This document shows, piece by piece, positions 1-58,389 of a stretch of 58,389 bases of DNA. This stretch comes from Psychromarinibacter sediminicola (lineage in GTDB: Bacteria > Pseudomonadota > Alphaproteobacteria > Rhodobacterales > Rhodobacteraceae). A program made the translations under genes and the position numbers. The stretch spans positions 1 through 58,389 of the forward strand of contig NZ_JARGYC010000028.1 in NCBI RefSeq assembly GCF_029168335.1, in the 5' to 3' direction. The notes beneath the pieces were generated by a model, which saw only the letters and a program-made list of their open reading frames with translations, was not told the origin of the DNA and ran no database searches. How positions within the stretch are numbered: the first letter of the stretch is position 1; each line of letters starts with the position of its first letter.

Positions 1-1
1 G

Positions 2-490
2 CCCGCCCTCGCCGCCGACTGCGATTCCTGCGCCGCGCTCTGCTGCATCGCGCTGGCCTTCGACGAGGGCGAGGATTTCGCCTTCGACAAGCCCGCCGGC
101 CTGCCCTGCCCCAAGCTCGTGGGCCACGCCTGCTCGATCTACGAACGCCTGTCGGACGAAGGTTTCCCCGGCTGCGCCCGCTACGACTGCGAGGGCGCCG
201 GCCAGCGCACCGTCGCGCTCTATGGCGGGGTCAGCTGGCAGGACGAGACCGAACTGACCGGCCCGATGCTGGAGACCTTCCGCCACATGCGGGTGATCCA
301 CGAGTTGATCGGACTTCTGGAAACCACCGGCCAGCTGCCGCTCGAAGACGACGAGGCCGAGCGGCGCGAGGACCTGCTGATCGCCCTCTGCCCCGACGAG
401 ATGACGCCCGAGACCGCCGAGGCGCTGGCCAGCGGCCCCCTCCCCGGCGAGGCCCGCGCCTTCCTCCGCGGCCTCGCCCACCACCTGTGA
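2..490 (+). CDS. Cysteine-rich conserved hypothetical protein, 5' end cut by the window
   Basis: An open frame runs from the window edge to the TGA at 488-490, so the start lies upstream. The visible N-terminal part has a CDSCAALCC cluster and further cysteines (LPCPKL, HACSIYE, GFPGCARYDCEG). That pattern fits a small metal- or iron-sulfur-binding module of a kind common in Rhodobacteraceae. The rest (roughly residues 85-160 of what is visible) is acidic and probably helical, with no motif I recognise. No signal peptide can be judged because the start is missing. A predicted promoter and bolA follow, so it is probably the last gene of its unit. Metal binding is inferred only from cysteine spacing; the function is unknown. 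Confidence 0.6.
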   Translation, partial: PALAADCDSCAALCCIALAFDEGEDFAFDKPAGLPCPKLVGHACSIYERLSDEGFPGCARYDCEGAGQRTVALYGGVSWQDETELTGPMLETFRHMRVIHELIGLLETTGQLPLEDDEAERREDLLIALCPDEMTPETAEALASGPLPGEARAFLRGLAHHL

Positions 491-494
491 ACCC

Positions 495-523
495 TTGCGG
501 CATAGCTGCCTGCCGCATACATC
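495..523 (+). promoter_or_regulatory. Predicted sigma70 promoter for bolA-grxD
   Basis: TTGCGG at 495-500 and TACATC at 518-523 are separated by 17 bases and lie about 28 bases before the bolA ATG. They sit just after the upstream stop codon. This is a sequence match only. Confidence 0.4.
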
Positions 524-550
524 TAACAAACGTTGACCGGAGTGACGCCA

Positions 551-793
551 ATGGCAATCGAGGCCCAGGAAATCGAGAACCTGATCCGCGCGAGCTTTCC
601 CGAAGCGAGGATCACCATCACCGACCTGGCGGGCGACGGAAACCACTATGCCGCCGAGGTCGTCGACGAGAGCTTCCGCGGCCAGAACCGGGTGCAGCAG
701 CAGCGCGCCGTCTACGCCGCGCTCAAGGGCAAGATGGACGGCGCCCAGGGCGAGCTGCACGCGCTGGCCCTGACCACCCGCGTCCCGGACTAG
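551..793 (+). CDS. bolA: BolA family protein
   Basis: An 80-residue protein of the usual BolA size. It has the BolA fold signature: an N-terminal helix (IENLIRASFPEARITITDL), a GDGNHYAAEVVDESF strand-turn region and a C-terminal RVQQQRAVYAALKG helix. BolA proteins pair with monothiol glutaredoxins to hold a labile [2Fe-2S] cluster for iron sensing and Fe-S trafficking, and grxD lies two genes downstream. The ATG at 551 is preferred over an in-frame TTG at 533 because the BolA alignment begins there and GGAG lies just upstream. The histidine in GDGNH is a possible cluster ligand. Cytoplasmic. Confidence 0.88.
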   Translation: MAIEAQEIENLIRASFPEARITITDLAGDGNHYAAEVVDESFRGQNRVQQQRAVYAALKGKMDGAQGELHALALTTRVPD

Positions 794-801
794 CGGCCGC
801 G

Positions 802-1053
802 ATGGACGAAGGCCTCATCTTCTTCGTCACCGCGATCGTCCTGGTCCTGTTCGTGCGCGCCGCGTTCTTTGCCCCGCGCCGTCCGCCGCCTTACGATTTC
901 CGGCCCGGCGACGCGGCCGACGACCCGAAGGACACGGCCCCGCCGGACAGCACGCCGGGCCCCGATGGCCCGCCCGATCGCCCCGGACCGCGCCCCACCT
1001 ACGGCGCCGCCCGCTACCGAACGAAACGACTGAAACGAGGACCAAGCGAATGA
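802..1053 (+). CDS. Small single-helix membrane protein between bolA and grxD
   Basis: An 83-residue protein with one clear hydrophobic helix at about residues 5-25 (LIFFVTAIVLVLFVRAAFF). It is followed by a proline-, aspartate- and glycine-rich tail and a basic C-terminus (RTKRLKRG). Its TGA overlaps the grxD ATG as ATGA at 1050-1053, and it starts 8 bases after bolA, so it is almost certainly cotranscribed and translationally coupled with both. I do not recognise a named family. Its position suggests a membrane partner of the BolA/GrxD pair, but that is inference. Confidence 0.65.
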   Translation: MDEGLIFFVTAIVLVLFVRAAFFAPRRPPPYDFRPGDAADDPKDTAPPDSTPGPDGPPDRPGPRPTYGAARYRTKRLKRGPSE

Positions 1054-1409
1054 CCGCACAGGACCAGATCAAGGACACCGTCACCTCCAACGACGTCGTG
1101 CTCTACATGAAGGGCACCAAGACCATGCCGCAATGCGGCTTCTCCAGCCGCGTGGCCGGCGTGCTGAACTTCATGGGGGTCGAATACACCGACGTGAACG
1201 TGCTGTCGGACGAGGAGATCCGCCAGGGCATCAAGGACTATTCCGACTGGCCGACGATCCCGCAGCTCTACGTGAAGGGCGAATTCGTCGGCGGCTGCGA
1301 CATCATCACCGAGATGACGCTCTCGGGCGAGCTGGACCAGCTCTTCGAACAGAAGGGCGTCAGCTACGACAAGGCCGCCGCCGAGAAGATCCGCGAAGCC
1401 AACGGCTGA
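1050..1409 (+). CDS. grxD: Monothiol glutaredoxin, Grx4 family
   Basis: A 119-residue single-domain glutaredoxin. The CGFS active site (Cys29) defines the monothiol, [2Fe-2S]-binding class. The family features VLYMKGTKTMPQCGFS, the WPTIPQLYVKGEFVGGCDI segment (cis-Pro and glutathione-binding residues) and a C-terminal helix are all present. It acts in the cytoplasm as an iron-sulfur carrier and BolA partner. The start overlaps the preceding stop (ATGA), and a strong intrinsic terminator follows at 1433-1463. The last 12 or so residues (SYDKAAAEKIREANG) extend a little past the core fold. Confidence 0.95.
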   Translation: MTAQDQIKDTVTSNDVVLYMKGTKTMPQCGFSSRVAGVLNFMGVEYTDVNVLSDEEIRQGIKDYSDWPTIPQLYVKGEFVGGCDIITEMTLSGELDQLFEQKGVSYDKAAAEKIREANG

Positions 1410-1432
1410 GCCGTCGCCGGAACCCGACTGCG

Positions 1433-1463
1433 AAAGCGCGGCGGCCGCCCGCCGCGCTTTTTT
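1433..1463 (+). terminator. Intrinsic terminator after grxD
   Basis: A perfect 10-bp stem (AAAGCGCGGC at 1433-1442 with GCCGCGCTTT at 1451-1460) has an 8-base loop and runs into six T residues at 1458-1463. It ends the bolA-grxD unit and lies just before the 3' end of the convergent SDR gene. Confidence 0.85.
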
Positions 1464-1481
1464 GTGTTTCGGCAGCGCCGG

Positions 1482-2240
1482 TCAGACCAGCCGCACCGAC
1501 ATGCCGCCATCCACCGGCACCGGGCTGCCGGTCATGAAGCTCGCCCGATCCGACAGCATGAACAGCGCCGCCTGCGCGATCTCCCGCGCCGACGCCATCC
1601 GCTTCATCGGGTGCAGGCCCGCGATGAACGCCTCGGTCTCCGCGTCCATCTCGCCCATCGCCTCGGTCACGGTCCCGCCCGGCAACAGTGCGTTGACCCG
1701 GATGTTCTCCGCCGCGTGTTCGGCCGCCAGCGCCTGCACCAGCCCCAGCATACCCGCCTTCGACGCCGCGTAGGCGCCCATGCCCGGCAGGCCGCCATTG
1801 CTGTGGCCCACGAAGGACGCGGTAAAGACGATCCCGCCGCCGCCCCGGCGCCGCAAGGCCGGGATCTGCGCCCTGGCGGCGTGAAAGGCCGAGGTCAGGT
1901 TCGTGGCGATCGTATCCGACCAGTCCGCGGCGGGCATCTCCGGCACCGGGTGCATCGCCCCGACGATCCCGGCATTGTTGAAGGCCCCGTCCAGGCCGCC
2001 GTATTCCGACTCGGCCAGCGCGACCAGCGCCTCGGCATAGCCATCCTCGCGCACGTCGCCGGCCAGCGCGACCGCCCGGCCGTTGCTCTGGTTGATCTGC
2101 CCGGCGATCCGGTCCAGCTCGGCCCCGCGCCGCGCGCCCAGCACGACGGCGGCCCCTTCGGCGGCGAAGAGCAGCGCCGCGGCGGCGCCGATGCCGCTGC
2201 TGGCACCCGTGACGATCAGCGTCTTTCCCTTGAGTTCCAT
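1482..2240 (-). CDS. SDR family NAD(P)-dependent oxidoreductase
   Basis: A 252-residue classical short-chain dehydrogenase/reductase. It has the Rossmann motif TGASSGIG near residue 12, the NNAGIVG motif near residue 90 and the catalytic YAASK (Tyr/Lys pair) near residue 157. The C-terminal PVDGGMSVRLV ending is typical of the glucose-dehydrogenase-like subgroup. The start at 2240 is preferred because AAAGGAA lies just upstream and the next in-frame start adds 21 residues outside the fold. The cofactor residue after the second strand is Arg (GARRG), which hints at NADP(H). The substrate cannot be told. It is convergent with grxD and has no operon partner. Confidence 0.85.
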   Translation of the reverse strand: MELKGKTLIVTGASSGIGAAAALLFAAEGAAVVLGARRGAELDRIAGQINQSNGRAVALAGDVREDGYAEALVALAESEYGGLDGAFNNAGIVGAMHPVPEMPAADWSDTIATNLTSAFHAARAQIPALRRRGGGGIVFTASFVGHSNGGLPGMGAYAASKAGMLGLVQALAAEHAAENIRVNALLPGGTVTEAMGEMDAETEAFIAGLHPMKRMASAREIAQAALFMLSDRASFMTGSPVPVDGGMSVRLV

Positions 2241-2460
2241 GATGTCCGTTCCTTTCGGTTGCAACGTGACACCCTCTCTGGACACCGGCGGCGCGGCGCT
2301 CACTCCGATTCCTGCGGCTCTCTCGCGGACGCCGCCGAAAGGCGCAGGATCCGGGTCATCACGCGGCCGGGGCTGACAGCGCCCCGGCGGTCGGCTAGCA
2401 TCCCGCGCTTATGACGGTCCCGCCCGCCGGGGCCGTTCGCATTTGAGATGGGACGCTTTC

Positions 2461-3153
2461 ATGACCGCATTCGAGATATCGCTTTTCGTACTGGCCTCCC
2501 TCGCGAGCAGCGCGCTGCTGGGCGGCGTGCTGTACCTCGCCGTCAAGCGGCGGGCCGACTACAGGGCCTTCGCCGCCGCCCGCGGCTGGACCTACCGCTA
2601 CGAGGGCCACAGCGGCAGCCGCGCCGCCCGCCACATCTTTCAGGACCCGCAGGAGGGCTGGACGCTGACGATCTTCGCGCGCAGCTCCAGCACCGCCGGC
2701 GGCTCCGGCTCCACCACCCGCTGGACCGAGTTCGACGACCCCGGCCCCGCGCTTGCCGAAGGCATGGCGGTCCTCGGCCCGGAGATCCCGGAGAAGGCCG
2801 CCGCCATGGCCGACCGCGCGATGGGGATGATGGGCGGCGATTTGGGCCGCATGCTGCTGAACAAGCTGACCGGCGGGCTCGGCGCCGAGGCGCAGGACCT
2901 GCGCACCGTCGACACGCCCGGCCCGGGCCTCCTGATGGCCACGCCCGGCGCCGAGGACGCGCTGAACCCGGTGCGCGACGCGCCGGAACTGGCCGAAGCG
3001 CGGGCCGGGCGCAACGACGCGCAGCAGCCGGTGGTGATGCGCGGCCCGTTCGGGCTGCGCCTGCGCGTGGCCGGACGGCTGCGCCGCGAAACCGAGATAG
3101 AGGCCTTCGTCACCCTCGGCCGCAGCCTGGCCGACCGGCTGCGCGCCGGCTAG
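2461..3153 (+). CDS. Hypothetical membrane-anchored protein
   Basis: A 230-residue protein with one N-terminal helix (about residues 3-26, ISLFVLASLASSALLGGVLY) followed by a basic KRR and a soluble domain of about 200 residues. The soluble part includes a WTYRYEGHSG segment and a tail ending FVTLGRSLADRLRAG. The ATG at 2461 follows GAGATGGGA; an in-frame TTG at 2443 is less likely. The 3' end overlaps zapA convergently: both genes use the same CTAG at 3150-3153 for their TAG stops. I do not recognise the family. Confidence 0.65.
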   Translation: MTAFEISLFVLASLASSALLGGVLYLAVKRRADYRAFAAARGWTYRYEGHSGSRAARHIFQDPQEGWTLTIFARSSSTAGGSGSTTRWTEFDDPGPALAEGMAVLGPEIPEKAAAMADRAMGMMGGDLGRMLLNKLTGGLGAEAQDLRTVDTPGPGLLMATPGAEDALNPVRDAPELAEARAGRNDAQQPVVMRGPFGLRLRVAGRLRRETEIEAFVTLGRSLADRLRAG

Positions 3154-3557
3154 CCCTCGACCCCGGCGGTCTTTTCCTCGACCGTCGCGGCGATGTATTC
3201 GGCGCGCTGCACCATCTGTGCCAGCGACTCCTCAAGCCCCTCGGGCAGCACCTCGACCCGCATCGGCTCCGGCGCCTCGGGCGCGGGGGTGTTGCGCAGC
3301 GTCTCCAGCTCCGCCTCCTGCGCGCCGACGCGGGCCTCCAGCGCCTTCAGCTGCTCCTCGATGCCGGCGGCCTTGTCGGCCAGCATCAGCCCGGCCATCA
3401 GCAGCATCCGCGATTCCGGCAGGCGCCCCGCCTGCCCGGCCAGCGCCGAGGCTTCGGTGTCCAGCATCCGCGCGGCGGCGTGCAGGTACTGTTCCTCGCC
3501 TTCCTGGCAGGCGACCGCGAAGTCCCGGCCGCCGATCGAGATCGTCACCTCAGGCAT
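3150..3557 (-). CDS. zapA: Cell division protein ZapA
   Basis: A 135-residue protein with the ZapA N-terminal fold (VTISIGGRDFAVAC, then QYLHAAARMLDTEASAL) and a long C-terminal coiled coil (about residues 60-110). ZapA binds and bundles FtsZ filaments at the division site. Its start overlaps the end of the upstream coiled-coil gene by 8 bases, so the two form an operon transcribed leftward. The tail beyond residue 95 is rich in Glu/Ala/Pro. It is slightly longer than enterobacterial ZapA, as is usual in alphaproteobacteria. Confidence 0.9.
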   Translation of the reverse strand: MPEVTISIGGRDFAVACQEGEEQYLHAAARMLDTEASALAGQAGRLPESRMLLMAGLMLADKAAGIEEQLKALEARVGAQEAELETLRNTPAPEAPEPMRVEVLPEGLEESLAQMVQRAEYIAATVEEKTAGVEG

Positions 3558-4038
3558 CGCGCGTCTCCTCCAGCAGCGGCTTCAGCTCTCCAAGGATCGC
3601 GTCCATCTCGGCCCGGTCGCCCTCGCGCGCGACGCGCAGGCCCTCCAGCTCGGACGACATCGCCTGGTTGATCAGGTGCGGCTCGGCCACGCCCTCCTCG
3701 GCCGCCTCGCGCAGCGCCTGGATCGACTGGCGCAGCTGCGTGTTCGTCCGCCGCATCCGCTGCGCCTGGATCTCGGCATCGGCCAGCTCCTGCTTCAGCC
3801 GGTCGATCTCGGTCTGCAGCTCGCGGCCCTGGCGCTCGGTCTTCTCCTTCTGCGCGCGCACCCGCACCTCCAGCTGCGCCGTCAGTTCCTTCTCGGCCTC
3901 CAGCGCCTCGGTCAGGCGCCGAAGCTCCTCGGGATCGGCCGCGGGCGCGGCGCGCGGCGCCTCCAGCGCCTCGACCCCGCCGCCGATCCGTTCCAGCGCC
4001 TCGCTCAATCGGCGCTGCAGTTCCGCGATCTCGGTCAT
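3550..4038 (-). CDS. Coiled-coil protein upstream of zapA
   Basis: A 162-residue, almost wholly helical protein. Long heptad-like stretches rich in Glu, Leu, Arg and Gln (for example AQLEVRVRAQKEKTERQGR) run from about residue 35 to 130. There is no signal peptide or membrane segment. The 8-base overlap with zapA and the coiled-coil content suggest it works with ZapA, perhaps as a ZapB-like divisome cross-linker, but sequence kinship to ZapB is not evident. The function is inferred from context only. Confidence 0.7.
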   Translation of the reverse strand: MTEIAELQRRLSEALERIGGGVEALEAPRAAPAADPEELRRLTEALEAEKELTAQLEVRVRAQKEKTERQGRELQTEIDRLKQELADAEIQAQRMRRTNTQLRQSIQALREAAEEGVAEPHLINQAMSSELEGLRVAREGDRAEMDAILGELKPLLEETRDA

Positions 4039-4148
4039 CTACTCGTCCCTATCCTCCTGGCACGCCCCGTGTCGCAGGCAACGGGACGCATCGCAAGTTG
4101 CAGAGGCGGGCGCCGAATCGGCCCCGGCCGGTTTTTCCCGATATTAGC

Positions 4149-4193
4149 CAAGCCCTCCGCGGATTGCTTCCCCCTTTTTCCGTCAAGGGCTTG
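4149..4193. repeat. Inverted repeat in the tkt / zapA-operon divergent spacer
   Basis: CAAGCCCT (4149-4156) and AGGGCTTG (4186-4193) are perfectly complementary and flank 29 bases with a pyrimidine-rich run. It lies in the 229-bp spacer between the divergent coiled-coil/zapA operon and tkt. It could be an operator or an RNA hairpin; nothing decides between them. Confidence 0.4.
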
Positions 4194-4267
4194 CGTGGCG
4201 CGCTTGATCTTGCCCGCTTTGCTGCTATCACCCGCGCGAGGACGCGACGCGAAAAGGACAGCCCCCG

Positions 4268-6283
4268 ATGGACATCTCCGATCTTCAGGCCCAGCACCCC
4301 GAGCACTGGCGCAAGGCCTGCGCCATCCGCGCGCTCGCGATGGATGCCGTGGCCGCCGCCAACTCCGGCCATTCCGGGATGCCGATGGGCATGGCCGACA
4401 TCGCCACCGTGCTGTTCGAAAAGCACATGAAATTCGACGCCGCCGCGCCCGGCTGGCCCGACCGCGACCGCTTCATCGTGTCGAACGGCCACGGCTCGAT
4501 GCTGCTCTACGCCGCGCTCTACCTCACCGGCAGCCCCGAAATCACGCTGGACGAGATCAGGAACTTCCGCCAGCTCGGCGCCAAGACCGCCGGCCACCCG
4601 GAAAACATCTTCGCCGACGGGATCGAGGTCACGACCGGCCCGCTCGGCCAGGGCATCTCGAACGCCGTCGGCATGGCCATCGCCGAGGAATCGCTGCGCG
4701 CCCGCTACGGCAAGAAGATCGTCGATCACCACACTTATGTCTTCGCCGGCGACGGCTGTCTGATGGAAGGCGTCAGCCACGAGGCGATCGGGCTCGCGGG
4801 CCGCAACCGCCTGGGCAAGCTGATCGTGTTCTTCGACCATAACGGCATCACCATCGACGGCGACGTGGCGCTGGCCGACGTCACCGACCAGGCCAAGCGC
4901 TTCGCCGCCGCCGACTGGCACGTGCAGGAGATCGACGGCCACGACCCCGACGCCATCGACGCCGCCATCGCCGAGGCCAAGAAGGCCACCCGCCCCTCGG
5001 TCATCGTCGCCAAGACCCATATCGCGCTCGGCTCCTCCGCGCAGGACACCGCCAAGGGCCACGGCGCGCTGACCGACGATCAGCTCATCGCCGACACGAA
5101 AAAGCTCTACGGCTGGGAGCACGGGCCGTTCGAGGTGCCGGCCGACCTGAAGGCCGCCTGGGAAGCCATCGGCGAACGCGGCCAGGCCGCGCATCTCGCC
5201 TGGAAGGAACGCTTCGAGGCGCTGTCGGACAACCGCAAGGCCCAGCTGACCCGCGAATGGGACCGCGGCGTGCCGAAAAAGCTCGCCAGCGCCTTGCGCA
5301 AGTTCAAGAAGGAGATGTCGCAGGAGCAGCCCAAGCTCGCCACCCGCGCCGCCTCGCAGAAGGCGCTGGAGGTGATCAACCCGATCCTGCCCGAGACCAT
5401 TGGCGGCTCGGCCGACCTGACGGGCTCCAACAACACCAACACGCCGGATCTGGGCCTCTTCGGCCCCGACAACCGCAAGGGCCGCTACATCCATTACGGC
5501 ATCCGCGAACACGGCATGGCCGCCGCGATGAACGGCATGGCGCTGCATGGCGGGGTGAAGCCCTATGGCGGCACCTTCTTCTGCTTCACCGACTATGCCC
5601 GGCCGGCGATGCGCCTGTCGGCGCTGTCGCACGCGCCCGTCACCTACGTGATGACCCACGACTCCATCGGCCTGGGCGAGGACGGCCCCACCCACCAGCC
5701 GGTCGAGCATCTCGCGATGCTGCGCGCCACGCCGAACATGCTGGTGATGCGCCCCGCCGACATCGTGGAAACCGCCGAGGCGTGGGAAATCGCGCTGTCG
5801 CAGACCGACCGTCCCTCGGTCCTGGTCCTCACCCGCCAGGGCGTGCCGACCGTGCGGACCGAGCACAAGACGAAGAACCTCGTCAGCCAGGGCGCCTATG
5901 TCCTGGCCGAGGCCGAGGGCAAGCGCCAGGCGATCCTGCTGGCCACCGGGTCCGAGGTCTCCGTCGCGCTGGCGGCCCGGGACAAGCTGCAGGCCGACGG
6001 CATCGGCACCCGCGTCGTCTCGATGCCCTCGTGGGAGCTGTTTTCCGAACAGGACGACAGCTATCGCCGCCGCGTCCTGCCGGGCGGTCCCGTCCGCGTG
6101 GCCGTCGAGGCGGGCGTGAAGCTCGGTTGGGAGCGCTGGCTGCTGGGCGAGCGCGGGCGCGAGGCGAAGGCCGGCTTCGTCGGCATGTCCTCCTTCGGCG
6201 CCTCGGCCCCCGCGGGCGACCTGTTCCAGCATTTCGGCATCACGCCGGAGGCGACGGCGGAGGCGGTCAAGGCACTCCTCTGA
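4268..6283 (+). CDS. tkt: Transketolase
   Basis: A 671-residue, full-length transketolase. It moves two-carbon ketol units between sugar phosphates in the pentose phosphate pathway and links to the downstream GAPDH gene through glyceraldehyde-3-phosphate. Features in order: N-terminal SGHSGMPMG, thiamine-diphosphate/Mg motif beginning GDGCLMEG at residue 161 and ending at the DHNGITIDG segment, the [13 protein letters not shown]-type ThDP-contacting histidine region, the central pyrimidine domain ([13 protein letters not shown], with the catalytic Glu) and the C-terminal domain ([19 protein letters not shown]). Start ATG 4268 follows AAAAGGA. A strong terminator follows. Confidence 0.97.
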
Positions 6284-6307
6284 ATTCGCCGGAGATGCGA
6301 AACGATG

Positions 6308-6338
6308 CGGCCCGCTTCGGCGGGCCGTTTTCGTTTTC
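6308..6338 (+). terminator. Intrinsic terminator after tkt
   Basis: CGGCCCGC (6308-6315), a TTCG tetraloop and GCGGGCCG (6320-6327) form a perfect 8-bp stem followed by a T-rich tract (TTTTCGTTTT). Confidence 0.85.
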
Positions 6339-6380
6339 GGGACAATGACACGCCCGGTCCGCGTCTTTGACAACTTTTAG

Positions 6381-6444
6381 TTGCATTACGGGCGCACCGA
6401 ATTACACCTTAAGGTGCATTCCGACCGGGTGCATTCCGACTGGG
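6381..6444 (+). promoter_or_regulatory. Promoter/operator region of the CcdA-like gene with palindrome and direct repeats
   Basis: The 12-bp perfect palindrome CACCTTAAGGTG (6405-6416) overlaps the first of two 13-bp direct repeats GGTGCATTCCGAC (6413-6425 and 6428-6440, period 15). A possible -35 TTGCAT (6381-6386) lies upstream. Antitoxin genes are commonly autoregulated through such operators. The block ends 12 bases before the ATG. Confidence 0.45.
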
Positions 6445-6456
6445 GGTCCGAACAGA

Positions 6457-6690
6457 ATGTCCACGCAGAACCAGACGCTCATCGTCTCGCTCGATGCCGA
6501 CACGCTGAGCCGGGCGCAGGAGCTGGGGATCGACATCTCCGCCGCCGCCGAGCGCGGGCTTCGGGCGGCGATCCTCGCCAAGACCTACTGCGCCCCGGAC
6601 GGGCGCGGCAAGGACGCCCGCACCCTCGCCCGCGCCACCCTCGACGCGGTGCGCGCCCGGGCGCACGCGAAACACTCAAACGGCCGCTGA
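6457..6690 (+). CDS. CcdA-like type II antitoxin family protein (no toxin partner seen)
   Basis: A 77-residue protein. The N-terminal TLIVSLDADTLSRAQELGI followed by DISAAAERGLRAAI is the ribbon-helix-helix arrangement of CcdA-like antitoxins. The C-terminal half is basic and Ala/Arg-rich, where CcdA would bind its CcdB toxin. ATG 6457 is chosen because the RHH domain begins there. No CcdB-like gene lies beside it: the next gene is convergent and encodes a DoxX-family membrane protein. It may therefore be an orphan antitoxin or simply an RHH regulator. The upstream palindrome and direct repeats fit autoregulation. Confidence 0.6.
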   Translation: MSTQNQTLIVSLDADTLSRAQELGIDISAAAERGLRAAILAKTYCAPDGRGKDARTLARATLDAVRARAHAKHSNGR

Positions 6691-6712
6691 CCGGCAGGAC
6701 GGTCAGCCCGTA

Positions 6713-6780
6713 TCGCCCGGCCATGGGGACGCGCTACCCTCGCGTCCGGTCCCCGTTCGTTCTCGACCATGGCCGGGCGA
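6713..6780. repeat. 14-bp perfect inverted repeat with a nested hairpin, between convergent genes
   Basis: TCGCCCGGCCATGG (6713-6726) and CCATGGCCGGGCGA (6767-6780) are exact reverse complements. Inside the left part of the loop lies a second 7-bp stem (GGACGCG 6727-6733 with CGCGTCC 6741-6747). It sits between the convergent CcdA-like and DoxX genes. It has no T tract, so if it terminates transcription it is not a classical intrinsic terminator. Confidence 0.6.
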
Positions 6781-6791
6781 CCCTTACCCCC

Positions 6792-7151
6792 TCAACGCAG
6801 CCGCCAGCGCCCGCCGCCGCCCGCGGCCAGCAGCAGGCAGCCGCCCGCAATCGCCCAGTTCTTGACGAAGATCGACATCTGCCAGCCGTCTTCGGGCTGG
6901 AAGTGGAACCAGCTCGTCCCCACGCAATAGAGCGCCGCCGCCCACCCGGCCGCGCGCAGCCGCCACCCCGTCAGCAGCGCCGCCGCCAGCGCCGCATTCG
7001 CGGCCAGCGCCGGCCAGACCAGCGCCTCCGGCAGGCCGCGCATCGCCAGAAGCGCCTGCGCCGGCCCCGGATCCAGCACCTTCTGCACCGCCCCCGCCAC
7101 GAACAGCGCCGCCAGCAACGCGCGCCCGGCAAATCCCGTCAGATCGTCCAT
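6792..7151 (-). CDS. DoxX family membrane protein
   Basis: A 119-residue protein of four predicted membrane helices. It has the DoxX-like N-terminus (GRALLAALFVAGAVQKVLDP), helix 2-3 (ALAANAALAAALLTGW) and a last segment MSIFVKNWAIAGGCLLLAA that matches the family's conserved FxKNxALxGG pattern. DoxX proteins are small inner-membrane proteins with ill-defined redox-related roles. Start 7151 is preceded by an AAGG-type site. It is convergent with the CcdA-like gene and monocistronic. Confidence 0.75.
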   Translation of the reverse strand: MDDLTGFAGRALLAALFVAGAVQKVLDPGPAQALLAMRGLPEALVWPALAANAALAAALLTGWRLRAAGWAAALYCVGTSWFHFQPEDGWQMSIFVKNWAIAGGCLLLAAGGGGRWRLR

Positions 7152-7216
7152 CGCCTTGTCCTTTCCCGCCCGAACATCTATCGCCTGTCGTCATAACGGC
7201 CAGCCGGGAGGCCCGC

Positions 7217-7360
7217 ATGACCAACCGCATCGCCATCGGGCTCGCCCTTCTGATCCTGGGCTTCGTCGCCTATGACGCCGCCGCGATGGACTGGTCGATG
7301 AGCGTCTATCTCGGCCGCAAGGGGCTCGAATTCGTCGAATGGCTGGCCTTCTGGCGCTGA
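7217..7360 (+). CDS. Small membrane protein, 47 residues
   Basis: ATG 7217 follows GGGAGG with good spacing, and the frame ends at TGA 7358-7360. One hydrophobic helix covers about residues 5-19 (IAIGLALLILGFVAYDAA). It is followed by DWSMSVYLGRKGLEFVEWLAFWR, which keeps an amphipathic pattern. It starts 65 bases from the divergent DoxX start and ends 80 bases before gap. The function is unknown. Support is the ribosome-binding site, the helix and codon usage like its neighbours. Confidence 0.6.
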   Translation: MTNRIAIGLALLILGFVAYDAAAMDWSMSVYLGRKGLEFVEWLAFWR

Positions 7361-7440
7361 CTGCGGCGCTCTGCCCGTTGACGTCGCCTGCAAAAACCCC
7401 TTCAACGCCTCTGACGCATTAACCCAGAGGAGGTTCCGCC

Positions 7441-8442
<1,002 letters not shown>

Positions 8443-8465
8443 TCGCCCCCTGACACCCGCGTCCG

Positions 8466-8498
8466 AAAGGCGCCGGCGCACCGCCGGCGCCTTTTTTT
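8466..8498 (+). terminator. Intrinsic terminator after gap
   Basis: GGCGCCGGCG (8469-8478) pairs perfectly with CGCCGGCGCC (8482-8491) over a 3-base loop and is followed by seven T residues. The 246 bases after it, up to the DUF1127 gene, hold no gene I can support. Confidence 0.9.
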
Positions 8499-8744
8499 CG
8501 ACGTTACGTCACGCTCCAGATGCATCGAAACGGAACGCCCTGCCCGGCCCCCGCGCAACGCGCCGCCCGGGCCGCACCGGGCGATTTCCCTGTCGGGGCA
8601 GCGGGTTAGCGTCAACCCCCGGGACCCCGACGCCGCATTGCAGAACATGCATACCGCAACTGCAGAAACGTAAGTTGTCCAGCGCTAACAGCGGGTCCAA
8701 GTATGGGGCGTCGCACCGAACCACACGAACCTATGGAGCAAACG

Positions 8745-8903
8745 ATGACCTTCTTCGACAAAGTCCGCACCGGCTACGAGAAGCGCCGCCTGTACAACCG
8801 CACCGTCAACGAGATCCAGTCGCTGCCGCGCGACGTCGCGCTCGACCTCGGCATCTTCCCCGAAGACGCCCGCCGCATCGCCCACAAAGCCGTCTACGGC
8901 TGA
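8745..8903 (+). CDS. DUF1127 domain-containing small protein
   Basis: A 52-residue protein with the DUF1127 (YjiS-like) pattern: an aromatic/basic helix (FFDKVRTGYEKRRLYNRTVNEIQ) followed by LPRDVALDLGIFPEDARRIA, equivalent to the family's LSDRELADIGISRxDI core. ATG 8745 is chosen over in-frame ATGs at 8703 and 8733 because GGAG lies 6 bases upstream. DUF1127 proteins in alphaproteobacteria have been linked to phosphate/carbon metabolism and RNA turnover; the role here is not shown. Single gene with its own terminator. Confidence 0.8.
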   Translation: MTFFDKVRTGYEKRRLYNRTVNEIQSLPRDVALDLGIFPEDARRIAHKAVYG

Positions 8904-8968
8904 GCCGACGACAGGATGCAGCGGGGGGAGACCCCGGCGCACGGGGTAAGAGAATACCAGAGATTCAG

Positions 8969-9000
8969 ACGGGCCGGTCCTCAGGAACCGGCCCGTTTTG
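8969..9000 (+). terminator. Intrinsic terminator after the DUF1127 gene
   Basis: ACGGGCCGGT (8969-8978) pairs with ACCGGCCCGT (8987-8996) and is followed by TTTTG. The stretch from here to 9219 holds no gene but contains the direct repeats at 9074-9211. Confidence 0.85.
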
Positions 9001-9073
9001 CGTTCGGGGCTAGCGCCACCCGACGCCTCGCACCGTGATCCGTCCGTGGCGCGTCGGCTGCGCTATCCCGGCT

Positions 9074-9211
9074 CTATCCCGGCGCTCCGCGCGTTCGCGC
9101 CTCGAAGCGTCCACTGGACGCTTCGCCGGCTGCGCCGGTTCAGGCGCTATCCCGGCGCTCCGCGCGTTCGCGCCTCGAAGCGTCCACTGGACGCTTCGCC
9201 GGCTTCGCCGG
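9074..9211. repeat. Two 65-bp direct repeats, period 73, each with an internal hairpin
   Basis: The unit starting CTATCCCGGCGCTCCGC occupies 9074-9138 and again 9147-9211, with one mismatch I can see near the right end (CTGCGCC versus CTTCGCC). Each unit carries the short-loop hairpin GAAGCGTCC-act-GGACGCTTC. The block lies directly downstream of the leftward TRAP operon (dctM stop at 9220). Confidence 0.85.
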
Positions 9212-9219
9212 ACCGGCGC

Positions 9220-10515
9220 TCACCCCCCATACCCGAACACCCGGGGCAGCCACAGCACCAGCCCCGGGAACAGGATCAGCGCGAACAGCGCCGCCAGCAG
9301 CACCAGCAGGAACAGCCAGACCTCGCGGATGATCTCGGCCAGCGGAATCCGCGTCACCGCATTGATGACGAACAGCAGGATGCCGTAGGGCGGCGTGATC
9401 AGCCCGATCATGCAGTTGACCACCGCCACCACGCCGAAATGCACCAGGTCGATCCCCAGCGCCCGGCAGGTCGGCAGGAACAGCGGGATGATCACCAGGA
9501 TCAGCGTCGTCGCGTCCAGCACGCAGCCCAGAAGCAGCAGGATCACGTTCACCGAAAGGAAGAACACCAGCGGATGCACGTCCAGCCCCAGCATCCGGTT
9601 GGCCAGAAGGCTCGGGATGTTCTCCGACGCCACCACGTAGTTCAGGATCAGCGCGCCCCCGATCACCAGGCCGACGGCGGCCGAGGAGCGCGCCGACTCC
9701 ACCAGGATGTCGAACAGCGACCGGAGCGACAGCGCCCGGTAGAAGAACGCCGCCAGCAGCAGCGCGTAAAACGCCGCGACGGCCGCCGCCTCGGTCGGCG
9801 TCGTCACGCCGCCATAGATGCCGTAAAGCAGGATCGCCGGCATCAGGAGCGCCGGGAAGGCCCGCACGGTCAGGCGCGGCAACTCCGAGGCGGGCACCGG
9901 CTCTTCCACCGCGAAGTCGCGGCGCCAGGAGATCCAGTAGTTGATCGCCATCAGCACCACGCCCATCAGGAGGCCCGGGATGATGCCGCCCAGAAACAGG
10001 TAGCCGATGGAGGTGTTCGACACGAGCGCGTACAGCACCATCGGGATCGACGGCGGGATGATCGGCCCGATCGTGGCGCTGGCCGCCGTGATCGCCGCCG
10101 CGTAACCGCGGGTGTAATGCCCGGTGCGGGTCATCATCTCGATGATGATCTTGCCGATCCCGGCGGCATCGGCCACGGCCGAGCCGCTCATGCCGGAAAA
10201 GATCAGCGAGGCCACGACGTTGACATGCCCCATGCCGCCCCGGAACCGGCCCACCAGCGCGATGCAGAACCGCAGGAGCCGGTCGCTGATCGTGCCGGCG
10301 TTCATGATGTTGGCCGCGACGATGAACAGCGGCACCGCCAGCAGGATGAACGAGTTGTAAAGCCCGTCCATCAGCACCTTGCCGGCCACGCCCAGGCTCT
10401 CGCCCCCGGCCCAGAGATAGACCAGCGTGCCCACGATGATCGCATAGGCGATGGGCAGGCCGATGGCGGCCAGCAGGAACAGCGTGCCGAGGCACAACAG
10501 GAATTCGACGCTCAT
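9220..10515 (-). CDS. dctM: TRAP transporter large permease DctM
   Basis: A 431-residue protein of 11-12 predicted membrane helices with DctM hallmarks: the N-terminal LGTLFLLAAIGLPIAYAI, FSGMSGSAVADAAGIGKI (family FSGSSxADxxAxG) and GPIIPPSIPMVLY. This subunit forms the sodium-driven transport channel. It starts 4 bases inside the end of dctQ (overlap 10512-10515). It is the last gene of a leftward operon (lyase, GntR, dctP, dctQ, dctM). No T-rich terminator follows, but the repeats at 9074-9211 do. The substrate is unknown; a sugar acid or keto acid is plausible from the linked DapA-family gene. Confidence 0.95.
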   Translation of the reverse strand: MSVEFLLCLGTLFLLAAIGLPIAYAIIVGTLVYLWAGGESLGVAGKVLMDGLYNSFILLAVPLFIVAANIMNAGTISDRLLRFCIALVGRFRGGMGHVNVVASLIFSGMSGSAVADAAGIGKIIIEMMTRTGHYTRGYAAAITAASATIGPIIPPSIPMVLYALVSNTSIGYLFLGGIIPGLLMGVVLMAINYWISWRRDFAVEEPVPASELPRLTVRAFPALLMPAILLYGIYGGVTTPTEAAAVAAFYALLLAAFFYRALSLRSLFDILVESARSSAAVGLVIGGALILNYVVASENIPSLLANRMLGLDVHPLVFFLSVNVILLLLGCVLDATTLILVIIPLFLPTCRALGIDLVHFGVVAVVNCMIGLITPPYGILLFVINAVTRIPLAEIIREVWLFLLVLLAALFALILFPGLVLWLPRVFGYGG

Positions 10516-11069
10516 TCCTCGGCCCTCGGCAGATGTTCCTCCTTCGGCGGCGGCCGGCGGATCGCGCCGATCACCAGCCAGGCATAGCGCGCCGCCACGA
10601 CGACGAGGAACAGGATGTAGACGGCGTAGACATCGCGCACCCGCACCCAGTCGCCGACCAGCTGGCTCAGCGTGGCGGTGCGCTTCAGGCGCAGGATGTC
10701 GAAGCGGTCCCAGGTCGGCGCGACCGACAGCAGCAGCGCGGCGACCACCGCCAGCCCGCCGATGATCGCGAAGGCGCGGCGCAGGTTCGGGCCGACCCCG
10801 TTATACAGAATGTCGAAGGTCACGTGGTCGCGGTCGCGCACCACGAAGGCATTGCCGAAAAAGATGATCCAGACCCAGAGCAGCAGGCAGAACTCCAGCG
10901 TCCAGCCGTATTGCGACGGCTCCAGGATCGGTATGAGCTCGGGCAGCCAGTCCAGCCGCGCCGTGTAGCGGACGGTGATCTGCAGCACGAAGGTCAGGAA
11001 CATCGCCGCCATCATCACGGCGGCGAGTCCCTCGGCGATCCGGCGCAGGACATGCAGGACCTGGCGCAT
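10512..11069 (-). CDS. dctQ: TRAP transporter small permease DctQ
   Basis: A 185-residue membrane protein with four predicted helices and the DctQ pattern (LEFCLLLWVWIIFFGNAFVVRDRDHV, near residues 55-80, then AFAIIGGLAVVAALLLS). It associates with DctM in the inner membrane. It overlaps dctM by 4 bases and is separated from dctP by about 220 bases that hold a hairpin-forming tract and the dispersed 57-nt element at 11228-11284. Confidence 0.92.
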   Translation of the reverse strand: MRQVLHVLRRIAEGLAAVMMAAMFLTFVLQITVRYTARLDWLPELIPILEPSQYGWTLEFCLLLWVWIIFFGNAFVVRDRDHVTFDILYNGVGPNLRRAFAIIGGLAVVAALLLSVAPTWDRFDILRLKRTATLSQLVGDWVRVRDVYAVYILFLVVVAARYAWLVIGAIRRPPPKEEHLPRAEE

Positions 11070-11227
11070 CTGTCCCCTCTCGTTCCGGAAGACCCGCCCG
11101 CCCGGACCGGGCGCGACGCGTGCCGCCCCGCGCCTTCCCTCCCCCTGTCGGAGGGAGGGTCAGGGAGGGGGCGCGCCCTCTCCCGTCAGGCGGTCCGGCG
11201 GGTCACGGACGGGGGCGTCCGCAGCAT

Positions 11228-11284
11228 CCTGTTAGCGGTATCTGCAACAGGATCAACGACTTGCACCCCCGTCCAACCTCGGAC
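11228..11284 (-). repeat. Dispersed 57-nt element, copy A
   Basis: Read on the minus strand it begins GTCCGAGGTTGGAC-GGGGG 2 bases after the dctP TAA and ends GATACCGCTAACAGG. It aligns without gaps to the elements at 20181-20237 and 43744-43800. In this copy ATCCTGTT and AACAGGAT form an 8-bp stem around the GATACCGCT loop. It lies between dctP and dctQ and may affect their relative expression, or serve as a DNA site. Confidence 0.8.
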
Positions 11285-11286
11285 GC

Positions 11287-12297
11287 TTACTCGCCCAGCG
11301 CGTTGATCTCTTCCAGCACGCCCTCGGGCCAGGACTCGGCGAACCGGCTGCCCTGGTACTGTTCCTGCACGTGGCTGCGGAACGCCGCCCGGTCGGGCTC
11401 GTAGATCTCCAGCCCCTCTTCCTCCAGGAAGGAGACCAGCTCCGCCTCAAGCTCCAGCTGCTTCGCCCGCGCGCTGTCGGCGGCGGCCACGGCGGCCTCG
11501 GAGACGGCCTGCTGCTGCTCTTCGCTCAGCCCGTCCCAGACCTCCTTGGAGAACGCGATATAGTTCAGGTCCACCAGATGCGCGGTCAGCGCGATCTGAC
11601 AGGTCACCTCGTAGAACTTCGCGTCGACCACGGTCGGCAGCGGGTTGTCCTGCCCGTCGACCGAGCCGGTCTGCAGCGCGGTATAGACCTCGGTGAAGGC
11701 CATCGGCGTCGGGTTCGCGCCCAGCGCCTCGCCCAGGAACTGCCAGGCGTCGGTGCCCGGCATCCGCAGGTTCACGCCCGCCAGATCCTCGGGGGTCTGC
11801 ACGTCCAGCTCGTCGCGGCACTGCCGCAGGTTCACGTGCCGCTTGCCCAGATACATCACGGCAAGGAGCTTCACGCCCAGCTCGTCCTCGACCTTCTGCT
11901 TGAACGGATCCATCAGCGCGTCGTTGAACACGGCCACCTGATGCTCGGCCGACTGGTGGACGTAGCCGGTGGCGAAGATCGAGAATTCCGGGAAGTACTG
12001 CGCCAGCTCCTGCGCCGAGGCGATGGACATCTCCAGATCGCCCGAGGCGATCGCCTCCAGCTCGGAACCCTGCGCGATCAGCGAGCCGTTGTAATGCGGC
12101 TCGTAGGTGGCGAATTCCGCCACGGCCGGCGCGAACACCTCTTCCAGCGCCACCGAGCGCTGGTCGGTCTCGGACGCGGGCGTGGACATCCGCAGGGTCA
12201 CCATCTCCTCGTGCGAGGCGCCGAAGGCCGCCCCGGCGGTCATCAGCGCCACGGTCGCGGCGGACATCGCCAGGCGGCGGGTCAATCTCAGGGTCAT
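11287..12297 (-). CDS. dctP: TRAP transporter substrate-binding protein DctP
   Basis: A 336-residue periplasmic binding protein. A Sec signal peptide covers about residues 1-26 (basic start, then MSAATVALMTAGAAFGA). The family motif GVNLRMPGTDAWQ (ligand-carboxylate Arg) is followed by PTPMAFTEVYTALQTGSVDGQDNP. It captures a carboxylate ligand for DctQM. It begins 49 bases after the GntR gene in the same direction. The 57-nt repeat follows its stop immediately. The ligand cannot be predicted with confidence. Confidence 0.94.
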   Translation of the reverse strand: MTLRLTRRLAMSAATVALMTAGAAFGASHEEMVTLRMSTPASETDQRSVALEEVFAPAVAEFATYEPHYNGSLIAQGSELEAIASGDLEMSIASAQELAQYFPEFSIFATGYVHQSAEHQVAVFNDALMDPFKQKVEDELGVKLLAVMYLGKRHVNLRQCRDELDVQTPEDLAGVNLRMPGTDAWQFLGEALGANPTPMAFTEVYTALQTGSVDGQDNPLPTVVDAKFYEVTCQIALTAHLVDLNYIAFSKEVWDGLSEEQQQAVSEAAVAAADSARAKQLELEAELVSFLEEEGLEIYEPDRAAFRSHVQEQYQGSRFAESWPEGVLEEINALGE

Positions 12298-12346
12298 GTT
12301 TTCTCCTCCTCAGTTGCAGCGGGGGCCTTGTCGCGCCCCGCCTTCG

Positions 12347-13000
12347 TTACAGGCCGACGGCCCGTTTTCGCGCGCTTTCGATATGCGCATGGATGGCCGA
12401 TACCGTGCGGGCCGGGTTGCGGGCCTGCATGGCGTAGATGATGCCCAGGTGCTCATCCATGACGGAGACCACCAACTCGGGCAGGATCTTGGTGTCGGCA
12501 TTGGCGATCAGCCGGATCTTGATCGCGTTGACGCGGTGGATGTCCGAGATGATCGCGTTGCCCAGCGCGTCGATGACATGGTCGTGAAAGCCCCAGTCCA
12601 GCCGCTGCGCCCGCGCCACCACGTCGGGCGTCGCGCCGGCCAGCGCCTCCTCGCGCATCGCACGGTGCTCCTCGGCGAAACGGTCGATCTCGGCCTCCGG
12701 CCCCTCGCGGCAGAAATGGTCGAAGGCCTCGCGTTCGATGATCTTGCGCAGCTGGAAGGCGTTGCGGATCAGGTCGAGGTCGATGGCGGGAACCTGAAGC
12801 CCGCGCTTGGGCACGGTCCGGATCAGCCCGTCCGCCTCCAGCCGCGGGATCATCTCGCGGATCGCGCCCAGCGGCATGCCGGTGATCTGCACCAGCTCGC
12901 GCTGCGACACGATCTGGCCGGGCTGGATGTCGCGGCTCATCAGCTTCTCGGTGAAGCTGGAATAGGCGCGGTCGCGCAGGAAGGCGTCGGCCTCAGCCAT
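12347..13000 (-). CDS. GntR family transcriptional regulator, FCD (FadR-type) domain
   Basis: A 217-residue regulator. A winged helix covers roughly residues 10-75 (VSQRELVQITGMPLGAIREMIPRLEADGLI). An FCD ligand-binding domain covers about 80-205, with the Asp/His metal-site pattern (DFD/H equivalents at FHDHVIDAL and VVSVMDEHLGIIYAM). Such regulators usually repress an adjacent catabolic/transport operon until the substrate binds. It overlaps the end of the DapA-like gene by 8 bases and precedes dctP, so it is inside the operon it probably controls. Its likely operator is the palindrome at 13932-13954. Confidence 0.9.
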   Translation of the reverse strand: MAEADAFLRDRAYSSFTEKLMSRDIQPGQIVSQRELVQITGMPLGAIREMIPRLEADGLIRTVPKRGLQVPAIDLDLIRNAFQLRKIIEREAFDHFCREGPEAEIDRFAEEHRAMREEALAGATPDVVARAQRLDWGFHDHVIDALGNAIISDIHRVNAIKIRLIANADTKILPELVVSVMDEHLGIIYAMQARNPARTVSAIHAHIESARKRAVGL

Positions 13001-13862
13001 CGGCGGGCTCCAGCACCGCCTGGTCCAGCAGCATCGCCCGCTGCTCCGGCGTGACCGGCGTCAGCGGGGGGCGCAGCGTCTCCCAGGCCGGATCGCCCAG
13101 CATCCGCGCCATGAGCACCTTGAGCGCCGGCATCACCGGGCAGGACACCACGGCGGTGACCGCCGCCGACAGCGCCGCGTCCTCCTGCGCCGTCCCGTAC
13201 ACGCGCTTCAGACGCGCCGGATAGAGGTTCGCGCAGCCGGTGATCGAGCCCGCCGCGCCCAGCGCCGCGGCGCGGTGCAGCAGCCGCTCGTCGCCCACCA
13301 GAACGGGCAGATCCTCGATCTTCAGAAGCGCCTCGGCCGTCGCCCAGTCGCCCGAGCTGTCCTTGACCGCCCGCACCCGGCCGGGGAAGGCATCGACAAG
13401 CCGCATGATCAGCGCCGGCGACAGCCCGATCCCCGTGACCTGCGGGATATGGTAAAGGATGATCCGCGCCGCCGCGTCGGTGTCCGCCAGAAGCTCGGCA
13501 TACCAGCGGAACAGGCCGTCGTCGTCCGGGTCGGGGAAATAGAACGGCGGCGGCACCAGGAAGCTCTGGACGCCGTGCGCGAGGCCGGTGCGCACCTGGT
13601 CGACCGCATCCGCGGCCGCCGTGGCATAGACCGTGAAGGTCACCGCCTCGGTCGGCACGCCGGCGGAGAGCACGGCGTCCAGGCCGGCCGCACGCTCGCC
13701 CGCCGTCAGCGACGCGCCCTCGCCCGTCGTGCCGAACAGCGTCACGCCGTCGGCCCCGTCGTGCAGCAGGCGCGTGGCATGCGCCGACAAACGCGCCGTG
13801 TCCAGAGCGCCGCCTTCGGTGAACGGCGACAGCATCGCCACGGATATCCCGATTGCCGACAT
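12993..13862 (-). CDS. DapA (dihydrodipicolinate synthase) family aldolase/lyase
   Basis: A 289-residue TIM-barrel protein of the class I pyruvate-aldolase superfamily. It has the pyruvate-binding GTTGEG motif near residue 45, a Tyr in ILYHIPQVTG and the Schiff-base Lys in VRAVKDSSGDW near residue 165. Start 13862 follows GGAGGG; the frame opens further upstream but without support. Linkage to a GntR-FCD regulator and a TRAP transporter argues for a catabolic role (a keto-acid or sugar-acid aldolase/dehydratase) rather than lysine synthesis. It is first gene of the operon. The substrate is unknown. Confidence 0.88.
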   Translation of the reverse strand: MSAIGISVAMLSPFTEGGALDTARLSAHATRLLHDGADGVTLFGTTGEGASLTAGERAAGLDAVLSAGVPTEAVTFTVYATAAADAVDQVRTGLAHGVQSFLVPPPFYFPDPDDDGLFRWYAELLADTDAAARIILYHIPQVTGIGLSPALIMRLVDAFPGRVRAVKDSSGDWATAEALLKIEDLPVLVGDERLLHRAAALGAAGSITGCANLYPARLKRVYGTAQEDAALSAAVTAVVSCPVMPALKVLMARMLGDPAWETLRPPLTPVTPEQRAMLLDQAVLEPADG

Positions 13863-13931
13863 GGTCCCTCCCACGGTGGCGGATTCGCGCACCTTTCTGC
13901 CATAGTAATGTGAAAACAGGGAAAAAAGCAA

Positions 13932-13954
13932 CTGACATGTCTATAACATGTCAG
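13932..13954. promoter_or_regulatory. Probable GntR operator upstream of the lyase/TRAP operon
   Basis: CTGACATGT-ctata-ACATGTCAG is a perfect 9-bp inverted repeat with a 5-base spacer. Its ATGT-N5-ACAT core fits the NTGT-N-ACAN style of FadR-subfamily sites. It sits 70 bases upstream of the lyase ATG. On the minus strand a weak -35 TTGCTT followed after 17 bases by TTACTA lies just downstream, so binding would overlap the promoter. Assignment to the operon's own GntR protein is inference. Confidence 0.65.
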
Positions 13955-14013
13955 ATGGCGCCTTCACGGGCCGCGAATTGGCGGGTGTTCCGGGCGTTCG
14001 ATTCTTCGCGCCG

Positions 14014-14073
14014 GAGACCTGGGCAGAGACTTGGGCAGAGGCCCGACCAGAGACCTGGCCACAGACCTGGCCG
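14014..14073 (+). repeat. Five imperfect 12-bp tandem repeats downstream of coaD
   Basis: Units begin at 14014, 14026, 14038, 14050 and 14062, with consensus GAGACCTGGSCA; the middle unit is most diverged. They lie between the end of coaD (convergent side, stop at 14081) and the lyase operon promoter. No coding gene is supported here. Confidence 0.75.
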
Positions 14074-14080
14074 GGCGGCC

Positions 14081-14572
14081 CTAGCGGCCCAGCTGCCGAT
14101 ACAGCCGGTCCCGCACCGCGGGGGTCACGAAGGTCGACACGTCGCCGCCCAGCCGCGCGATCTCCTTGACCAGCTTGGAGGCGATGGCCTGGTACTTCGC
14201 CTCGGCCATCAGGAACACGGTCTCGATATTATCGTCGAGCGCCCGGTTCATGCCGACCATCTGGTACTCGTACTCGAAATCCGACACCGCCCGCAGGCCG
14301 CGGATGATGACCGAGGCGCCCACGTCGCGGGCGCAGTCGATCAGCAGGTTCTCGAACGGATGCACCACAATCTCGGTGCCGTGGGCGCGCAGGCTTTCCA
14401 CCTCGGGCGCGATCATCTCCACCCGCTCGTCCAGGTCGAACAACGGCCCCTTGTCGCGGTTGATCGCAACGCCGATCACCAGCCGGTCCACCAGCTTGGC
14501 CGCGCGCTGGATGATGTCGATATGGCCCAGCGTCAGCGGATCGAACGTGCCCGCATAAAGACCGGTGCGCAT
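14081..14572 (-). CDS. coaD: Phosphopantetheine adenylyltransferase
   Basis: A 163-residue enzyme of coenzyme A synthesis. It transfers AMP from ATP to 4'-phosphopantetheine. It has the nucleotidyltransferase motif GTFDPLTLGHIDII (residues 9-22, with the TxGH signature), the RGLRAVSDFEYEYQM segment and the C-terminal ISSxxVKEIA-like element (IASKLVKEIARLGGDVSTFVTP). The length is typical for the family. It stands alone, leftward, with the tandem repeats downstream. Confidence 0.96.
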   Translation of the reverse strand: MRTGLYAGTFDPLTLGHIDIIQRAAKLVDRLVIGVAINRDKGPLFDLDERVEMIAPEVESLRAHGTEIVVHPFENLLIDCARDVGASVIIRGLRAVSDFEYEYQMVGMNRALDDNIETVFLMAEAKYQAIASKLVKEIARLGGDVSTFVTPAVRDRLYRQLGR

Positions 14573-14659
14573 GCTATGTCCCCCGTGGCTCCGGTGGCAC
14601 GCAACAATATTACCGGACGGGTTTCAAGTGCGAATGCGACCGCCCGCGGCCGGCGGGGG

Positions 14660-15094
14660 TCAGTGCCCCATGATCATCCCTTCCAGCGACTCCTTCTCCA
14701 TCGCCAGTTCGCTGAGCCGCGCCTTGACCACGTCGCCGATCGAGATCAGGCCGATCATCTTCTGCCCGTCCATCACCGGCAGGTGGCGGAACCGGCCCTC
14801 GGTCATCTTGCCAAGCACCTGCTCGCCGGATTCGTCGCCTCTGCAGGTGACGAGATCGGCCGTCATCATCGTGTCGACCGTGTCGTCCAGGCAGGACGCC
14901 CCGCGCTTACCCAGCTCGCGCACGATGTCGCGCTCGGACAGGATACCGTCGGGCGTGGTGCCGTCCGAGGACACCACCACCGCGCCGATCCGTTTCTCGG
15001 ACATGGTCGCGGCCGCCTCCGCCACGCGCGTCCCCGGCGTGATCGTGAAGATCTCGCCGCTGGGCTTGGACTTGAGTATCTGGTGAACGAGCAT
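14660..15094 (-). CDS. CBS-domain-pair protein
   Basis: A 144-residue protein consisting of two CBS motifs (about residues 10-65 and 75-135: VVSSDGTTPDGILSERDIVREL and LPVMDGQKMIGLISIGDVVKARL). CBS pairs bind adenine nucleotides and act as energy sensors. Here no effector domain is attached. ATG 15094 is chosen because AGGAGG lies 6 bases upstream; the frame is open 14 codons further. It is a common stand-alone protein in alphaproteobacteria, with unknown target. Confidence 0.88.
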   Translation of the reverse strand: MLVHQILKSKPSGEIFTITPGTRVAEAAATMSEKRIGAVVVSSDGTTPDGILSERDIVRELGKRGASCLDDTVDTMMTADLVTCRGDESGEQVLGKMTEGRFRHLPVMDGQKMIGLISIGDVVKARLSELAMEKESLEGMIMGH

Positions 15095-15160
15095 GACCGC
15101 CTCCTGGGAACCTGCTGACGCCTGTATGTTTTCCAAGGGTCACCCTCCCGGGCGCACCTG

Positions 15161-16063
15161 TCAAGCCGCGGCTTCGGCTTCCAGCCTGGCGACCTCGGCG
15201 CGCAGTTCGGTCGCCACCGCCTCGGCCACCCGGTTCAGCCGCTCGACGCGCCGGTCGTCGGGGTGCCGGATCAGGTAGAAGCTGCGGGTCAGCGAGAAGC
15301 TGTCGGCCAGCACCTTGCGCATCCCCGGCGCGAAGGGCAGCGCGAAGTCGTGGACGATGCCGATGCCGCCCTTCTGGCGGATCATGTGCAGCTGCACCAT
15401 GACCGAGTTGGAGCCCAGCGTGACCTGCTCGATCCCCGCCTCGCTGAGATAGTCCAGCTCCTTGTCGTAGATCATGTCGGGGATGTAGCCGATGATCGGA
15501 TGCTGCGTCAGGTCGTCCAGCGTGCGGATCGGCGGGCCTCCGCGCAGATAGCTGCGATGCGCGGCCAGGTGCAGGTGATAGTCGGTGATCTTCTGCACCG
15601 TCAGCCGGCCGGAGACGGGCGCCGAGACGGTGATCGCCATGTCGGCCTCGCGCTTGGACAGGTTCACCACGCGGGGCAGCGCGAGCACCTGGATCTCCAG
15701 CCCCGGATTGGCCTCGGACAGGCGGGTGCAGATCTGCGGCAGGAGGTAGTTGGCGCAGCCGTCCGGCGCGCCGATGCGCACCTGCCCGGTCAGCTGGCCG
15801 GCCTGGCCGCCGACCTCTTCCGCTGCGCCGGTCACCGCCTGCTCGGCGCGCTCGGCATGGTCCAGGAGCCGCTGCCCGTCGACGGTCAGCGCATAGCCCT
15901 GGGGCGACTTGGCGAAGAGCGGCGCGCCCACCGCCGTCTCCAGCCGCTGCATCCGCCGCCCGACCGTCGCCGGGTCGAGCCGCAGCTGCCGCCCTGCCCC
16001 GCTGAGCGACTCGGTCCGCGCCACCGCGAGGAAGACACGCAGGTCGTCCCACTGAATATCCAT
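15161..16063 (-). CDS. LysR family transcriptional regulator
   Basis: A 300-residue regulator. The N-terminal winged helix is WDDLRVFLAVARTESLSGAGRQLRLDPATVGRRMQRLE (residues 5-42, quoted in part as LSGAGRQLRL). The effector-binding domain begins near residue 90 (GQVRIGAPDGCANYLLP). It is divergent from mmsA with about 100 bases between starts, the usual layout for a LysR activator of its neighbour. The likely target is the valine/isobutyrate pathway, by position only. Confidence 0.9.
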   Translation of the reverse strand: MDIQWDDLRVFLAVARTESLSGAGRQLRLDPATVGRRMQRLETAVGAPLFAKSPQGYALTVDGQRLLDHAERAEQAVTGAAEEVGGQAGQLTGQVRIGAPDGCANYLLPQICTRLSEANPGLEIQVLALPRVVNLSKREADMAITVSAPVSGRLTVQKITDYHLHLAAHRSYLRGGPPIRTLDDLTQHPIIGYIPDMIYDKELDYLSEAGIEQVTLGSNSVMVQLHMIRQKGGIGIVHDFALPFAPGMRKVLADSFSLTRSFYLIRHPDDRRVERLNRVAEAVATELRAEVARLEAEAAA

Positions 16064-16164
16064 GACCGTCCCTTAAAAAATGCAAAACCCTTTTGGAAAA
16101 CTCACCCTTTTTCCGGCGATTTTGCAAGCCTATGGTCCGCGCAACCAGTCTGGAGGAGCCGACC
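16064..16164. promoter_or_regulatory. Divergent LysR-regulator / mmsA control region
   Basis: This AT-richer spacer contains TGCAAAA (16081-16087) and its inverted copy TTTTGCA (16120-16126), 32 bases apart, plus the small palindrome CCTTTTGG. LysR proteins typically bind such dyads between divergent promoters. No -35/-10 pair stands out. Confidence 0.45.
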
Positions 16165-17664
16165 ATGGAAGACCTTACCCATTACATCGACGGCCAGCGC
16201 GTAAAGGGCACGTCGGGCCGTTTCGCCGATGTCATGAACCCCGCCACCGGCGAGGTGCAGGCCAGAGTGCCGCTGGCCACGACGGCCGAGCTGAACGCGG
16301 CCGTGGAGAAGGCCGCGGCGGCGCAGGTCGCCTGGGGCGCCACCAACCCGCAGCGCCGCGCGCGGGTGATGATGAAGTTCGGCGCGCTGATCAACGAGCA
16401 CATGGACGAGCTGGCCGAGCTGGTCAGCCGCGAGCACGGCAAGACCCTGCCCGACGGGCGCGGCGACGTGCAGCGCGGGCTGGAGGTGGTCGAGGTCTGC
16501 ATGGGCGGGCCGGCGATGCTGAAGGGCGAGTTCACCGACAATGGCGGCCCCGGCATCGACCTTTACTCGATGCGCCAGCCGCTGGGGGTGGTCGCGGGCA
16601 TCACGCCGTTCAACTTCCCCGCCATGATCCCGCTGTGGAAGATGGCGCCGGCGCTGACCTGCGGCAACGCGATGATCCTGAAGCCGTCCGAACGCTGTCC
16701 CTCCACCGCGCTGCGGCTGGCGGAGCTTCTGAAAGAAGCCGGCCTGCCCGACGGCGTGCTGCAGGTCGTCAACGGCGACAAGGAGGCGGTCGACGCGATC
16801 CTCGACCACGAGACCGTCCAGGCCGTGGGCTTCGTCGGCTCCACCCCCATCGCGCAGTACATCTACGGCCGCGCCTGCAGCAACGGCAAGCGCGCGCAAT
16901 GCTTCGGCGGTGCCAAGAACCACATGATCGTCATGCCCGACGCCGACATGGACAAGGCAGCCGACGCGCTGGTGGGCGCGGGCTACGGCGCGGCGGGCGA
17001 ACGCTGCATGGCGGTGTCTGTCGCGGTGCCGGTGGGCGAGGAGACCGCCGACGCGCTGGTCGAAAAGCTGGTGCCGCGGATCGAGAAGCTGAAGGTCGGC
17101 CCCTACACCGCCGGCGAGGACGTGGATTACGGCCCGGTCATCACCAAGCAGGCCGAAGAGCGTATCCGCGGGCTGATCGACAGCGGCGTGCAGCAGGGCG
17201 CAGAACTCGTCGTCGACGGCCGCGACTTCACCCTGCAGGGCTACGAGAACGGCTATTTCGTGGGCCCGTCGCTGTTCGACCGCGTCACGCCCGAGATGGA
17301 CATCTACAAAGAAGAGATCTTCGGCCCCGTCCTCAGCCAGGTGCGCGCCGGCTCTTACGAGGAAGCACTGAAGCTGACGATGGACAACCCCTACGGCAAC
17401 GGCACCGCGATCTTCACCGCCGACGGCGACACGGCGCGCGACTTCGCCCATCGGGTCAATGTCGGTATGGTCGGCATCAACTTCCCGATCCCGGTGCCGC
17501 TGAGCTATCACACCTTCGGCGGCTGGAAGAAATCGGCCTTCGGCGACCTGAACCAGTACGGCCCCGACGCCTTCCGGTTCTACACCAAGACCAAGACCGT
17601 CACGGCGCGCTGGTTCTCGGGCATCAAGGAAGGCGGCGAGTTCAACTTCAAAGCCATGGAGTGA
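16165..17664 (+). CDS. mmsA: CoA-acylating methylmalonate-semialdehyde dehydrogenase
   Basis: A 499-residue aldehyde dehydrogenase superfamily member. It converts methylmalonate semialdehyde to propionyl-CoA in valine (and myo-inositol or beta-alanine) breakdown. MmsA-type features: the N-terminal HYIDGQRVKGTSGR, PLGVVAGITPFNFPAMIPLWK, the nucleotide-binding GFVGSTPIAQYIY, and the catalytic Cys281 in AAGERCMAVSVAV, with ERCMA characteristic of the CoA-dependent branch. Start 16165 follows GGAGGAG. A terminator follows at 17688. The partner genes for the pathway lie at 20.4-23.5 kb. Confidence 0.95.
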   Translation: MEDLTHYIDGQRVKGTSGRFADVMNPATGEVQARVPLATTAELNAAVEKAAAAQVAWGATNPQRRARVMMKFGALINEHMDELAELVSREHGKTLPDGRGDVQRGLEVVEVCMGGPAMLKGEFTDNGGPGIDLYSMRQPLGVVAGITPFNFPAMIPLWKMAPALTCGNAMILKPSERCPSTALRLAELLKEAGLPDGVLQVVNGDKEAVDAILDHETVQAVGFVGSTPIAQYIYGRACSNGKRAQCFGGAKNHMIVMPDADMDKAADALVGAGYGAAGERCMAVSVAVPVGEETADALVEKLVPRIEKLKVGPYTAGEDVDYGPVITKQAEERIRGLIDSGVQQGAELVVDGRDFTLQGYENGYFVGPSLFDRVTPEMDIYKEEIFGPVLSQVRAGSYEEALKLTMDNPYGNGTAIFTADGDTARDFAHRVNVGMVGINFPIPVPLSYHTFGGWKKSAFGDLNQYGPDAFRFYTKTKTVTARWFSGIKEGGEFNFKAME

Positions 17665-17687
17665 CGTTCAGGAAGATGTTAAGGAGC

Positions 17688-17721
17688 GGCGTCCCGGTCC
17701 GGCCGGGCGCCGTTTCGTTTC
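17688..17721 (+). terminator. Intrinsic terminator after mmsA
   Basis: GGCGTCCCGG (17688-17697) pairs with CCGGGCGCC (17703-17711), with one bulge, and is followed by a T-rich tract (GTTTCGTTTC). It lies within 75 bases of the mmsA stop. Confidence 0.7.
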
Positions 17722-17737
17722 TTCGTGAAGTCCCGTC

Positions 17738-18154
17738 ATGCCCGTCACCTACCGCATTCACCGCGACCTCGGCCTGGTTCACATTCGCTATGAGGGGGTC
17801 GCGTGGATATCGGAGAGTTTCGAGGCCGTCGAGCGCTACATGCAGGATCCCGATTTCCGGCCGGCACAGAAGCAGCTCGTCGACCTGTCGGCCCTGACCG
17901 AGATCAAGATGGTCTACGCGCAGCTCTTCGCGCTGCAGGCCAAGAAGGCAGAGGCGTTTCTGCGGGGACCGGAAAACCTGATCGTCTATTACGCGCCGAC
18001 CGATTACGCGCAGTCCCTGGCGCGGATGATCTCTCGGTCCTGGGACGATGTGGGGGATGTGGTCCCGGTCGTTCACGACGACGAGGCCGAGGCGCTGGCG
18101 CTTCTGGGGCTGAGCGAAACGACGCTCGACGCCCTTCAGAAACGGTCGGCCTGA
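17738..18154 (+). CDS. Hypothetical protein, possible STAS/SpoIIAA-like fold
   Basis: A 138-residue soluble protein with no signal or membrane segment. The alternating strand-helix pattern (YRIHRDLGLVHIRYEGV; FEAVERYMQDPDF; KQLVDLSALTEIKM) resembles the SpoIIAA/STAS-like 'LVDLS' fold used in partner binding. The second half (ENLIVYYAPTDYAQSLARMIS) fits as well. There is no enzymatic motif. It sits between a terminator and a convergent gene, so it is transcribed alone. The fold assignment is a guess from pattern. Confidence 0.6.
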   Translation: MPVTYRIHRDLGLVHIRYEGVAWISESFEAVERYMQDPDFRPAQKQLVDLSALTEIKMVYAQLFALQAKKAEAFLRGPENLIVYYAPTDYAQSLARMISRSWDDVGDVVPVVHDDEAEALALLGLSETTLDALQKRSA

Positions 18155-18175
18155 GCCGGCCCGCCGGCGGCCGGG
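18155..18175. terminator. GC-rich hairpin between convergent genes
   Basis: CCGGCC and GGCCGG halves form a stem in the 21 bases between the two convergent stop codons. It could end transcription from both sides. There is no T tract, so this is tentative. Confidence 0.35.
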
Positions 18176-18820
18176 TCAGCCGTGCGCGGCCGCCGCGACG
18201 CGGCCGGTCTGGGCATAGACCCGGCGCGGCATGACCTTGCGCCGCGGCAGTTCCACGACATTCGCATCCTCGCGGGTGCGGGCGGCGACGAAATCGCGCG
18301 CCAGCTTGCGCTGCAGCGCGGTCACTTCGCCTTCCGGCCCGCGCAGGGCGTGGAACTCGGCGGCGCCGGTCACGCGCACGATCAGCCAGGCGAAGCCGTC
18401 GCCCTGGTCGACGCGGCGCACATAGAGCGACTCGATCCAGTCCAGCGGCAGACGGGTCGAGACCGTCTCCTGCCCGCCGGCGCCCAGCTTCGCCAGGTGC
18501 AGCTCTCGGGTGTTCGGGTCGAACCGGACCGACCGGCGCTTGCCGCGACCGGACAGCAGGATCATCGCCACACCCAGCCCCACCAGCAGCGCCGCGCCCG
18601 ATCCGCGCAGAAGCATCTCGTCCAGGCTGCCCATGGGGGCCAGCAGCCAGGACATCGCGCCGGCCACGAGCATGGCGAAACCGGCGAAGCGCAGCATGCA
18701 CAGCGACCGCATCTCGCAGCCGATCGCTTCTCGCACCGCATAGCCGGCGCCGGTTTCGCAGAACGACAGCGACTTCCATTCCGATGCGGGCAGCAGTTCC
18801 GTTTTTTGCCGAGTTGCCAT
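18176..18820 (-). CDS. Hypothetical membrane protein
   Basis: A 214-residue protein. Two adjacent hydrophobic helices at about residues 43-60 (LRFAGFAMLVAGAMSWLLA) and 70-90 (GSGAALLVGLGVAMILLSG) form a hairpin, followed by a basic GKRRSVRF and a soluble beta-rich domain. The domain includes RELHLAKLGAGGQE, WIESLYVRRV and FAWLIVRVTG, a PH-like/bPH pattern often seen after two helices. The start at 18820 has no rival methionine that adds sense. The frame continues open far upstream on this strand, but that is only high-GC read-through opposite the YbdK-like gene. The function is unknown. Confidence 0.6.
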   Translation of the reverse strand: MATRQKTELLPASEWKSLSFCETGAGYAVREAIGCEMRSLCMLRFAGFAMLVAGAMSWLLAPMGSLDEMLLRGSGAALLVGLGVAMILLSGRGKRRSVRFDPNTRELHLAKLGAGGQETVSTRLPLDWIESLYVRRVDQGDGFAWLIVRVTGAAEFHALRGPEGEVTALQRKLARDFVAARTREDANVVELPRRKVMPRRVYAQTGRVAAAAHG

Positions 18821-19045
18821 CGTTCCGGCTCCCAATACTGTACCTAAGGTTAGGTTTCGACGCGAATCGTGGCGGGATTTGGCCCGAAAGCGCACCTTTC
18901 TTCGAAATTCGCGAGAGTTCCGAGCGGTCTTCGCCCGTTCAGATTGTGCGGCCCGGCCGCGCGGCCGATCCTGTGCGCTGCCCCGCGGCGGGGCTTGCCG
19001 CGCCCCGGGGGCTCTGCTTTCATCGCCGGACCAAGGAGGGGCGGG

Positions 19046-20176
19046 ATGGCGCGGAGTCCGAGTTTCACCATCGGAATCGAGGAGGAGTACCTGCTCGTCG
19101 ACCGCGAGACGCTCGCGCTGTCCGATGCCCCGCAGGCGCTGATGGATCAGTGCACCGAGGCGCTGGGCGAACAGGTCTCGCCGGAGTTCCTGCGCTGTCA
19201 GGTGGAGATCGGGACCGGCGTCTGCCGCACGATCGACGAGGCCCGCACCGACCTGAAGCGGCTGCGCGAGACGGTGGCCGAGCTGGCGGGGCGGCACGGG
19301 CTGGCGCCGCTGGCGGTCTCCTGCCACCCCACGGCCCGCTGGCGCGACCAGCATCACACCGACAAGGAACGCTACAACGTGCTGGAGCACGACCTGGCCG
19401 GCGTGGCGCGGCGGCTGTTGATCTCGGGGATGCACGTGCATGTCGGGATCGAGGACGAGGACCTGCGCATCGACCTGATGAGCCAGGCCTCCTATTTCCT
19501 GCCGCACATGCTGGCGCTCAGCTGTTCCTCGCCGTTCTGGCAGGGGCAGGATACCGGCCTGTCGAGCTATCGGCTGACGATCTTCGACAACCTGCCCCGC
19601 ACCGGGCTGCCGCCGGTCTTCCATGCCTGGGCCGAATACCAGCGCTCGCTGGACGCGATCGTGCGGACCGGGGCCATCGAGGACGGAAGCAAGGTGTGGT
19701 GGGACCTGCGGCCCTCGGCGCGCTTTCCGACGGTGGAGGTGCGGATCTGCGACAACTCGCCGAGGCTGGAGCATGCGCTGACCGTCGCGGCGCTGTTCCA
19801 GGCGACGATGCGGATGCTGTGGCGGCTGAGGATGCGGAACCAGCGCTGGCGGGTCTACGACCGGTTCCTGGTGGGCGAGAACCGCTGGCGGGCGCAGCGC
19901 TACGGCATGGCCGAGGGGCTGATCGACTTCGGGCGGGGCGAGGTTCTGCCCTATGCCCAGCTGATCGAGGAATGGATCGAGCTGGTGGCCGAGGATGCCG
20001 AGGCCTTGGGCTGCATGGCCGAGGTCGCGGCGGCGCGGGACATCGTGGAGAGCGGCAACGGCGCCGACCGGCAGCGGGCGATCCGGGCCGGAGAGCTGGA
20101 GGTCTCGGGCGACGAGGACAAGGCGATGGCGGCGGTGATCCGGGCGATGATGGACGAGTTTACGGCCGATCTTTAG
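19046..20176 (+). CDS. YbdK-type carboxylate-amine ligase (glutamate-cysteine ligase family 2)
   Basis: A 376-residue enzyme. It has the family start [13 protein letters not shown] (GxEEE metal/ATP motif), the [11 protein letters not shown] motif near residue 130 and [20 protein letters not shown] near residue 225. Members ligate an amino acid through a carboxylate; E. coli YbdK has weak glutamate-cysteine ligase activity. AAGGAGG precedes ATG 19046. It stands alone between the valine genes, and the dispersed 57-nt element begins 4 bases after its stop. The physiological substrate is unknown. Confidence 0.88.
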
Positions 20177-20180
20177 GGGT

Positions 20181-20237
20181 GTCCGAGGTTGGACAGGGGG
20201 TTAAGTCCCTGGAGTCGTTGGCGATACCGCTAACAGG
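20181..20237 (+). repeat. Dispersed 57-nt element, copy B
   Basis: It starts GTCCGAGGTTGGAC-AGGGG 4 bases after the TAG of the ligase gene and ends GATACCGCTAACAGG. It aligns gap-free with copies A and C and lies in the sense of the preceding gene. The following 213 bases up to the acyl-CoA dehydrogenase hold no gene and probably the promoter of that operon. Confidence 0.85.
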
Positions 20238-20450
20238 AGACTGCGGACGCGCACTGCACGACACCGGGTCAGCCGTGGGACATTTCCACCTGCATCGCGC
20301 GGCGGAAGGCCGCGGCGCGCCGCGCGCGGCCGGCGGACACCGTCTTCGGCCGCTCCGCTCTCATACCTTGCGCATCGCCGCTCCGCGCCCCTTGCATTTC
20401 GCCGCCGCCTGGCGGAAACCGGTCCGGTATCCGGCTTTGGGAGGAGCCCC

Positions 20451-21596
20451 ATGGATTTCGCGCTGAGCGAGGAACAGACCGCCATCTTCGACATGGCCCG
20501 CACCTTCGCCGAGGACCACATCGCGCCGCACGCCCGCGCCTGGGAAGCGGCGGGCACGATCCCGAAGGACCTGTGGCCCAGACTGGCCGAGCTGGGCTTC
20601 GGCGGGCTCTACGTGTCCGACGAGTACGGCGGCTCGGGCCTGACCCGGCTCGACGCGGCGCTGGTCTTCGAGGCGCTCAGCCGCTCCTGCGCCTCGGTCG
20701 CGGCCTTCCTGTCGATCCACAACATGTGCGCCGGCATGATCGACCGCCACGCCTCAGACGAGATGAAGGCGCGCGTCCTGCCGCGCATGGTGACGATGGA
20801 GACGGTGTTCTCCTATTGCCTGACCGAACCCGGCAGCGGCTCCGACGCGGCGGCACTGAAGACCCGGGCCGCGCGCACCAACGAGGGCTGGCGGCTGAAC
20901 GGCGTGAAGGCGTTCATCTCCGGCGGCGGCTACTCGGACGCCTACCTGACGATGGCGCGCACCGGCGCGGACGGGCCGCGCGGCATCTCGGCCGTGATCG
21001 TCGAGGCGGGCACGCCGGGGCTCAGCTTCGGCGGCCCCGAGGACAAGATGGGCTGGCGGTCGCAGCCCACCTCCCAGGTCCAGTTCGACGACTGCGACAT
21101 CCCGGCCGAGAACCTGATCGGCGAGGAAGGCAAGGGCTTCGCCTATGCGATGGCGGGGCTGGACGGCGGACGGCTGAACATCTCGGCCTGCTCGCTCGGC
21201 GCAGCGCAGGCGGGGCTGGAGGCGACGCTGGCCTATATGGGCGAGCGCACGGCCTTCGGCCAGAGCATCGACCGCTTCCAGGCGCTGCAGTTCCGGCTGG
21301 CCGACATGGAGACCGAATTGCAGGCCGCCCGCACCTTCCTGCGCCAGGCGGCGTGGAAGCTGGACACCGGCGCGCCGGACGCCACCAAGTTCTGTGCGAT
21401 GGCGAAGAAATTCGTCACCGAGGCCGGCAGCCGCGTCGCCGACCAGTGCCTGCAGCTGCACGGCGGCTACGGCTACCTCGCCGATTACGGGATCGAGAAG
21501 ATCGTCCGCGACCTGCGGGTGCATCAGATCCTGGAGGGCACCAACGAGATCATGCGCCTGATCGTGGCCCGGACGATGCTGGCGGAGCGCGGATGA
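20451..21596 (+). CDS. Acyl-CoA dehydrogenase, probable isobutyryl-CoA dehydrogenase
   Basis: A 381-residue FAD flavoprotein with the usual acyl-CoA dehydrogenase order: an N-terminal helical domain, the CLTEPGSGSDAAAL and FISGGGYSDAYL middle domain, and a C-terminal helical domain with QLHGGYGYLADYGIEK. The catalytic base is probably Glu362 in LEGTNEIMR. It would oxidise isobutyryl-CoA to methacrylyl-CoA, because it is overlapped by a 3-hydroxyisobutyryl-CoA hydrolase and mmsB. Electrons go to ETF. It is first gene of a three- or four-gene operon. The substrate is inferred from context. Confidence 0.92.
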   Translation: MDFALSEEQTAIFDMARTFAEDHIAPHARAWEAAGTIPKDLWPRLAELGFGGLYVSDEYGGSGLTRLDAALVFEALSRSCASVAAFLSIHNMCAGMIDRHASDEMKARVLPRMVTMETVFSYCLTEPGSGSDAAALKTRAARTNEGWRLNGVKAFISGGGYSDAYLTMARTGADGPRGISAVIVEAGTPGLSFGGPEDKMGWRSQPTSQVQFDDCDIPAENLIGEEGKGFAYAMAGLDGGRLNISACSLGAAQAGLEATLAYMGERTAFGQSIDRFQALQFRLADMETELQAARTFLRQAAWKLDTGAPDATKFCAMAKKFVTEAGSRVADQCLQLHGGYGYLADYGIEKIVRDLRVHQILEGTNEIMRLIVARTMLAERG

Positions 21597-22618
21597 GCGA
21601 GATCGACATCCGCATCGAGGGCCGTGCCGGGCGCATCACCCTGACGCGGCCCAAGGCGCTGAACGCGCTGACCTGGGACATGGCGCTGGCGATCGAGCGG
21701 GCGCTGGAGGCGTGGCGCGACGACGACGCGGTGGCGCTGGTGCTGATCGACGGCGACGGCGACAAGGCGTTCTGCGCCGGCGGCGACATCGCCGAGCTGT
21801 ACCGCACCGGGCGGGCGGGCGATTACGACTACGGCCGCCGCTTCTGGCTCGACGAATACCGGATGAACGCCCGGCTCGCGCGTTTTCCGAAACCCGTGGT
21901 CGCCTTCCTGCACGGCTTCGTCATGGGCGGCGGCGTCGGCGTGGGCTGTCACGTCTCGCACCGCGTGGTCTGCGAGTCGTCGCGCATGGCGATGCCGGAA
22001 TGCGGGATCGGGCTGGTCCCCGATGTCGGCGGCTCGCTGCTGCTGTCCCGGGCGCCGGGGCGGCTGGGTGCCTATCTGGGGCTGACGGGCGACCGGATGC
22101 GCCCCGGCGACGCGCTGCATGCGGGCTTTGCGGATGCGTTCGTGCCGGAGGACGGCTGGGCCGCCCTGAAGGCCGAGCTGTGCCGGACCGGGCGCGCGGC
22201 CGCCATCGCCGAGGCGGCCGCCCCGGCCCCGGAGTCGCCGCTGGCGGCGCGGCAGGGCTGGATCGACGGCTGCTTCGGCGCGGGATCGGTCGCGGCGATC
22301 CTGGAGGCGGTGGGCGAGGACGAGGCAGCGACGGCGCTGCGGCGCGGCTCGCCGCTGTCGCTGGCCTGCACGCTGGAGATGCTGCGGCGGCACCGGGCGC
22401 AGGACGCCGGGATCGAGGCGGCGCTGACGCTGGAATACCGTTTCACGGCCCGGGCGATGGAACGCGGCGATTTCCTGGAAGGCGTGCGCGCGGCGATCAT
22501 CGACAAGGACCGCACGCCGGTCTGGCGCCACGCCCCGGGCGAGGTGACACCCGAGGAGGTCGCCGTGATGCTGGCGCCGCTGGGCGCGGACGAGCTGAAC
22601 TGGGAGGACAAGCCATGA
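21593..22618 (+). CDS. 3-hydroxyisobutyryl-CoA hydrolase (enoyl-CoA hydratase/isomerase family)
   Basis: A 341-residue crotonase-fold protein of the size of HIBCH, longer than true hydratases (about 260). It has the CoA/oxyanion motif AFCAGGDIAELY near residue 60, HGFVMGGGVGVGCHVSHRVV near residue 108, and MPECGIGLVPDVGGS with the catalytic Glu, then a C-terminal extension typical of hydrolases. It releases free 3-hydroxyisobutyrate for MmsB. ATGA overlaps (4 bases) link it to both neighbours. No separate enoyl-CoA hydratase for the methacrylyl-CoA step is present in the window. Confidence 0.9.
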   Translation: MSEIDIRIEGRAGRITLTRPKALNALTWDMALAIERALEAWRDDDAVALVLIDGDGDKAFCAGGDIAELYRTGRAGDYDYGRRFWLDEYRMNARLARFPKPVVAFLHGFVMGGGVGVGCHVSHRVVCESSRMAMPECGIGLVPDVGGSLLLSRAPGRLGAYLGLTGDRMRPGDALHAGFADAFVPEDGWAALKAELCRTGRAAAIAEAAAPAPESPLAARQGWIDGCFGAGSVAAILEAVGEDEAATALRRGSPLSLACTLEMLRRHRAQDAGIEAALTLEYRFTARAMERGDFLEGVRAAIIDKDRTPVWRHAPGEVTPEEVAVMLAPLGADELNWEDKP

Positions 22619-23487
22619 AGATCGGGTTCATCGGGCTGGGCAACATGGGCGCGCCGATGGCGGCCAACCTGGCCGCGGCCGGGCACGACGTGACGGGGTT
22701 CGACCTGGCCGCCCCGGTGCCAGAGGGCGTGACGGCGGCGGACTCGGCGGCCGAGGCGGCGGCGGGGCGCGACGTGGCGATCACCATGCTGCCCAACGGC
22801 GACATCCTGCGCCACGTCGCGGCCGAGATCGTGCCGGCGATGGAGCCCGGCGCCGTGTTCCTCGACTGCTCGACGGTCGACGTGGACAGCGCCCGCGCCG
22901 TCGCCGACATGGCCGAGGCCGCCGGCCTGCGCCCGCTCGACGCGCCGGTCTCCGGCGGCATCAGCGGCGCCGCGGCCGGCACGCTCACCTTCATGGTCGG
23001 CGGCGCCGAGGACGCCTTCGCCGAGGCCAGGCCGCTCTTCGACATCATGGGCCAAAAGGCGGTGCATTGCGGCCCCTCCGGCAACGGCCAGGCGGCGAAG
23101 ATCTGCAACAACATGATCCTCGGCGCCACGATGATCGTCACCTGCGAGGCCTTCGCCCTGGCCGACCGGCTTGGGCTGGAGCGGCAGGCGATGTACGACG
23201 TGGTCTCCACCTCCTCGGGCCAGAGCTGGTCGATGACCACCTACTGCCCGGCGCCGGGGATCGGGCCGACATCTCCGGCCGACAACGGCTATACCCCCGG
23301 CTTCGCCGCCGACCTGATGCTCAAGGACCTGCGGCTGGCGCAACAGGCGGCCGAGACGGCAGATGCCGACACGCCGATCGGCCGGGCGGCCCTGAATCTC
23401 TACGCCCAGTTCGTGGAGGCGGAGGACGGCGCCGGCAAGGATTTCTCCGCCATGCTGCCCCGGTTCGAGAGCCGGCGCCGGGGCTGA
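22615..23487 (+). CDS. mmsB: 3-hydroxyisobutyrate dehydrogenase
   Basis: A 290-residue beta-hydroxyacid dehydrogenase. The NAD-binding GFIGLGNMGAPMA starts at residue 4, the substrate motif DAPVSGGISGAAAGTL lies near residue 115, and the catalytic Lys162 is in GNGQAAKICNNM. It oxidises 3-hydroxyisobutyrate to methylmalonate semialdehyde, the MmsA substrate. It overlaps the hydrolase by 4 bases (ATGA). Together with mmsA this gives most of the valine route from isobutyryl-CoA to propionyl-CoA. Confidence 0.95.
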   Translation: MKIGFIGLGNMGAPMAANLAAAGHDVTGFDLAAPVPEGVTAADSAAEAAAGRDVAITMLPNGDILRHVAAEIVPAMEPGAVFLDCSTVDVDSARAVADMAEAAGLRPLDAPVSGGISGAAAGTLTFMVGGAEDAFAEARPLFDIMGQKAVHCGPSGNGQAAKICNNMILGATMIVTCEAFALADRLGLERQAMYDVVSTSSGQSWSMTTYCPAPGIGPTSPADNGYTPGFAADLMLKDLRLAQQAAETADADTPIGRAALNLYAQFVEAEDGAGKDFSAMLPRFESRRRG

Positions 23488-23508
23488 CCCCGGCGAAAGG
23501 AGCCTGCC

Positions 23509-23709
23509 ATGTCGCTGCACCGCCAGATTCGCCAGACGCATCGCTGGACATCCATGGTCTTCGCCCTGCTGGTCGCCGCGCTCTTCGCCACGCAAGCGAT
23601 GGGATGGGAAACCCCCGAGTGGGTCTTCTACCTGCCGCTGGCGCCGCTCGCGCTCCTGCTCTTCACCGGCCTCTACCTCTTTGCCCTGCCCTATTTCCGC
23701 AAGCGCTGA
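23509..23709 (+). CDS. Small two-helix membrane protein after mmsB
   Basis: A 66-residue protein. Two hydrophobic helices occupy about residues 15-32 (TSMVFALLVAALFATQAM) and 40-60 (FYLPLAPLALLLFTGLYLF), with a basic tail (PYFRKR). AAAGGAG precedes the ATG, which lies 21 bases after mmsB, so it is cotranscribed. Its role in the pathway is unknown. Confidence 0.7.
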   Translation: MSLHRQIRQTHRWTSMVFALLVAALFATQAMGWETPEWVFYLPLAPLALLLFTGLYLFALPYFRKR

Positions 23710-23770
23710 CCCGTCCCAAAAACACCACCCCGAACTTCTTCTCGTTCCAAATACGCAAAATCCGGCATCG

Positions 23771-23804
23771 AAAAAGGCGACGCCCCCGGACAGGAGCGTC
23801 GCCT
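23771..23804 (-). terminator. Intrinsic terminator of the second TRAP operon
   Basis: AGGCGACGC (23775-23783) pairs perfectly with GCGTCGCCT (23796-23804). On the minus strand the stem is followed by a T run (from AAAAA at 23771-23775 of the plus strand), so it ends the leftward dctPQM operon. Confidence 0.8.
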
Positions 23805-23852
23805 CACCGATTTCAGAGAAAAGAACGCGCGGAAGCGCTCCTTCTATTCACC

Positions 23853-25298
23853 CTAATTCGTGATGATCTCCGGCCCCATGAAGGTCGTGGGCAGGAAGGT
23901 CGAGATCGGCGGGATGTAGGTGATCATGATCAGGAAGACGAACAGGATCGCCAGGAACGGCAGCGCCGCCTTCACCACCCGCATCATCGGCATCCCGGCG
24001 ACGCCGGAAGTAACGAACAGGTTCAGCCCCACCGGCGGCGTGATCATCCCGATCTCCATGTTCACCACCATGATGACGCCCAGGTGGATCGGGTCGATCC
24101 CCAGCTCGATGGCGATCGGGAAGACCAGCGGCGCCACGATGACGATCAGGCCCGAGGGCTCCATGAACTGACCGCCGATCAGCAGGATCACGTTCACGAT
24201 CACCAGGAACATGATCGGCCCGAACCCGGCCGAGATCATCGAGGCCGCGATATGCTGCGGGATCTGCTCGTCGGTCAGCACGTGCTTGAGGATCAGCGCG
24301 TTGGCGATGATGAACATCAGCATGACGGTCAGCTTGCCCGCCTCGAACAGCGTCTCCTTGGTGTCGCGGTGGAAGAACACCGTGATCAGCGCCCAGGGCT
24401 TCTGCAGGAGCGACAGGTTGCGCCCGGCCGCCGGCGCCGCGGCGGCGTTCAGCGATCCCTCGCCCGCCTCCAGGTAGTCCGACGAGGCCGGCGTCGCGTT
24501 CTTCGCCGCCAAAGGCCCCATGTCGCGATAGACGAAGGAGGCGATGAAGAAGGCGTAGATCGCCGCCACCGCCGCGGCCTCGGTCGGCGTGAAGATGCCG
24601 CCATAGATGCCGCCCAGGATGATGACGATCAGGAACAGCCCCCAGGCCGCCTCGCGCCCCGAGCGCCAGATCTCGCCCCAGCCCAGCCAGTCGCCCTTGG
24701 GCAGGTTGCGGGTGACGGCGATGAAGTAGATCGCCCCCATCAGCATCCCGCCGGCCAGCAGCCCCGGGATCACGCCCGCCAGGAACATCCGCCCCACCGA
24801 CACGTCGGTCGCCGAGGCATAGACCACCATCACGATGGACGGCGGAATGAGGATGCCCAGCGTCCCCGCGTTACAGATCACGCCGGCGGCGAAGTCCTTG
24901 GAATAGCCCACCTGCCGCATGCCGGCGATGACGATGGAGCCGATGGCGACCACGGTGGCGGGCGACGAGCCCGACAGCGCCGCGAAGAGCATGCAGGCGA
25001 AGACCCCGGCGATGGCCAGCCCGCCGGGCAGGTGCCCGACGCAGGCGATGGAGAAGCGGATGATCCGCTGCGCCACGCCGCCCGTCGACATGAAGGACGA
25101 GGCCAGGATGAAGAACGGGATCGCCAGCAGCGTGTAGTGCCCGGCCATCGCCTGGTACATCGACTGCGCGATCGAGGCCAGCGAGGTGTCGGAATAGACC
25201 AGCAGGAAGATGATCGACGACAGGCCCAGCGACACCGCGATCGGCACGCCGATCAGCAGCAGGCCGATCACCATCAGAAACAGAATTACGACGTCCAT
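23853..25298 (-). CDS. dctM: TRAP transporter large permease DctM
   Basis: A 481-residue DctM with about 12-13 predicted helices, including GVFACMLFAALSGSSPATVVAIG (quoted in part, LSGSSPATV) and GILIPPSIVMVVYASATDVS. It is roughly 50 residues longer than the 431-residue DctM at 9.2 kb because of a polar loop near residues 255-300. It follows dctQ by 4 bases. With the DctB/DctD genes upstream, C4-dicarboxylate (succinate, fumarate, malate) uptake is the best guess. Confidence 0.95.
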   Translation of the reverse strand: MDVVILFLMVIGLLLIGVPIAVSLGLSSIIFLLVYSDTSLASIAQSMYQAMAGHYTLLAIPFFILASSFMSTGGVAQRIIRFSIACVGHLPGGLAIAGVFACMLFAALSGSSPATVVAIGSIVIAGMRQVGYSKDFAAGVICNAGTLGILIPPSIVMVVYASATDVSVGRMFLAGVIPGLLAGGMLMGAIYFIAVTRNLPKGDWLGWGEIWRSGREAAWGLFLIVIILGGIYGGIFTPTEAAAVAAIYAFFIASFVYRDMGPLAAKNATPASSDYLEAGEGSLNAAAAPAAGRNLSLLQKPWALITVFFHRDTKETLFEAGKLTVMLMFIIANALILKHVLTDEQIPQHIAASMISAGFGPIMFLVIVNVILLIGGQFMEPSGLIVIVAPLVFPIAIELGIDPIHLGVIMVVNMEIGMITPPVGLNLFVTSGVAGMPMMRVVKAALPFLAILFVFLIMITYIPPISTFLPTTFMGPEIITN

Positions 25299-25302
25299 GG
25301 GC

Positions 25303-25992
25303 TCAGTCCTTGTCGGCGCGGGAGGAGGCCTCGGCGACCTCTTCCTCGGCTTCGTGGCTCACGATCAGGCTGTCGCGGCGGCCGGTGAACAGCTCCACCG
25401 TCGCCTGCAGCACGCGGAACAGGATCAGCGCCGCGGCCACGGGCAGCATCGTGTAGGGAATGACGCGCGGGAGCTTTTCGTACTCCTCGCCGTAGTTGAT
25501 GGCGTCCTCCAGCCAGCGGAAGATGCCCAGCATCGGCACCTGGTCGGTGACATAGAAGGCCCGGTCGCGGACGCCCTCGGCAAAGCCCGTGGGGAACCAG
25601 CGGCCCTCGGTCGGCTGCAGCGCGGCGAACGGCGCCCAGTAGTCCCACGCCCCCTTCAGAAGCAGGAAGGCATAGGCGATGCAGACCGCCGCCGAGATCA
25701 GCGCCAGCGCCTTGCGGCCGGCCGGCGGGAACAGGTTGGTCAGCGCGTCGACGCCCAGATGCGCCGTCACCTTGAACCCGTAGCTGATGCCGAACAGCAC
25801 CAGCCAGGCGAACAGGATCAGCGTGACCTCCAGCCCCCAGATCAGCGAGGAGTTGAAGCCGTAGCGCAGCACGACATTGGTGAATGTCACCAGCGTCATC
25901 AGCCCGAGAAGGATCGCGATGATGCTTTCCTCGAGCGTGTTGACGATGTGCCAGAGCCGGCTGCGGTTTGCGTGAATGGAATGGCCGCTCAT
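25303..25992 (-). CDS. dctQ: TRAP transporter small permease DctQ
   Basis: A 229-residue membrane protein with four helices: IIAILLGLMTLVTFTNVVLRY, EVTLILFAWLVLFGISYGF, ALALISAAVCIAYAFLLL and a last one near residue 190. A loop of about 50 residues between helices 3 and 4 (WDYWAPFAALQPTEGRWF) makes it larger than the 185-residue copy at 10.5 kb and is typical of the C4-dicarboxylate type. The start is separated from dctP by a strong hairpin (26019-26052). Confidence 0.92.
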   Translation of the reverse strand: MSGHSIHANRSRLWHIVNTLEESIIAILLGLMTLVTFTNVVLRYGFNSSLIWGLEVTLILFAWLVLFGISYGFKVTAHLGVDALTNLFPPAGRKALALISAAVCIAYAFLLLKGAWDYWAPFAALQPTEGRWFPTGFAEGVRDRAFYVTDQVPMLGIFRWLEDAINYGEEYEKLPRVIPYTMLPVAAALILFRVLQATVELFTGRRDSLIVSHEAEEEVAEASSRADKD

Positions 25993-26018
25993 GGCGGTGC
26001 CCCCCTCCCTGAATGCGC

Positions 26019-26052
26019 GGTGCGGACCGGGCCTCCCAACCCGGTCCGCACC
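26019..26052 (-). other. 13-bp perfect hairpin between dctP and dctQ
   Basis: GGTGCGGACCGGG (26019-26031) and CCCGGTCCGCACC (26040-26052) pair perfectly over an 8-base loop, 19 bases after the dctP stop. There is no T tract. Such intercistronic stems stabilise upstream mRNA or lower downstream expression, which would suit the excess of binding protein over permease in binding-protein systems. Confidence 0.75.
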
Positions 26053-26070
26053 CGTGGTCTCAAGATCGGA

Positions 26071-27081
26071 TCACATCGTCTCGTTGATCGACTGCGCCGC
26101 TTCGATGTTCTCGGCGCCGACGTCGCCCTCGAACTGGTCCCAGACGGGCTTCATCGCGTCGACCCACTGCTGGCGCTGCTCCGGCGTCAGCTGGCGCACT
26201 TCGCCGCCGGCGTCGATGATCGACTGCTTGGCCTCCTGGTTGACCTCGTAGCTCTCGGCGTTGCGCGCGGTCGTCACCTCGCCCAGGATCGTCAGGAACT
26301 GGTCGCGCACGTCGGGCTCCAGGCTGTCCAGCCAGTCGACCGAGGTCACGACGAGATAGTCGATGATGCCGTGGTTGGTCTCGGTGATGCCGTCCTGCAC
26401 CTCGAAGAACTTCTGGCCCCAGATGTTCGACCAGGTGTTCTCCTGCCCGTCGACGACGCCGGTCTGCAGCGCGCCGTAGACTTCCGAGAAGGCCATCGGC
26501 TGCGGCGAGGCGTCGAGCGCCTCCATCTGCGCCACCAGCACGTCGGAGGGCTGCACGCGGAACTTCAGGCCGGCGGCATCGTCGGGGGTCAGGAGCGGCA
26601 CGTTGGCCGAGAACTGCTTCATCCCGTTATGCCAGTAGGCCAGGCCCTGCAGCCCGCGCCGGGTCATCGAGTCCAGCATCGACTGGCCGGCATCCGAGGC
26701 CTGGAAGGCATCCACGGCGTCGATGTTCTTGAACATGAACGGCAGGTCGAAGATGCGGAACACCTTGGTGAAGGTCTCGAACTTCGACAGCGACGGCGCG
26801 GCCAGCTGCACGTCGCCCTGCAGCATCGCCTCCAGCACCTGGTCGTCGTTGTAGAGCGTGGAGTTCGGATAGACCTCCATGCACATGGTGCCGTCCATCT
26901 CCTCGTTCACGCGGTTCTTCAGCAGCTCGGCCGCGATGCCCTTGGGGTGACGGTCGGTGTTGGTGACATGGGCGAACTTGACGACGATCTCGCCGTCGTC
27001 GCAGGCGTCCTCCTGCGCGGTGGCGGCGCCGGCCGCCATGACGAGGGCGATGGCCGTCGTGGCCAGGGTGGTGACTTTCAT
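26071..27081 (-). CDS. dctP: TRAP transporter substrate-binding protein DctP
   Basis: A 336-residue periplasmic protein. The Sec signal peptide is MKVTTLATTAIALVMAAG, cleaved near ATAQ-ED (residue 23). The family motif GLKFRVQPSDVLVAQ is followed by PQPMAFSEVYGALQTGVVDGQENTW. Start 27081 follows GGAGG; the open frame upstream lacks sense. Of the three DctP proteins here this is the most like C4-dicarboxylate DctP, and it lies next to the dctBD genes. The promoter and a palindromic regulator site are at 27174-27322. Confidence 0.95.
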   Translation of the reverse strand: MKVTTLATTAIALVMAAGAATAQEDACDDGEIVVKFAHVTNTDRHPKGIAAELLKNRVNEEMDGTMCMEVYPNSTLYNDDQVLEAMLQGDVQLAAPSLSKFETFTKVFRIFDLPFMFKNIDAVDAFQASDAGQSMLDSMTRRGLQGLAYWHNGMKQFSANVPLLTPDDAAGLKFRVQPSDVLVAQMEALDASPQPMAFSEVYGALQTGVVDGQENTWSNIWGQKFFEVQDGITETNHGIIDYLVVTSVDWLDSLEPDVRDQFLTILGEVTTARNAESYEVNQEAKQSIIDAGGEVRQLTPEQRQQWVDAMKPVWDQFEGDVGAENIEAAQSINETM

Positions 27082-27173
27082 GGGGTCCTCCCGAAAGTGG
27101 ATATGAATTTCCTCCGTGGACCCGGCGGACCGGGCCTCGCCGGGATAGAACTGCCGTGGCGTCGCTTGGGCAA

Positions 27174-27202
27174 GTATTCGCTGGGCGTTCCGGTGCAATC
27201 AA
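27174..27202 (-). promoter_or_regulatory. Predicted sigma70-like promoter of the second dctPQM operon
   Basis: On the minus strand TTGATT (27202-27197) and GAATAC (27179-27174) are 17 bases apart, giving a leader of about 85-90 bases before the dctP ATG. I find no convincing sigma54 GG-N10-GC element in this spacer. Confidence 0.45.
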
Positions 27203-27304
27203 GATTCTTTCCCTGTTTTCAGGGCGTTGGAAGGGTCGCCAAAGGCGCATGGCAGCCGCGCGTTTTGCGAATGGGTGAATCCCCGCACAGGCGCATCGCC
27301 GGTC

Positions 27305-27322
27305 TGTGCGGGATTCCGCACA
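27305..27322. promoter_or_regulatory. Probable DctD-type binding site upstream of dctP
   Basis: TGTGCGGGATTCCGCACA is an 18-bp palindrome with one mismatch per half. A weaker related half (CCCCGCACAG, 27281-27290) lies close by. It is about 100 bases upstream of the predicted -35, an enhancer-like distance, and sits between dctD and dctP. Assignment to the adjacent response regulator is inference. The rest of the 27082-27443 spacer holds no gene. Confidence 0.6.
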
Positions 27323-27443
27323 GCGCGTCGGCCGTCCATAGGCGGGTTTGCGGTGTCCGGGCGCCGGCCGGCCCCGCCACGGTCGCCGCGATTCGCCCTG
27401 GGCGCGGAGACCGGGCGGACGCGCGCCGCCCGGCCAGTGTGGT

Positions 27444-28667
27444 TCAGCGATAGGCCTCGGCCCGCAGCCCGTGGCGGGCCAGCTTGTCGTAGAAGGTCTT
27501 GCGCGGCAGCTTCAGCGCCCGCGCCGCCTCGGTCGCGTTGCCGCCGTGCCCCTGCAGCGCCTCGATCAGGAGCGAGCGTTCCACCTGCGCCAGGCGTTCG
27601 GCCAGGCCCAGCTCCTCCTCCGGCTCCGCCTCGCCCAGCCCCATCGCGAAGCGCATGGCCGCGTTCATCAGCGCGCGCGCGTTGCCGGGCCAGTCCTGCG
27701 CCATCAGACGGGCGACGACGTCGGAGGGGATCTCGGGCACCGGCAGCGCCGCCTGTTCGCAGGCGATCTGCACGTAATGCCGGAACAGCACCGGGATGTC
27801 GTCGGGCCGCTCGCGGATCGACGGGATCCGCACGCGCATCACGTCGAGCTTGTAGAACAGATCCGGGTTGAACCGGCCCTCGCGCGCCTCCGCCTCCAGG
27901 TCGCGATAGGTTCCGGCGAGGATGCGGGCGCCGGGGTTGTCCTCCAGCAGTTCCAGCGCGGCGAACTGCGCGGCCGGGGGCAGCGCGGCCACCTCGTCCA
28001 GGAACAGCGAGCCGCCCTTCGCGGCCTCGAAGGCGGCCGACAGGGTCTCGGGCGTCTGGGTCGCCGCCGCGAGCTTCTGGAACGGCCGCTGCGCGGCGCC
28101 CGAGAGCAGGTGGATGACCTCGGCCACCTTGGAGGTGCCGGTGCCCGGCTCGCCGGTGATCAGCACCTCGGCCGAGGTCCGCGCCACGGCGCGCACCCGG
28201 TCGCGCAGCGCCTCGGCCACCTGGCTTTCGCCGTAGAGCAGCCGCGCCGCCGCGTCGCCGCGGGTCAGCTGTTCCTTCAGCCGCCGGTTCTCCAGCACCA
28301 GCGCCCGGGTCTTCAGCGCCTTCTCCACCACCGCCAGCAGGTCCTTCGGCGCGCAGGGTTTCTCCAAGAAGTCGAAGGCCCCCTCGCTCATCCCGCGCAC
28401 CGCCATCGGGATATCCCCCTCGCCGGTCAGCAGGATCACCGGCAGGTCGGCATCGACCGCCTGCACATGCTCCAGCAGGTGAAACCCGTCGCGCCCGGGC
28501 ATGCGGATGTCCGACACGACGACGCCGTCGAAGCCGGGCGCGATATGGTCCTTCGCCTCGATGAACGACCCCGCGAGCACCGGGTCCAGATCCGCCAGCT
28601 CCAGCGTCTGGCCCAGCGCCTCGCGCACCTGGCGGTCGTCGTCGACCAGCAGCACCCGCGCCGTCAT
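27444..28667 (-). CDS. dctD: DctD-type response regulator lacking the GAFTGA loop
   Basis: A 407-residue regulator. The receiver domain covers residues 1-120 (acidic DDD at 9-11, phosphoacceptor Asp53 in SDIRMPG, Lys103 in EKP). An AAA+ domain follows at about 140-340, then a Fis-type HTH (NATEAARALKLPRKTFYDKL). It strongly resembles DctD, but two things are missing. The segment between Walker A and Walker B is about 19 residues shorter than in DctD and has no ESELFGHExGAFTGA. Walker A reads GEPGTGTSK (172-180), so the usual GK lysine is replaced by Thr. Walker B (SLFLDE) and the RFNPDLFYKL region remain. It probably cannot activate sigma54 and may act on sigma70. It overlaps dctB by 4 bases. 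Confidence 0.9.
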   Translation of the reverse strand: MTARVLLVDDDRQVREALGQTLELADLDPVLAGSFIEAKDHIAPGFDGVVVSDIRMPGRDGFHLLEHVQAVDADLPVILLTGEGDIPMAVRGMSEGAFDFLEKPCAPKDLLAVVEKALKTRALVLENRRLKEQLTRGDAAARLLYGESQVAEALRDRVRAVARTSAEVLITGEPGTGTSKVAEVIHLLSGAAQRPFQKLAAATQTPETLSAAFEAAKGGSLFLDEVAALPPAAQFAALELLEDNPGARILAGTYRDLEAEAREGRFNPDLFYKLDVMRVRIPSIRERPDDIPVLFRHYVQIACEQAALPVPEIPSDVVARLMAQDWPGNARALMNAAMRFAMGLGEAEPEEELGLAERLAQVERSLLIEALQGHGGNATEAARALKLPRKTFYDKLARHGLRAEAYR

Positions 28668-30463
28668 GCCGCCGCCTCCGCCCCGACCGGCGCCAGTTCC
28701 ACGCGGAACACCGCGCCGCCGTCGGGGTGGTTGCGGCCGCGGATCGCGCCGCCGAAGCTCTGCACCAGCCCGTAGGAGATCGACAGGCCCAGCCCCATGC
28801 CCTCGCCCTGCCCCACCGCCTTGGTGGTGTAGAACGGGTCGAATATCTTCTCCGGCTCGGCGATGCCCGGGCCGGTGTCGCGCACCGTCAGCACCACCGG
28901 GTCGCCGGGCGCGACCGACAGCTCCAGCCGCCGTTCCGCCGCCCCGTCCATCGCGTCCACCGCGTTGGAGACCAGGTTCATCACCACCTGCTGCAGCCGC
29001 ACCTCGCCGCCGCGCACCATCACCGGGCCCTCGGGGCGGTCCCAGGCGACGGTCACGCCGGCCCGCGCCGCCTTGGCCTCTGAAATCTCCAGCGCGGCGT
29101 CGACCACCGCCACGAGGTCCACATCCACCACGTCGGCCCGCTCCTGCCGGGCGAAGGCGCGCAGGTTGCGGATGATCCGGCCCATGCGGCGGGCCAGCTC
29201 GCCGATCCGCGTCAGGTTCTCGGCCGCGCGCTCGGGCTTGCCGCGTTCGACGAAGACCGCGCCGTTGTCGGCGAAGGACTGGATCGCCATCAGCGGCTGG
29301 TTCAGCTCGTGGCTGATCCCGGCCGACATCTGCCCCAGCGCCGACAGCTTGCCCGCCTGCACCAGATCCGCCTGCGCCCGTTTCAGCGCCGCCTCCGCCT
29401 CGCGCCGCTCGCCCACCTCGCGCCGCAGGTCGGCGTTCACCGCCGAAAGCGCCTCGGTCCGCTCGGCCACCCGCGCCTCCAGCGCCGCGTTGGCGCGTTC
29501 CTCGATATCCAGCCGCTCCGCCAGCGCCCGGCGCCGCTCGGCCAGGTAGAACAGCAGCGCGCCGAAGGCCAGGCACAGCGCCGCCGCCACCGCCGCCTGC
29601 AGCGAGGCCAGCCGCAGCGCCGGCGCGAGGTTCACCAGGATCTCGGCCGTCATCCCGATCACCGGGCGCGGCTGCGTCAGGTGCAGCGCGTAGCGCGGCA
29701 GGTAGGGGCTGTCCTCCAGCGCCCAGAGGTCGTGCCCCCGAACCACCCGCTGCGCGCGCGCCGGAAAGGGCGAGAGCACGGCGCCGACATAGACCTCGTC
29801 GGGCATGTCGCCGTCGGGCGGCGCGGCGCGCACGCTCAGGGTCAGGTCGGAGCGGTTGGAGACGAAGACCACGCCGCGGGCGTCGGTGAAGATCACCGGC
29901 GAGGGGTCGGCGGGCCAGTTCCATTCCAGCTCGTCGACATTCACCCGCACCATGACGGCCCCGGCGGCCGGCCCCTCGGGCGAGAAGACCGGCGCGGCAT
30001 AGGTGAAAAAGCGCTGCGCGCTGTCGGCATCGACGCCGTGCTCCAGCCCCAGCGCCCCGTCCATCGCGCGGCGGAAGGCGCCGCTGCCGCCCACGTGGCG
30101 CGCCGCGAACGGGTCCGAGGCGGCGAGCACGCGGCCGGTGTCGTCGGCCAGCCACAGCCGCTGCGCGCCGCTGCGGTCGGCGAAGGCCTGAAGCAGCGCG
30201 TCGGCGGCGGCCTCGTCGCCGCCGGTGCCCAGCACCAGCGGCACCAGCACCGGGTGGTCGGCCACCAGCACGGCCACGTCCCGCACCCGCCGCAACTGCC
30301 CCGTCAGCCGGTCGGCGGCGAGCGACAGGTCGGCATGCCCGCGCTCCTCCAGCTGATCCAGCGCGGCGGCGAAGGCGATCCACCAGATCACCGCCGCGAA
30401 TCCGGCGACGGCCAGGAGGAACCCGGCCAGCACCGCCATGCGTCGTCGCAGCAATCGCCTCAT
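28664..30463 (-). CDS. dctB: DctB-type sensor histidine kinase
   Basis: A 599-residue membrane kinase. TM1 is at about 9-33 and TM2 at about 286-308, enclosing a periplasmic double-PAS/dCache-like sensor of roughly 250 residues, as in DctB. A coiled linker (about 320-370) follows, then the H box GQMSAGISHELNQPL (His385), the N box VVMNLVSNAVDAM, and the G boxes DTGPGIAEP and GMGLGLSIS. It would sense external C4-dicarboxylates and phosphorylate the DctD-like regulator. It is first gene of a dctBD operon lying directly upstream of dctPQM. Confidence 0.94.
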   Translation of the reverse strand: MRRLLRRRMAVLAGFLLAVAGFAAVIWWIAFAAALDQLEERGHADLSLAADRLTGQLRRVRDVAVLVADHPVLVPLVLGTGGDEAAADALLQAFADRSGAQRLWLADDTGRVLAASDPFAARHVGGSGAFRRAMDGALGLEHGVDADSAQRFFTYAAPVFSPEGPAAGAVMVRVNVDELEWNWPADPSPVIFTDARGVVFVSNRSDLTLSVRAAPPDGDMPDEVYVGAVLSPFPARAQRVVRGHDLWALEDSPYLPRYALHLTQPRPVIGMTAEILVNLAPALRLASLQAAVAAALCLAFGALLFYLAERRRALAERLDIEERANAALEARVAERTEALSAVNADLRREVGERREAEAALKRAQADLVQAGKLSALGQMSAGISHELNQPLMAIQSFADNGAVFVERGKPERAAENLTRIGELARRMGRIIRNLRAFARQERADVVDVDLVAVVDAALEISEAKAARAGVTVAWDRPEGPVMVRGGEVRLQQVVMNLVSNAVDAMDGAAERRLELSVAPGDPVVLTVRDTGPGIAEPEKIFDPFYTTKAVGQGEGMGLGLSISYGLVQSFGGAIRGRNHPDGGAVFRVELAPVGAEAAA

Positions 30464-30523
30464 GCCCGATGTCTAAGTCGCCACGCTTGCAATGGCCAGA
30501 TTCTTCGGGACAGGCTCGGGCCC

Positions 30524-31741
30524 ATGACCGAGCCCAAGCCTGACCCCATGCCCGAGATGCCGCGCCTGTCGCAATCCCCCACCGCACCCGCCTTCGTGCA
30601 GGACCCCTACCCGTTCTACGACCGGATGCGCGCCATGGGCCCGCTGGTCTGGTGGGAGGACTACGCGATGCCCTGCGCCGCTGGCGCCGCCGAGGTGAAC
30701 GCGCTGCTGCGCGACCGGCGGCTGGGCCGGGAAGTGCCGGCCGAGACGGCGCCGGACATCCCGGACCGGCTCCGGCCGTTCTACGACATCGAGGCGCATT
30801 CGATGCTGGAGCTGGAACCGCCCCGCCATACGCGGCTTCGCTCCCTCGTGCTGCGCGCCTTCACCTCGCGCCGCATCGCCGGCATGGCCCCCGAGATCGA
30901 GACCCTCTGTCACCGGCTGGTCGATGCCCTTCCCGCCGGCGAGGTCGACCTGCTGCCGGCCTATTGCACGCAGGTTCCGGTGATCGTGATCGCCCGGCTC
31001 CTGGGCGTGCCCGACAGCATGGCGCCCGAGCTCTTGTCCTGGTCGAACGCCATGGTCGCCATGTACCAGGCCCGCCGCGACCGCGCGGTCGAGGACGCGG
31101 CCTGTGCCGCCGCCGCCGAATTCTCGGACTTCATGCGCGGCTATGTCGCCGAGCGCCGCTCGCGCCCCGCCGACGACCTGATCACCCACCTGATCGCGGC
31201 CGAGGAGGACGGGGAACGCCTGACCACCGACGAACTCATCACCACCTGCATCCTGCTTTTGAACGCGGGCCACGAGGCCACGGTCCACGCCATGGGCAAC
31301 GGGGTGAAGGCACTGTTGGACCACGGCACGCCCCCGGACCGGCTGGCCTCCGACACGGTGGAGGCCACGGTCGAGGAGATCTTGCGCTACGACCCGCCGC
31401 TGCAAATGTTCACGCGCTACGCTTACGACGACCTCGACCTCTTCGGTCACCGCCTGACCCGCGGCGACCAGGTGGCGCTGCTCCTCGGCGCCGCCAACCG
31501 CGATCCGGCGGTGTGGCCGGACCCGGCCCGGTTCGATCCGGCGCGTCCGGTGAAATCGAACGTCGCCTTCGGGGCGGGGCTGCATTTCTGCGTCGGCGCG
31601 CCGCTCGCGCGGCTGGAACTGCAGGTCGCGCTGCGGGTGCTCTTCGACCGCCTGCCGGGCCTGCGGCTGGCCGCCCCGCCGCGCTATGCCGATCTCTACC
31701 ATTTCCATGGACTCTCGGCGCTCCCCGTCGTACCGGGCTGA
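30524..31741 (+). CDS. Cytochrome P450
   Basis: A 405-residue soluble bacterial P450. The I-helix oxygen-binding motif is LLNAGHEATV (AGxE-A-T), the K-helix ExxR is EEILRYDPP, and the heme loop FGAGLHFCVGAPLARLE carries the axial Cys356. There is no membrane anchor, so it needs a ferredoxin and reductase; neither is beside it. Start 30524 is divergent from dctB, only 60 bases away. The substrate is unknown. It is followed in the same direction by a PLP decarboxylase. Confidence 0.94.
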   Translation: MTEPKPDPMPEMPRLSQSPTAPAFVQDPYPFYDRMRAMGPLVWWEDYAMPCAAGAAEVNALLRDRRLGREVPAETAPDIPDRLRPFYDIEAHSMLELEPPRHTRLRSLVLRAFTSRRIAGMAPEIETLCHRLVDALPAGEVDLLPAYCTQVPVIVIARLLGVPDSMAPELLSWSNAMVAMYQARRDRAVEDAACAAAAEFSDFMRGYVAERRSRPADDLITHLIAAEEDGERLTTDELITTCILLLNAGHEATVHAMGNGVKALLDHGTPPDRLASDTVEATVEEILRYDPPLQMFTRYAYDDLDLFGHRLTRGDQVALLLGAANRDPAVWPDPARFDPARPVKSNVAFGAGLHFCVGAPLARLELQVALRVLFDRLPGLRLAAPPRYADLYHFHGLSALPVVPG

Positions 31742-31783
31742 GCCGCCCCACGCCGGACCGGGTCGGGCCGCCGACGGGGCGGC
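31742..31783 (+). other. Hairpin between the P450 and decarboxylase genes
   Basis: GCCGCCCC (31742-31749) and GGGGCGGC (31776-31783) pair over a 26-base loop directly after the P450 stop. There is no T run. It may be an intercistronic or weak termination structure. Confidence 0.4.
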
Positions 31784-31824
31784 GCCTCTTGCCAAAAGTC
31801 CTACCGCGTGAGCAGATGCGCGCC

Positions 31825-33222
31825 ATGAATCACGACGATCTGAGAGACTGGTCGAAACGCGCCGCCGACTGGGCGCACGACTATCACATGACCCTGCGCG
31901 ACCGCCCCGTGCGCGCGCAGGTCAGCCCCGGCGAGACCGCCGCGAAGCTCCCCGCGTCGCCGCCCGAGGCGCCGGAGAGCCCCGAGGCGATCTTTGCCGA
32001 TTTCGAGCGCATCGTGCCCGACGCGATGACGCATTGGCAGCACCCGCGCTTCTTCGCCTATTTCCCGGCCAACGCCGCGCCCGCCTCGATGTGGGCCGAG
32101 CAGCTGGCCAACGCGATGGCGTCGAACTGCCTGATCTGGCAGGCCAGCCCGGCCGCCACCGAGATCGAGCAGGTCACCACCGACTGGCTGCGCCAGGCCC
32201 TCGGGCTGCCGGAGGGGTTCACCGGCACGATCCACGACAGCGCCTCCACCTGCACCCTGTCGGCGGTCATCACCATGCGCGACCGCGCGACCGGCTGGGA
32301 CAGCGTGCAGGACGGGCTGACCGGCCAGGCGCTGCGGGTCTATGCCTCCGCCCAGACCCACAGCTCGGTGGACAAGGCGGTGCGACTGGCGGGCATCGGC
32401 CAGCGCAACCTGGTGAAGATCGACACCGACGCCGCGTACCGGATGGACCCCGCGGCGCTGGAGCGGGCGATCGAGGAAGACCGGGCGGCGGGACGCATCC
32501 CGGCGGGGCTGGTGATCTGCACCGGCGGGACCGGCATCGGCGCGCTGGACCCTGCGGCCGAGTGCATCGCGGTGGCGAAGAAGCACGACCTCTATGTCCA
32601 TGTCGATGCCGCCTGGGCCGGTTCGGCCATGATCTGCCCGGAGTTCCGCGCGCTCTGGGCCGGCGTCGAGGGGGCCGACAGCATCGTCTTCAACCCGCAC
32701 AAGTGGCTTGGCGTGCAGTTCGACTGCTCGGTCCAGTTCCTGGCGGACCCGGCCCCGCAGATCCGCTCGCTGGGGCTGCGCCCCGACTACCTGCAGACGC
32801 AGGGCCGGGACGAGATCGTCAACTTCAACGAATGGACCGTCGCGCTCGGCCGCCGGTTCCGGGCGCTGAAGCTGTGGTTCGTGCTGCGCGCCTATGGGCT
32901 GGAGGACCTGCGGACCCGCATCCGCAACCACGTCGCCTGGACCGAGGAGCTGGCCGAGGCGTTCCGCGCGACGCCCGGCTTCGAGATCGTGACCGAGCCG
33001 CGGCTGGCGCTGTTCTCGTTCCGCTACGCGCCCGAGGGCGGCGACGCGAACGCGGCGACCGAGGCGCTCCTGGCGCGGATCAACGACGACGGGCGGGTCT
33101 ATCTGACCCAGACCGTACACGAGGGCAAGTTCGTGATCCGGGTGACGGCGGGAACCTTCGACTGCACCCGCGACGACGTGATGGCGGTGCATGAGGTGGT
33201 CACGGAGCTTGCGCGCGCCTGA
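31825..33222 (+). CDS. PLP-dependent decarboxylase of the aromatic-L-amino-acid decarboxylase family
   Basis: A 465-residue group II decarboxylase (Pfam Pyridoxal_deC type). It has HWQHPRFFAYFPANAAPASM near residue 70, the GTIHDSASTCTLSAV region, HVDAAWAGSAM with the PLP-nitrogen Asp, and the Schiff-base Lys293 in NPHKWLG. Such enzymes decarboxylate Tyr, Trp, Dopa or related amino acids. The second-domain ending FDCTRDDVMAVHEVV is intact. The start could also be ATG 31816; neither has a strong ribosome-binding site. The substrate is not predictable. Confidence 0.9.
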   Translation: MNHDDLRDWSKRAADWAHDYHMTLRDRPVRAQVSPGETAAKLPASPPEAPESPEAIFADFERIVPDAMTHWQHPRFFAYFPANAAPASMWAEQLANAMASNCLIWQASPAATEIEQVTTDWLRQALGLPEGFTGTIHDSASTCTLSAVITMRDRATGWDSVQDGLTGQALRVYASAQTHSSVDKAVRLAGIGQRNLVKIDTDAAYRMDPAALERAIEEDRAAGRIPAGLVICTGGTGIGALDPAAECIAVAKKHDLYVHVDAAWAGSAMICPEFRALWAGVEGADSIVFNPHKWLGVQFDCSVQFLADPAPQIRSLGLRPDYLQTQGRDEIVNFNEWTVALGRRFRALKLWFVLRAYGLEDLRTRIRNHVAWTEELAEAFRATPGFEIVTEPRLALFSFRYAPEGGDANAATEALLARINDDGRVYLTQTVHEGKFVIRVTAGTFDCTRDDVMAVHEVVTELARA

Positions 33223-33266
33223 CGCGGTGCGCGGTGCGCGGCGGCCGGGGCGCGGCAAAGGCCCCG

Positions 33267-33306
33267 AAAACGAAAACGGGCCGGGGCGGCAATTGCCCCG
33301 GCCCGT
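33267..33306 (-). terminator. Intrinsic terminator of the outer-membrane protein gene
   Basis: ACGGGCCGGGGC (33276-33287) and GCCCCGGCCCGT (33295-33306) form a perfect 12-bp stem. On the minus strand it is followed by TTTTCGTTTTC. It serves the leftward barrel gene and may also stop the rightward decarboxylase transcript. Confidence 0.85.
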
Positions 33307-33329
33307 CCGGTTCTAGGGAGGGGTGAGGT

Positions 33330-33920
33330 TCAGAACCGGTAGCTCACGCGCGCCGCGACGGTCGTGCCGCCGAAATCGATGCCCGTGCCGTCAAAATTGT
33401 CGAAGACGTGGTACAGCGCTTCGCCGGCGATCGAGACCTTCTCGTTGACGCGGTATTCCGCGCCCGCCCCGGCGAACCAGCCGTTGTCGCTATAGTCGGT
33501 GCCGCTGAAGCTGCCCTGCGCCCAAGCGGCCCCGCCGGTGCCGTAGAACAGGACCTTGCCGACATCGTAGCCCGCGCGGAGCTTGGCGCGCGCCACGTTG
33601 TCGAGCGTGGCGTTGCCGCTGTTGGATTCGATCGCGGTGAGGTCGTAGTCGGCTGCGACGCCGACGACGATATCGCCGAAGTCCCAGTCATAGCCGGCGT
33701 GAACACCGCCGCCGAAGCCGTTGGCATCGTTGTTGCCGTTCTCCACATGGCCCCAGCCGAGCTGGGCACCGGCATAGAAGCCGGTCCAGTCGTAGCCGAC
33801 CGGCGTCGCCGGCGCGGGCGGCGGGGTCACGACCGGATCGGGGTCGGCGGGCGTGAGGTTGCCGGCGAAGGCCGGCGCGGTGGCAAGGGCGGCGACCGAT
33901 GCGATGACGAGCGTTTTCAT
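33330..33920 (-). CDS. Outer-membrane beta-barrel protein
   Basis: A 196-residue protein. The Sec signal peptide is at 1-19 (MKTLVIASVAALATAPAFA). A proline-rich linker (PADPDPVVTPPPAPATP) follows, then an eight-stranded barrel pattern starting at WTGFYAGAQLGWGHVENG and ending with the classic C-terminal Phe (VAARVSYRF), recognised by the BAM complex. It resembles the OmpA-like/Omp25-type porin-family proteins of Rhizobiales and Rhodobacterales. GGAG precedes ATG 33920. Probably structural or surface-exposed; the function is unknown. Confidence 0.85.
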   Translation of the reverse strand: MKTLVIASVAALATAPAFAGNLTPADPDPVVTPPPAPATPVGYDWTGFYAGAQLGWGHVENGNNDANGFGGGVHAGYDWDFGDIVVGVAADYDLTAIESNSGNATLDNVARAKLRAGYDVGKVLFYGTGGAAWAQGSFSGTDYSDNGWFAGAGAEYRVNEKVSIAGEALYHVFDNFDGTGIDFGGTTVAARVSYRF

Positions 33921-34146
33921 CTCTGCTCTCCTGTTTTTCGTTCCGTGGCGCCGTGCAATCCGCAGGACGCTCTGGATTGTTAAATGACACACCCGCGCGG
34001 GCGTGCCAGTCACGGGATCGGGAGGCGGCCATGTGCCGCCGATCCGTCCATGGGTCAACCGGCGAGAACCCGCGCGGTTCCACGGCCGCCGCCACGGAAA
34101 GCCGGACAACCCCTTGAAACGGCGGCATTTCGCTCACACCGCAAGA

Positions 34147-34170
34147 CGCCCGGCAGGTTTCCGCCGGGCG
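34147..34170 (-). terminator. Hairpin after the third TRAP operon
   Basis: CGCCCGGC (34147-34154) pairs with GCCGGGCG (34163-34170) over an 8-base loop, 23 bases after the dctM stop. No T tract is present, so termination is uncertain. The rest of 33921-34192 holds no gene I can support. Confidence 0.4.
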
Positions 34171-34192
34171 CCCGATGCGAAGCGGCGCGGGA

Positions 34193-36556
34193 TCAGTTCG
34201 GGATCAGGTCGGGAACGATCGTCACCACGCCGGGGAACAGCCACAGAAGCGCGAGCCCCACCACCTGGATCACCACGAAGGGCGCCACGCCGCGATAGAT
34301 GTGGCCCGTCGTGACCGACGGCGGCGCGACGCCGCGCAGGTAGAACAGCGCGAAGCCGAAGGGCGGCGTCAGGAACGAGGTCTGCAGGTTCACCGCGATC
34401 ATGATCGTCACCCATTTCGGGTCCATCGTGCCGCCATAGATCACCGGTCCGACGATCGGGATGACGATGTAGATGATCTCCAGGAAGTCCAGCACGAAGC
34501 CCAGGACGAACAGCACCAGCATCACGATCAGGAAGACCGTGAACTCGTTGTCGTAGCTCTTCAGGAAGTCCTGGATATAGTGCTCGCCCCCGAAGGAGAT
34601 GACGACGAGGTTCAGCAGCTGCGAGCCGATCAGGATGGTGAAGACCATCGAGGTGACCTTGGCCGTCTCGCGCACCACCGGCCCCAGCACGTGACTGCGC
34701 AGCAGCGTCCAGAGCGCGAAGAGCAGGCCGAAGACGGCATAGAGATAGCACGCCAGCGCCACGAGATAGGCGACCCAGGTCTCGAACGGCACCTCCGCCT
34801 GGTCGACCCGCAGATCGAAGTTCATGCCGGCGAGGATCATGATCACGATGGCGAAGGTCGACCAGATGATGATCCTGCCCGACCCGCCCTCGTCCTTCAG
34901 CTTGCGATAGGCGGCCAGCATGATGGCCCCGGCGGCGCCCAGCGCCGCGGCGGGCGTCGGGTTGGTGATGCCGCCCAGGATCGAGCCCAGCACGGCGACG
35001 ATCAGCACCAGCGGCGGGAAGACCACGCGCAGCAGGTCGTTCTGCGCCAGCCGGCGCACGGCGAAGGACGCGCCGTAGAGCGTGATGGCGAGCGGAATGG
35101 CCAGGATCAGCACCGTGGTGCCGGCCGAGGTCGCCGGGGTGATGAACAGGATGTCGGCCAGGACGCCGAGGATCACGCCCACGGCCCCGATCATCAGCGG
35201 CCGCGGGTCGCCCAGGGGCGAGATGCCCCGCGCCGTGGTCAGCACCAGCGCCAGCAGCAGGAACAGCGTGACCACGCCCGAGCCGAGGACCGGCGCGTTG
35301 GCGATGCGCTCGGCCAGCGCGGCCGCTTCCTCTTCGGGGGTCAGCTCCTCGGGCTCTTCGGTCTCGCCGGCGGCGACGGCGGCGGCATTGGCCTCGCGTA
35401 CCTCGACCGCGCGGTCCCAGGCCGCCTGGCCGTGCAGCTCGATCATCGCCTCCTGGCAGTCCGGCGAGACGTTGGTGCGCAGCACGGATTCCCGGTCGTA
35501 CCCGTCGAAATCGGCAAAGCGCACGTCCTGGCTGCCCACCAGCCCGACCTGCACCGCAAGGATCACGCCGCCGATCAGCAGGATCGGGGCGCCCACGAAC
35601 CAGGCCATCGCGTCCTGCTTGGTGATCGGCTCGCTGTTGGCGGTGCCCAGCGCGACCGGCGGCGCCTTGGACGGGTTCAGGATCGCATAGCCCAGCGCGT
35701 AGAGCGCATAGAGCATCGCCAGCATCACGCCCGGCAGCATCGCCGCCTGGAACAGCGTGCCCACCGAGACGACCGCCGGTTCGCCCAGATAGGTCAGCGC
35801 GTCGGTGCAGCCCACCGACTGCGCCCGCGCCTCCTGCGCCGTGGCATAGAGATCGCCCGCCAGCGTGCCCAGCAGCACGATGACGATGGACGGCGGGATG
35901 ATCTGGCCCAGCGTGCCCGAGGCCGAGATCACGCCCGTCGCCAGCTCGGGCGAGTAGTTGTTGCGCAGCATCGTGGGCAGCGACAGAAGCCCCATCGTCA
36001 CCACCGTGGCGCCGACGATGCCGGTCGAGGCGGCCAGGAAGGCGCCGACGACCACCACGGACACGGCCAGGCCGCCCGGCAGCGGGCCGAAGACGCGCGC
36101 CATCGTGGTCAAGAGATCCTCGGCGATCTTCGAGCGTTCCAGCGTGATGCCCATCATCACGAACATCAGCACCGCCAGCAGCGTCTCGATGGACTGGCCG
36201 GCCAGCACCCGTTCGTTGATGCGGTTGACGATGAAGCTGATGTTGCGGTCGAGCGCCGTCTCCCAGCCCTGCGGGAAGACGGGCATGCCTATGCGCGGCA
36301 GGTCGGGATGTCGGAATATCGAGATGTTGTCGGGCTTGACCCCGCTCGCCACGAGATCGGCATAGGCCTGGCTGCGCGTGTCGATGGCCTGGTGGATCAG
36401 CAGCCCGGCCGTGTCGAGCCCGGCGATGATCCCGAAGGAGATGACGCCGGCGCCGCCGATGGCGAAGGCCACCGGAAAGCCCGACAGGATTCCGCCGAAG
36501 AGGCAGAGAAAGACGATGATCAGGCCGATCTCGATGCCGTCGAGTCCGAAAAGCAT
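34193..36556 (-). CDS. Oversized TRAP transporter large permease
   Basis: A 787-residue DctM-domain protein, against about 430-480 for the two others here. It keeps DctM motifs (GAFLAASTGIVGATVVTMGLL, quoted as FLAASTGIVGAT; GQIIPPSIVIVLLGTLAGD near 218-235; NLQTSFLTPPFGFALFYLRG near the end). It adds a polar segment at about residues 55-118 and a long acidic soluble stretch at about 341-422 (EEPEELTPEEEAAALAER), plus extra helices (430-600). Such enlarged permeases occur with TakP-type alpha-keto-acid and related TRAP systems. It lies 12 bases after its dctQ partner. Confidence 0.92.
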   Translation of the reverse strand: MLFGLDGIEIGLIIVFLCLFGGILSGFPVAFAIGGAGVISFGIIAGLDTAGLLIHQAIDTRSQAYADLVASGVKPDNISIFRHPDLPRIGMPVFPQGWETALDRNISFIVNRINERVLAGQSIETLLAVLMFVMMGITLERSKIAEDLLTTMARVFGPLPGGLAVSVVVVGAFLAASTGIVGATVVTMGLLSLPTMLRNNYSPELATGVISASGTLGQIIPPSIVIVLLGTLAGDLYATAQEARAQSVGCTDALTYLGEPAVVSVGTLFQAAMLPGVMLAMLYALYALGYAILNPSKAPPVALGTANSEPITKQDAMAWFVGAPILLIGGVILAVQVGLVGSQDVRFADFDGYDRESVLRTNVSPDCQEAMIELHGQAAWDRAVEVREANAAAVAAGETEEPEELTPEEEAAALAERIANAPVLGSGVVTLFLLLALVLTTARGISPLGDPRPLMIGAVGVILGVLADILFITPATSAGTTVLILAIPLAITLYGASFAVRRLAQNDLLRVVFPPLVLIVAVLGSILGGITNPTPAAALGAAGAIMLAAYRKLKDEGGSGRIIIWSTFAIVIMILAGMNFDLRVDQAEVPFETWVAYLVALACYLYAVFGLLFALWTLLRSHVLGPVVRETAKVTSMVFTILIGSQLLNLVVISFGGEHYIQDFLKSYDNEFTVFLIVMLVLFVLGFVLDFLEIIYIVIPIVGPVIYGGTMDPKWVTIMIAVNLQTSFLTPPFGFALFYLRGVAPPSVTTGHIYRGVAPFVVIQVVGLALLWLFPGVVTIVPDLIPN

Positions 36557-36568
36557 TTCCCTGCCCCT

Positions 36569-37465
36569 CTAGAATTCCGCGTGGTCGTAGGCTTCTTCGC
36601 CTTTTTCGAGCCAGTCGTGATCGTGATACTTGCCCTCGCTCTCGGGTCCTTCGACGAATTCGAGATAGGAGCGGTAGAAGAAGGCCACGGCCTGCAGGAA
36701 CACCATGGCCGCGAAACAGGCCAGAAGGATCTTGAACAGGAAATAGCCGTTGAAGCCGTTGGGCGAGAAACCGATGGTCTCGACGTTCCAGCGCAGCGCC
36801 CGCGACTTCAGCAGGAGCCGGTCCAGCGTGTCCGACGCCGACGGCTTCGGCACGACGAGATGCCGCCACAGGAAATACCAGCCGTACATCCAGATCAGGA
36901 TCGCGGCCGGCATCATGAAGACGATGGAGCCGAACATGTCGATCGCCTTCTTGGTGCGGTACTTCGCCGTGGCATAGAACAGGTCGACCCGGACATGCCC
37001 GCCCTGGATGAACGTGTAGGCGCAGCACAGCGCCACGACCATCGCGTTGTAGAGCTTCAGCTCCTCGGAGAACCAGCCCACCGACTGGGTGAAGCCCACG
37101 CCGAAAGGCGCGATGGTCAGGTTGCCCATGCGGAAGACCGACTGCAGGAAGACCACGATCACCTGCTGCAGCACCATCAGAAGGCCCGCCCAGGCAAAGA
37201 AGCGGCCCACGGCGTTGCCGAACCCCTCCAGCACCCGCACCGCGCCCCACATGATGGAATGGCGCCAGATGCCGAGGCCGGTGACGATCAGGAAGGCCAC
37301 GAAGACCACGAAGAAGAACTCGACCGAGCCGCCATAGTAGATGACGCGCATGATCGCTTCGCTGTTCGACCAGTCGAGCCACAGGCCCGGATGCGTGATC
37401 GCATAGCCGAAATTGTAGAAGGCCATGCCGATGTTGGAGAAAAACCAGATCAGTGCGTCGCCCAT
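36569..37465 (-). CDS. Large DctQ-type TRAP small permease
   Basis: A 298-residue protein, longer than typical DctQ (about 160-230). Helices occur at about 50-72, 87-105, 138-160 and near 255; an extra C-terminal region carries charged residues (EGPESEGKYHDHDW). SIMWGAVRVLEGFGNAVGRFFAWAGLL (quoted in part as GRFFAWAGLL) and VDLFYATAKYRTKKAIDM are family-like. It pairs with the oversized permease downstream. A strong hairpin separates it from the binding-protein gene. Confidence 0.88.
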   Translation of the reverse strand: MGDALIWFFSNIGMAFYNFGYAITHPGLWLDWSNSEAIMRVIYYGGSVEFFFVVFVAFLIVTGLGIWRHSIMWGAVRVLEGFGNAVGRFFAWAGLLMVLQQVIVVFLQSVFRMGNLTIAPFGVGFTQSVGWFSEELKLYNAMVVALCCAYTFIQGGHVRVDLFYATAKYRTKKAIDMFGSIVFMMPAAILIWMYGWYFLWRHLVVPKPSASDTLDRLLLKSRALRWNVETIGFSPNGFNGYFLFKILLACFAAMVFLQAVAFFYRSYLEFVEGPESEGKYHDHDWLEKGEEAYDHAEF

Positions 37466-37507
37466 GCGCCCCGTCGCCCCTGCATGTGCCGGCCGGATAA
37501 GCCGAAG

Positions 37508-37534
37508 GGCCGCGCGCGTCTCCCGCGCGCGGCC
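37508..37534 (-). other. 11-bp perfect hairpin between binding-protein and permease genes
   Basis: GGCCGCGCGCG (37508-37518) pairs with CGCGCGCGGCC (37524-37534) over TCTCC, 22 bases after the upstream stop codon. It occupies the same position as the intercistronic structures in the other two TRAP operons. Confidence 0.75.
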
Positions 37535-37556
37535 GTGTCCTCAAGCCGCGTCCGGC

Positions 37557-38645
37557 TTACATCGCCTGCAGCACGCGGTTGCGCTGGTTCACGTAGGCGT
37601 TGTCCGACCGCGACAGCCAGCCCGACGACGCCCGCATCGAGGCCTGCGCCGAGTCGTGGATCTTCTTGAAGATATCGTCGTCGGTGTACTGGCTCAGCAC
37701 TTCCATCGACGCGGAGCCGAAGGCGTCCCAGATGTCGTTGGAGAATTCCTCGATCTGGGTGCCGCCCGAGATCAGCCGCTCCAGCGCCGGGCCGTTATTC
37801 GCGATGAACTGGGCATAGTTGGCCTGGTGCGCGTCGGCGGCGGCCAGCTCGATCGCCTTCTGCTGCGCCCCGGTCAGGCCCTCGAAGACCTCCAGGTTGG
37901 TGGCCACCGACAGCGCCGCGCCGGGCTCGTGGAAGCCGGCCGGGTAGTAGTAGTCGCAGACCTCCTGCAGGCCCAGCTTCTCGTCCGACCACGGCCCGAT
38001 CCACTCGGTCGCGTCCAGCGCGCCGGTCGACAGCGCCTGGTAAATCTCGCCGCCCGGCACGTTCTGGACCGACGCGCCCAGCTTCGACAGCGCCTCGCCG
38101 CCGAGGCCCGGCATGCGGAACTTCAGGCCGTTGAAGTCGTCGGCCGAGGAGACGGGCTCGCGGAACCAGCCGCCGCCCTGGGCGCCGGTCTGGCCGGCGA
38201 TGAACGAGCGCAGGCCGAAGATCTCGCCCAGCTCGTGATGCAGCGCCATGCCGTCCTGGCCGTAATACCAAGTCATCAGCTCCGGCACCGTCATGCCGAA
38301 GGGCACGGCGGTGAAGTAGGCGAAGGCCGGGTGCTGGCCGACGAAGTAGTAGTCGGCGCCGTGATACATGTCGGCCTGGCCGGCGGTAACGGCGTCGAAC
38401 ACCTCGAACGCGCCGACGAGCTCGCCCGCGGCCTTCGGCTCGACGGTGATCTGGCCGTCGGTGGCCGCGGTGATGTTGTTGGCGACGCGCTCGACCGAGT
38501 CCCACACGCCGGCGAGACCGCGCGGCCAGGTCGTGACCATGGTGAGCGTCCGGCGCCCCTGGGCATAGGCCGGCGCGGCAAGCCCGGCCGCGGCGGCGGC
38601 ACCGCCGCCAAGCGCGGAATTCCTTAGGAATGAACGACGATCCAT
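37557..38645 (-). CDS. TRAP substrate-binding protein, TakP-like, Tat-exported
   Basis: A 362-residue protein. The start MDRRSFLRNSALGGGAAAAA is a twin-arginine signal (RRSFLR), cleaved near AYAQG, residue 33. The mature part has TakP-like features: TMVTTWPRGLAGVWDSVERV, DMYHGADYYFVGQHPAFAYF, LKFRMPGLGGEAL and ATEWIGPWSDEKLG. TakP of Rhodobacter binds alpha-keto acids as a dimer; relatives bind other ligands, so the substrate is only suggested. Tat export implies folding, possibly with a metal ion, before secretion. It is first gene of the leftward operon. Confidence 0.9.
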   Translation of the reverse strand: MDRRSFLRNSALGGGAAAAAGLAAPAYAQGRRTLTMVTTWPRGLAGVWDSVERVANNITAATDGQITVEPKAAGELVGAFEVFDAVTAGQADMYHGADYYFVGQHPAFAYFTAVPFGMTVPELMTWYYGQDGMALHHELGEIFGLRSFIAGQTGAQGGGWFREPVSSADDFNGLKFRMPGLGGEALSKLGASVQNVPGGEIYQALSTGALDATEWIGPWSDEKLGLQEVCDYYYPAGFHEPGAALSVATNLEVFEGLTGAQQKAIELAAADAHQANYAQFIANNGPALERLISGGTQIEEFSNDIWDAFGSASMEVLSQYTDDDIFKKIHDSAQASMRASSGWLSRSDNAYVNQRNRVLQAM

Positions 38646-38998
38646 GTTTGTTATCCTCCCGTTTTCGCTGGACGTTGACCGGGCTCCCTGTGCCCGGCCG
38701 GATCGTTGAAGTGCCGGCACCGTAGCCGCGCCGCCCCGCCAAATAAAGACCTGTCTTTGGGCCTTTGCGCGCGGTTTTTGTCGCATTACGCAAAGGAATT
38801 CCGCAACCGCACGGATCGGAACGTTCCTTCCCGGGCGAAACAATGTTTCGCACGTTAACGACACGGCGACATTTTCGACTTCGCCCGGCGCCCGATTCCC
38901 GCGGCAATTCCCGCCGAAATTCCCGGCACCGGGGTGCCCCCGCGGCGGGTCTTCGCCACGGCTTGCCACGTCCCGCCGGGTCTTTCATCCTTCGGGCG
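38646..38998. promoter_or_regulatory. Divergent control region with several palindromes
   Basis: This 353-bp spacer separates the TakP-like operon (leftward) from the LuxR-hydrolase gene (rightward). It holds AAAGAC-ct-GTCTTT (38745-38758), CCTTTGCG (38762-38769) with its inverse CGCAAAGG (38790-38797), and the perfect palindrome GGAACGTTCC (38818-38827). These are likely regulator sites; the LuxR-type protein or an unlinked factor could bind. No coding gene is supported. Confidence 0.45.
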
Positions 38999-40063
38999 AT
39001 GACCTTGCGCCAGCATATCCGCTTCTGCCGGACCGCCGACGGCACCCGGATTGCCGTCGCCGAGGTCGGCTCCGGACCGCCGCTCCTGCGGGCGGCGCAC
39101 TGGCTGAGCCATGTCGAATACGACCTGGAAAGCCCGATCTGGCGCCACTGGCTCGAGGCGCTCGCGGCGCGCAACCGCTTCGTCCGCTACGACCAGCGCG
39201 GCTGCGGCCTGTCGGACCGCGAGGTGACGAACTTCTCGCTGGACGCCTGGCTCGCCGATATGGAGGCGGTGGCCGACACGATGGGGCCCGAGCCGTTCCC
39301 GGTGATCGGCATGTCGCAGGGCGGGGCCGTCGCGATCCGCTTCGCGCTGCGCCATCCCGGCCGCGTGTCGCGGCTGATCCTGCTGGGCGCCTATGCCCGC
39401 GGCGGGCTGCGCCGGGGCAACGACCCCGAGATCGGGGTCGAGGCGGAGACGCTCGTCAACCTGATCCGCCTGGGCTGGGGCCGGAACGACCCGGTCTTCG
39501 GGCAGGCCTTCTCGCGCCGCTTCGTTCCCGGCGGCACCGACGACCAGATCAGGTGGTGGAGCGAGATGGAGCGCCGCACCTCCAGCCCCGAGACCGCCAT
39601 CGCCACGCTGCGCGGCTTCCAGCGGATCGACGTGACCGAGGAGGCGCAGGCCCTCGACCTGCCGGTGCTGATCCTGCACGCCCGCGGCGACGCCTGCGTG
39701 CCGTTCGCCGAGGGGCGGCTGCTGGCCACGCTGATCCCCGGCGCGCGTTTCGTGCCGCTGGAAAGCGACAACCATGTCCTGCTGCCGGACGAGCCGGCCT
39801 GGCGGGTCTTCGACGACGAGCTGCACGGCTTCCTCGGCGCCGACGCGGCGCCGGATGCCGAGGCCGCCGATGCCGGGCTCACGCCGGCGGAGGCAGAGGT
39901 GCTGACGCTCGTCGCCGAGGGGCTCGACAACGCCGCCATCGCGGAGCGGCTGGGCAAGAGCGCCAAGACGGTGCGCAACCAGGTGTCGGTCATTCTGCAC
40001 AAGCTCGGCGTCGGCAGCCGGTCCGAGGCGATCGTGCGCGCCCGGCGCCACCTGGAGCGCTGA
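38999..40063 (+). CDS. Alpha/beta hydrolase fused to a LuxR-type HTH domain
   Basis: A 354-residue fusion. Residues 1-280 form an alpha/beta hydrolase with the oxyanion/lid order FVRYDQRGCGLSD, nucleophile Ser106 in IGMSQGG, and probable acid Asp231 (HARGDACVP) and His259 (ESDNHVL). Residues 293-354 form a LuxR/NarL HTH (LTPAEAEVLTLVAEGL, then AAIAERLGKSAKTVRNQVS). The hydrolase may act as a small-molecule sensor or as an enzyme whose product signals. ATG 38999 is the first sensible start. It is divergent from the TakP-like operon, so it may regulate that, or the downstream methyltransferase gene. Confidence 0.88.
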   Translation: MTLRQHIRFCRTADGTRIAVAEVGSGPPLLRAAHWLSHVEYDLESPIWRHWLEALAARNRFVRYDQRGCGLSDREVTNFSLDAWLADMEAVADTMGPEPFPVIGMSQGGAVAIRFALRHPGRVSRLILLGAYARGGLRRGNDPEIGVEAETLVNLIRLGWGRNDPVFGQAFSRRFVPGGTDDQIRWWSEMERRTSSPETAIATLRGFQRIDVTEEAQALDLPVLILHARGDACVPFAEGRLLATLIPGARFVPLESDNHVLLPDEPAWRVFDDELHGFLGADAAPDAEAADAGLTPAEAEVLTLVAEGLDNAAIAERLGKSAKTVRNQVSVILHKLGVGSRSEAIVRARRHLER

Positions 40064-40179
40064 GGCGGGACCGCCGTCCCACGCCGGTCCCGCCCTGCCC
40101 CGCCACGCCGGGACATCCGCCTCATGCGCGCGGCGGTGCGTCGGCGCAGACTCTGCCCAGTGAATTCAGGGAGAGACCC

Positions 40180-40971
40180 ATGACCTACGACACCACCGAC
40201 GCCGCCGGCCCGACCGGTGCATCGCGCGGGGGCCGGCTATTCGCGCTGCTCTACGGCGTGGCCGCCTACCTGTTCTTCTTCGCCACGTTCCTGTGGTTCA
40301 TCTTCTTCACCGGCGGGATCCTGCTGCCCAAGACCGTCGACTCCGGCGCGCTGATCGACGCGCCGCTGCCGGCGCTCGTCAATCTCGGCCTGATCGCCCT
40401 GTTCGGGCTGCAGCACAGCATCATGGCCCGGCAGGGGTTCAAGCGGGCCTGGACCAGGGTCGTGCCCAAGCCGGCGGAGCGCAGCACCTACGTGCTGGCC
40501 TCGACGCTGGTGCTGATCCTCGTCATCGCGCTGTGGCAGCCGCTGCCGACGCCGGTCTGGACCGTCACCGCACCGCTGCCCTACTGGGGCCTCTGGGCGC
40601 TGTTCGGGCTGGGCTGGGCGGTGCTGCTGGCGTCGACCTTCATGACCGACCATTTCGACCTGTTCGGTCTGCGGCAGGTCTGGTTCCACTATACGGGGCG
40701 CAGCTACACGCCGGTTCAGTTCCGCGCCCGCTGGCTCTACCGCCACATGCGCCACCCGCTCTATACCGGTTTTCTCATCGCGTTCTGGGCGACGCCGGAG
40801 ATGACCGTGGGCCATCTTGTCCTGGCCGCGGGCTTCAGTACCTATATCGTGATCGGCACGCTCTGCGAGGAGCGCGACCTCAAGGCGTTCTTCGGCGAGC
40901 GCTATCGCCGCTACTGCGCCGCGATGCCGCGCTACCTGCCGCGCCTGCGGCCCTGGCGCGACGACGCCTGA
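40180..40971 (+). CDS. mddA: Probable methanethiol S-methyltransferase (MddA), isoprenylcysteine methyltransferase fold
   Basis: A 263-residue integral membrane protein with about five to six helices. It has MddA-like segments: LFALLYGVAAYLFFFATFLW, FGLQHSIMARQGFKRAWT, PAERSTYVLASTLVL, FMTDHFDLFGLRQVW, then the SAM-binding ICMT-type end YRHMRHPLYTGFLIAF and EERDLKAFFGERYRRY. MddA methylates methanethiol to dimethyl sulfide. Assignment rests on resemblance in memory; an NnrU/ICMT relative of other specificity is possible. GGGAGAG precedes the ATG. It is monocistronic, 116 bases after the LuxR-hydrolase gene. Confidence 0.78.
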   Translation: MTYDTTDAAGPTGASRGGRLFALLYGVAAYLFFFATFLWFIFFTGGILLPKTVDSGALIDAPLPALVNLGLIALFGLQHSIMARQGFKRAWTRVVPKPAERSTYVLASTLVLILVIALWQPLPTPVWTVTAPLPYWGLWALFGLGWAVLLASTFMTDHFDLFGLRQVWFHYTGRSYTPVQFRARWLYRHMRHPLYTGFLIAFWATPEMTVGHLVLAAGFSTYIVIGTLCEERDLKAFFGERYRRYCAAMPRYLPRLRPWRDDA

Positions 40972-41095
40972 CGGACCGGGCCGACCGGCCCGGACCTCGC
41001 GCCCGGAACACGCGCTTTTTACATCGCGCCCGGCAAACCGCGCAACATTCGCAAAGCGCGGCCGCCGGGCGCGACATTTTCTACAGCGATTGCGG

Positions 41096-41122
41096 TTGAC
41101 GCCCCCCGCGCGCGTGCATAAT
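41096..41122 (+). promoter_or_regulatory. Promoter of the ilv leader and acetolactate synthase operon
   Basis: TTGACG (41096-41101) and CATAAT (41117-41122) are 15 bases apart (16 if GTTGAC is taken as the -35). This is the best -10/-35 pair near the leader ORF and would start transcription about 25 bases before it. Confidence 0.6.
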
Positions 41123-41155
41123 GTCCGCGCACGCTGACGAAGGAGCCCCGGGGTC

Positions 41156-41203
41156 ATGAGCCTCATTCCCGTACTCGTAGGAGAAAGGCGCATGGGCCGG
41201 TAA
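41156..41203 (+). CDS. Leader peptide of the ilv attenuator
   Basis: A 15-residue ORF, MSLIPVLVGERRMGR, preceded by AAGGAG and rich in branched-chain codons (Leu-Ile-Pro-Val-Leu-Val). Ribosome stalling at these codons when charged Leu/Ile/Val tRNA is scarce would expose the alternative helix described in the next entry. This is the textbook arrangement for branched-chain amino acid attenuation. Confidence 0.85.
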   Translation: MSLIPVLVGERRMGR

Positions 41204-41261
41204 CCGCCGGAGACCCGATCAGGATCCCATGCGCCCCCGGACTGACCCTCGGGGGCTTTTT
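41188..41261 (+). promoter_or_regulatory. Transcription attenuator upstream of ilvB (antiterminator plus terminator)
   Basis: Antiterminator: GCGCATGGG (41188-41196) pairs with CCCATGCGC (41226-41234). Terminator: GCCCCCG (41233-41239) pairs with CGGGGGC (41250-41256), followed by TTTTT (41257-41261). The two helices share bases 41233-41234 and so exclude each other. The antiterminator's left arm overlaps the end of the leader ORF, so a ribosome that finishes translation would block it and allow termination. Confidence 0.85.
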
Positions 41262-41302
41262 CATGTCTCGTACCCAGAAATGACGTCACAAGGACCAGGA
41301 AG

Positions 41303-43063
41303 ATGACACGTCAGATGACCGGAGCGAAAATGGTGGTTCAGGCCCTGAAGGATCAGGGTGTGGACACGGTATTCGGCTATCCCGGCGGCGCCGTGCTTCC
41401 GATCTACGACGAGATCTTCCTGCAGAACGACATCCGTCACTACCTGGTCCGCCACGAACAGGGCGCGGTGCATGCCGCCGAGGGCTATGCCCGCTCGACC
41501 GGCAAGCCGGGCGTCGTGCTGGTCACCTCCGGTCCCGGGGCGACGAACGCCGTCACCGGGATCACCGACGCGCTGATGGATTCGATCCCGCTCATCGTGC
41601 TGACCGGGCAGGTCCCGACCTTCCTGATCGGCACCGACGGCTTCCAGGAGGCCGACACCGTCGGCATCACCCGCCCCTGCACCAAGCACAACTGGCTGGT
41701 GAAGGACCCCGAGACCCTGTCGGACACGATCCACCAGGCGTTTCACGTCGCCACCCAGGGCCGGCCCGGCCCGGTGCTGATCGACATCCCGAAGGACGTG
41801 CAGTTCGCCACCGGCACCTATACCCCGCCGGAACAGGCGCGCACCCAGCATTACCGCCCGAAGACCGACGGCGACGCCGACGCGATCGAGGCGCTGGTCG
41901 ATCTGATGGAACAGGCGGAGCGGCCGATCTTCTATACCGGCGGCGGCGTGATCAACTCCGGCCGGCCCGCCTGCGCCACCCTGCGCGAGCTGGTGGACGC
42001 CACCGGCTTCCCGATCACCTCGACCCTGATGGGGCTGGGCGCCTATCCCGCGTCGGGCAAGAACTGGCTGGGGATGCTGGGGATGCACGGGCTCTACGAG
42101 GCCAACCTGGCGATGCACGACTGCGACCTGATGATCAACGTCGGCGCCCGGTTCGACGACCGGATCACCGGGCGCATCCAGGATTTCTCGCCCGGCTCGC
42201 GCAAGGCGCATATCGACATCGACCCCTCCTCGATCAACAAGGTGATCCGCGTCGACGTGCCGATCATCGGCGATGTGGGCACCGTTCTGGCCGAGGTGCT
42301 GAAGCGCTGGAAGGCGCGCGGCGGCAAGACCCAGGCGCCGAAGGTGCTGGACTGGTGGCACCAGATCAAGGAGTGGCGCAAGGTCGACTGCCTGGCCTTC
42401 ACCGCCTCGGAAAAGACGATCAAGCCGCAGCACGCCCTGGCCCGGCTGGAGGCGCTGACCAGGGACCACCCCGACCGCTATATCTGCACCGAGGTCGGCC
42501 AGCACCAGATGTGGGCCGCGCAGTACATGGGCTTCGAGGATCCGCATCGCTGGATGACCTCCGGCGGGCTGGGCACGATGGGCTACGGCTTCCCGGCCTC
42601 GATCGGCGTGCAGGTGGCGCATCCCGACGCGCTGGTCATCAACGTCGCCGGCGAGGCGTCCTGGCTGATGAACATGCAGGAGCTGGGCACCGCGGCGCAG
42701 TACATGCTGCCGGTGAAGCAGTTCATCCTGAACAACGAGCGCCTCGGCATGGTCCGCCAGTGGCAGGAGCTTCTGCACGGCGAGCGGTATTCGCACAGCT
42801 GGTCGGAATCACTGCCGGACTTCGTCAAGCTGGCCGAGGCGTTCGGGGCGAAGGGGATCATGGTGTCGGATCCCGCCGACCTGGACGACGCGATCATGGA
42901 GATGCTGCGCCACGACGGGCCGGTGATCTTCGACTGCCTGGTCGAGAAGCACGAGAACTGCTACCCGATGATCCCCTCGGGCAAGCCGCATAACGAGATG
43001 CTGCTGGGCGAGAACGTCTCGACCGGCGACGCGATCGGGACTTCGGGGGCGGTTCTGGTGTAA
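41303..43063 (+). CDS. ilvB: Acetolactate synthase large subunit
   Basis: A 586-residue ThDP enzyme. It makes acetolactate or acetohydroxybutyrate, the first common step of branched-chain amino acid synthesis. The N-terminal GYPGGAVLPIYDEI and HEQGAVHAAEGYAR (catalytic Glu52), the FAD-domain centre and the C-terminal ThDP/Mg region are all present. In the ThDP motif the usual GDGS reads GEAS (450-453), followed by WLMNMQELGT and ILNNERLGMVRQWQ. The enzyme otherwise looks complete, so Glu probably replaces Asp as a metal ligand. The gene lies behind the attenuator and is followed by ilvN after 108 bases. Confidence 0.97.
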   Translation: MTRQMTGAKMVVQALKDQGVDTVFGYPGGAVLPIYDEIFLQNDIRHYLVRHEQGAVHAAEGYARSTGKPGVVLVTSGPGATNAVTGITDALMDSIPLIVLTGQVPTFLIGTDGFQEADTVGITRPCTKHNWLVKDPETLSDTIHQAFHVATQGRPGPVLIDIPKDVQFATGTYTPPEQARTQHYRPKTDGDADAIEALVDLMEQAERPIFYTGGGVINSGRPACATLRELVDATGFPITSTLMGLGAYPASGKNWLGMLGMHGLYEANLAMHDCDLMINVGARFDDRITGRIQDFSPGSRKAHIDIDPSSINKVIRVDVPIIGDVGTVLAEVLKRWKARGGKTQAPKVLDWWHQIKEWRKVDCLAFTASEKTIKPQHALARLEALTRDHPDRYICTEVGQHQMWAAQYMGFEDPHRWMTSGGLGTMGYGFPASIGVQVAHPDALVINVAGEASWLMNMQELGTAAQYMLPVKQFILNNERLGMVRQWQELLHGERYSHSWSESLPDFVKLAEAFGAKGIMVSDPADLDDAIMEMLRHDGPVIFDCLVEKHENCYPMIPSGKPHNEMLLGENVSTGDAIGTSGAVLV

Positions 43064-43171
43064 CACGGCGGACCGGGGGCCAGCCCGTCGCCATTGCCGC
43101 TTGAACCAATGGCGCGACACGGGCGACCCCCGGAGTATTTTGGCAAGATGAAGAATGAAAGCTGAGACAGG

Positions 43172-43735
43172 ATGTCGGCACTAAACCTGAAGCAGGGCCT
43201 TTCGAAGCATTCGGCCTATGACCTGCGCGATCCGCACATGGAGGCGCAGGAGCGGCACACGCTGGCCGTGGTGGTGGACAACGAGGCCGGGGTGCTGGCG
43301 CGCGTCATCGGGCTGTTCTCGGGGCGCGGCTATAATATCGAAAGCCTCACGGTGGCCGAGACGGACCATACCGGGCATGTCAGCCGGATCACCATCGTGA
43401 CGACGGGCACGCCCTCGGTGATCGACCAGATCAAGGCGCAGCTCGGCCGGATCGTGCCGGTCCACGAGGTCCACGACCTGACGGTCGAGGGGCCGGCGGT
43501 GGAGCGGGAGCTGGCGCTGTTCAAGGTGGCCGGCACCGGCAACGACCGGATCGAGGCGCTGCGGCTGGCGGAGATCTTCCGGGCGAACGTGGTCGACTCG
43601 ACGCTGGAGAGCTTCGTGTTCGAGATCACGGGGACGCCGCAGAAGGTAGATGCCTTCGCCGACCTGATGCGGCCCCTGGGGATGATCGAGATGGCCCGGA
43701 CGGGCGTCGCGGCGCTGGCGCGCGGGGCGGAGTGA
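43172..43735 (+). CDS. ilvN: Acetolactate synthase small (regulatory) subunit
   Basis: A 187-residue regulatory subunit with an N-terminal ACT domain (RHTLAVVVDNEAGVLARVIGLF then GRGYNIESLTVAETD, from about residue 28) that binds valine for feedback inhibition. An ALS_ss C-terminal domain follows (VERELALFKVAG, EIFRANVVDSTLESFVFEITG). An N-terminal extension of about 25 residues precedes the ACT domain. The 108-base spacer after ilvB contains the short GAGTATTTTGGCAAGATGAAG motif. The dispersed 57-nt element starts 8 bases after its stop. Confidence 0.96.
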   Translation: MSALNLKQGLSKHSAYDLRDPHMEAQERHTLAVVVDNEAGVLARVIGLFSGRGYNIESLTVAETDHTGHVSRITIVTTGTPSVIDQIKAQLGRIVPVHEVHDLTVEGPAVERELALFKVAGTGNDRIEALRLAEIFRANVVDSTLESFVFEITGTPQKVDAFADLMRPLGMIEMARTGVAALARGAE

Positions 43736-43743
43736 GCCGTAGT

Positions 43744-43817
43744 GTCCGAGGTTGGACAGGGGGCCAAGGCGCTGATATCGTTATAGATAGCGGTAACTGT
43801 CCGGGTTTGGACGGGGG
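43744..43817 (+). repeat. Dispersed 57-nt element, copy C, with a partial second head
   Basis: It begins GTCCGAGGTTGGAC-AGGGG and reaches GATAGCGGTAAC at 43797, gap-free against copies A and B. A second head-like segment GTCCGGGTTTGGACGGGGG follows directly at 43799-43817. It lies in the sense of ilvN, 8 bases after its stop. Confidence 0.8.
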
Positions 43818-43862
43818 AGCGGCGCTACGTCCTTGGCTTTGCCGGATAGGGGCCCCGGTCGA

Positions 43863-44071
43863 GCGGAACGCCGTGCAGCGCCGACCCGCCGGGGCGCGGT
43901 CGAGCTTTGCGATGCCGGAGACATAAGCATGTACGTCGGACTCTTTGCACCGTCCTCGCCGGAAGCGCCGCGCCGGGGGGGCGGGTCTCTCGGGCATTTC
44001 GAAACGAATTGCCCTGACGACAGGCGATTGCAGGGCAATCGCCGAGAGGCGGCGCTGCACGGCGTTCCGCC
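43863..44071. repeat. 21-bp perfect inverted repeat flanking about 167 bp
   Basis: The 21 bases at 43863-43883 (starting GCGGAACGCCGTGCAGC) are the exact reverse complement of 44051-44071. Inside, near the right end, is the hairpin GGCGATTGC-agg-GCAATCGCC. No gene is supported between ilvN (43735) and 44138. The unit could be a decayed mobile element, a MITE-like repeat or a structured RNA. Confidence 0.75.
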
Positions 44072-44137
44072 GTGCGTGACATGTGATATCTGGCGTTCAA
44101 GGGCCTGCTGTCGCGCAGTTTGGCACCAGTCCAGGCA

Positions 44138-45259
44138 ATGACCGCCCCCGACTTCGACATCTTCCTCGCCTGCCCGCCGGGGCTGGAGGCGGTGCTGGCG
44201 GGCGAGGCGCGCGCCGCCGGCTTCGCCTTGCCGGAGACGACCGCCGGCGGCGTCACCACGCGGGGCGGCTGGCCGGAGGTCTGGCGGGCCAACCTGAGCC
44301 TGCGCGGCGCGGGCCGGGTGCTGGTGCGGATCGCCGCGTTTCGGGCGTTTCACCTGGCGCAGCTCGACAAGCGGGCGCGGAAGGTGCCCTGGGGCGACTA
44401 CCTGCGCGGGGACGTGCCGTTTCGCGTGGAGGCGGTCTGCCGGAAGTCGAAGATCTATCACAATGGCGCCGCCGCGCAGCGGGTGGCCCGCGCGATCGGC
44501 GAGACGCTGGGGGCGCCGGAGGACCGGGACGGCACGGTCGCCGAGACCGTCACGGTGATGGTCAGGATCGAGGACAACCTCGTGACCGTCAGCCTCGACA
44601 GCTCGGGCGCGCCGCTGCACAAGCGCGGCCACAAGGAGGCCGTCGGCAAGGCGCCGCTGCGCGAGACGCTGGCGGCGCTGGTCCTGCGGGCCTGCGGCTA
44701 TGACGGGAGCGAGCCGGTGGTGGACCCGATGTGCGGCTCGGGCACCTTCCCGATCGAGGCGGCGGAGATCGCGATGGGGCTGGCACCGGGGCGGGCGCGG
44801 GCCTTCGCCTTCGAGCGCCTCGCCGGGTTCGACTCCGACGCCTGGGCGGCGATGAAGGCTTCGCTGCCGGGGCATTCGACCGAGTTGCGGTTTCACGGCT
44901 ACGACCGCGACGCGGGCGCGGTGCGGATGGCGACGGCGAACGCGGCGCGGGCCGGGGTGGACAGGGTGTGCAGCTTCGCCTGTCAGCCGGTCAGCGCGCT
45001 TGAGCGGCCCGCGGGGTCGCCGGGGCTGGTCGTGGTCAACCCGCCCTATGGCGGGCGGATCGGCAACCGGAAGCTGCTGTTCGGGCTCTACGGCGCGCTG
45101 GGCGCCGTGCTGAAGGAGCGGTTCCGCGGCTGGCGCGTGGGGCTGGTGACCAACGACGGCGGTCTGGCGAAGGCCACGGGGCTGCCGTTCGAGCCGCCGG
45201 GGCCGCCGGTGGCGCATGGCGGGCTGAATGTGACGCTGTGGCGGACGGCGGCGTTGTAG
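44138..45259 (+). CDS. THUMP-domain class I SAM-dependent RNA methyltransferase (RlmL/YpsC-like)
   Basis: A 373-residue protein. A THUMP-type N-terminal region (about 8-160: FLACPPGLEAVLAGEARAAG, RVEAVCRKSKIYHNGAAAQR) precedes a Rossmann methyltransferase with the RKR-loop HKRGHKEAVGKAPLRETLAA, motif I VVDPMCGSGTFPIEAAEIA, and catalytic motif IV VNPPYGGRIG (NPPY, typical of N2-guanine or N6-adenine methylation). It probably methylates 23S rRNA or tRNA guanine. It lacks the second (RlmK) domain of enterobacterial RlmL. Start ATG 44138. Confidence 0.9.
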   Translation: MTAPDFDIFLACPPGLEAVLAGEARAAGFALPETTAGGVTTRGGWPEVWRANLSLRGAGRVLVRIAAFRAFHLAQLDKRARKVPWGDYLRGDVPFRVEAVCRKSKIYHNGAAAQRVARAIGETLGAPEDRDGTVAETVTVMVRIEDNLVTVSLDSSGAPLHKRGHKEAVGKAPLRETLAALVLRACGYDGSEPVVDPMCGSGTFPIEAAEIAMGLAPGRARAFAFERLAGFDSDAWAAMKASLPGHSTELRFHGYDRDAGAVRMATANAARAGVDRVCSFACQPVSALERPAGSPGLVVVNPPYGGRIGNRKLLFGLYGALGAVLKERFRGWRVGLVTNDGGLAKATGLPFEPPGPPVAHGGLNVTLWRTAAL

Positions 45260-45292
45260 GGTCGGCGGGCGCCTGGGCAGATTGCTCACCCT

Positions 45293-45322
45293 ACGAAACG
45301 GGGCCGCCCGAAGGCAGCCCCG
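45293..45322 (-). terminator. Intrinsic terminator of the fasciclin gene
   Basis: CGGGGC/GCCCCG and GCC/GGC pairing, with one internal mismatch, encloses a CGAA tetraloop (45299-45322). On the minus strand it is followed by TTTC. Beside it lies a separate inverted pair, GTAGGGT (about 45256) with ACCCTAC (about 45287), after the RNA methyltransferase stop. Confidence 0.6.
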
Positions 45323-45343
45323 TCCATCGGCTATCGAAGGGGC

Positions 45344-45895
45344 TCAGCGCACTTGGCCGGCGGGGATCAGCACGGTGTCGATCACGTGGACCACGCCGTT
45401 CGACTGGTCGACATCGGCGGTGGTGACGGTGGCCACGCGGCCGTTCTCGTCGCGCAGCTTCAGCATGCCGCCCTCCATATAGGCCGTCAGGGTGCAGCCG
45501 CCGACGGTCTCGACCGGGTGCATGCCGCCGTCATCGGCGATCATCCCGGCGATGTCGGTGGAGAACGCCTCGGCCGCGACGACGTGGCAGCCCAGCACCT
45601 GCTGCAGCTGCGCCTTGTTGGCCAGCAGCGCTTCGAGCGAGGCGTCCGAGATCCGGTCGAAGGCGGCGTTGGTCGGGGCGAAGACGGTAAACGGGCCGTC
45701 GCCCATCAGCGTGCCGGCCATGTCGGCCTCGCCCACGGCGGTGACCAGCGTGGTCAGGTTCGGCGCGTTCGAGGCATTCTCGGCGATGGTCATGTCGGCC
45801 ATCATCGGCGCCCCGCCGACGGTGGGGTTGCCCTGGGCCTGGGCGAGGCCCGCGGCGGCGACGAGAGCGGTGGCGGTGAGGGTCGTCTTGAACAT
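45344..45895 (-). CDS. Secreted fasciclin (FAS1) domain protein
   Basis: A 183-residue protein with a Sec signal peptide (residues 1-20, ending GLAQAQ). It has one FAS1 domain with both conserved boxes: H1 GPFTVFAPTNAAFDRI near residue 67 and H2 VVHVIDTVLIP near residue 168. The central LLANKAQLQQVLGCHVVAA follows the family's YHVV pattern. FAS1 proteins act in adhesion or matrix contact outside the cell. Two Cys (about 104 and 133) could form a disulfide. GGAGG lies upstream of the ATG on the minus strand. Monocistronic. Confidence 0.92.
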   Translation of the reverse strand: MFKTTLTATALVAAAGLAQAQGNPTVGGAPMMADMTIAENASNAPNLTTLVTAVGEADMAGTLMGDGPFTVFAPTNAAFDRISDASLEALLANKAQLQQVLGCHVVAAEAFSTDIAGMIADDGGMHPVETVGGCTLTAYMEGGMLKLRDENGRVATVTTADVDQSNGVVHVIDTVLIPAGQVR

Positions 45896-46040
45896 TGTGT
45901 CCTCCTTGCTTGTCTTCCGGGCCCGTTTGCGCCCGGTTGCAAGGAGGTACGGAGGGGGTGGCGCGGAAGTTTCAGATTTCTTTCTGTGTTTCGGTAGGGG
46001 GCTGAAAAGTGGGAGTCTTTTCTTCCGGGTCGCATCTGCG

Positions 46041-46209
46041 ACAAGCCGAAGGTGCCGCGCGAGGGCCGACGCGCGCGGTGGCGCTCCAATGGCTGAGCTT
46101 TGTACTTTATGGCTGCCAGGTCCGGATGACCTCAGAGCTCTGCGATAACGTCAGCCACAGCGCCGCCGCGTGGGGGCGCGTCGGCGCTCGCGCGGCGCCT
46201 TCGGCTTGT
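46041..46209. repeat. Long imperfect inverted repeat (arms about 56-59 bp)
   Basis: The left arm 46041-46096 (starting ACAAGCCGAAGGTGCCGCGC) is complementary to 46151-46209 (ending CGCCTTCGGCTTGT) with a few mismatches and one short insertion, leaving a loop of about 54 bases. The transcript would fold into a long hairpin on either strand. It sits in the gene-free stretch 45896-46428; the rest of that stretch holds a terminator at 46262-46296 and nothing else I can support. Confidence 0.7.
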
Positions 46210-46261
46210 TCCGCGCGACACCTTGTTCGAAGCGTATGGCGTAACCTCGGCCCAACCGCGC

Positions 46262-46296
46262 AAAAGAGAAGGGGCGCCCGAAGGCGCCCCAGTTTT
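46262..46296 (-). terminator. Intrinsic terminator, probably of the nrdJ operon
   Basis: GGGGCGCC (46271-46278), loop CGAA, GGCGCCCC (46283-46290). On the minus strand the stem is followed by TTCTCTTTT, and on the plus strand by AGTTTTG, so it could work both ways. It lies about 140 bases after the 86-residue ORF downstream of nrdJ. Confidence 0.7.
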
Positions 46297-46428
46297 GCTG
46301 ATCAGGCTCATCCTTACGACCGCCCGGTTTCTGCCTGCGGCCTGATCCGCATTCAGGGCGAGCGCACCCGCCCCGGAAGAGAGTGAGCGAGCCAACAAAA
46401 AACGCTGCCCCACCCTGTTCTGCTCGCG

Positions 46429-46689
46429 CTACCGCCAGAGTCCTGTTTCTTGACCCTTCGCGTAGACACCAAGGCCCTTCGACGCGAGGCCCACGACGGA
46501 CGTCGTGGCCATAAGCGCCTTCGCCAGGTGGCCCTTCTCTTGCTTGCTCGGCGACCGCTCTGCGATCACGTCTTTGGCTACCAGCCGCCTAGTCCTCTTG
46601 GCGGTCACTGCGCGATCAAATCCAGCAGTTCTAACGCGCTCAAGATGGACGTTTTCGCAGTCTTCGAGATGGATACCGCTGCTCGGCAT
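46429..46689 (-). CDS. Small hypothetical protein downstream of nrdJ
   Basis: An 86-residue protein starting 12 bases after the nrdJ stop, with GAGGAG 8 bases before its ATG, so it is probably cotranscribed. The first half (GIHLEDCENVHLERVRTAGF, DRAVTAKRTRRLVAKDVIAE) has the repeat rhythm of a right-handed beta-helix coil; the second half is helical (KALMATTSVVGLASKGLGVY). Base composition is lower in GC than in its neighbours. It could be a remnant of a larger beta-helix protein or a true small protein. The function is unknown. Confidence 0.5.
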   Translation of the reverse strand: MPSSGIHLEDCENVHLERVRTAGFDRAVTAKRTRRLVAKDVIAERSPSKQEKGHLAKALMATTSVVGLASKGLGVYAKGQETGLWR

Positions 46690-46701
46690 TGCTCGATCTC
46701 C

Positions 46702-49700
46702 TCAGCTACAGCCCGAGGTCGACCCGCAGGTGTTGCACTTCATGCAGGTGCCGTTGCGCACCAGCGTGTAGTTGCCGCAATCGCCGCAGGGGTCGCCCTC
46801 GTAGCCCTGCATCCGGGCCTTGGTGCGGGCGTCCATCGACGTCGCCCCCGAGGACACCGCCGCCGTCGCGGTGGTCGCGGCCAGGCTGTCGCCCGCCCCC
46901 GGCACCAGCGTCTGCAGCGTCGCCACCGGGTCGCCGGCCCCGTCCAGCGCCACCGCGCCCGACTGGCCGCCCTGCAGCACCACCAGCTCCTGCGGCAGCC
47001 GCTTGCGGGTATAGCCGGCCGAGGCGACCTGCTTGAGCACGTCGATCGGCGAGGCGCCGGCGCGTTCGGGCACCTCGCGGATGTTCGACTTGCCCTCTTC
47101 CTCGCCGCGGCCCAGCTCGTCGAAGCTGACGCCGGTCGGCGCCACATGCGCCAGGTCGGTGCGGTCGAGGTAGGAGACGGCCAGCTCGCGGAAGATGTAG
47201 TCGAGGATCGAGGTCGCGTTCTTGATCGTCTCGTTGCCCTGCACCATCCCCGCGGGCTCGAACTTGGTGAAGGTGAAGGCGTCGACGAATTCCTCCAGCG
47301 GCACCCCGTATTGCAGCCCGACCGACACCGCGATGGCGAAGTTGTTCATCATCGCGCGGAAGCCGGCACCTTCCTTGTGCATGTCGATGAAGATCTCGCC
47401 CAGCTTGCCGTCCTGGTACTCCCCGGTGCGCAGATAGACCTTGTGGCCGCCGACCACCGCCTTCTGCGTGTAGCCGCGGCGGCGTTCGGGCATCTTGGTG
47501 CGGCCGGCGGGAACCTCCTTGGCCACCTCCTTGACGATCACCTTCTCGACGATCTTCTCGGCCAGAACCTGCGCCTTCTCGTGCGCGCTGCCGGATTCCA
47601 GCACCTCGGCGGCCTCGTCGTCATCCTCGATCAGCGCGGCGGCCAGCGGCTGCGACAGCTTGGAGCCGTCGCGATACAGCGCGTTGGCCTTCACCCCCAG
47701 CGACCACGACAGCTCGTAGGCCGCCTGGCAGTCCTCGATGGTGGCGTCGTTGGGCATGTTGATCGTCTTCGAGATCGCCCCCGAGATGAAGCTCTGCGCC
47801 GCCGCCATCATGGTGATGTGGCTGTCGACGGACAGGAAGCGCTTGCCCGTCTTGCCGCAGGGGTTGGCGCAGTCGAAGACGTGGTAGTGTTCCTCCTTCA
47901 GGAACGGCGCGCCTTCCAGCGTCATGGTTCCGCAGACGTGGTCGTTCGCCGCCTCGATCTGCGCCCGGGTGAAGCCCAGATGCCGCAGCAGGTCGAAGGA
48001 CGGGTCGGTCAGCTTCTCGGCCGGGATGCCCAGCGTGTCGCGGCAGAACTCCTCGCCCAGCGTCCACTGGTTGAACACGAAGCGGATGTCGAAGGCCGAC
48101 GGCAGCGCCGCCTCGATCTTCTCCAGCTCCTTGGGGCCGAAGCCGTGGCCCACCAGCGAGGCGTGGTTGACGGCCGGGCAGTTGCCGAGGGTCCCGTGAC
48201 CGACGGCGTAGGAGACGATCTCTTCGATCTGGGAGGAGGGATACCCGAGCGTCTCCAACGCCGCCGGCACCGAGCGGTTGATGATCTTGAAGTATCCGCC
48301 GCCCGCGAGTTTCTTGAACTTCACCAGGGCGAAGTCCGGTTCGATTCCTGTGGTGTCGCAATCCATCACCAGCCCGATCGTGCCGGTCGGCGCGATCACC
48401 GTCGCCTGCGCGTTGCGATAGCCGTGCTGCTCGCCCAGCCGCAGCGCCTCGTCCCAGGACGCCATGGCCAGCGACACCAGCTCCTGGTCGGGGCAGTTGG
48501 CGTGGTCGAGCGCCACCGGCCGGACCGCCAGTTCCTCGTAGCCGGTGACATGCCCGTGCGCCGCGTTGCGGTGGTTGCGGATGACCCGCAGCATGTGGTC
48601 GGCGTTGCGCTCGTAGCTGGCGAACGGCCCCAGCTCTCCGGCGATCTCGGCCGAAGTGGCATAGGACACGCCCGTCATGATCGCGGTCAGCGCGCCGCAG
48701 AGCGCCCGGCCGTCGTCGGAGTCGTAGCCGATCCCCATGCTCATCAGCAGCCCGCCGATATTGGCATAGCCCAGGCCCAGCGTGCGGAAGTCGTAGGAAA
48801 GCTGCGCGATCTCCTTGGACGGGAACTGCGCCATCATCACCGAGATTTCCAGCGTCAGGGTCCACAGCCGCGTGGCGTGCATGTAGTCCTCGGCCCGGAA
48901 CTTGGCGCCGTCCCAGAAGGTCAGCAGGTTCATCGAGGCCAGGTTGCAGGCCGTGTCGTCGAGGAACATGTATTCCGAGCACGGGTTCGAGCCGCGGATC
49001 GGCCCGTCCTCGGGGCAGGTGTGCCAGGCGTTGACGGTGTCGTGGAACTGGATGCCCGGATCGGCGCAGGCCCAGGCGGCATGGCCGATGTCTTCCCACA
49101 GGTCGCGCGCCTTGATGGTCTTGGCGACCTTGCCGTCGGTGCGGCGAATGAGCTCCCAGTCGGCGTCGTCGCGAACCGCCTGCAGGAAGGCGTCGGTGAC
49201 GCGCACCGAGTTGTTCGAGTTCTGCCCGGCCACGGTGTTGTAGGCTTCCGAATCCCAGTCGGTGTCGTAGGTCGGAAACTCGATCGAGGCATAGCCCTGG
49301 CGGGCGTATTGCAGCACGCGGTTGATGTAGGTCTCCGGGATCGCCGCCTTCTTGGCCGAGCGGATCGCGGCTTTCAGCGCGTCATTGGCCTTGGGGTCGT
49401 ATGCATCCTCCCCGCGCCCGTCCCAGGTGCGGATCGCGGCGAAGATCTCGTTGAGCTGCCGCTCGTGCATCTTCGAGCCGGCCACCAGCGAGGCGACCTT
49501 CTGCTCTTCCTTCACCTTCCAGTTGATGAACTCCTCGATGTCCGGATGGTCGGCATCGCAGATCACCATCTTGGCGGCCCGGCGGGTCGTGCCGCCCGAC
49601 TTGATGGCGCCCGCCGCGCGGTCGCCGATCTTCAGAAAGCCCATCAGCCCCGACGACCTGCCGCCGCCCGACAGCGCCTCGCCCTCGGCGCGCAGGCTGG

Positions 49701-50406
49701 AGAAGTTGGTGCCGGTGCCCGAGCCGTACTTGAACAGCCGCGCCTCGCGGACCCACAGGTCCATGATGCCGCCCTCGTTCACCAGGTCGTCGGCGACGGA
49801 CTGGATGAAGCAGGCATGCGGCTGCGGATGCTCGTAGGCGGACTTCGACTTGGTCAGCTTGCCGGTCTTGTAGTCGACGTAGTAATGGCCCTGCCCCGGC
49901 CCGTCGATGCCGTAGGCCCAGTGCAGCCCGGTGTTGAACCATTGCGGGCTGTTCGGCGCGCCCTGCTGGGTGGCCAGCATGAAGCGCATCTCGTCGAAAT
50001 AGGCGCGCGCGTCTTCCTCGTCGGTGAAATAGCCGCCCTTCCAGCCCCAATAGGCCCAGGCGCCGGCCAGCCGGTCGAAGACCTGGCGCGCGCTGGTCTC
50101 GCCGACGCGGCGGTCTTCCTCGGGCAGCGTCTCCAGCGCCGCCTCGTCGGGGACCGAGCGCCACAGGAACTCGGGCACGCCCTTTTCCTTCACCTTCTTC
50201 AGCCGCGCCGGCACGCCGGCCTTGCGGAAGTATTTCTGCGCGATCACGTCGCTCGCGACCTGGCTCCAGCCGGCCGGCACCTCGACGGACTCGTTGCGGA
50301 ACACCACCGTGCCGTCGGGATTGCGGATCTCGGAGGTGGTGAGCGTGAACTCGATATCGGCGTACGCGTCGAAACCTGCCTTGGTAAACTTGCGTTCGAT
50401 CTTCAT
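46702..50406 (-). CDS. nrdJ: Vitamin B12-dependent (class II) ribonucleotide reductase
   Basis: A 1234-residue enzyme that makes deoxyribonucleotides using adenosylcobalamin, oxygen-independent. Landmarks: [16 protein letters not shown] near residue 155, the specificity and active-site loop [36 protein letters not shown] (active-site Cys/Glu), [17 protein letters not shown], and a C-terminal CxxC zinc-ribbon tail ([18 protein letters not shown]). The size is typical of alphaproteobacterial NrdJ. Start 50406 begins MKIERKFT. An NrdR-type box lies about 200 bases upstream. The small ORF at 46429 follows in the operon. Confidence 0.97.
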
Positions 50407-50604
50407 GTCGTGAGGAGCCCCGTCACTTTTGTTTTTTCGCGTCCATCCGGCCGCCCGTCTGTTGCGGGCTGACCGGTCCTCTGATGCCGAGGGGGAGGAA
50501 AAAGAGACAAGCGGTCCCGCGTCGGCGGGCGTGGCCCCCACCGGCTGCCGCGATGAGCGCCCGCGGCGTAGACTATGCTGGTCTGTCCCTTTTGCCGCCC
50601 CGCG

Positions 50605-50620
50605 CCACTATATGTAGTGG
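50605..50620. promoter_or_regulatory. Probable NrdR box upstream of nrdJ
   Basis: CCACTATATGTAGTGG is a 16-bp near-palindrome (one mismatch) matching the ACACWATATVTWGT-type box bound by the ATP/dATP-sensing repressor NrdR. A weaker related stretch (AGACTATGCTGGTCTG, 50570-50585) lies 35 bases closer to the gene; NrdR usually uses two boxes. On the minus strand a TATAGT in the box could itself be a -10. Confidence 0.7.
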
Positions 50621-50678
50621 TCTATCGCTCGGCCCTAACAATCTGGCGTAGATGCCCCCCACCGGTCAACCAAATAGA

Positions 50679-50849
50679 CAGGGTTATCCCCCACATTTTT
50701 CCGTTGCACGCGGCCACCGTGTTCACCGGGAGTTAACCCTGTTTCGCGGCACGCCCGGAATCGCGACACGCGCGAGCCCGAATATCCCCGCGACCGCACG
50801 GGGTTAGCGGAAATTTCTCCGGAAATGCCTGCCCCGAGCCTGTGGATAA
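50679..50849. other. Gene-free spacer with DnaA-box-like sites and an inverted repeat
   Basis: TGTGGATAA at 50841-50849 is a perfect DnaA box (TTATCCACA) on the minus strand. TTATCCCCCACA at 50684-50695 is a poor relative. ACAGGGTTA (50678-50686) and TAACCCTGT (50734-50742) form an inverted repeat. The 50407-50986 spacer otherwise holds the NrdR box and no gene. DnaA control of nrd genes is known in E. coli, so regulation is more likely than an origin. Confidence 0.4.
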
Positions 50850-50986
50850 CTCGCTCCGCCGCGAATCGCAGAGGCGTTGCAAGAGCGCCACGGGAGAGTT
50901 TCGAGACGCATCTGGTGTCGCCGCCGCCCCCGCCGCCTACATGATGTGGCTGTGGAGCGCTCCCGGAAAGACCGATGTCCTGTGGA

Positions 50987-51063
50987 TGGTCGGGGCGGCG
51001 AGATTCGAACTCACGACCTTCTGTACCCAAAACAGACGCGCTACCAGGCTGCGCTACGCCCCG
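50987..51063 (-). tRNA. tRNA-Pro (anticodon TGG)
   Basis: On the minus strand the 77-nt sequence starts CGGGGCGTAGCGCAGCCTGG, forms a 7-bp acceptor stem with CGCCCCG, has the anticodon stem-loop CTGT-TTTGGGT-ACAG (anticodon TGG), a T-loop GTTCGAATC and an encoded ACCA end. All cloverleaf parts are visible. It lies between ccmB and nrdJ. Confidence 0.96.
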
Positions 51064-51182
51064 ACGACGGCGCTCTTACCGCACCGGCCGGACACAGGAA
51101 AGACCTGCGCGCTTCTTCTCGTCCGAAATACGCCGGGGGGCGCGCGCAGCGCGCGGGGGCAGCGCCCCCTCCGGCCCCGCCG

Positions 51183-51839
51183 TCAGCGCAGGTTCACCCG
51201 CAACGCCGCCGCCGCCGCGAACGGCAGCAGCGCCACGGTCCCCAGCGTGATCGCCGCCAGCAGGATCAGCGGCGTCTCCACCGCCAGCCCGGCCGCGCCG
51301 CGCCGCACCACTTCCGCTCCGAAGATCAGCGTCGGCACGTAGAGCGGCAGCACCAGGAGCGACAGCAAGAGCCCCCCGCGCTTCAGCCCCACCGTCAGCG
51401 CCGCGCCGAAGGCCCCGATCATCGACAGCGCCGGGGTGCCCAGCGCCAGCGACGCCACGAGCCAGCCATAGCCGGCGCCCTCCAGGTTCAGCAGAACCCC
51501 CAGCGCCGGCGCGGCCAGCACCAGCGGCAGGCCGGTGGTCATCCAGTGCGCCGCGGCCTTCATCGCCACCACCGCCTCCAGCGGGATCGGCGCGGTGGCC
51601 AGCAGGTCGAGCGAGCCGTCCTCGTAGTCGAGCTGGAAGATCCGGTCGAGCGACAGCAGGCAGGCGAGCAGCGCCCCGACCCACAGGATGCCCGGCGCGA
51701 TGACCCGCAGCGTCGCCGATTCGGGTCCCACGCCGAAGGGCACCAGCACGGTGACGATCAGGAAGAAGGCAAGCCCCAGACCGAACCCGCCGCCCGCCCG
51801 CACCGCGAGCGTCAGATCGCGCAGGAACAGGCGGATCAC
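51183..51839 (-). CDS. ccmB: Heme exporter membrane protein CcmB
   Basis: A 218-residue protein with six predicted helices and CcmB hallmarks ([15 protein letters not shown] start; [48 protein letters not shown]). Together with CcmA (and CcmC/D) it moves or releases heme for cytochrome c maturation. The start is GTG 51839, overlapping the ccmA stop as GTGA, which fits the family length. Downstream comes tRNA-Pro, not the expected ccmC. Confidence 0.93.
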
Positions 51840-52465
51840 AGGAAGGCCCCCTCGAAGGAGTCGTCGAACCGGCCCGCGTCCTCCGGCGGCATCGCCCGGT
51901 ACGGCCCCAGATCCAGCTCGCGCGCCTCGAAACCGAGGTCGATATGCGTGGCGATGAGCGCCGCGCCGCCGGCGGCGCAATGCCGCCGGACGGCCTGCGC
52001 GAAGAGCCCCACGCTGGCCGTGTCGAGCGACACGGTCGGCTCGTCCAGCGCCCAGACCGGCCGGCCCGTCACCAGCAGCCGCGCCAGCCCCAGCCGCCGC
52101 TTCTGCCCCGCCGACAGGTTCTGCGCCGCCCGGTCGCGCAAGCCGTCCAGGTTGAAGTCGCGCAAGGCCGGCGCGATGTCCTGGCCGCCATAGATCCCGG
52201 CCCAGAAGGACAGGTTCTCGGCCACGGTCAGCTGCGCCTTCAGCCCGTCGGCATGGGCGCCATAGGCGATGGCGTCGGGGGCGCAGTCCACCGCGCCGGC
52301 CAGCGGCGGCTGCAGCCGGGCGACGGTGCGCAACAGCGTCGTCTTGCCGATCCCGTTGGGCCCGCGCAGCAGCAGAACCTCGCCCGCCGCCAGCGCGAAG
52401 CTGACGCCTTCCAGCACGGGCAGCCCGCCCCGCGCCACGGCGATATCGGTGACCGTCAGAACCAT
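51836..52465 (-). CDS. ccmA: Heme exporter ATP-binding protein CcmA
   Basis: A 209-residue ABC ATPase. Walker A is [12 protein letters not shown] near residue 35, the signature [15 protein letters not shown] near 117, Walker [13 protein letters not shown] near 142 and the switch His in ATHIDLG. The short length is typical of CcmA. It drives CcmBCD in cytochrome c biogenesis. It overlaps ccmB by 4 bases and follows the Mth938-like gene by 38 bases in the same direction. Confidence 0.93.
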
Positions 52466-52503
52466 CCCGGCCCGCTTAGCCGATCCCGCCGGGGGGCGAA
52501 AGA

Positions 52504-52857
52504 TCAGACCGGCAGCAGCGCCACTCCGACGCGGCGGCCCTCGCTGAGCAGCACGTTGTAGGTGCGCGCGGCCGGCGCCGAGGCCATCGCCTCGACGCCC
52601 AGCCCCGCCTCCTCCAGCGCGCGGCGCAGCTCCGAGGGGATATGCGCGATCTCCGCGCCGGTGCCCACGAACAACACGTCGAGCTGGCCGACGGCCTGCA
52701 TCAGCGTCTCGCGATCGTCGTAGCCGCCCCAGGCCACGACGCCCGTGGGCAGCACCAGCACGGCGCCGCGATGCACCTCGCCGCCGATGCGGAAGAACCC
52801 GGGGCCGTAGCCGTCAACCGGCGGGCCGTCGAAGTCGCGAATCTCGTTGATGCGCAT
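52504..52857 (-). CDS. Mth938-like (DUF498) domain protein
   Basis: A 117-residue protein with the DUF498/NDUFAF3-type fold: [24 protein letters not shown] near residue 14 (quoted in part, GPGFFRIGG), [21 protein letters not shown] near 60 and [14 protein letters not shown] near the end. Relatives include a mitochondrial complex I assembly factor. In alphaproteobacteria the gene commonly lies beside secDF, as here. The function in bacteria is unclear. Start follows the TauE-like gene by 16 bases. Confidence 0.88.
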
Positions 52858-52873
52858 GGGCGTGGCTCCCGGA

Positions 52874-53623
52874 TCAGTCCCAGAACGGCAGGCCGGAGAC
52901 GGCCGACGCCGCGATGATCGCGTAGGCGGTCCAGCGGTAGACCTGCGCGTGCTTCGGATCGAAGAGGCGCGACCCGACCATCACGGCGGCAAGGTAGGGC
53001 AGGATCAGCACGATGCCAACCAGCACCGGCTCCGCCGTCAGCAACCCGCGCAGCCCGAAGATGGTGAAGACGACGATGTCGGCCAGAAACAGGAACAACA
53101 GCACCGAGGCGCGGATCACCTGCACCGGCAGCGGCCGCGCCATGTAGAGCAGGATCACCGGCGGCCCCGGCAGCCCCGCGGCGCCGTGCAACAGCCCCGC
53201 CAGCGCGCCGATGGCATAGATCATCGGGCGGGTGACCGTGCCGTGATAGCGAAACCCCGAGACCAGCGCCGCCAGCAGCCCCAGCGCGATCACCGAGACG
53301 GCCGTCCGGAAGACATCGGGCGACAGGATCAGCAGCACCGCGACCCCGACCGGCGCCCCGACCACCAGCCCCGCGACCAGCCGCAGCACGTCGCGCGGAT
53401 GCCCCTCGCGCACGGCGCGGGGCACCGCCGGGATCGGGCCGATGAAGTCGATGATGACCAGCGTGACCAGCGCCGCGACGGGGTCCAGCACCTGCCCCGC
53501 GACGGGCAGGTAGACCATGGCGGTGCCGAAACCGGTGAACCCCCGCACCAGCCCGGCCAGGACGGCCGCCCCCACCAGCAGCCACAGCCCGGGCATCGCG
53601 AGGGTGTCGGCCAGCAGACTCAC
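52874..53623 (-). CDS. TauE/SafE family transporter (probable sulfite/sulfonate-related exporter)
   Basis: A 249-residue membrane protein with about eight helices in two similar halves, each beginning with a TauE-type loop: GLVRGFTGFGTAMVYLPVAG near residue 23 and GLLHGAAGLPGPPVILLYMA near 143. The family (TSUP) moves small organic or sulfur anions across the inner membrane. It sits between secF and the Mth938-like gene, same direction. The substrate is unknown; operon membership is likely by spacing. Confidence 0.9.
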   Translation of the reverse strand: MSLLADTLAMPGLWLLVGAAVLAGLVRGFTGFGTAMVYLPVAGQVLDPVAALVTLVIIDFIGPIPAVPRAVREGHPRDVLRLVAGLVVGAPVGVAVLLILSPDVFRTAVSVIALGLLAALVSGFRYHGTVTRPMIYAIGALAGLLHGAAGLPGPPVILLYMARPLPVQVIRASVLLFLFLADIVVFTIFGLRGLLTAEPVLVGIVLILPYLAAVMVGSRLFDPKHAQVYRWTAYAIIAASAVSGLPFWD

Positions 53624-53710
53624 CGCGCGTCGCCCCCTGCCGGGCGCTCCTTGCGGCCCCGCCGCCGCGGGCGAGAAGGCCCCGGGAGGGGCCGCCGAGC
53701 CGGCGCCATG

Positions 53711-54679
53711 TCAGGCGTCGACGTTGGCGAACTGATTGCCCTCGGTCTTGTCGGGCTTCGACCAGTCGCGCTTGGTCCCCAGCCACAGCAGGATGTTCGA
53801 GGCCACGAAGACCGACGAATAGGTCCCCACGACCACGCCCCAGGTCATCGCGAAGACGAAGCCGCGGATCACGTCGCCGCCCAGCACCAGTAGCGCGATC
53901 AGCGCGATCAGCGTGGTCCCCGAGGTCATCACCGTCCGGCTCAGCGTCTCGTTGATCGAGAGGTTCATCACCTCCTTCAGGGGCTTCGTCTTGTACTTGA
54001 TCAGGTTCTCGCGCACCCGGTCGAACACCACGACGGTGTCGTTCAGCGAATAGCCCACGATGGTCAGAAGCGCCGCGATGATCGCCAGGTCGAACTGGAT
54101 CTGCAGGATCGAGAAGATGCCGATGGTCAGGATCACGTCGTGGATCAGCGCCGCCACCGCGCCCAGCGAGAACTGCCACTCGAACCTGAGCCAGATGTAG
54201 AACAGCACCGCGCCGATCGCGAGCAGCACCGCAATGATGGCGGTCTGGATCAACTCCCCCGACACTTTCGGCCCCACCGATTCCACCGACGGGAAGGTGA
54301 TCGTCGGATCGACCTCCTGCAGCGCCGCCTCGACCTCGGCGACGGTCTCGGCGGTCACGCTCTCCTCGCCTTCCTGCGCCTGGATGCGCACCTGCGCCAC
54401 GTGCTGGTCGGCGTCGAAGGTGGGGTCGAACACCTCGGTGATCGAGATGTCGCCCAGCTCCAGCGCCTGCAGCGCGTCGCGGTATTCGCCGACATCGACC
54501 GCGCTGTGGCTCTCGGTCCGGATCGTGGTGCCGCCGCGGAAGTCGATCCCGAGGTTCAGCCCCATGACGAGGAACAGTGCGATGGAGGCCACCACCAGCA
54601 CCATCGACGCCCCGAAGGTCGCCTTGGCGCGGCGGAAGAAGTCCCAGTTCGTCTCTTCGGGTACGAGTCTCAGGCGCAT
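53711..54679 (-). CDS. secF: Protein translocase subunit SecF
   Basis: A 322-residue protein of the RND superfamily. TM1 is near residues 29-49, followed by LGIDFRGGTTIRTE, a periplasmic domain, then five more helices with the SecF signatures GYSLNDTVVVFDRVREN and ETLSRTVMTSGTTLIALIAL. It works with SecD and YajC to pull proteins through SecYEG using the proton gradient. It starts 1 base after the secD stop. Confidence 0.97.
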   Translation of the reverse strand: MRLRLVPEETNWDFFRRAKATFGASMVLVVASIALFLVMGLNLGIDFRGGTTIRTESHSAVDVGEYRDALQALELGDISITEVFDPTFDADQHVAQVRIQAQEGEESVTAETVAEVEAALQEVDPTITFPSVESVGPKVSGELIQTAIIAVLLAIGAVLFYIWLRFEWQFSLGAVAALIHDVILTIGIFSILQIQFDLAIIAALLTIVGYSLNDTVVVFDRVRENLIKYKTKPLKEVMNLSINETLSRTVMTSGTTLIALIALLVLGGDVIRGFVFAMTWGVVVGTYSSVFVASNILLWLGTKRDWSKPDKTEGNQFANVDA

Positions 54680-54680
54680 C

Positions 54681-56342
54681 CTACACCTCGATGGTTTTCG
54701 GGCGGCGGCGGTCGAACCAGATGACGATCAGCGCGCGGGTGACGAAGACGGCGGTGAAGACCGAGGTCAGGATCCCCAGCCCCAGCGTCACGGCAAAGCC
54801 GCGCACCGGGCCCGAGCCCATCAAGAACAGGATCGTCGCCGTGATGAAGGTGGTGATATTGGCGTCCAGGATCGCCGAGAGCGCCTTTTCATAGCCCAGC
54901 TCGATGGCGCGCGACGGCCCCCGCGCGGTCTTCAGTTCCTCGCGAATGCGCTCGAAGACCAGCACGTTGGCATCCACCGCCATGCCGATGGTCAGCACGA
55001 TCCCCGCGATCCCCGGCAGGGTCAGCGTCGCCCCGATGGCCGACAACAGCCCGAAGATCATCCCGATATTCAGGATCAGCGCGACGTTCGCCAGAAGCCC
55101 GAACCAGCCATAGCTCAGCCCCATGAATACCAGCACCGCGACGAACGCCACGATACAGGCGATCTTGCCCGCCTCGATCGAATCCGCGCCCAGCTCCGGC
55201 CCGATGGTCCGTTCCTCCAGGAAGGTCATCTCCGCCGGCAGCGCGCCGGCCCGGAGCAAGACCGCGAGCTGGGTCGACTCCTCCACCGAGAAGCTGCCGG
55301 TGATCTGCCCCGACCCGCCCGGGATCGCCTCGCGGATCTGCGGCGCCGAGATCACCTCCTCGTCCAGCACGATGGCAAACAGCGAGCCCACGTTCTCGGC
55401 CGTGTACTGCCCGAACTTGCGCCCGCCCGAGGGGTTGAACCGGAACGTGACGGAGGGCGAGCCGTTCTGGTCGAAGGCCGGCTGCGCGTCGGTCAGCTCC
55501 TCGCCCGAGACAACCGGCGTCTCCTCCAGCACGTACCACACGCCCTCCTCGTCCATCGACGGATAGGCGACGTTGCGCGCGCCGGGGTTGTCCGGCGGCT
55601 CGGAGGTGCGGCGCACCACCGGGTGGAAGGTCAGCTTCGCCGTGGTCCCGATCAGCTCCTTCAACTCGTCGGCCGAGCCGATGCCGGGCACCTGGATCAG
55701 GATGCGGTCCTCGCCCTGCCGCTGGATCGTGGGCTCGCGCGTGCCGACCTCGTCGACCCGGCGACGGATGATTTCCAGCGACTGCTGCAGGGTGCGGTTG
55801 TCGGTGGCCCGGCGTTCGGCGTCGGTCAGCTGCACGACGATCTCGTCGCCCTGCCCGGCCACCTCGATGTCGTTCGAGCCCGCGCCCGACAGCGACACGA
55901 CCGGCCGCGCCAGCGCGCGCACCACCTCCAGCGCCGTGGCCATGCCCTCGGGGCGCGAGATGCGCACCCGCAGCACGCCGGGCTCCGAGTCCTGCCGGCG
56001 GATCGTGCCGACCTCGTCGCGGACCTCGCGCAGCGCGTCGCGGACCTCCGGCCAGTAGCCGTTCATCCGCTCTTCGTAGACGTCCTCGACCTGCACCTCG
56101 GCCAGCAGATGCGCCCCGCCCCGCAGGTCGAGCCCGAGATTCACCAGCGTCGAGGGCAGCCACGAGGGCCAGACCCCGGCCGCCGCCTCGCGCTCGGGGG
56201 TGGCGCCCTGCGCCTCGATGGCGCTGACGGCGTCGTTGTGCTGTTCCACGCGGCTGTAGAACAGGTTGGGCATGGCAAACAGCAGCCCCAGCGCCACCAG
56301 GCCGAAGATGACGACCCGTTTCCACAGCGGAATGTGCAGCAT
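54681..56342 (-). CDS. secD: Protein translocase subunit SecD
   Basis: A 553-residue protein. The N-terminal helix (residues 10-27) is followed by LGLDLRGGAHLLAEV, a large periplasmic P1 domain (VPGIGSADELKELIGTTAKLTF; ISAPQIREAIPGGSGQITGSF) and six C-terminal helices including GMAVDANVLVFERIREEL. It forms the SecDF motor for late steps of protein export. It lies 25 bases downstream of yajC and is followed directly by secF. Confidence 0.97.
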   Translation of the reverse strand: MLHIPLWKRVVIFGLVALGLLFAMPNLFYSRVEQHNDAVSAIEAQGATPEREAAAGVWPSWLPSTLVNLGLDLRGGAHLLAEVQVEDVYEERMNGYWPEVRDALREVRDEVGTIRRQDSEPGVLRVRISRPEGMATALEVVRALARPVVSLSGAGSNDIEVAGQGDEIVVQLTDAERRATDNRTLQQSLEIIRRRVDEVGTREPTIQRQGEDRILIQVPGIGSADELKELIGTTAKLTFHPVVRRTSEPPDNPGARNVAYPSMDEEGVWYVLEETPVVSGEELTDAQPAFDQNGSPSVTFRFNPSGGRKFGQYTAENVGSLFAIVLDEEVISAPQIREAIPGGSGQITGSFSVEESTQLAVLLRAGALPAEMTFLEERTIGPELGADSIEAGKIACIVAFVAVLVFMGLSYGWFGLLANVALILNIGMIFGLLSAIGATLTLPGIAGIVLTIGMAVDANVLVFERIREELKTARGPSRAIELGYEKALSAILDANITTFITATILFLMGSGPVRGFAVTLGLGILTSVFTAVFVTRALIVIWFDRRRPKTIEV

Positions 56343-56367
56343 CGCGCGCGCCCTTCTGTCGGGGGAT

Positions 56368-56691
56368 TTACTCTTCGGCCGGTTCGGTCTTGGACATGAC
56401 CTGCGCGACGGTGGACTTGATGACGCGGACCTTCACGCCCTGGGCGATCTCGACCTCGATCTCGCCGTCGTCCTTGACCTTGGTCACCTTGCCGACCACG
56501 CCGCCCTGCGTGACCACCTGGTCGCCCCGGCGCAGCGCCTCGACCATCTTCTGGTGTTCCTTGACCTTCTTCTGCTGCGGACGGATCAGCAGGAAGTACA
56601 TGATCGCGAAGATCAGGATGAGCGGCACGAAGGAGGTAAAGGCGCTCCCGGCCCCTCCGGCACCTTGCGCGAAGGCAGGCGTAACGAACAT
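56368..56691 (-). CDS. yajC: Preprotein translocase subunit YajC
   Basis: A 107-residue protein with one membrane helix (about 20-40, FTSFVPLILIFAIMYFLLIRPQ), then QKKVKEHQKMVEALRRGDQVVTQGGVVGKV, the standard YajC core (quoted in part). It associates with SecDF. It is first gene of the leftward run yajC-secD-secF-TauE-Mth938-ccmA-ccmB. Confidence 0.95.
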   Translation of the reverse strand: MFVTPAFAQGAGGAGSAFTSFVPLILIFAIMYFLLIRPQQKKVKEHQKMVEALRRGDQVVTQGGVVGKVTKVKDDGEIEVEIAQGVKVRVIKSTVAQVMSKTEPAEE

Positions 56692-57125
56692 GAGGTCTTC
56701 CCTTGGCTGCGAGGGCTCTGCCGGCCCCCTGGAATTGCGGCGCGCACCCTATCCGCGCGGCAGGGGATGCACAAGCGGAGGGCACGGTTGGGGGACAGAT
56801 ACGCATTTGGGCTGGGGGCGCAAGGCGAAGCCGCGGAAATGTTCGTGAGCGGGGATGCGGCGCGGTGCCTGCGGCCAGCCGCCGCTCTGCCCCGGCAGAG
56901 GGCCGCGCACGGCCGCGGACGGGCGCCCCGACGCCAGTGGGTCTCGCTTTATCTCACTGCCCCGTCCGTCGCCCGAGCGGCGTGCAAACCGAGACGACGC
57001 GCCCGGCCGTGGGGGCGGCCGTGCGCGGCCCGGGCCGCTTCGCGGCTGTTCCGGGCGAGGCGCGGGACTTGGCAGCCATCCGCAACCAGTGCACACTGCA
57101 TGAACAGATTTCGCAGAGTGACTTT
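56692..57125. other. Gene-free spacer between yajC and the truncated membrane protein
   Basis: This divergent spacer of 434 bases must hold the yajC operon promoter (left part) and that of the rightward gene. I see no convincing promoter, RNA or repeat. The frames open here are high-GC read-through without ribosome-binding sites. Confidence 0.4.
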
Positions 57126-58310
57126 GTGGCCGGTCTGAAACGCAACATCAATCCAGCACGCGCCGGGCAGCGCACGCGCGACGAAAATGACGTCCCGCCA
57201 CAGGAACACGAGGATTTCATCGACCGCGTCGAAACGCTGACAAAGACGGCGCGCGCCAGTTGGTACACCATGCTCGGCTACCTCGCCTTTGTGAGTGTCA
57301 CGCTCTTGGGGGTCGAGGATGCCGATTTCTTCATAGCCGAACGCCAGACCGAATTGCCACTGATCGGAGTATCGATCCCGACCTTTCGGTTCTTCTGGGT
57401 CGCCCCAGTTCTCGGCGCGACGCTCTACGTGTATTTTCACCTGCAGTTGCTAAAGCTCTTCGACACGCTCGGCGACGGACCGACCGAAATCGACAGTGGA
57501 CCTGTCTCCGAGCGGATCGCGCCATGGCTGGTGACCGACCTCGCGCTCAACAACCGCAAAAAGGCCCTTCAACCAAGACCCTTGAGCGGTCTGTCGCTGG
57601 GGGTCACATTACTTCTGTCACATCTCGGGATGCCGATCGTCCTTGGCTTCATGTGGTGGGTGTCCATGCCCGCTCACAACGAATGGCTGACGATGATCGG
57701 CTGCGGCCTGCCACTCTCCGTTTCGGTCTATGCCGGGCTCGTCAGCTGGGGCTATCTGCGACGCTGCATGTCGGACCGAGATCCGCTGCCGAGTCGCGCG
57801 GTACGCCTAAGCCTTGGCGTCGCTGCACTTGTCGTCCTCTCGGTTTTCGGATGGCTGAAGACCGAGGGCACGCTCGATCACTACGCCCGGCACGGCTTCG
57901 GGTTCGAGCGCTTCGTGCGGAGCGAGGAAGGGCTCGAGGCCGCGTGGTCGTCGGGCACGCCGTTTCCTCGTCTCATTGCACCTGCAGAACTCGCCGGAGT
58001 CGACTTCGCAGGCTTGCCCGTGGACTGGCAAGACCGCAAGAGCGCCGAAAAGGCGTTCCGACTAGCATGGTGCCGGGATGCCGGCATCCCGGCATCAGCA
58101 TGTTATTATGACCCGTCTGGGTCGACTTATGAAAGGCAACTTGTTGAAATTGAAAGAAAGCATTTGTGCTCCAATTGGCGTGAAAGAGGTATGCAGAATT
58201 GTGAGCGAGCTTTTGACGAGATTGAGGGCCTACAAACGGAGGCATGGCACCGGCACCGAAACTCACGGATTTCCGCACTGAAAGACGTCGATTTATCTGG
58301 TCATCCGTGA
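57126..58310 (+). CDS. Membrane protein related to the N-terminal part of pentapeptide-repeat proteins, apparently truncated
   Basis: About 394 residues from a GTG at 57126 (start uncertain; TTG 57069 is possible). It resembles the membrane portion of large Rhodobacterales pentapeptide-repeat proteins: FIDRVETLTKTARASWYTML, LLGVEDADFFIAERQTELPL, APWLVTDLALNNRKKALQPR and MPAHNEWLTM, with four helices. It continues into the soluble linker (VDFAGLPVDWQDRKSAEKAF, CSNWRERGMQNCERAFDEIE). It then stops at LKDVDLSGHP, just where the repeats (LSGxDLxGAxL) should begin. The 3' third is markedly lower in GC. Probably a gene cut short by rearrangement or transfer; the family link is from memory. Confidence 0.6.
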   Translation: MAGLKRNINPARAGQRTRDENDVPPQEHEDFIDRVETLTKTARASWYTMLGYLAFVSVTLLGVEDADFFIAERQTELPLIGVSIPTFRFFWVAPVLGATLYVYFHLQLLKLFDTLGDGPTEIDSGPVSERIAPWLVTDLALNNRKKALQPRPLSGLSLGVTLLLSHLGMPIVLGFMWWVSMPAHNEWLTMIGCGLPLSVSVYAGLVSWGYLRRCMSDRDPLPSRAVRLSLGVAALVVLSVFGWLKTEGTLDHYARHGFGFERFVRSEEGLEAAWSSGTPFPRLIAPAELAGVDFAGLPVDWQDRKSAEKAFRLAWCRDAGIPASACYYDPSGSTYERQLVEIERKHLCSNWRERGMQNCERAFDEIEGLQTEAWHRHRNSRISALKDVDLSGHP

Positions 58311-58389
58311 ACTATAGCTGGCAACGCTCATGAGCGTCACGCCGCGGCCTTTTCCTGTGCACATGATGGGCTGCGGCCGTAGAAAACGG
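58311..58389. other. Window-end sequence after the truncated gene
   Basis: The last 79 bases include the short inverted pair CGCTCATGAGCG (58327-58338), a perfect 12-bp palindrome. No gene can be judged. It may be the edge of an insertion that truncated the preceding gene. Confidence 0.3.

What the first reader, a model, noticed from the sequence alone, without database searches (positions are those of the whole stretch)
20181..20237. A dispersed 57-nt element, three gap-free copies, always just after a stop codon
Copies at 11228-11284 (minus), 20181-20237 (plus) and 43744-43800 (plus) have exactly equal length between a conserved head (GTCCGAGGTTGGAC then RGGGG) and a conserved tail (GATASCGSTAAC), with AAG and TCG/TTG islands at fixed positions between. 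In all three the head starts 2, 4 or 8 nt after a stop codon (dctP, the YbdK-like ligase gene, ilvN) in the sense of that gene. The head can form GTCC-gaggtt-GGAC. The tail can form a second stem whose GTT/AAC closing pairs persist while outer pairs vary. The fixed length and placement suggest an RNA 3' element, or a small mobile repeat that targets gene ends. The tail also fits a LacI-family operator pattern (TGWTASCGSTAWCA), an alternative DNA-level reading. I know of no named family with this head.
Basis: partly seen in the sequence, partly recalled or inferred. Interest (0 to 1): 0.85.

Follow-up and report, generated by a model that had tools for sequence, protein, structure and literature searches.

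The report
Dialect repeat hugging bacterial gene ends
A short DNA repeat that matched no known family in the searches made here sits about ninety times in one bacterium, mostly right behind stop codons; a few related bacteria carry lineage-specific versions, which suggests a spreading element read by a protein not yet identified.

Summary
The three window copies belong to a family of about 94 copies in this genome. Head plus 5 nt has 78 matches at up to 3 mismatches; the reversed control has 1. Of 394 family genomes searched with a general pattern, 7 have 4-78 matches, 15 have 1 and 372 none. Congener G002 has 58. A palindromic head (GTCC-N6-GGAC) precedes a shared box YAAS-NNN-YTG; the head varies by lineage, though several genomes share one head type.

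Of 74 own copies, 56 follow a same-strand gene and 47 start 1-20 nt after its stop, against 42% and 4% for random intergenic points. Two congeners lack the element at 20 of 20 orthologous gene ends. Close neighbours face head to head in two genomes, not in the low-copy ones.

Best reading: a REP-like, spreading DNA repeat that co-evolves with an unknown DNA-binding or mobilising protein. Only the head has support as an RNA hairpin; the LacI-operator idea is not supported. It fails tested features of the known REP classes. My paper searches found no description.

The parts
11228..11284 (-). copy 1 of the element: head GTCCGAGGTTGGAC, middle box CAAGTCGTTG, tail GATACCGCTAAC; 2 nt after the dctP stop
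20181..20237 (+). copy 2 of the element; 4 nt after the stop of the YbdK-type ligase gene
43744..43800 (+). copy 3 of the element; 8 nt after the ilvN stop; an element lies behind ilvN in congener G002 too (L169)
43799..43812 (+). second, degenerate head box GTCCGGGTTTGGAC at +55 of copy 3
11287..12297 (-). dctP, TRAP transporter solute-binding protein; host gene of copy 1
18869..20176 (+). YbdK/GCS2-type carboxylate-amine ligase gene; host gene of copy 2 (start uncertain: 18869 or 19046)
43172..43735 (+). ilvN, acetolactate synthase small subunit; host gene of copy 3
43820..44070 (.). separate palindromic MITE-like repeat directly behind copy 3 (inner palindrome GCGGAACGCCGTGCAGCGCCG on both sides); bounds approximate

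Best explanation
The element is a 60-80 bp dispersed repeat of the general REP kind, acting as DNA. It is a row of dyad boxes: the head GTCC-N6-GGAC, the box CAR-N4-YTG, and in some genera GTTAGCGCTAAC (GATAGCGSTAAC in the window's genome), in part of the copies followed by further GTCC or GGAC boxes. One unidentified sequence-specific protein, a recombinase/transposase or a host factor that the repeat exploits, binds this row. Copies multiply and settle at the edges of transcription units, head against the stop codon. When the protein's specificity shifts in a lineage, the working copies shift with it, which gives the dialects. Shown: copy number, lineage heads, covarying head, placement, gene ends without the element in congeners, recurring boxes, neighbour orientation. 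Inferred: that a protein reads it, that copies move, and that the dialect follows the protein.
For: High copy number with clean controls. Patchy spread: among 394 family genomes the pattern has 4-78 matches in 7, one match in 15, none in 372. G003 and G004 show no element at 10 of 10 and 10 of 10 orthologous gene ends (read; model R1 finds nothing at E<=1 in those 20 stretches while it finds two positive controls and the two known relics). G002 copies fall into two linked subfamilies (columns 40/50/54), as expected of copying from masters. Heads differ between lineages; on 24 head types two pairs change on both sides (22 cells against 10.1 shuffled; sliding destroys it; near-identical first run). 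The four outer pairs were fixed by the search pattern and say nothing. The covarying inner pair (columns 6-9) would close a 2-nt loop in RNA, so it fits a DNA dyad better. Further GTCC or GGAC half-boxes recur at set distances: GGAC at +63/64 in 42 of 43 G002 copies, at +52 in 14 of 20 G327 and 8 of 20 G069 copies; own GTCC at -10, +55, +66, +76. Spacer positions vary freely beside strictly kept boxes. Placement is like that described for REPs (PMC3733652, sections 6, 14, 15 read).
Against: No mobilising gene was found: Y1_Tnp (PF01797) is absent from G000-G004, G141, G069 and G247 (G327 and G362 not searched), and the stretches between seven close element pairs hold long ordinary open frames, no transposase noticed (by eye, no family search). 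12 of 43 G002 copies lie at the same gene, side and orientation as own copies, and the hslU end carries one in four genomes of three genera; that looks like shared ancestry or a function at fixed sites. The dialect rule is not strict: GTCCCCATGGGGAC is shared by G002, G068, G327 and G397, and G362 mixes ten head types in 20 copies. G068 lacks the recurring GGAC boxes (1 of 26 copies). No target duplication or insertion junction was seen (not sought systematically). Elements of close pairs are not more alike than others (p 0.34). Stop adjacency is weaker in G069 (7 of 20 at 1-20 nt), G327 (8 of 20) and G141 (3 of 9) than in G002 (25 of 43) and G068 (15 of 26).
Confidence: 0.5

Rival explanations
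1. Host boundary sites: an oriented chromosomal element, read by a clade-specific architectural protein (gyrase-, IHF- or SMC-like use), that marks the edges of transcription units. Close pairs bracket a unit head to head.
For: Own neighbours within 10 kb: 12 head-head, 1 head-tail, 0 tail-tail; none of 20,000 orientation shuffles reaches 12. G002 within 20 kb: 9, 2, 0 (p 0.0001) (the distance limits were chosen after seeing the data). For four of eight own pairs both flanking genes and an inner gene were found in G003, in the same order and orientation, so those pairs did not arise by inversion. Sites are partly shared across genera.
Against: The neighbour rule is not seen in low-copy genomes: G327, G141 and G397 have no head-head pair under 30 kb, G069 none under 20 kb; G069 and G397 each have one head-tail pair under 10 kb. 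372 of 394 family genomes have no match to the pattern. Two congeners live without the element at all 20 gene ends examined.
Confidence: 0.25
2. RNA 3' element: a 3'UTR hairpin just behind the stop codon that protects mRNA ends, assists termination or binds an RNA-binding protein.
For: 47 of 74 own copies start 1-20 nt after a same-strand stop. The six-pair head stem pairs in 98.8% of cells in 70 own copies, with R-U and Y-R changes at pairs 4-9 and -1/14, and keeps its pairs across 24 head types. The free NNN would be the loop of a second hairpin (seen in the L086 fold).
Against: Folding z-scores of the three window copies are -0.3, -0.9 and -1.3 (of three copies from other genomes, L086 is -1.1, L213 -2.0, L201 -4.9). 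No compensatory pairs beyond the head. 17 of 74 copies have an opposite-strand gene upstream. The inner head pair covaries although RNA could not form it.
Confidence: 0.17
3. Operators of a LacI-family regulator.
For: The tail matches TGWTASCGSTAWCA at 1-2 mismatches in the three copies, against 0.3 matches expected in the window.
Against: It covers 12 of about 60 conserved positions, lies mostly behind genes rather than before them, and is missing in G327 and G141 copies and in 19 of 20 G069 copies that keep head and middle box.
Confidence: 0.03

Closest known systems
REP sequences, GTAG class with RAYT transposases (abstracts of PMC2817692 and PMC3733652, plus sections 6, 14, 15 of the latter)
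   Same: Short palindromic repeats, high copy, often species-specific, said to co-evolve with a trans factor, near gene ends and often supplying stop codons
   Different: No GTAG tag; 60-80 bp with several different dyads; no Y1_Tnp gene in the two genomes with most copies, G000 and G002
CGTC REPs of alphaproteobacteria (PMC3733652: abstract, sections 6, 14, 15 read)
   Same: Mostly alphaproteobacterial; the tag CGTC/TGTC resembles the bases at the head start; no dedicated transposase known; gene-end placement; head-head arrangement common
   Different: There the tag is unpaired, the 8-9 bp stem almost always begins with AT, most tails fit CCA, and most dimer partners are 20-100 bp apart; here GTCC is itself in the dyad, there is no AT start or CCA tail, the body is long, and head-head partners are kilobases apart
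BIMEs (abstract of PMC2817692; 3'-end placement and gyrase/IHF binding are recalled)
   Same: Mosaic of protein-binding repeats between genes
   Different: Single polar element, not REPs in alternating orientation; protein binding untested
REP sequences as hot spots for insertion sequences (PMC1525189, abstract read)
   Same: A MITE-like repeat lies at a near-fixed distance behind 16 of 74 copies
   Different: A repeat without a transposase gene of its own in the stretches seen

Membership tests
GTAG REP / RAYT system | GTAG (or similar) unpaired tag next to the palindrome | tested here: not met
   Own -4..-1 is RRGY; other genomes mostly have GC, GT or AT before GTCC
GTAG REP / RAYT system | cognate RAYT (Y1_Tnp) gene in the genome | tested here: not met
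   PF01797 absent in 8 of 11 genomes searched (G000-G004, G141, G069, G247); one match each in G068, G130, G102; G327 and G362 not searched
CGTC REP | unpaired CGTC/TGTC tag, 8-9 bp stem starting with AT, CCA tail, 20-40 bp unit | tested here: not met
   GTCC pairs with GGAC; no AT start or CCA tail; conserved body of about 60 bp (definition)
CGTC REP | gene-end placement in unidirectional and convergent gaps | tested here: met
   Over 198 copies of ten genomes: convergent 61, divergent 12, codirectional 52 sense and 32 antisense, 41 with a neighbour missing
MITE | terminal inverted repeats and target duplication | tested here: inconclusive
   The only inverted repeats seen are the boxes themselves; no alignable empty site with a junction was available
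LacI-family operator | operator conserved upstream of regulated genes | tested here: not met
   Tail missing in G327, G141 and 19 of 20 G069 copies; placement mostly behind genes
Known RNA family | match to an Rfam model | tested here: not met
   Window at gathering score: only a tRNA; 12 of 76 own loci at E<=1: none

The most novel reading that the evidence does not exclude
An oriented, lineage-dialect boundary system of the bacterial chromosome: about 60-90 polar sites in each of the two rich genomes, mostly abutting a transcription unit with the head, close pairs bracketing units head to head and nearly never otherwise within 10-20 kb, all read by one unknown protein whose specificity drags the sites along when it drifts.
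Probability: 0.2. Interest if true: 0.85.

Novelty: new variant of a known kind. Interest (0 to 1): 0.62.

Why it matters
It would be a REP-like family with lineage dialects and no recognised mobiliser, in a group of bacteria where my paper searches found no such description. Change of a head palindrome at dozens of sites, some at the same gene in different genera, is a natural experiment for finding the protein that reads it. The head-to-head rule over kilobases is not a property I know of for REPs (recall; the section read puts most dimer partners 20-100 bp apart) and can be tested with topology or contact maps.

Tried and rejected
Rejected. (1) Chance: control pattern and model. (2) LacI operator. 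(3) Known Rfam RNA. (4) RAYT-driven REP, for the genomes searched. (5) Close pairs made by replicative inversion or local copying: gene order kept where it could be checked, partners not alike. (6) Close pairs as ends of a transposon with its transposase between: long ordinary frames between seven pairs, no transposase noticed by eye. (7) Phage or plasmid origin: no hit in viral contigs for one pattern; plasmid searches with copy 2 and with copy 3 plus the MITE gave nothing. (8) Integron attC: considered from recall only, not tested by tool.

Led nowhere: mutual information for RNA helices; paper searches.

Weak points. Gene calls around the elements are from my own codon-score finder, not curated. 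A recount showed that the own-genome set used held 3 spurious rows and lacked L021, L024 and L051; own counts here are therefore, which uses all 74 copies, while mutual information and shared sites still rest on the older set. The stop-adjacency null uses only the window's gaps, elements included. The family search by model scored 17 candidates per genome, so I rely on the pattern count, which misses copies without an intact GTCC-N6-GGAC. Head types for the pair count were collected by hand; three own single-copy variants without intact outer pairs and two heads of G130 were left out.

Full report
What is there. The three window copies are as described. Searching the window's genome (G000) for the head plus five bases at up to 3 mismatches gives 78 sites against 1 for the reversed pattern. 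I dropped two as chance and two as second heads inside copies, which leaves 74. A sequence-only model built from these finds 93 sites at E<=3e-9 and one more at a contig end; 150 of 1387 candidates were scored. The consensus, from the 53 of 74 copies whose tail my rule placed at +54, is RRGY-GTCCRAGGTTGGAC-RGGGG-KNY-AAG-NNN-YTG-AWWTYG-TTATAGATAGCGSTAAC-WG. Four copies (L021, L024, L042, L051) have insertions or a deletion in the core.

Family and dialects. A general pattern, GTCC-N6-GGAC-N7-YAAS-NNN-YTG, was run over 394 genomes of the bacterial family, nearly one per genus. It gave G000 78, G068 28, G141 24, G327 20, G362 20, G069 19 and G247 4; 15 genomes had 1 and 372 had 0; the reversed control gave 0-2 per genome. 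Congener G002, not in that sample, has 58; two further genomes reached through loci have 15 (G397) and 17 (G398). Names come by matching contig lengths: G002 is Pseudoruegeria sp. HB172150, G327 Frigidibacter sp. ROC022, G141 Seohaeicola zhoushanensis KCTC 42650. The record titles printed also name Amylibacter, Pseudooceanicola and an unnamed Rhodobacteraceae bacterium; that scan stopped at its limit. Heads vary by lineage: GTCCRAGGTTGGAC in 70 of 74 own copies; GTCCCCATGGGGAC in 42 of 43 G002, 23 of 26 G068 and 20 of 20 G327 copies; GTCCACRYGTGGAC in 20 of 20 G069; GTCCYAGCTRGGAC in 9 of 9 G141 copies read. So several genera share one type, and G362 mixes ten head types in 20 copies. The tail GATAGCGSTAAC or GTTAGCGCWAAC is kept in G000, G002 and most G068 copies but not in G327, G141 and 19 of 20 G069 copies.

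Structure. On 24 head types collected by hand, 94.4% of cells pair against 82.2% in shuffles; two pairs change on both sides (22 cells against 10.1) and sliding destroys this. The four outer pairs were fixed by the search pattern and carry no information. The inner covarying pair encloses only two bases, which an RNA hairpin could not close, so I favour a DNA dyad; the outer five pairs fit RNA as well. Within genomes no distant columns covary as base pairs (3 of its 73 own rows were spurious), and the three window copies do not fold better than shuffles (z -0.3, -0.9, -1.3). For the RNA reading speak the degeneracies at pairs -1/14 and 4/9, mostly those that G-U wobble allows, and one G069 copy that folds very well (z -4.9). 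Extra half-boxes recur: own GTCC at -10 (10 of 74), +55 (16), +66 (11), +76 (16); GGAC at +63/64 in 42 of 43 G002, +52 in 14 of 20 G327 and 8 of 20 G069 copies, but in 1 of 26 G068 copies. Their roughly helical spacing is my reading; I did not test it. The spacer NNN varies even among otherwise near-identical G002 copies.

Placement. With my own gene finder, 56 of 74 own copies have a same-strand gene upstream; 23 start 1-4 nt and 47 start 1-20 nt after its stop, and the commonest distance is 2 nt (13 copies), where the element's RR overlaps the stop codon. Random points in the window's gaps give 42%, 0.9% and 3.9%. At 1-20 nt lie 25 of 43 copies in G002, 15 of 26 in G068, 7 of 20 in G069, 8 of 20 in G327 and 3 of 9 in G141. 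Over 198 copies of ten genomes, 61 lie in convergent and 12 in divergent gaps, 52 in codirectional gaps in sense and 32 antisense; 41 have a neighbour missing.

Neighbours. Close copies face each other head to head. Own (94 sites), within 10 kb: 12 head-head, 1 head-tail, 0 tail-tail; within 20 kb: 15, 1, 1. G002 (58 sites) within 10 kb: 4, 0, 0; within 20 kb: 9, 2, 0. None of 20,000 orientation shuffles reaches the own value; for G002 p is 0.0049 and 0.0001. The limits were chosen after seeing the data. The low-copy genomes do not show it: in G327, G141 and G397 no head-head pair lies under 30 kb and in G069 none under 20 kb, and G069 and G397 have one head-tail pair each under 10 kb. For eight own pairs I looked for flanking and inner genes in G003. 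Four pairs (C46, C248, C234b, C77) had both flanks and an inner gene, in the same order and orientation; two (C43, C256) had one flank and an inner gene, also collinear; in C207 one flank and one inner gene lie together and the other inner gene elsewhere; C255 could not be judged. So the checked pairs arose by separate gains, not by inversion.

Gain, loss and sharing. At orthologous ends of ten genes in each of G003 and G004 I saw no element, and model R1 finds nothing at E<=1 in these 20 stretches while it finds two own copies and both relics in the same run. One of the 20, the G004 counterpart of the L003 gene, is a weak match (59% identity). G003 keeps one headless relic behind dctP, the place of window copy 1; G004 has one headless body elsewhere. 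Yet 12 of 43 G002 copies lie at the same gene, side and orientation as an own copy, including ilvN (window copy 3), and 4 of 26 G068 copies do; a thirteenth G002 case at L053 is ambiguous. The hslU end (gene named from its sequence, by recall) carries one in G000, G002, G068 and G141, four genomes of three genera. Either many sites are old and were rewritten to the local dialect, or a limited set of gene ends is hit again and again. I cannot decide between these; both need a factor that reads the head.

Comparison with known kinds. Gene-end placement, stop-codon overlap, species specificity and missing transposase recall the CGTC REPs of alphaproteobacteria (PMC3733652: abstract, passages and sections 6, 14, 15). 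The unpaired tag, AT-led stem and CCA tail are not met. RAYT-type genes are missing in the two genomes with most copies. I therefore call it a new variant of the dispersed-repeat kind, not a member of a named REP class. Searches for five head or tail sequences, and for repeats in Rhodobacter, Roseobacter, Rhodobacteraceae or Rhodobacterales, found no description; the one sequence hit was an unrelated paper on mammalian genes, seen only in the listing. A 2025 survey (PMC12306157, word search of its main text only) has no mention of Rhodobacter, Roseobacter, Paracoccus or Pseudoruegeria.

Verdict. Real, abundant in a few genera, patchy and lineage-specific; most likely a REP-like spreading DNA element with an unidentified partner protein (0.5), possibly a chromosomal boundary element (0.25), less likely an RNA 3' element (0.17).

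Noticed in passing
window 43820-44070; also a degenerate one near 20245-20330; 16 of 74 own copies: A MITE-like palindromic repeat (ends CGCTACACGACAC / GTGTCGTGTAGCG in L003, inner GCGGAACGCCGTGCAGCGCCG) lies directly behind the element at a near-fixed distance; 69 matches of the inner 21-mer in the genome at up to 3 mismatches (control 4), 2-10 in four congeners (control 2-8).
   Followed up: partly
L032, L033, L034, L038, L040, L049, L057, L064 and others, about -10 relative to the head: A partial extra head (mostly GTCCGAGGGT) directly before the element; GTCC stands at -10 in 10 of 74 own copies, so that the stop-to-head distance becomes 11-18 nt in several.
   Followed up: partly
L201 and other G069 copies: In G069 the tail region holds GTGGAC at +50 (8 of 20) and GTTAACC at +66 (9 of 20); L201 folds far better than shuffles (z -4.9), unlike the window copies.
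   Followed up: no
L080 (G003, behind dctP) and L079 (G004): Headless body relics in congeners that otherwise lack the family; the G003 one stands at the place of window copy 1.
   Followed up: partly
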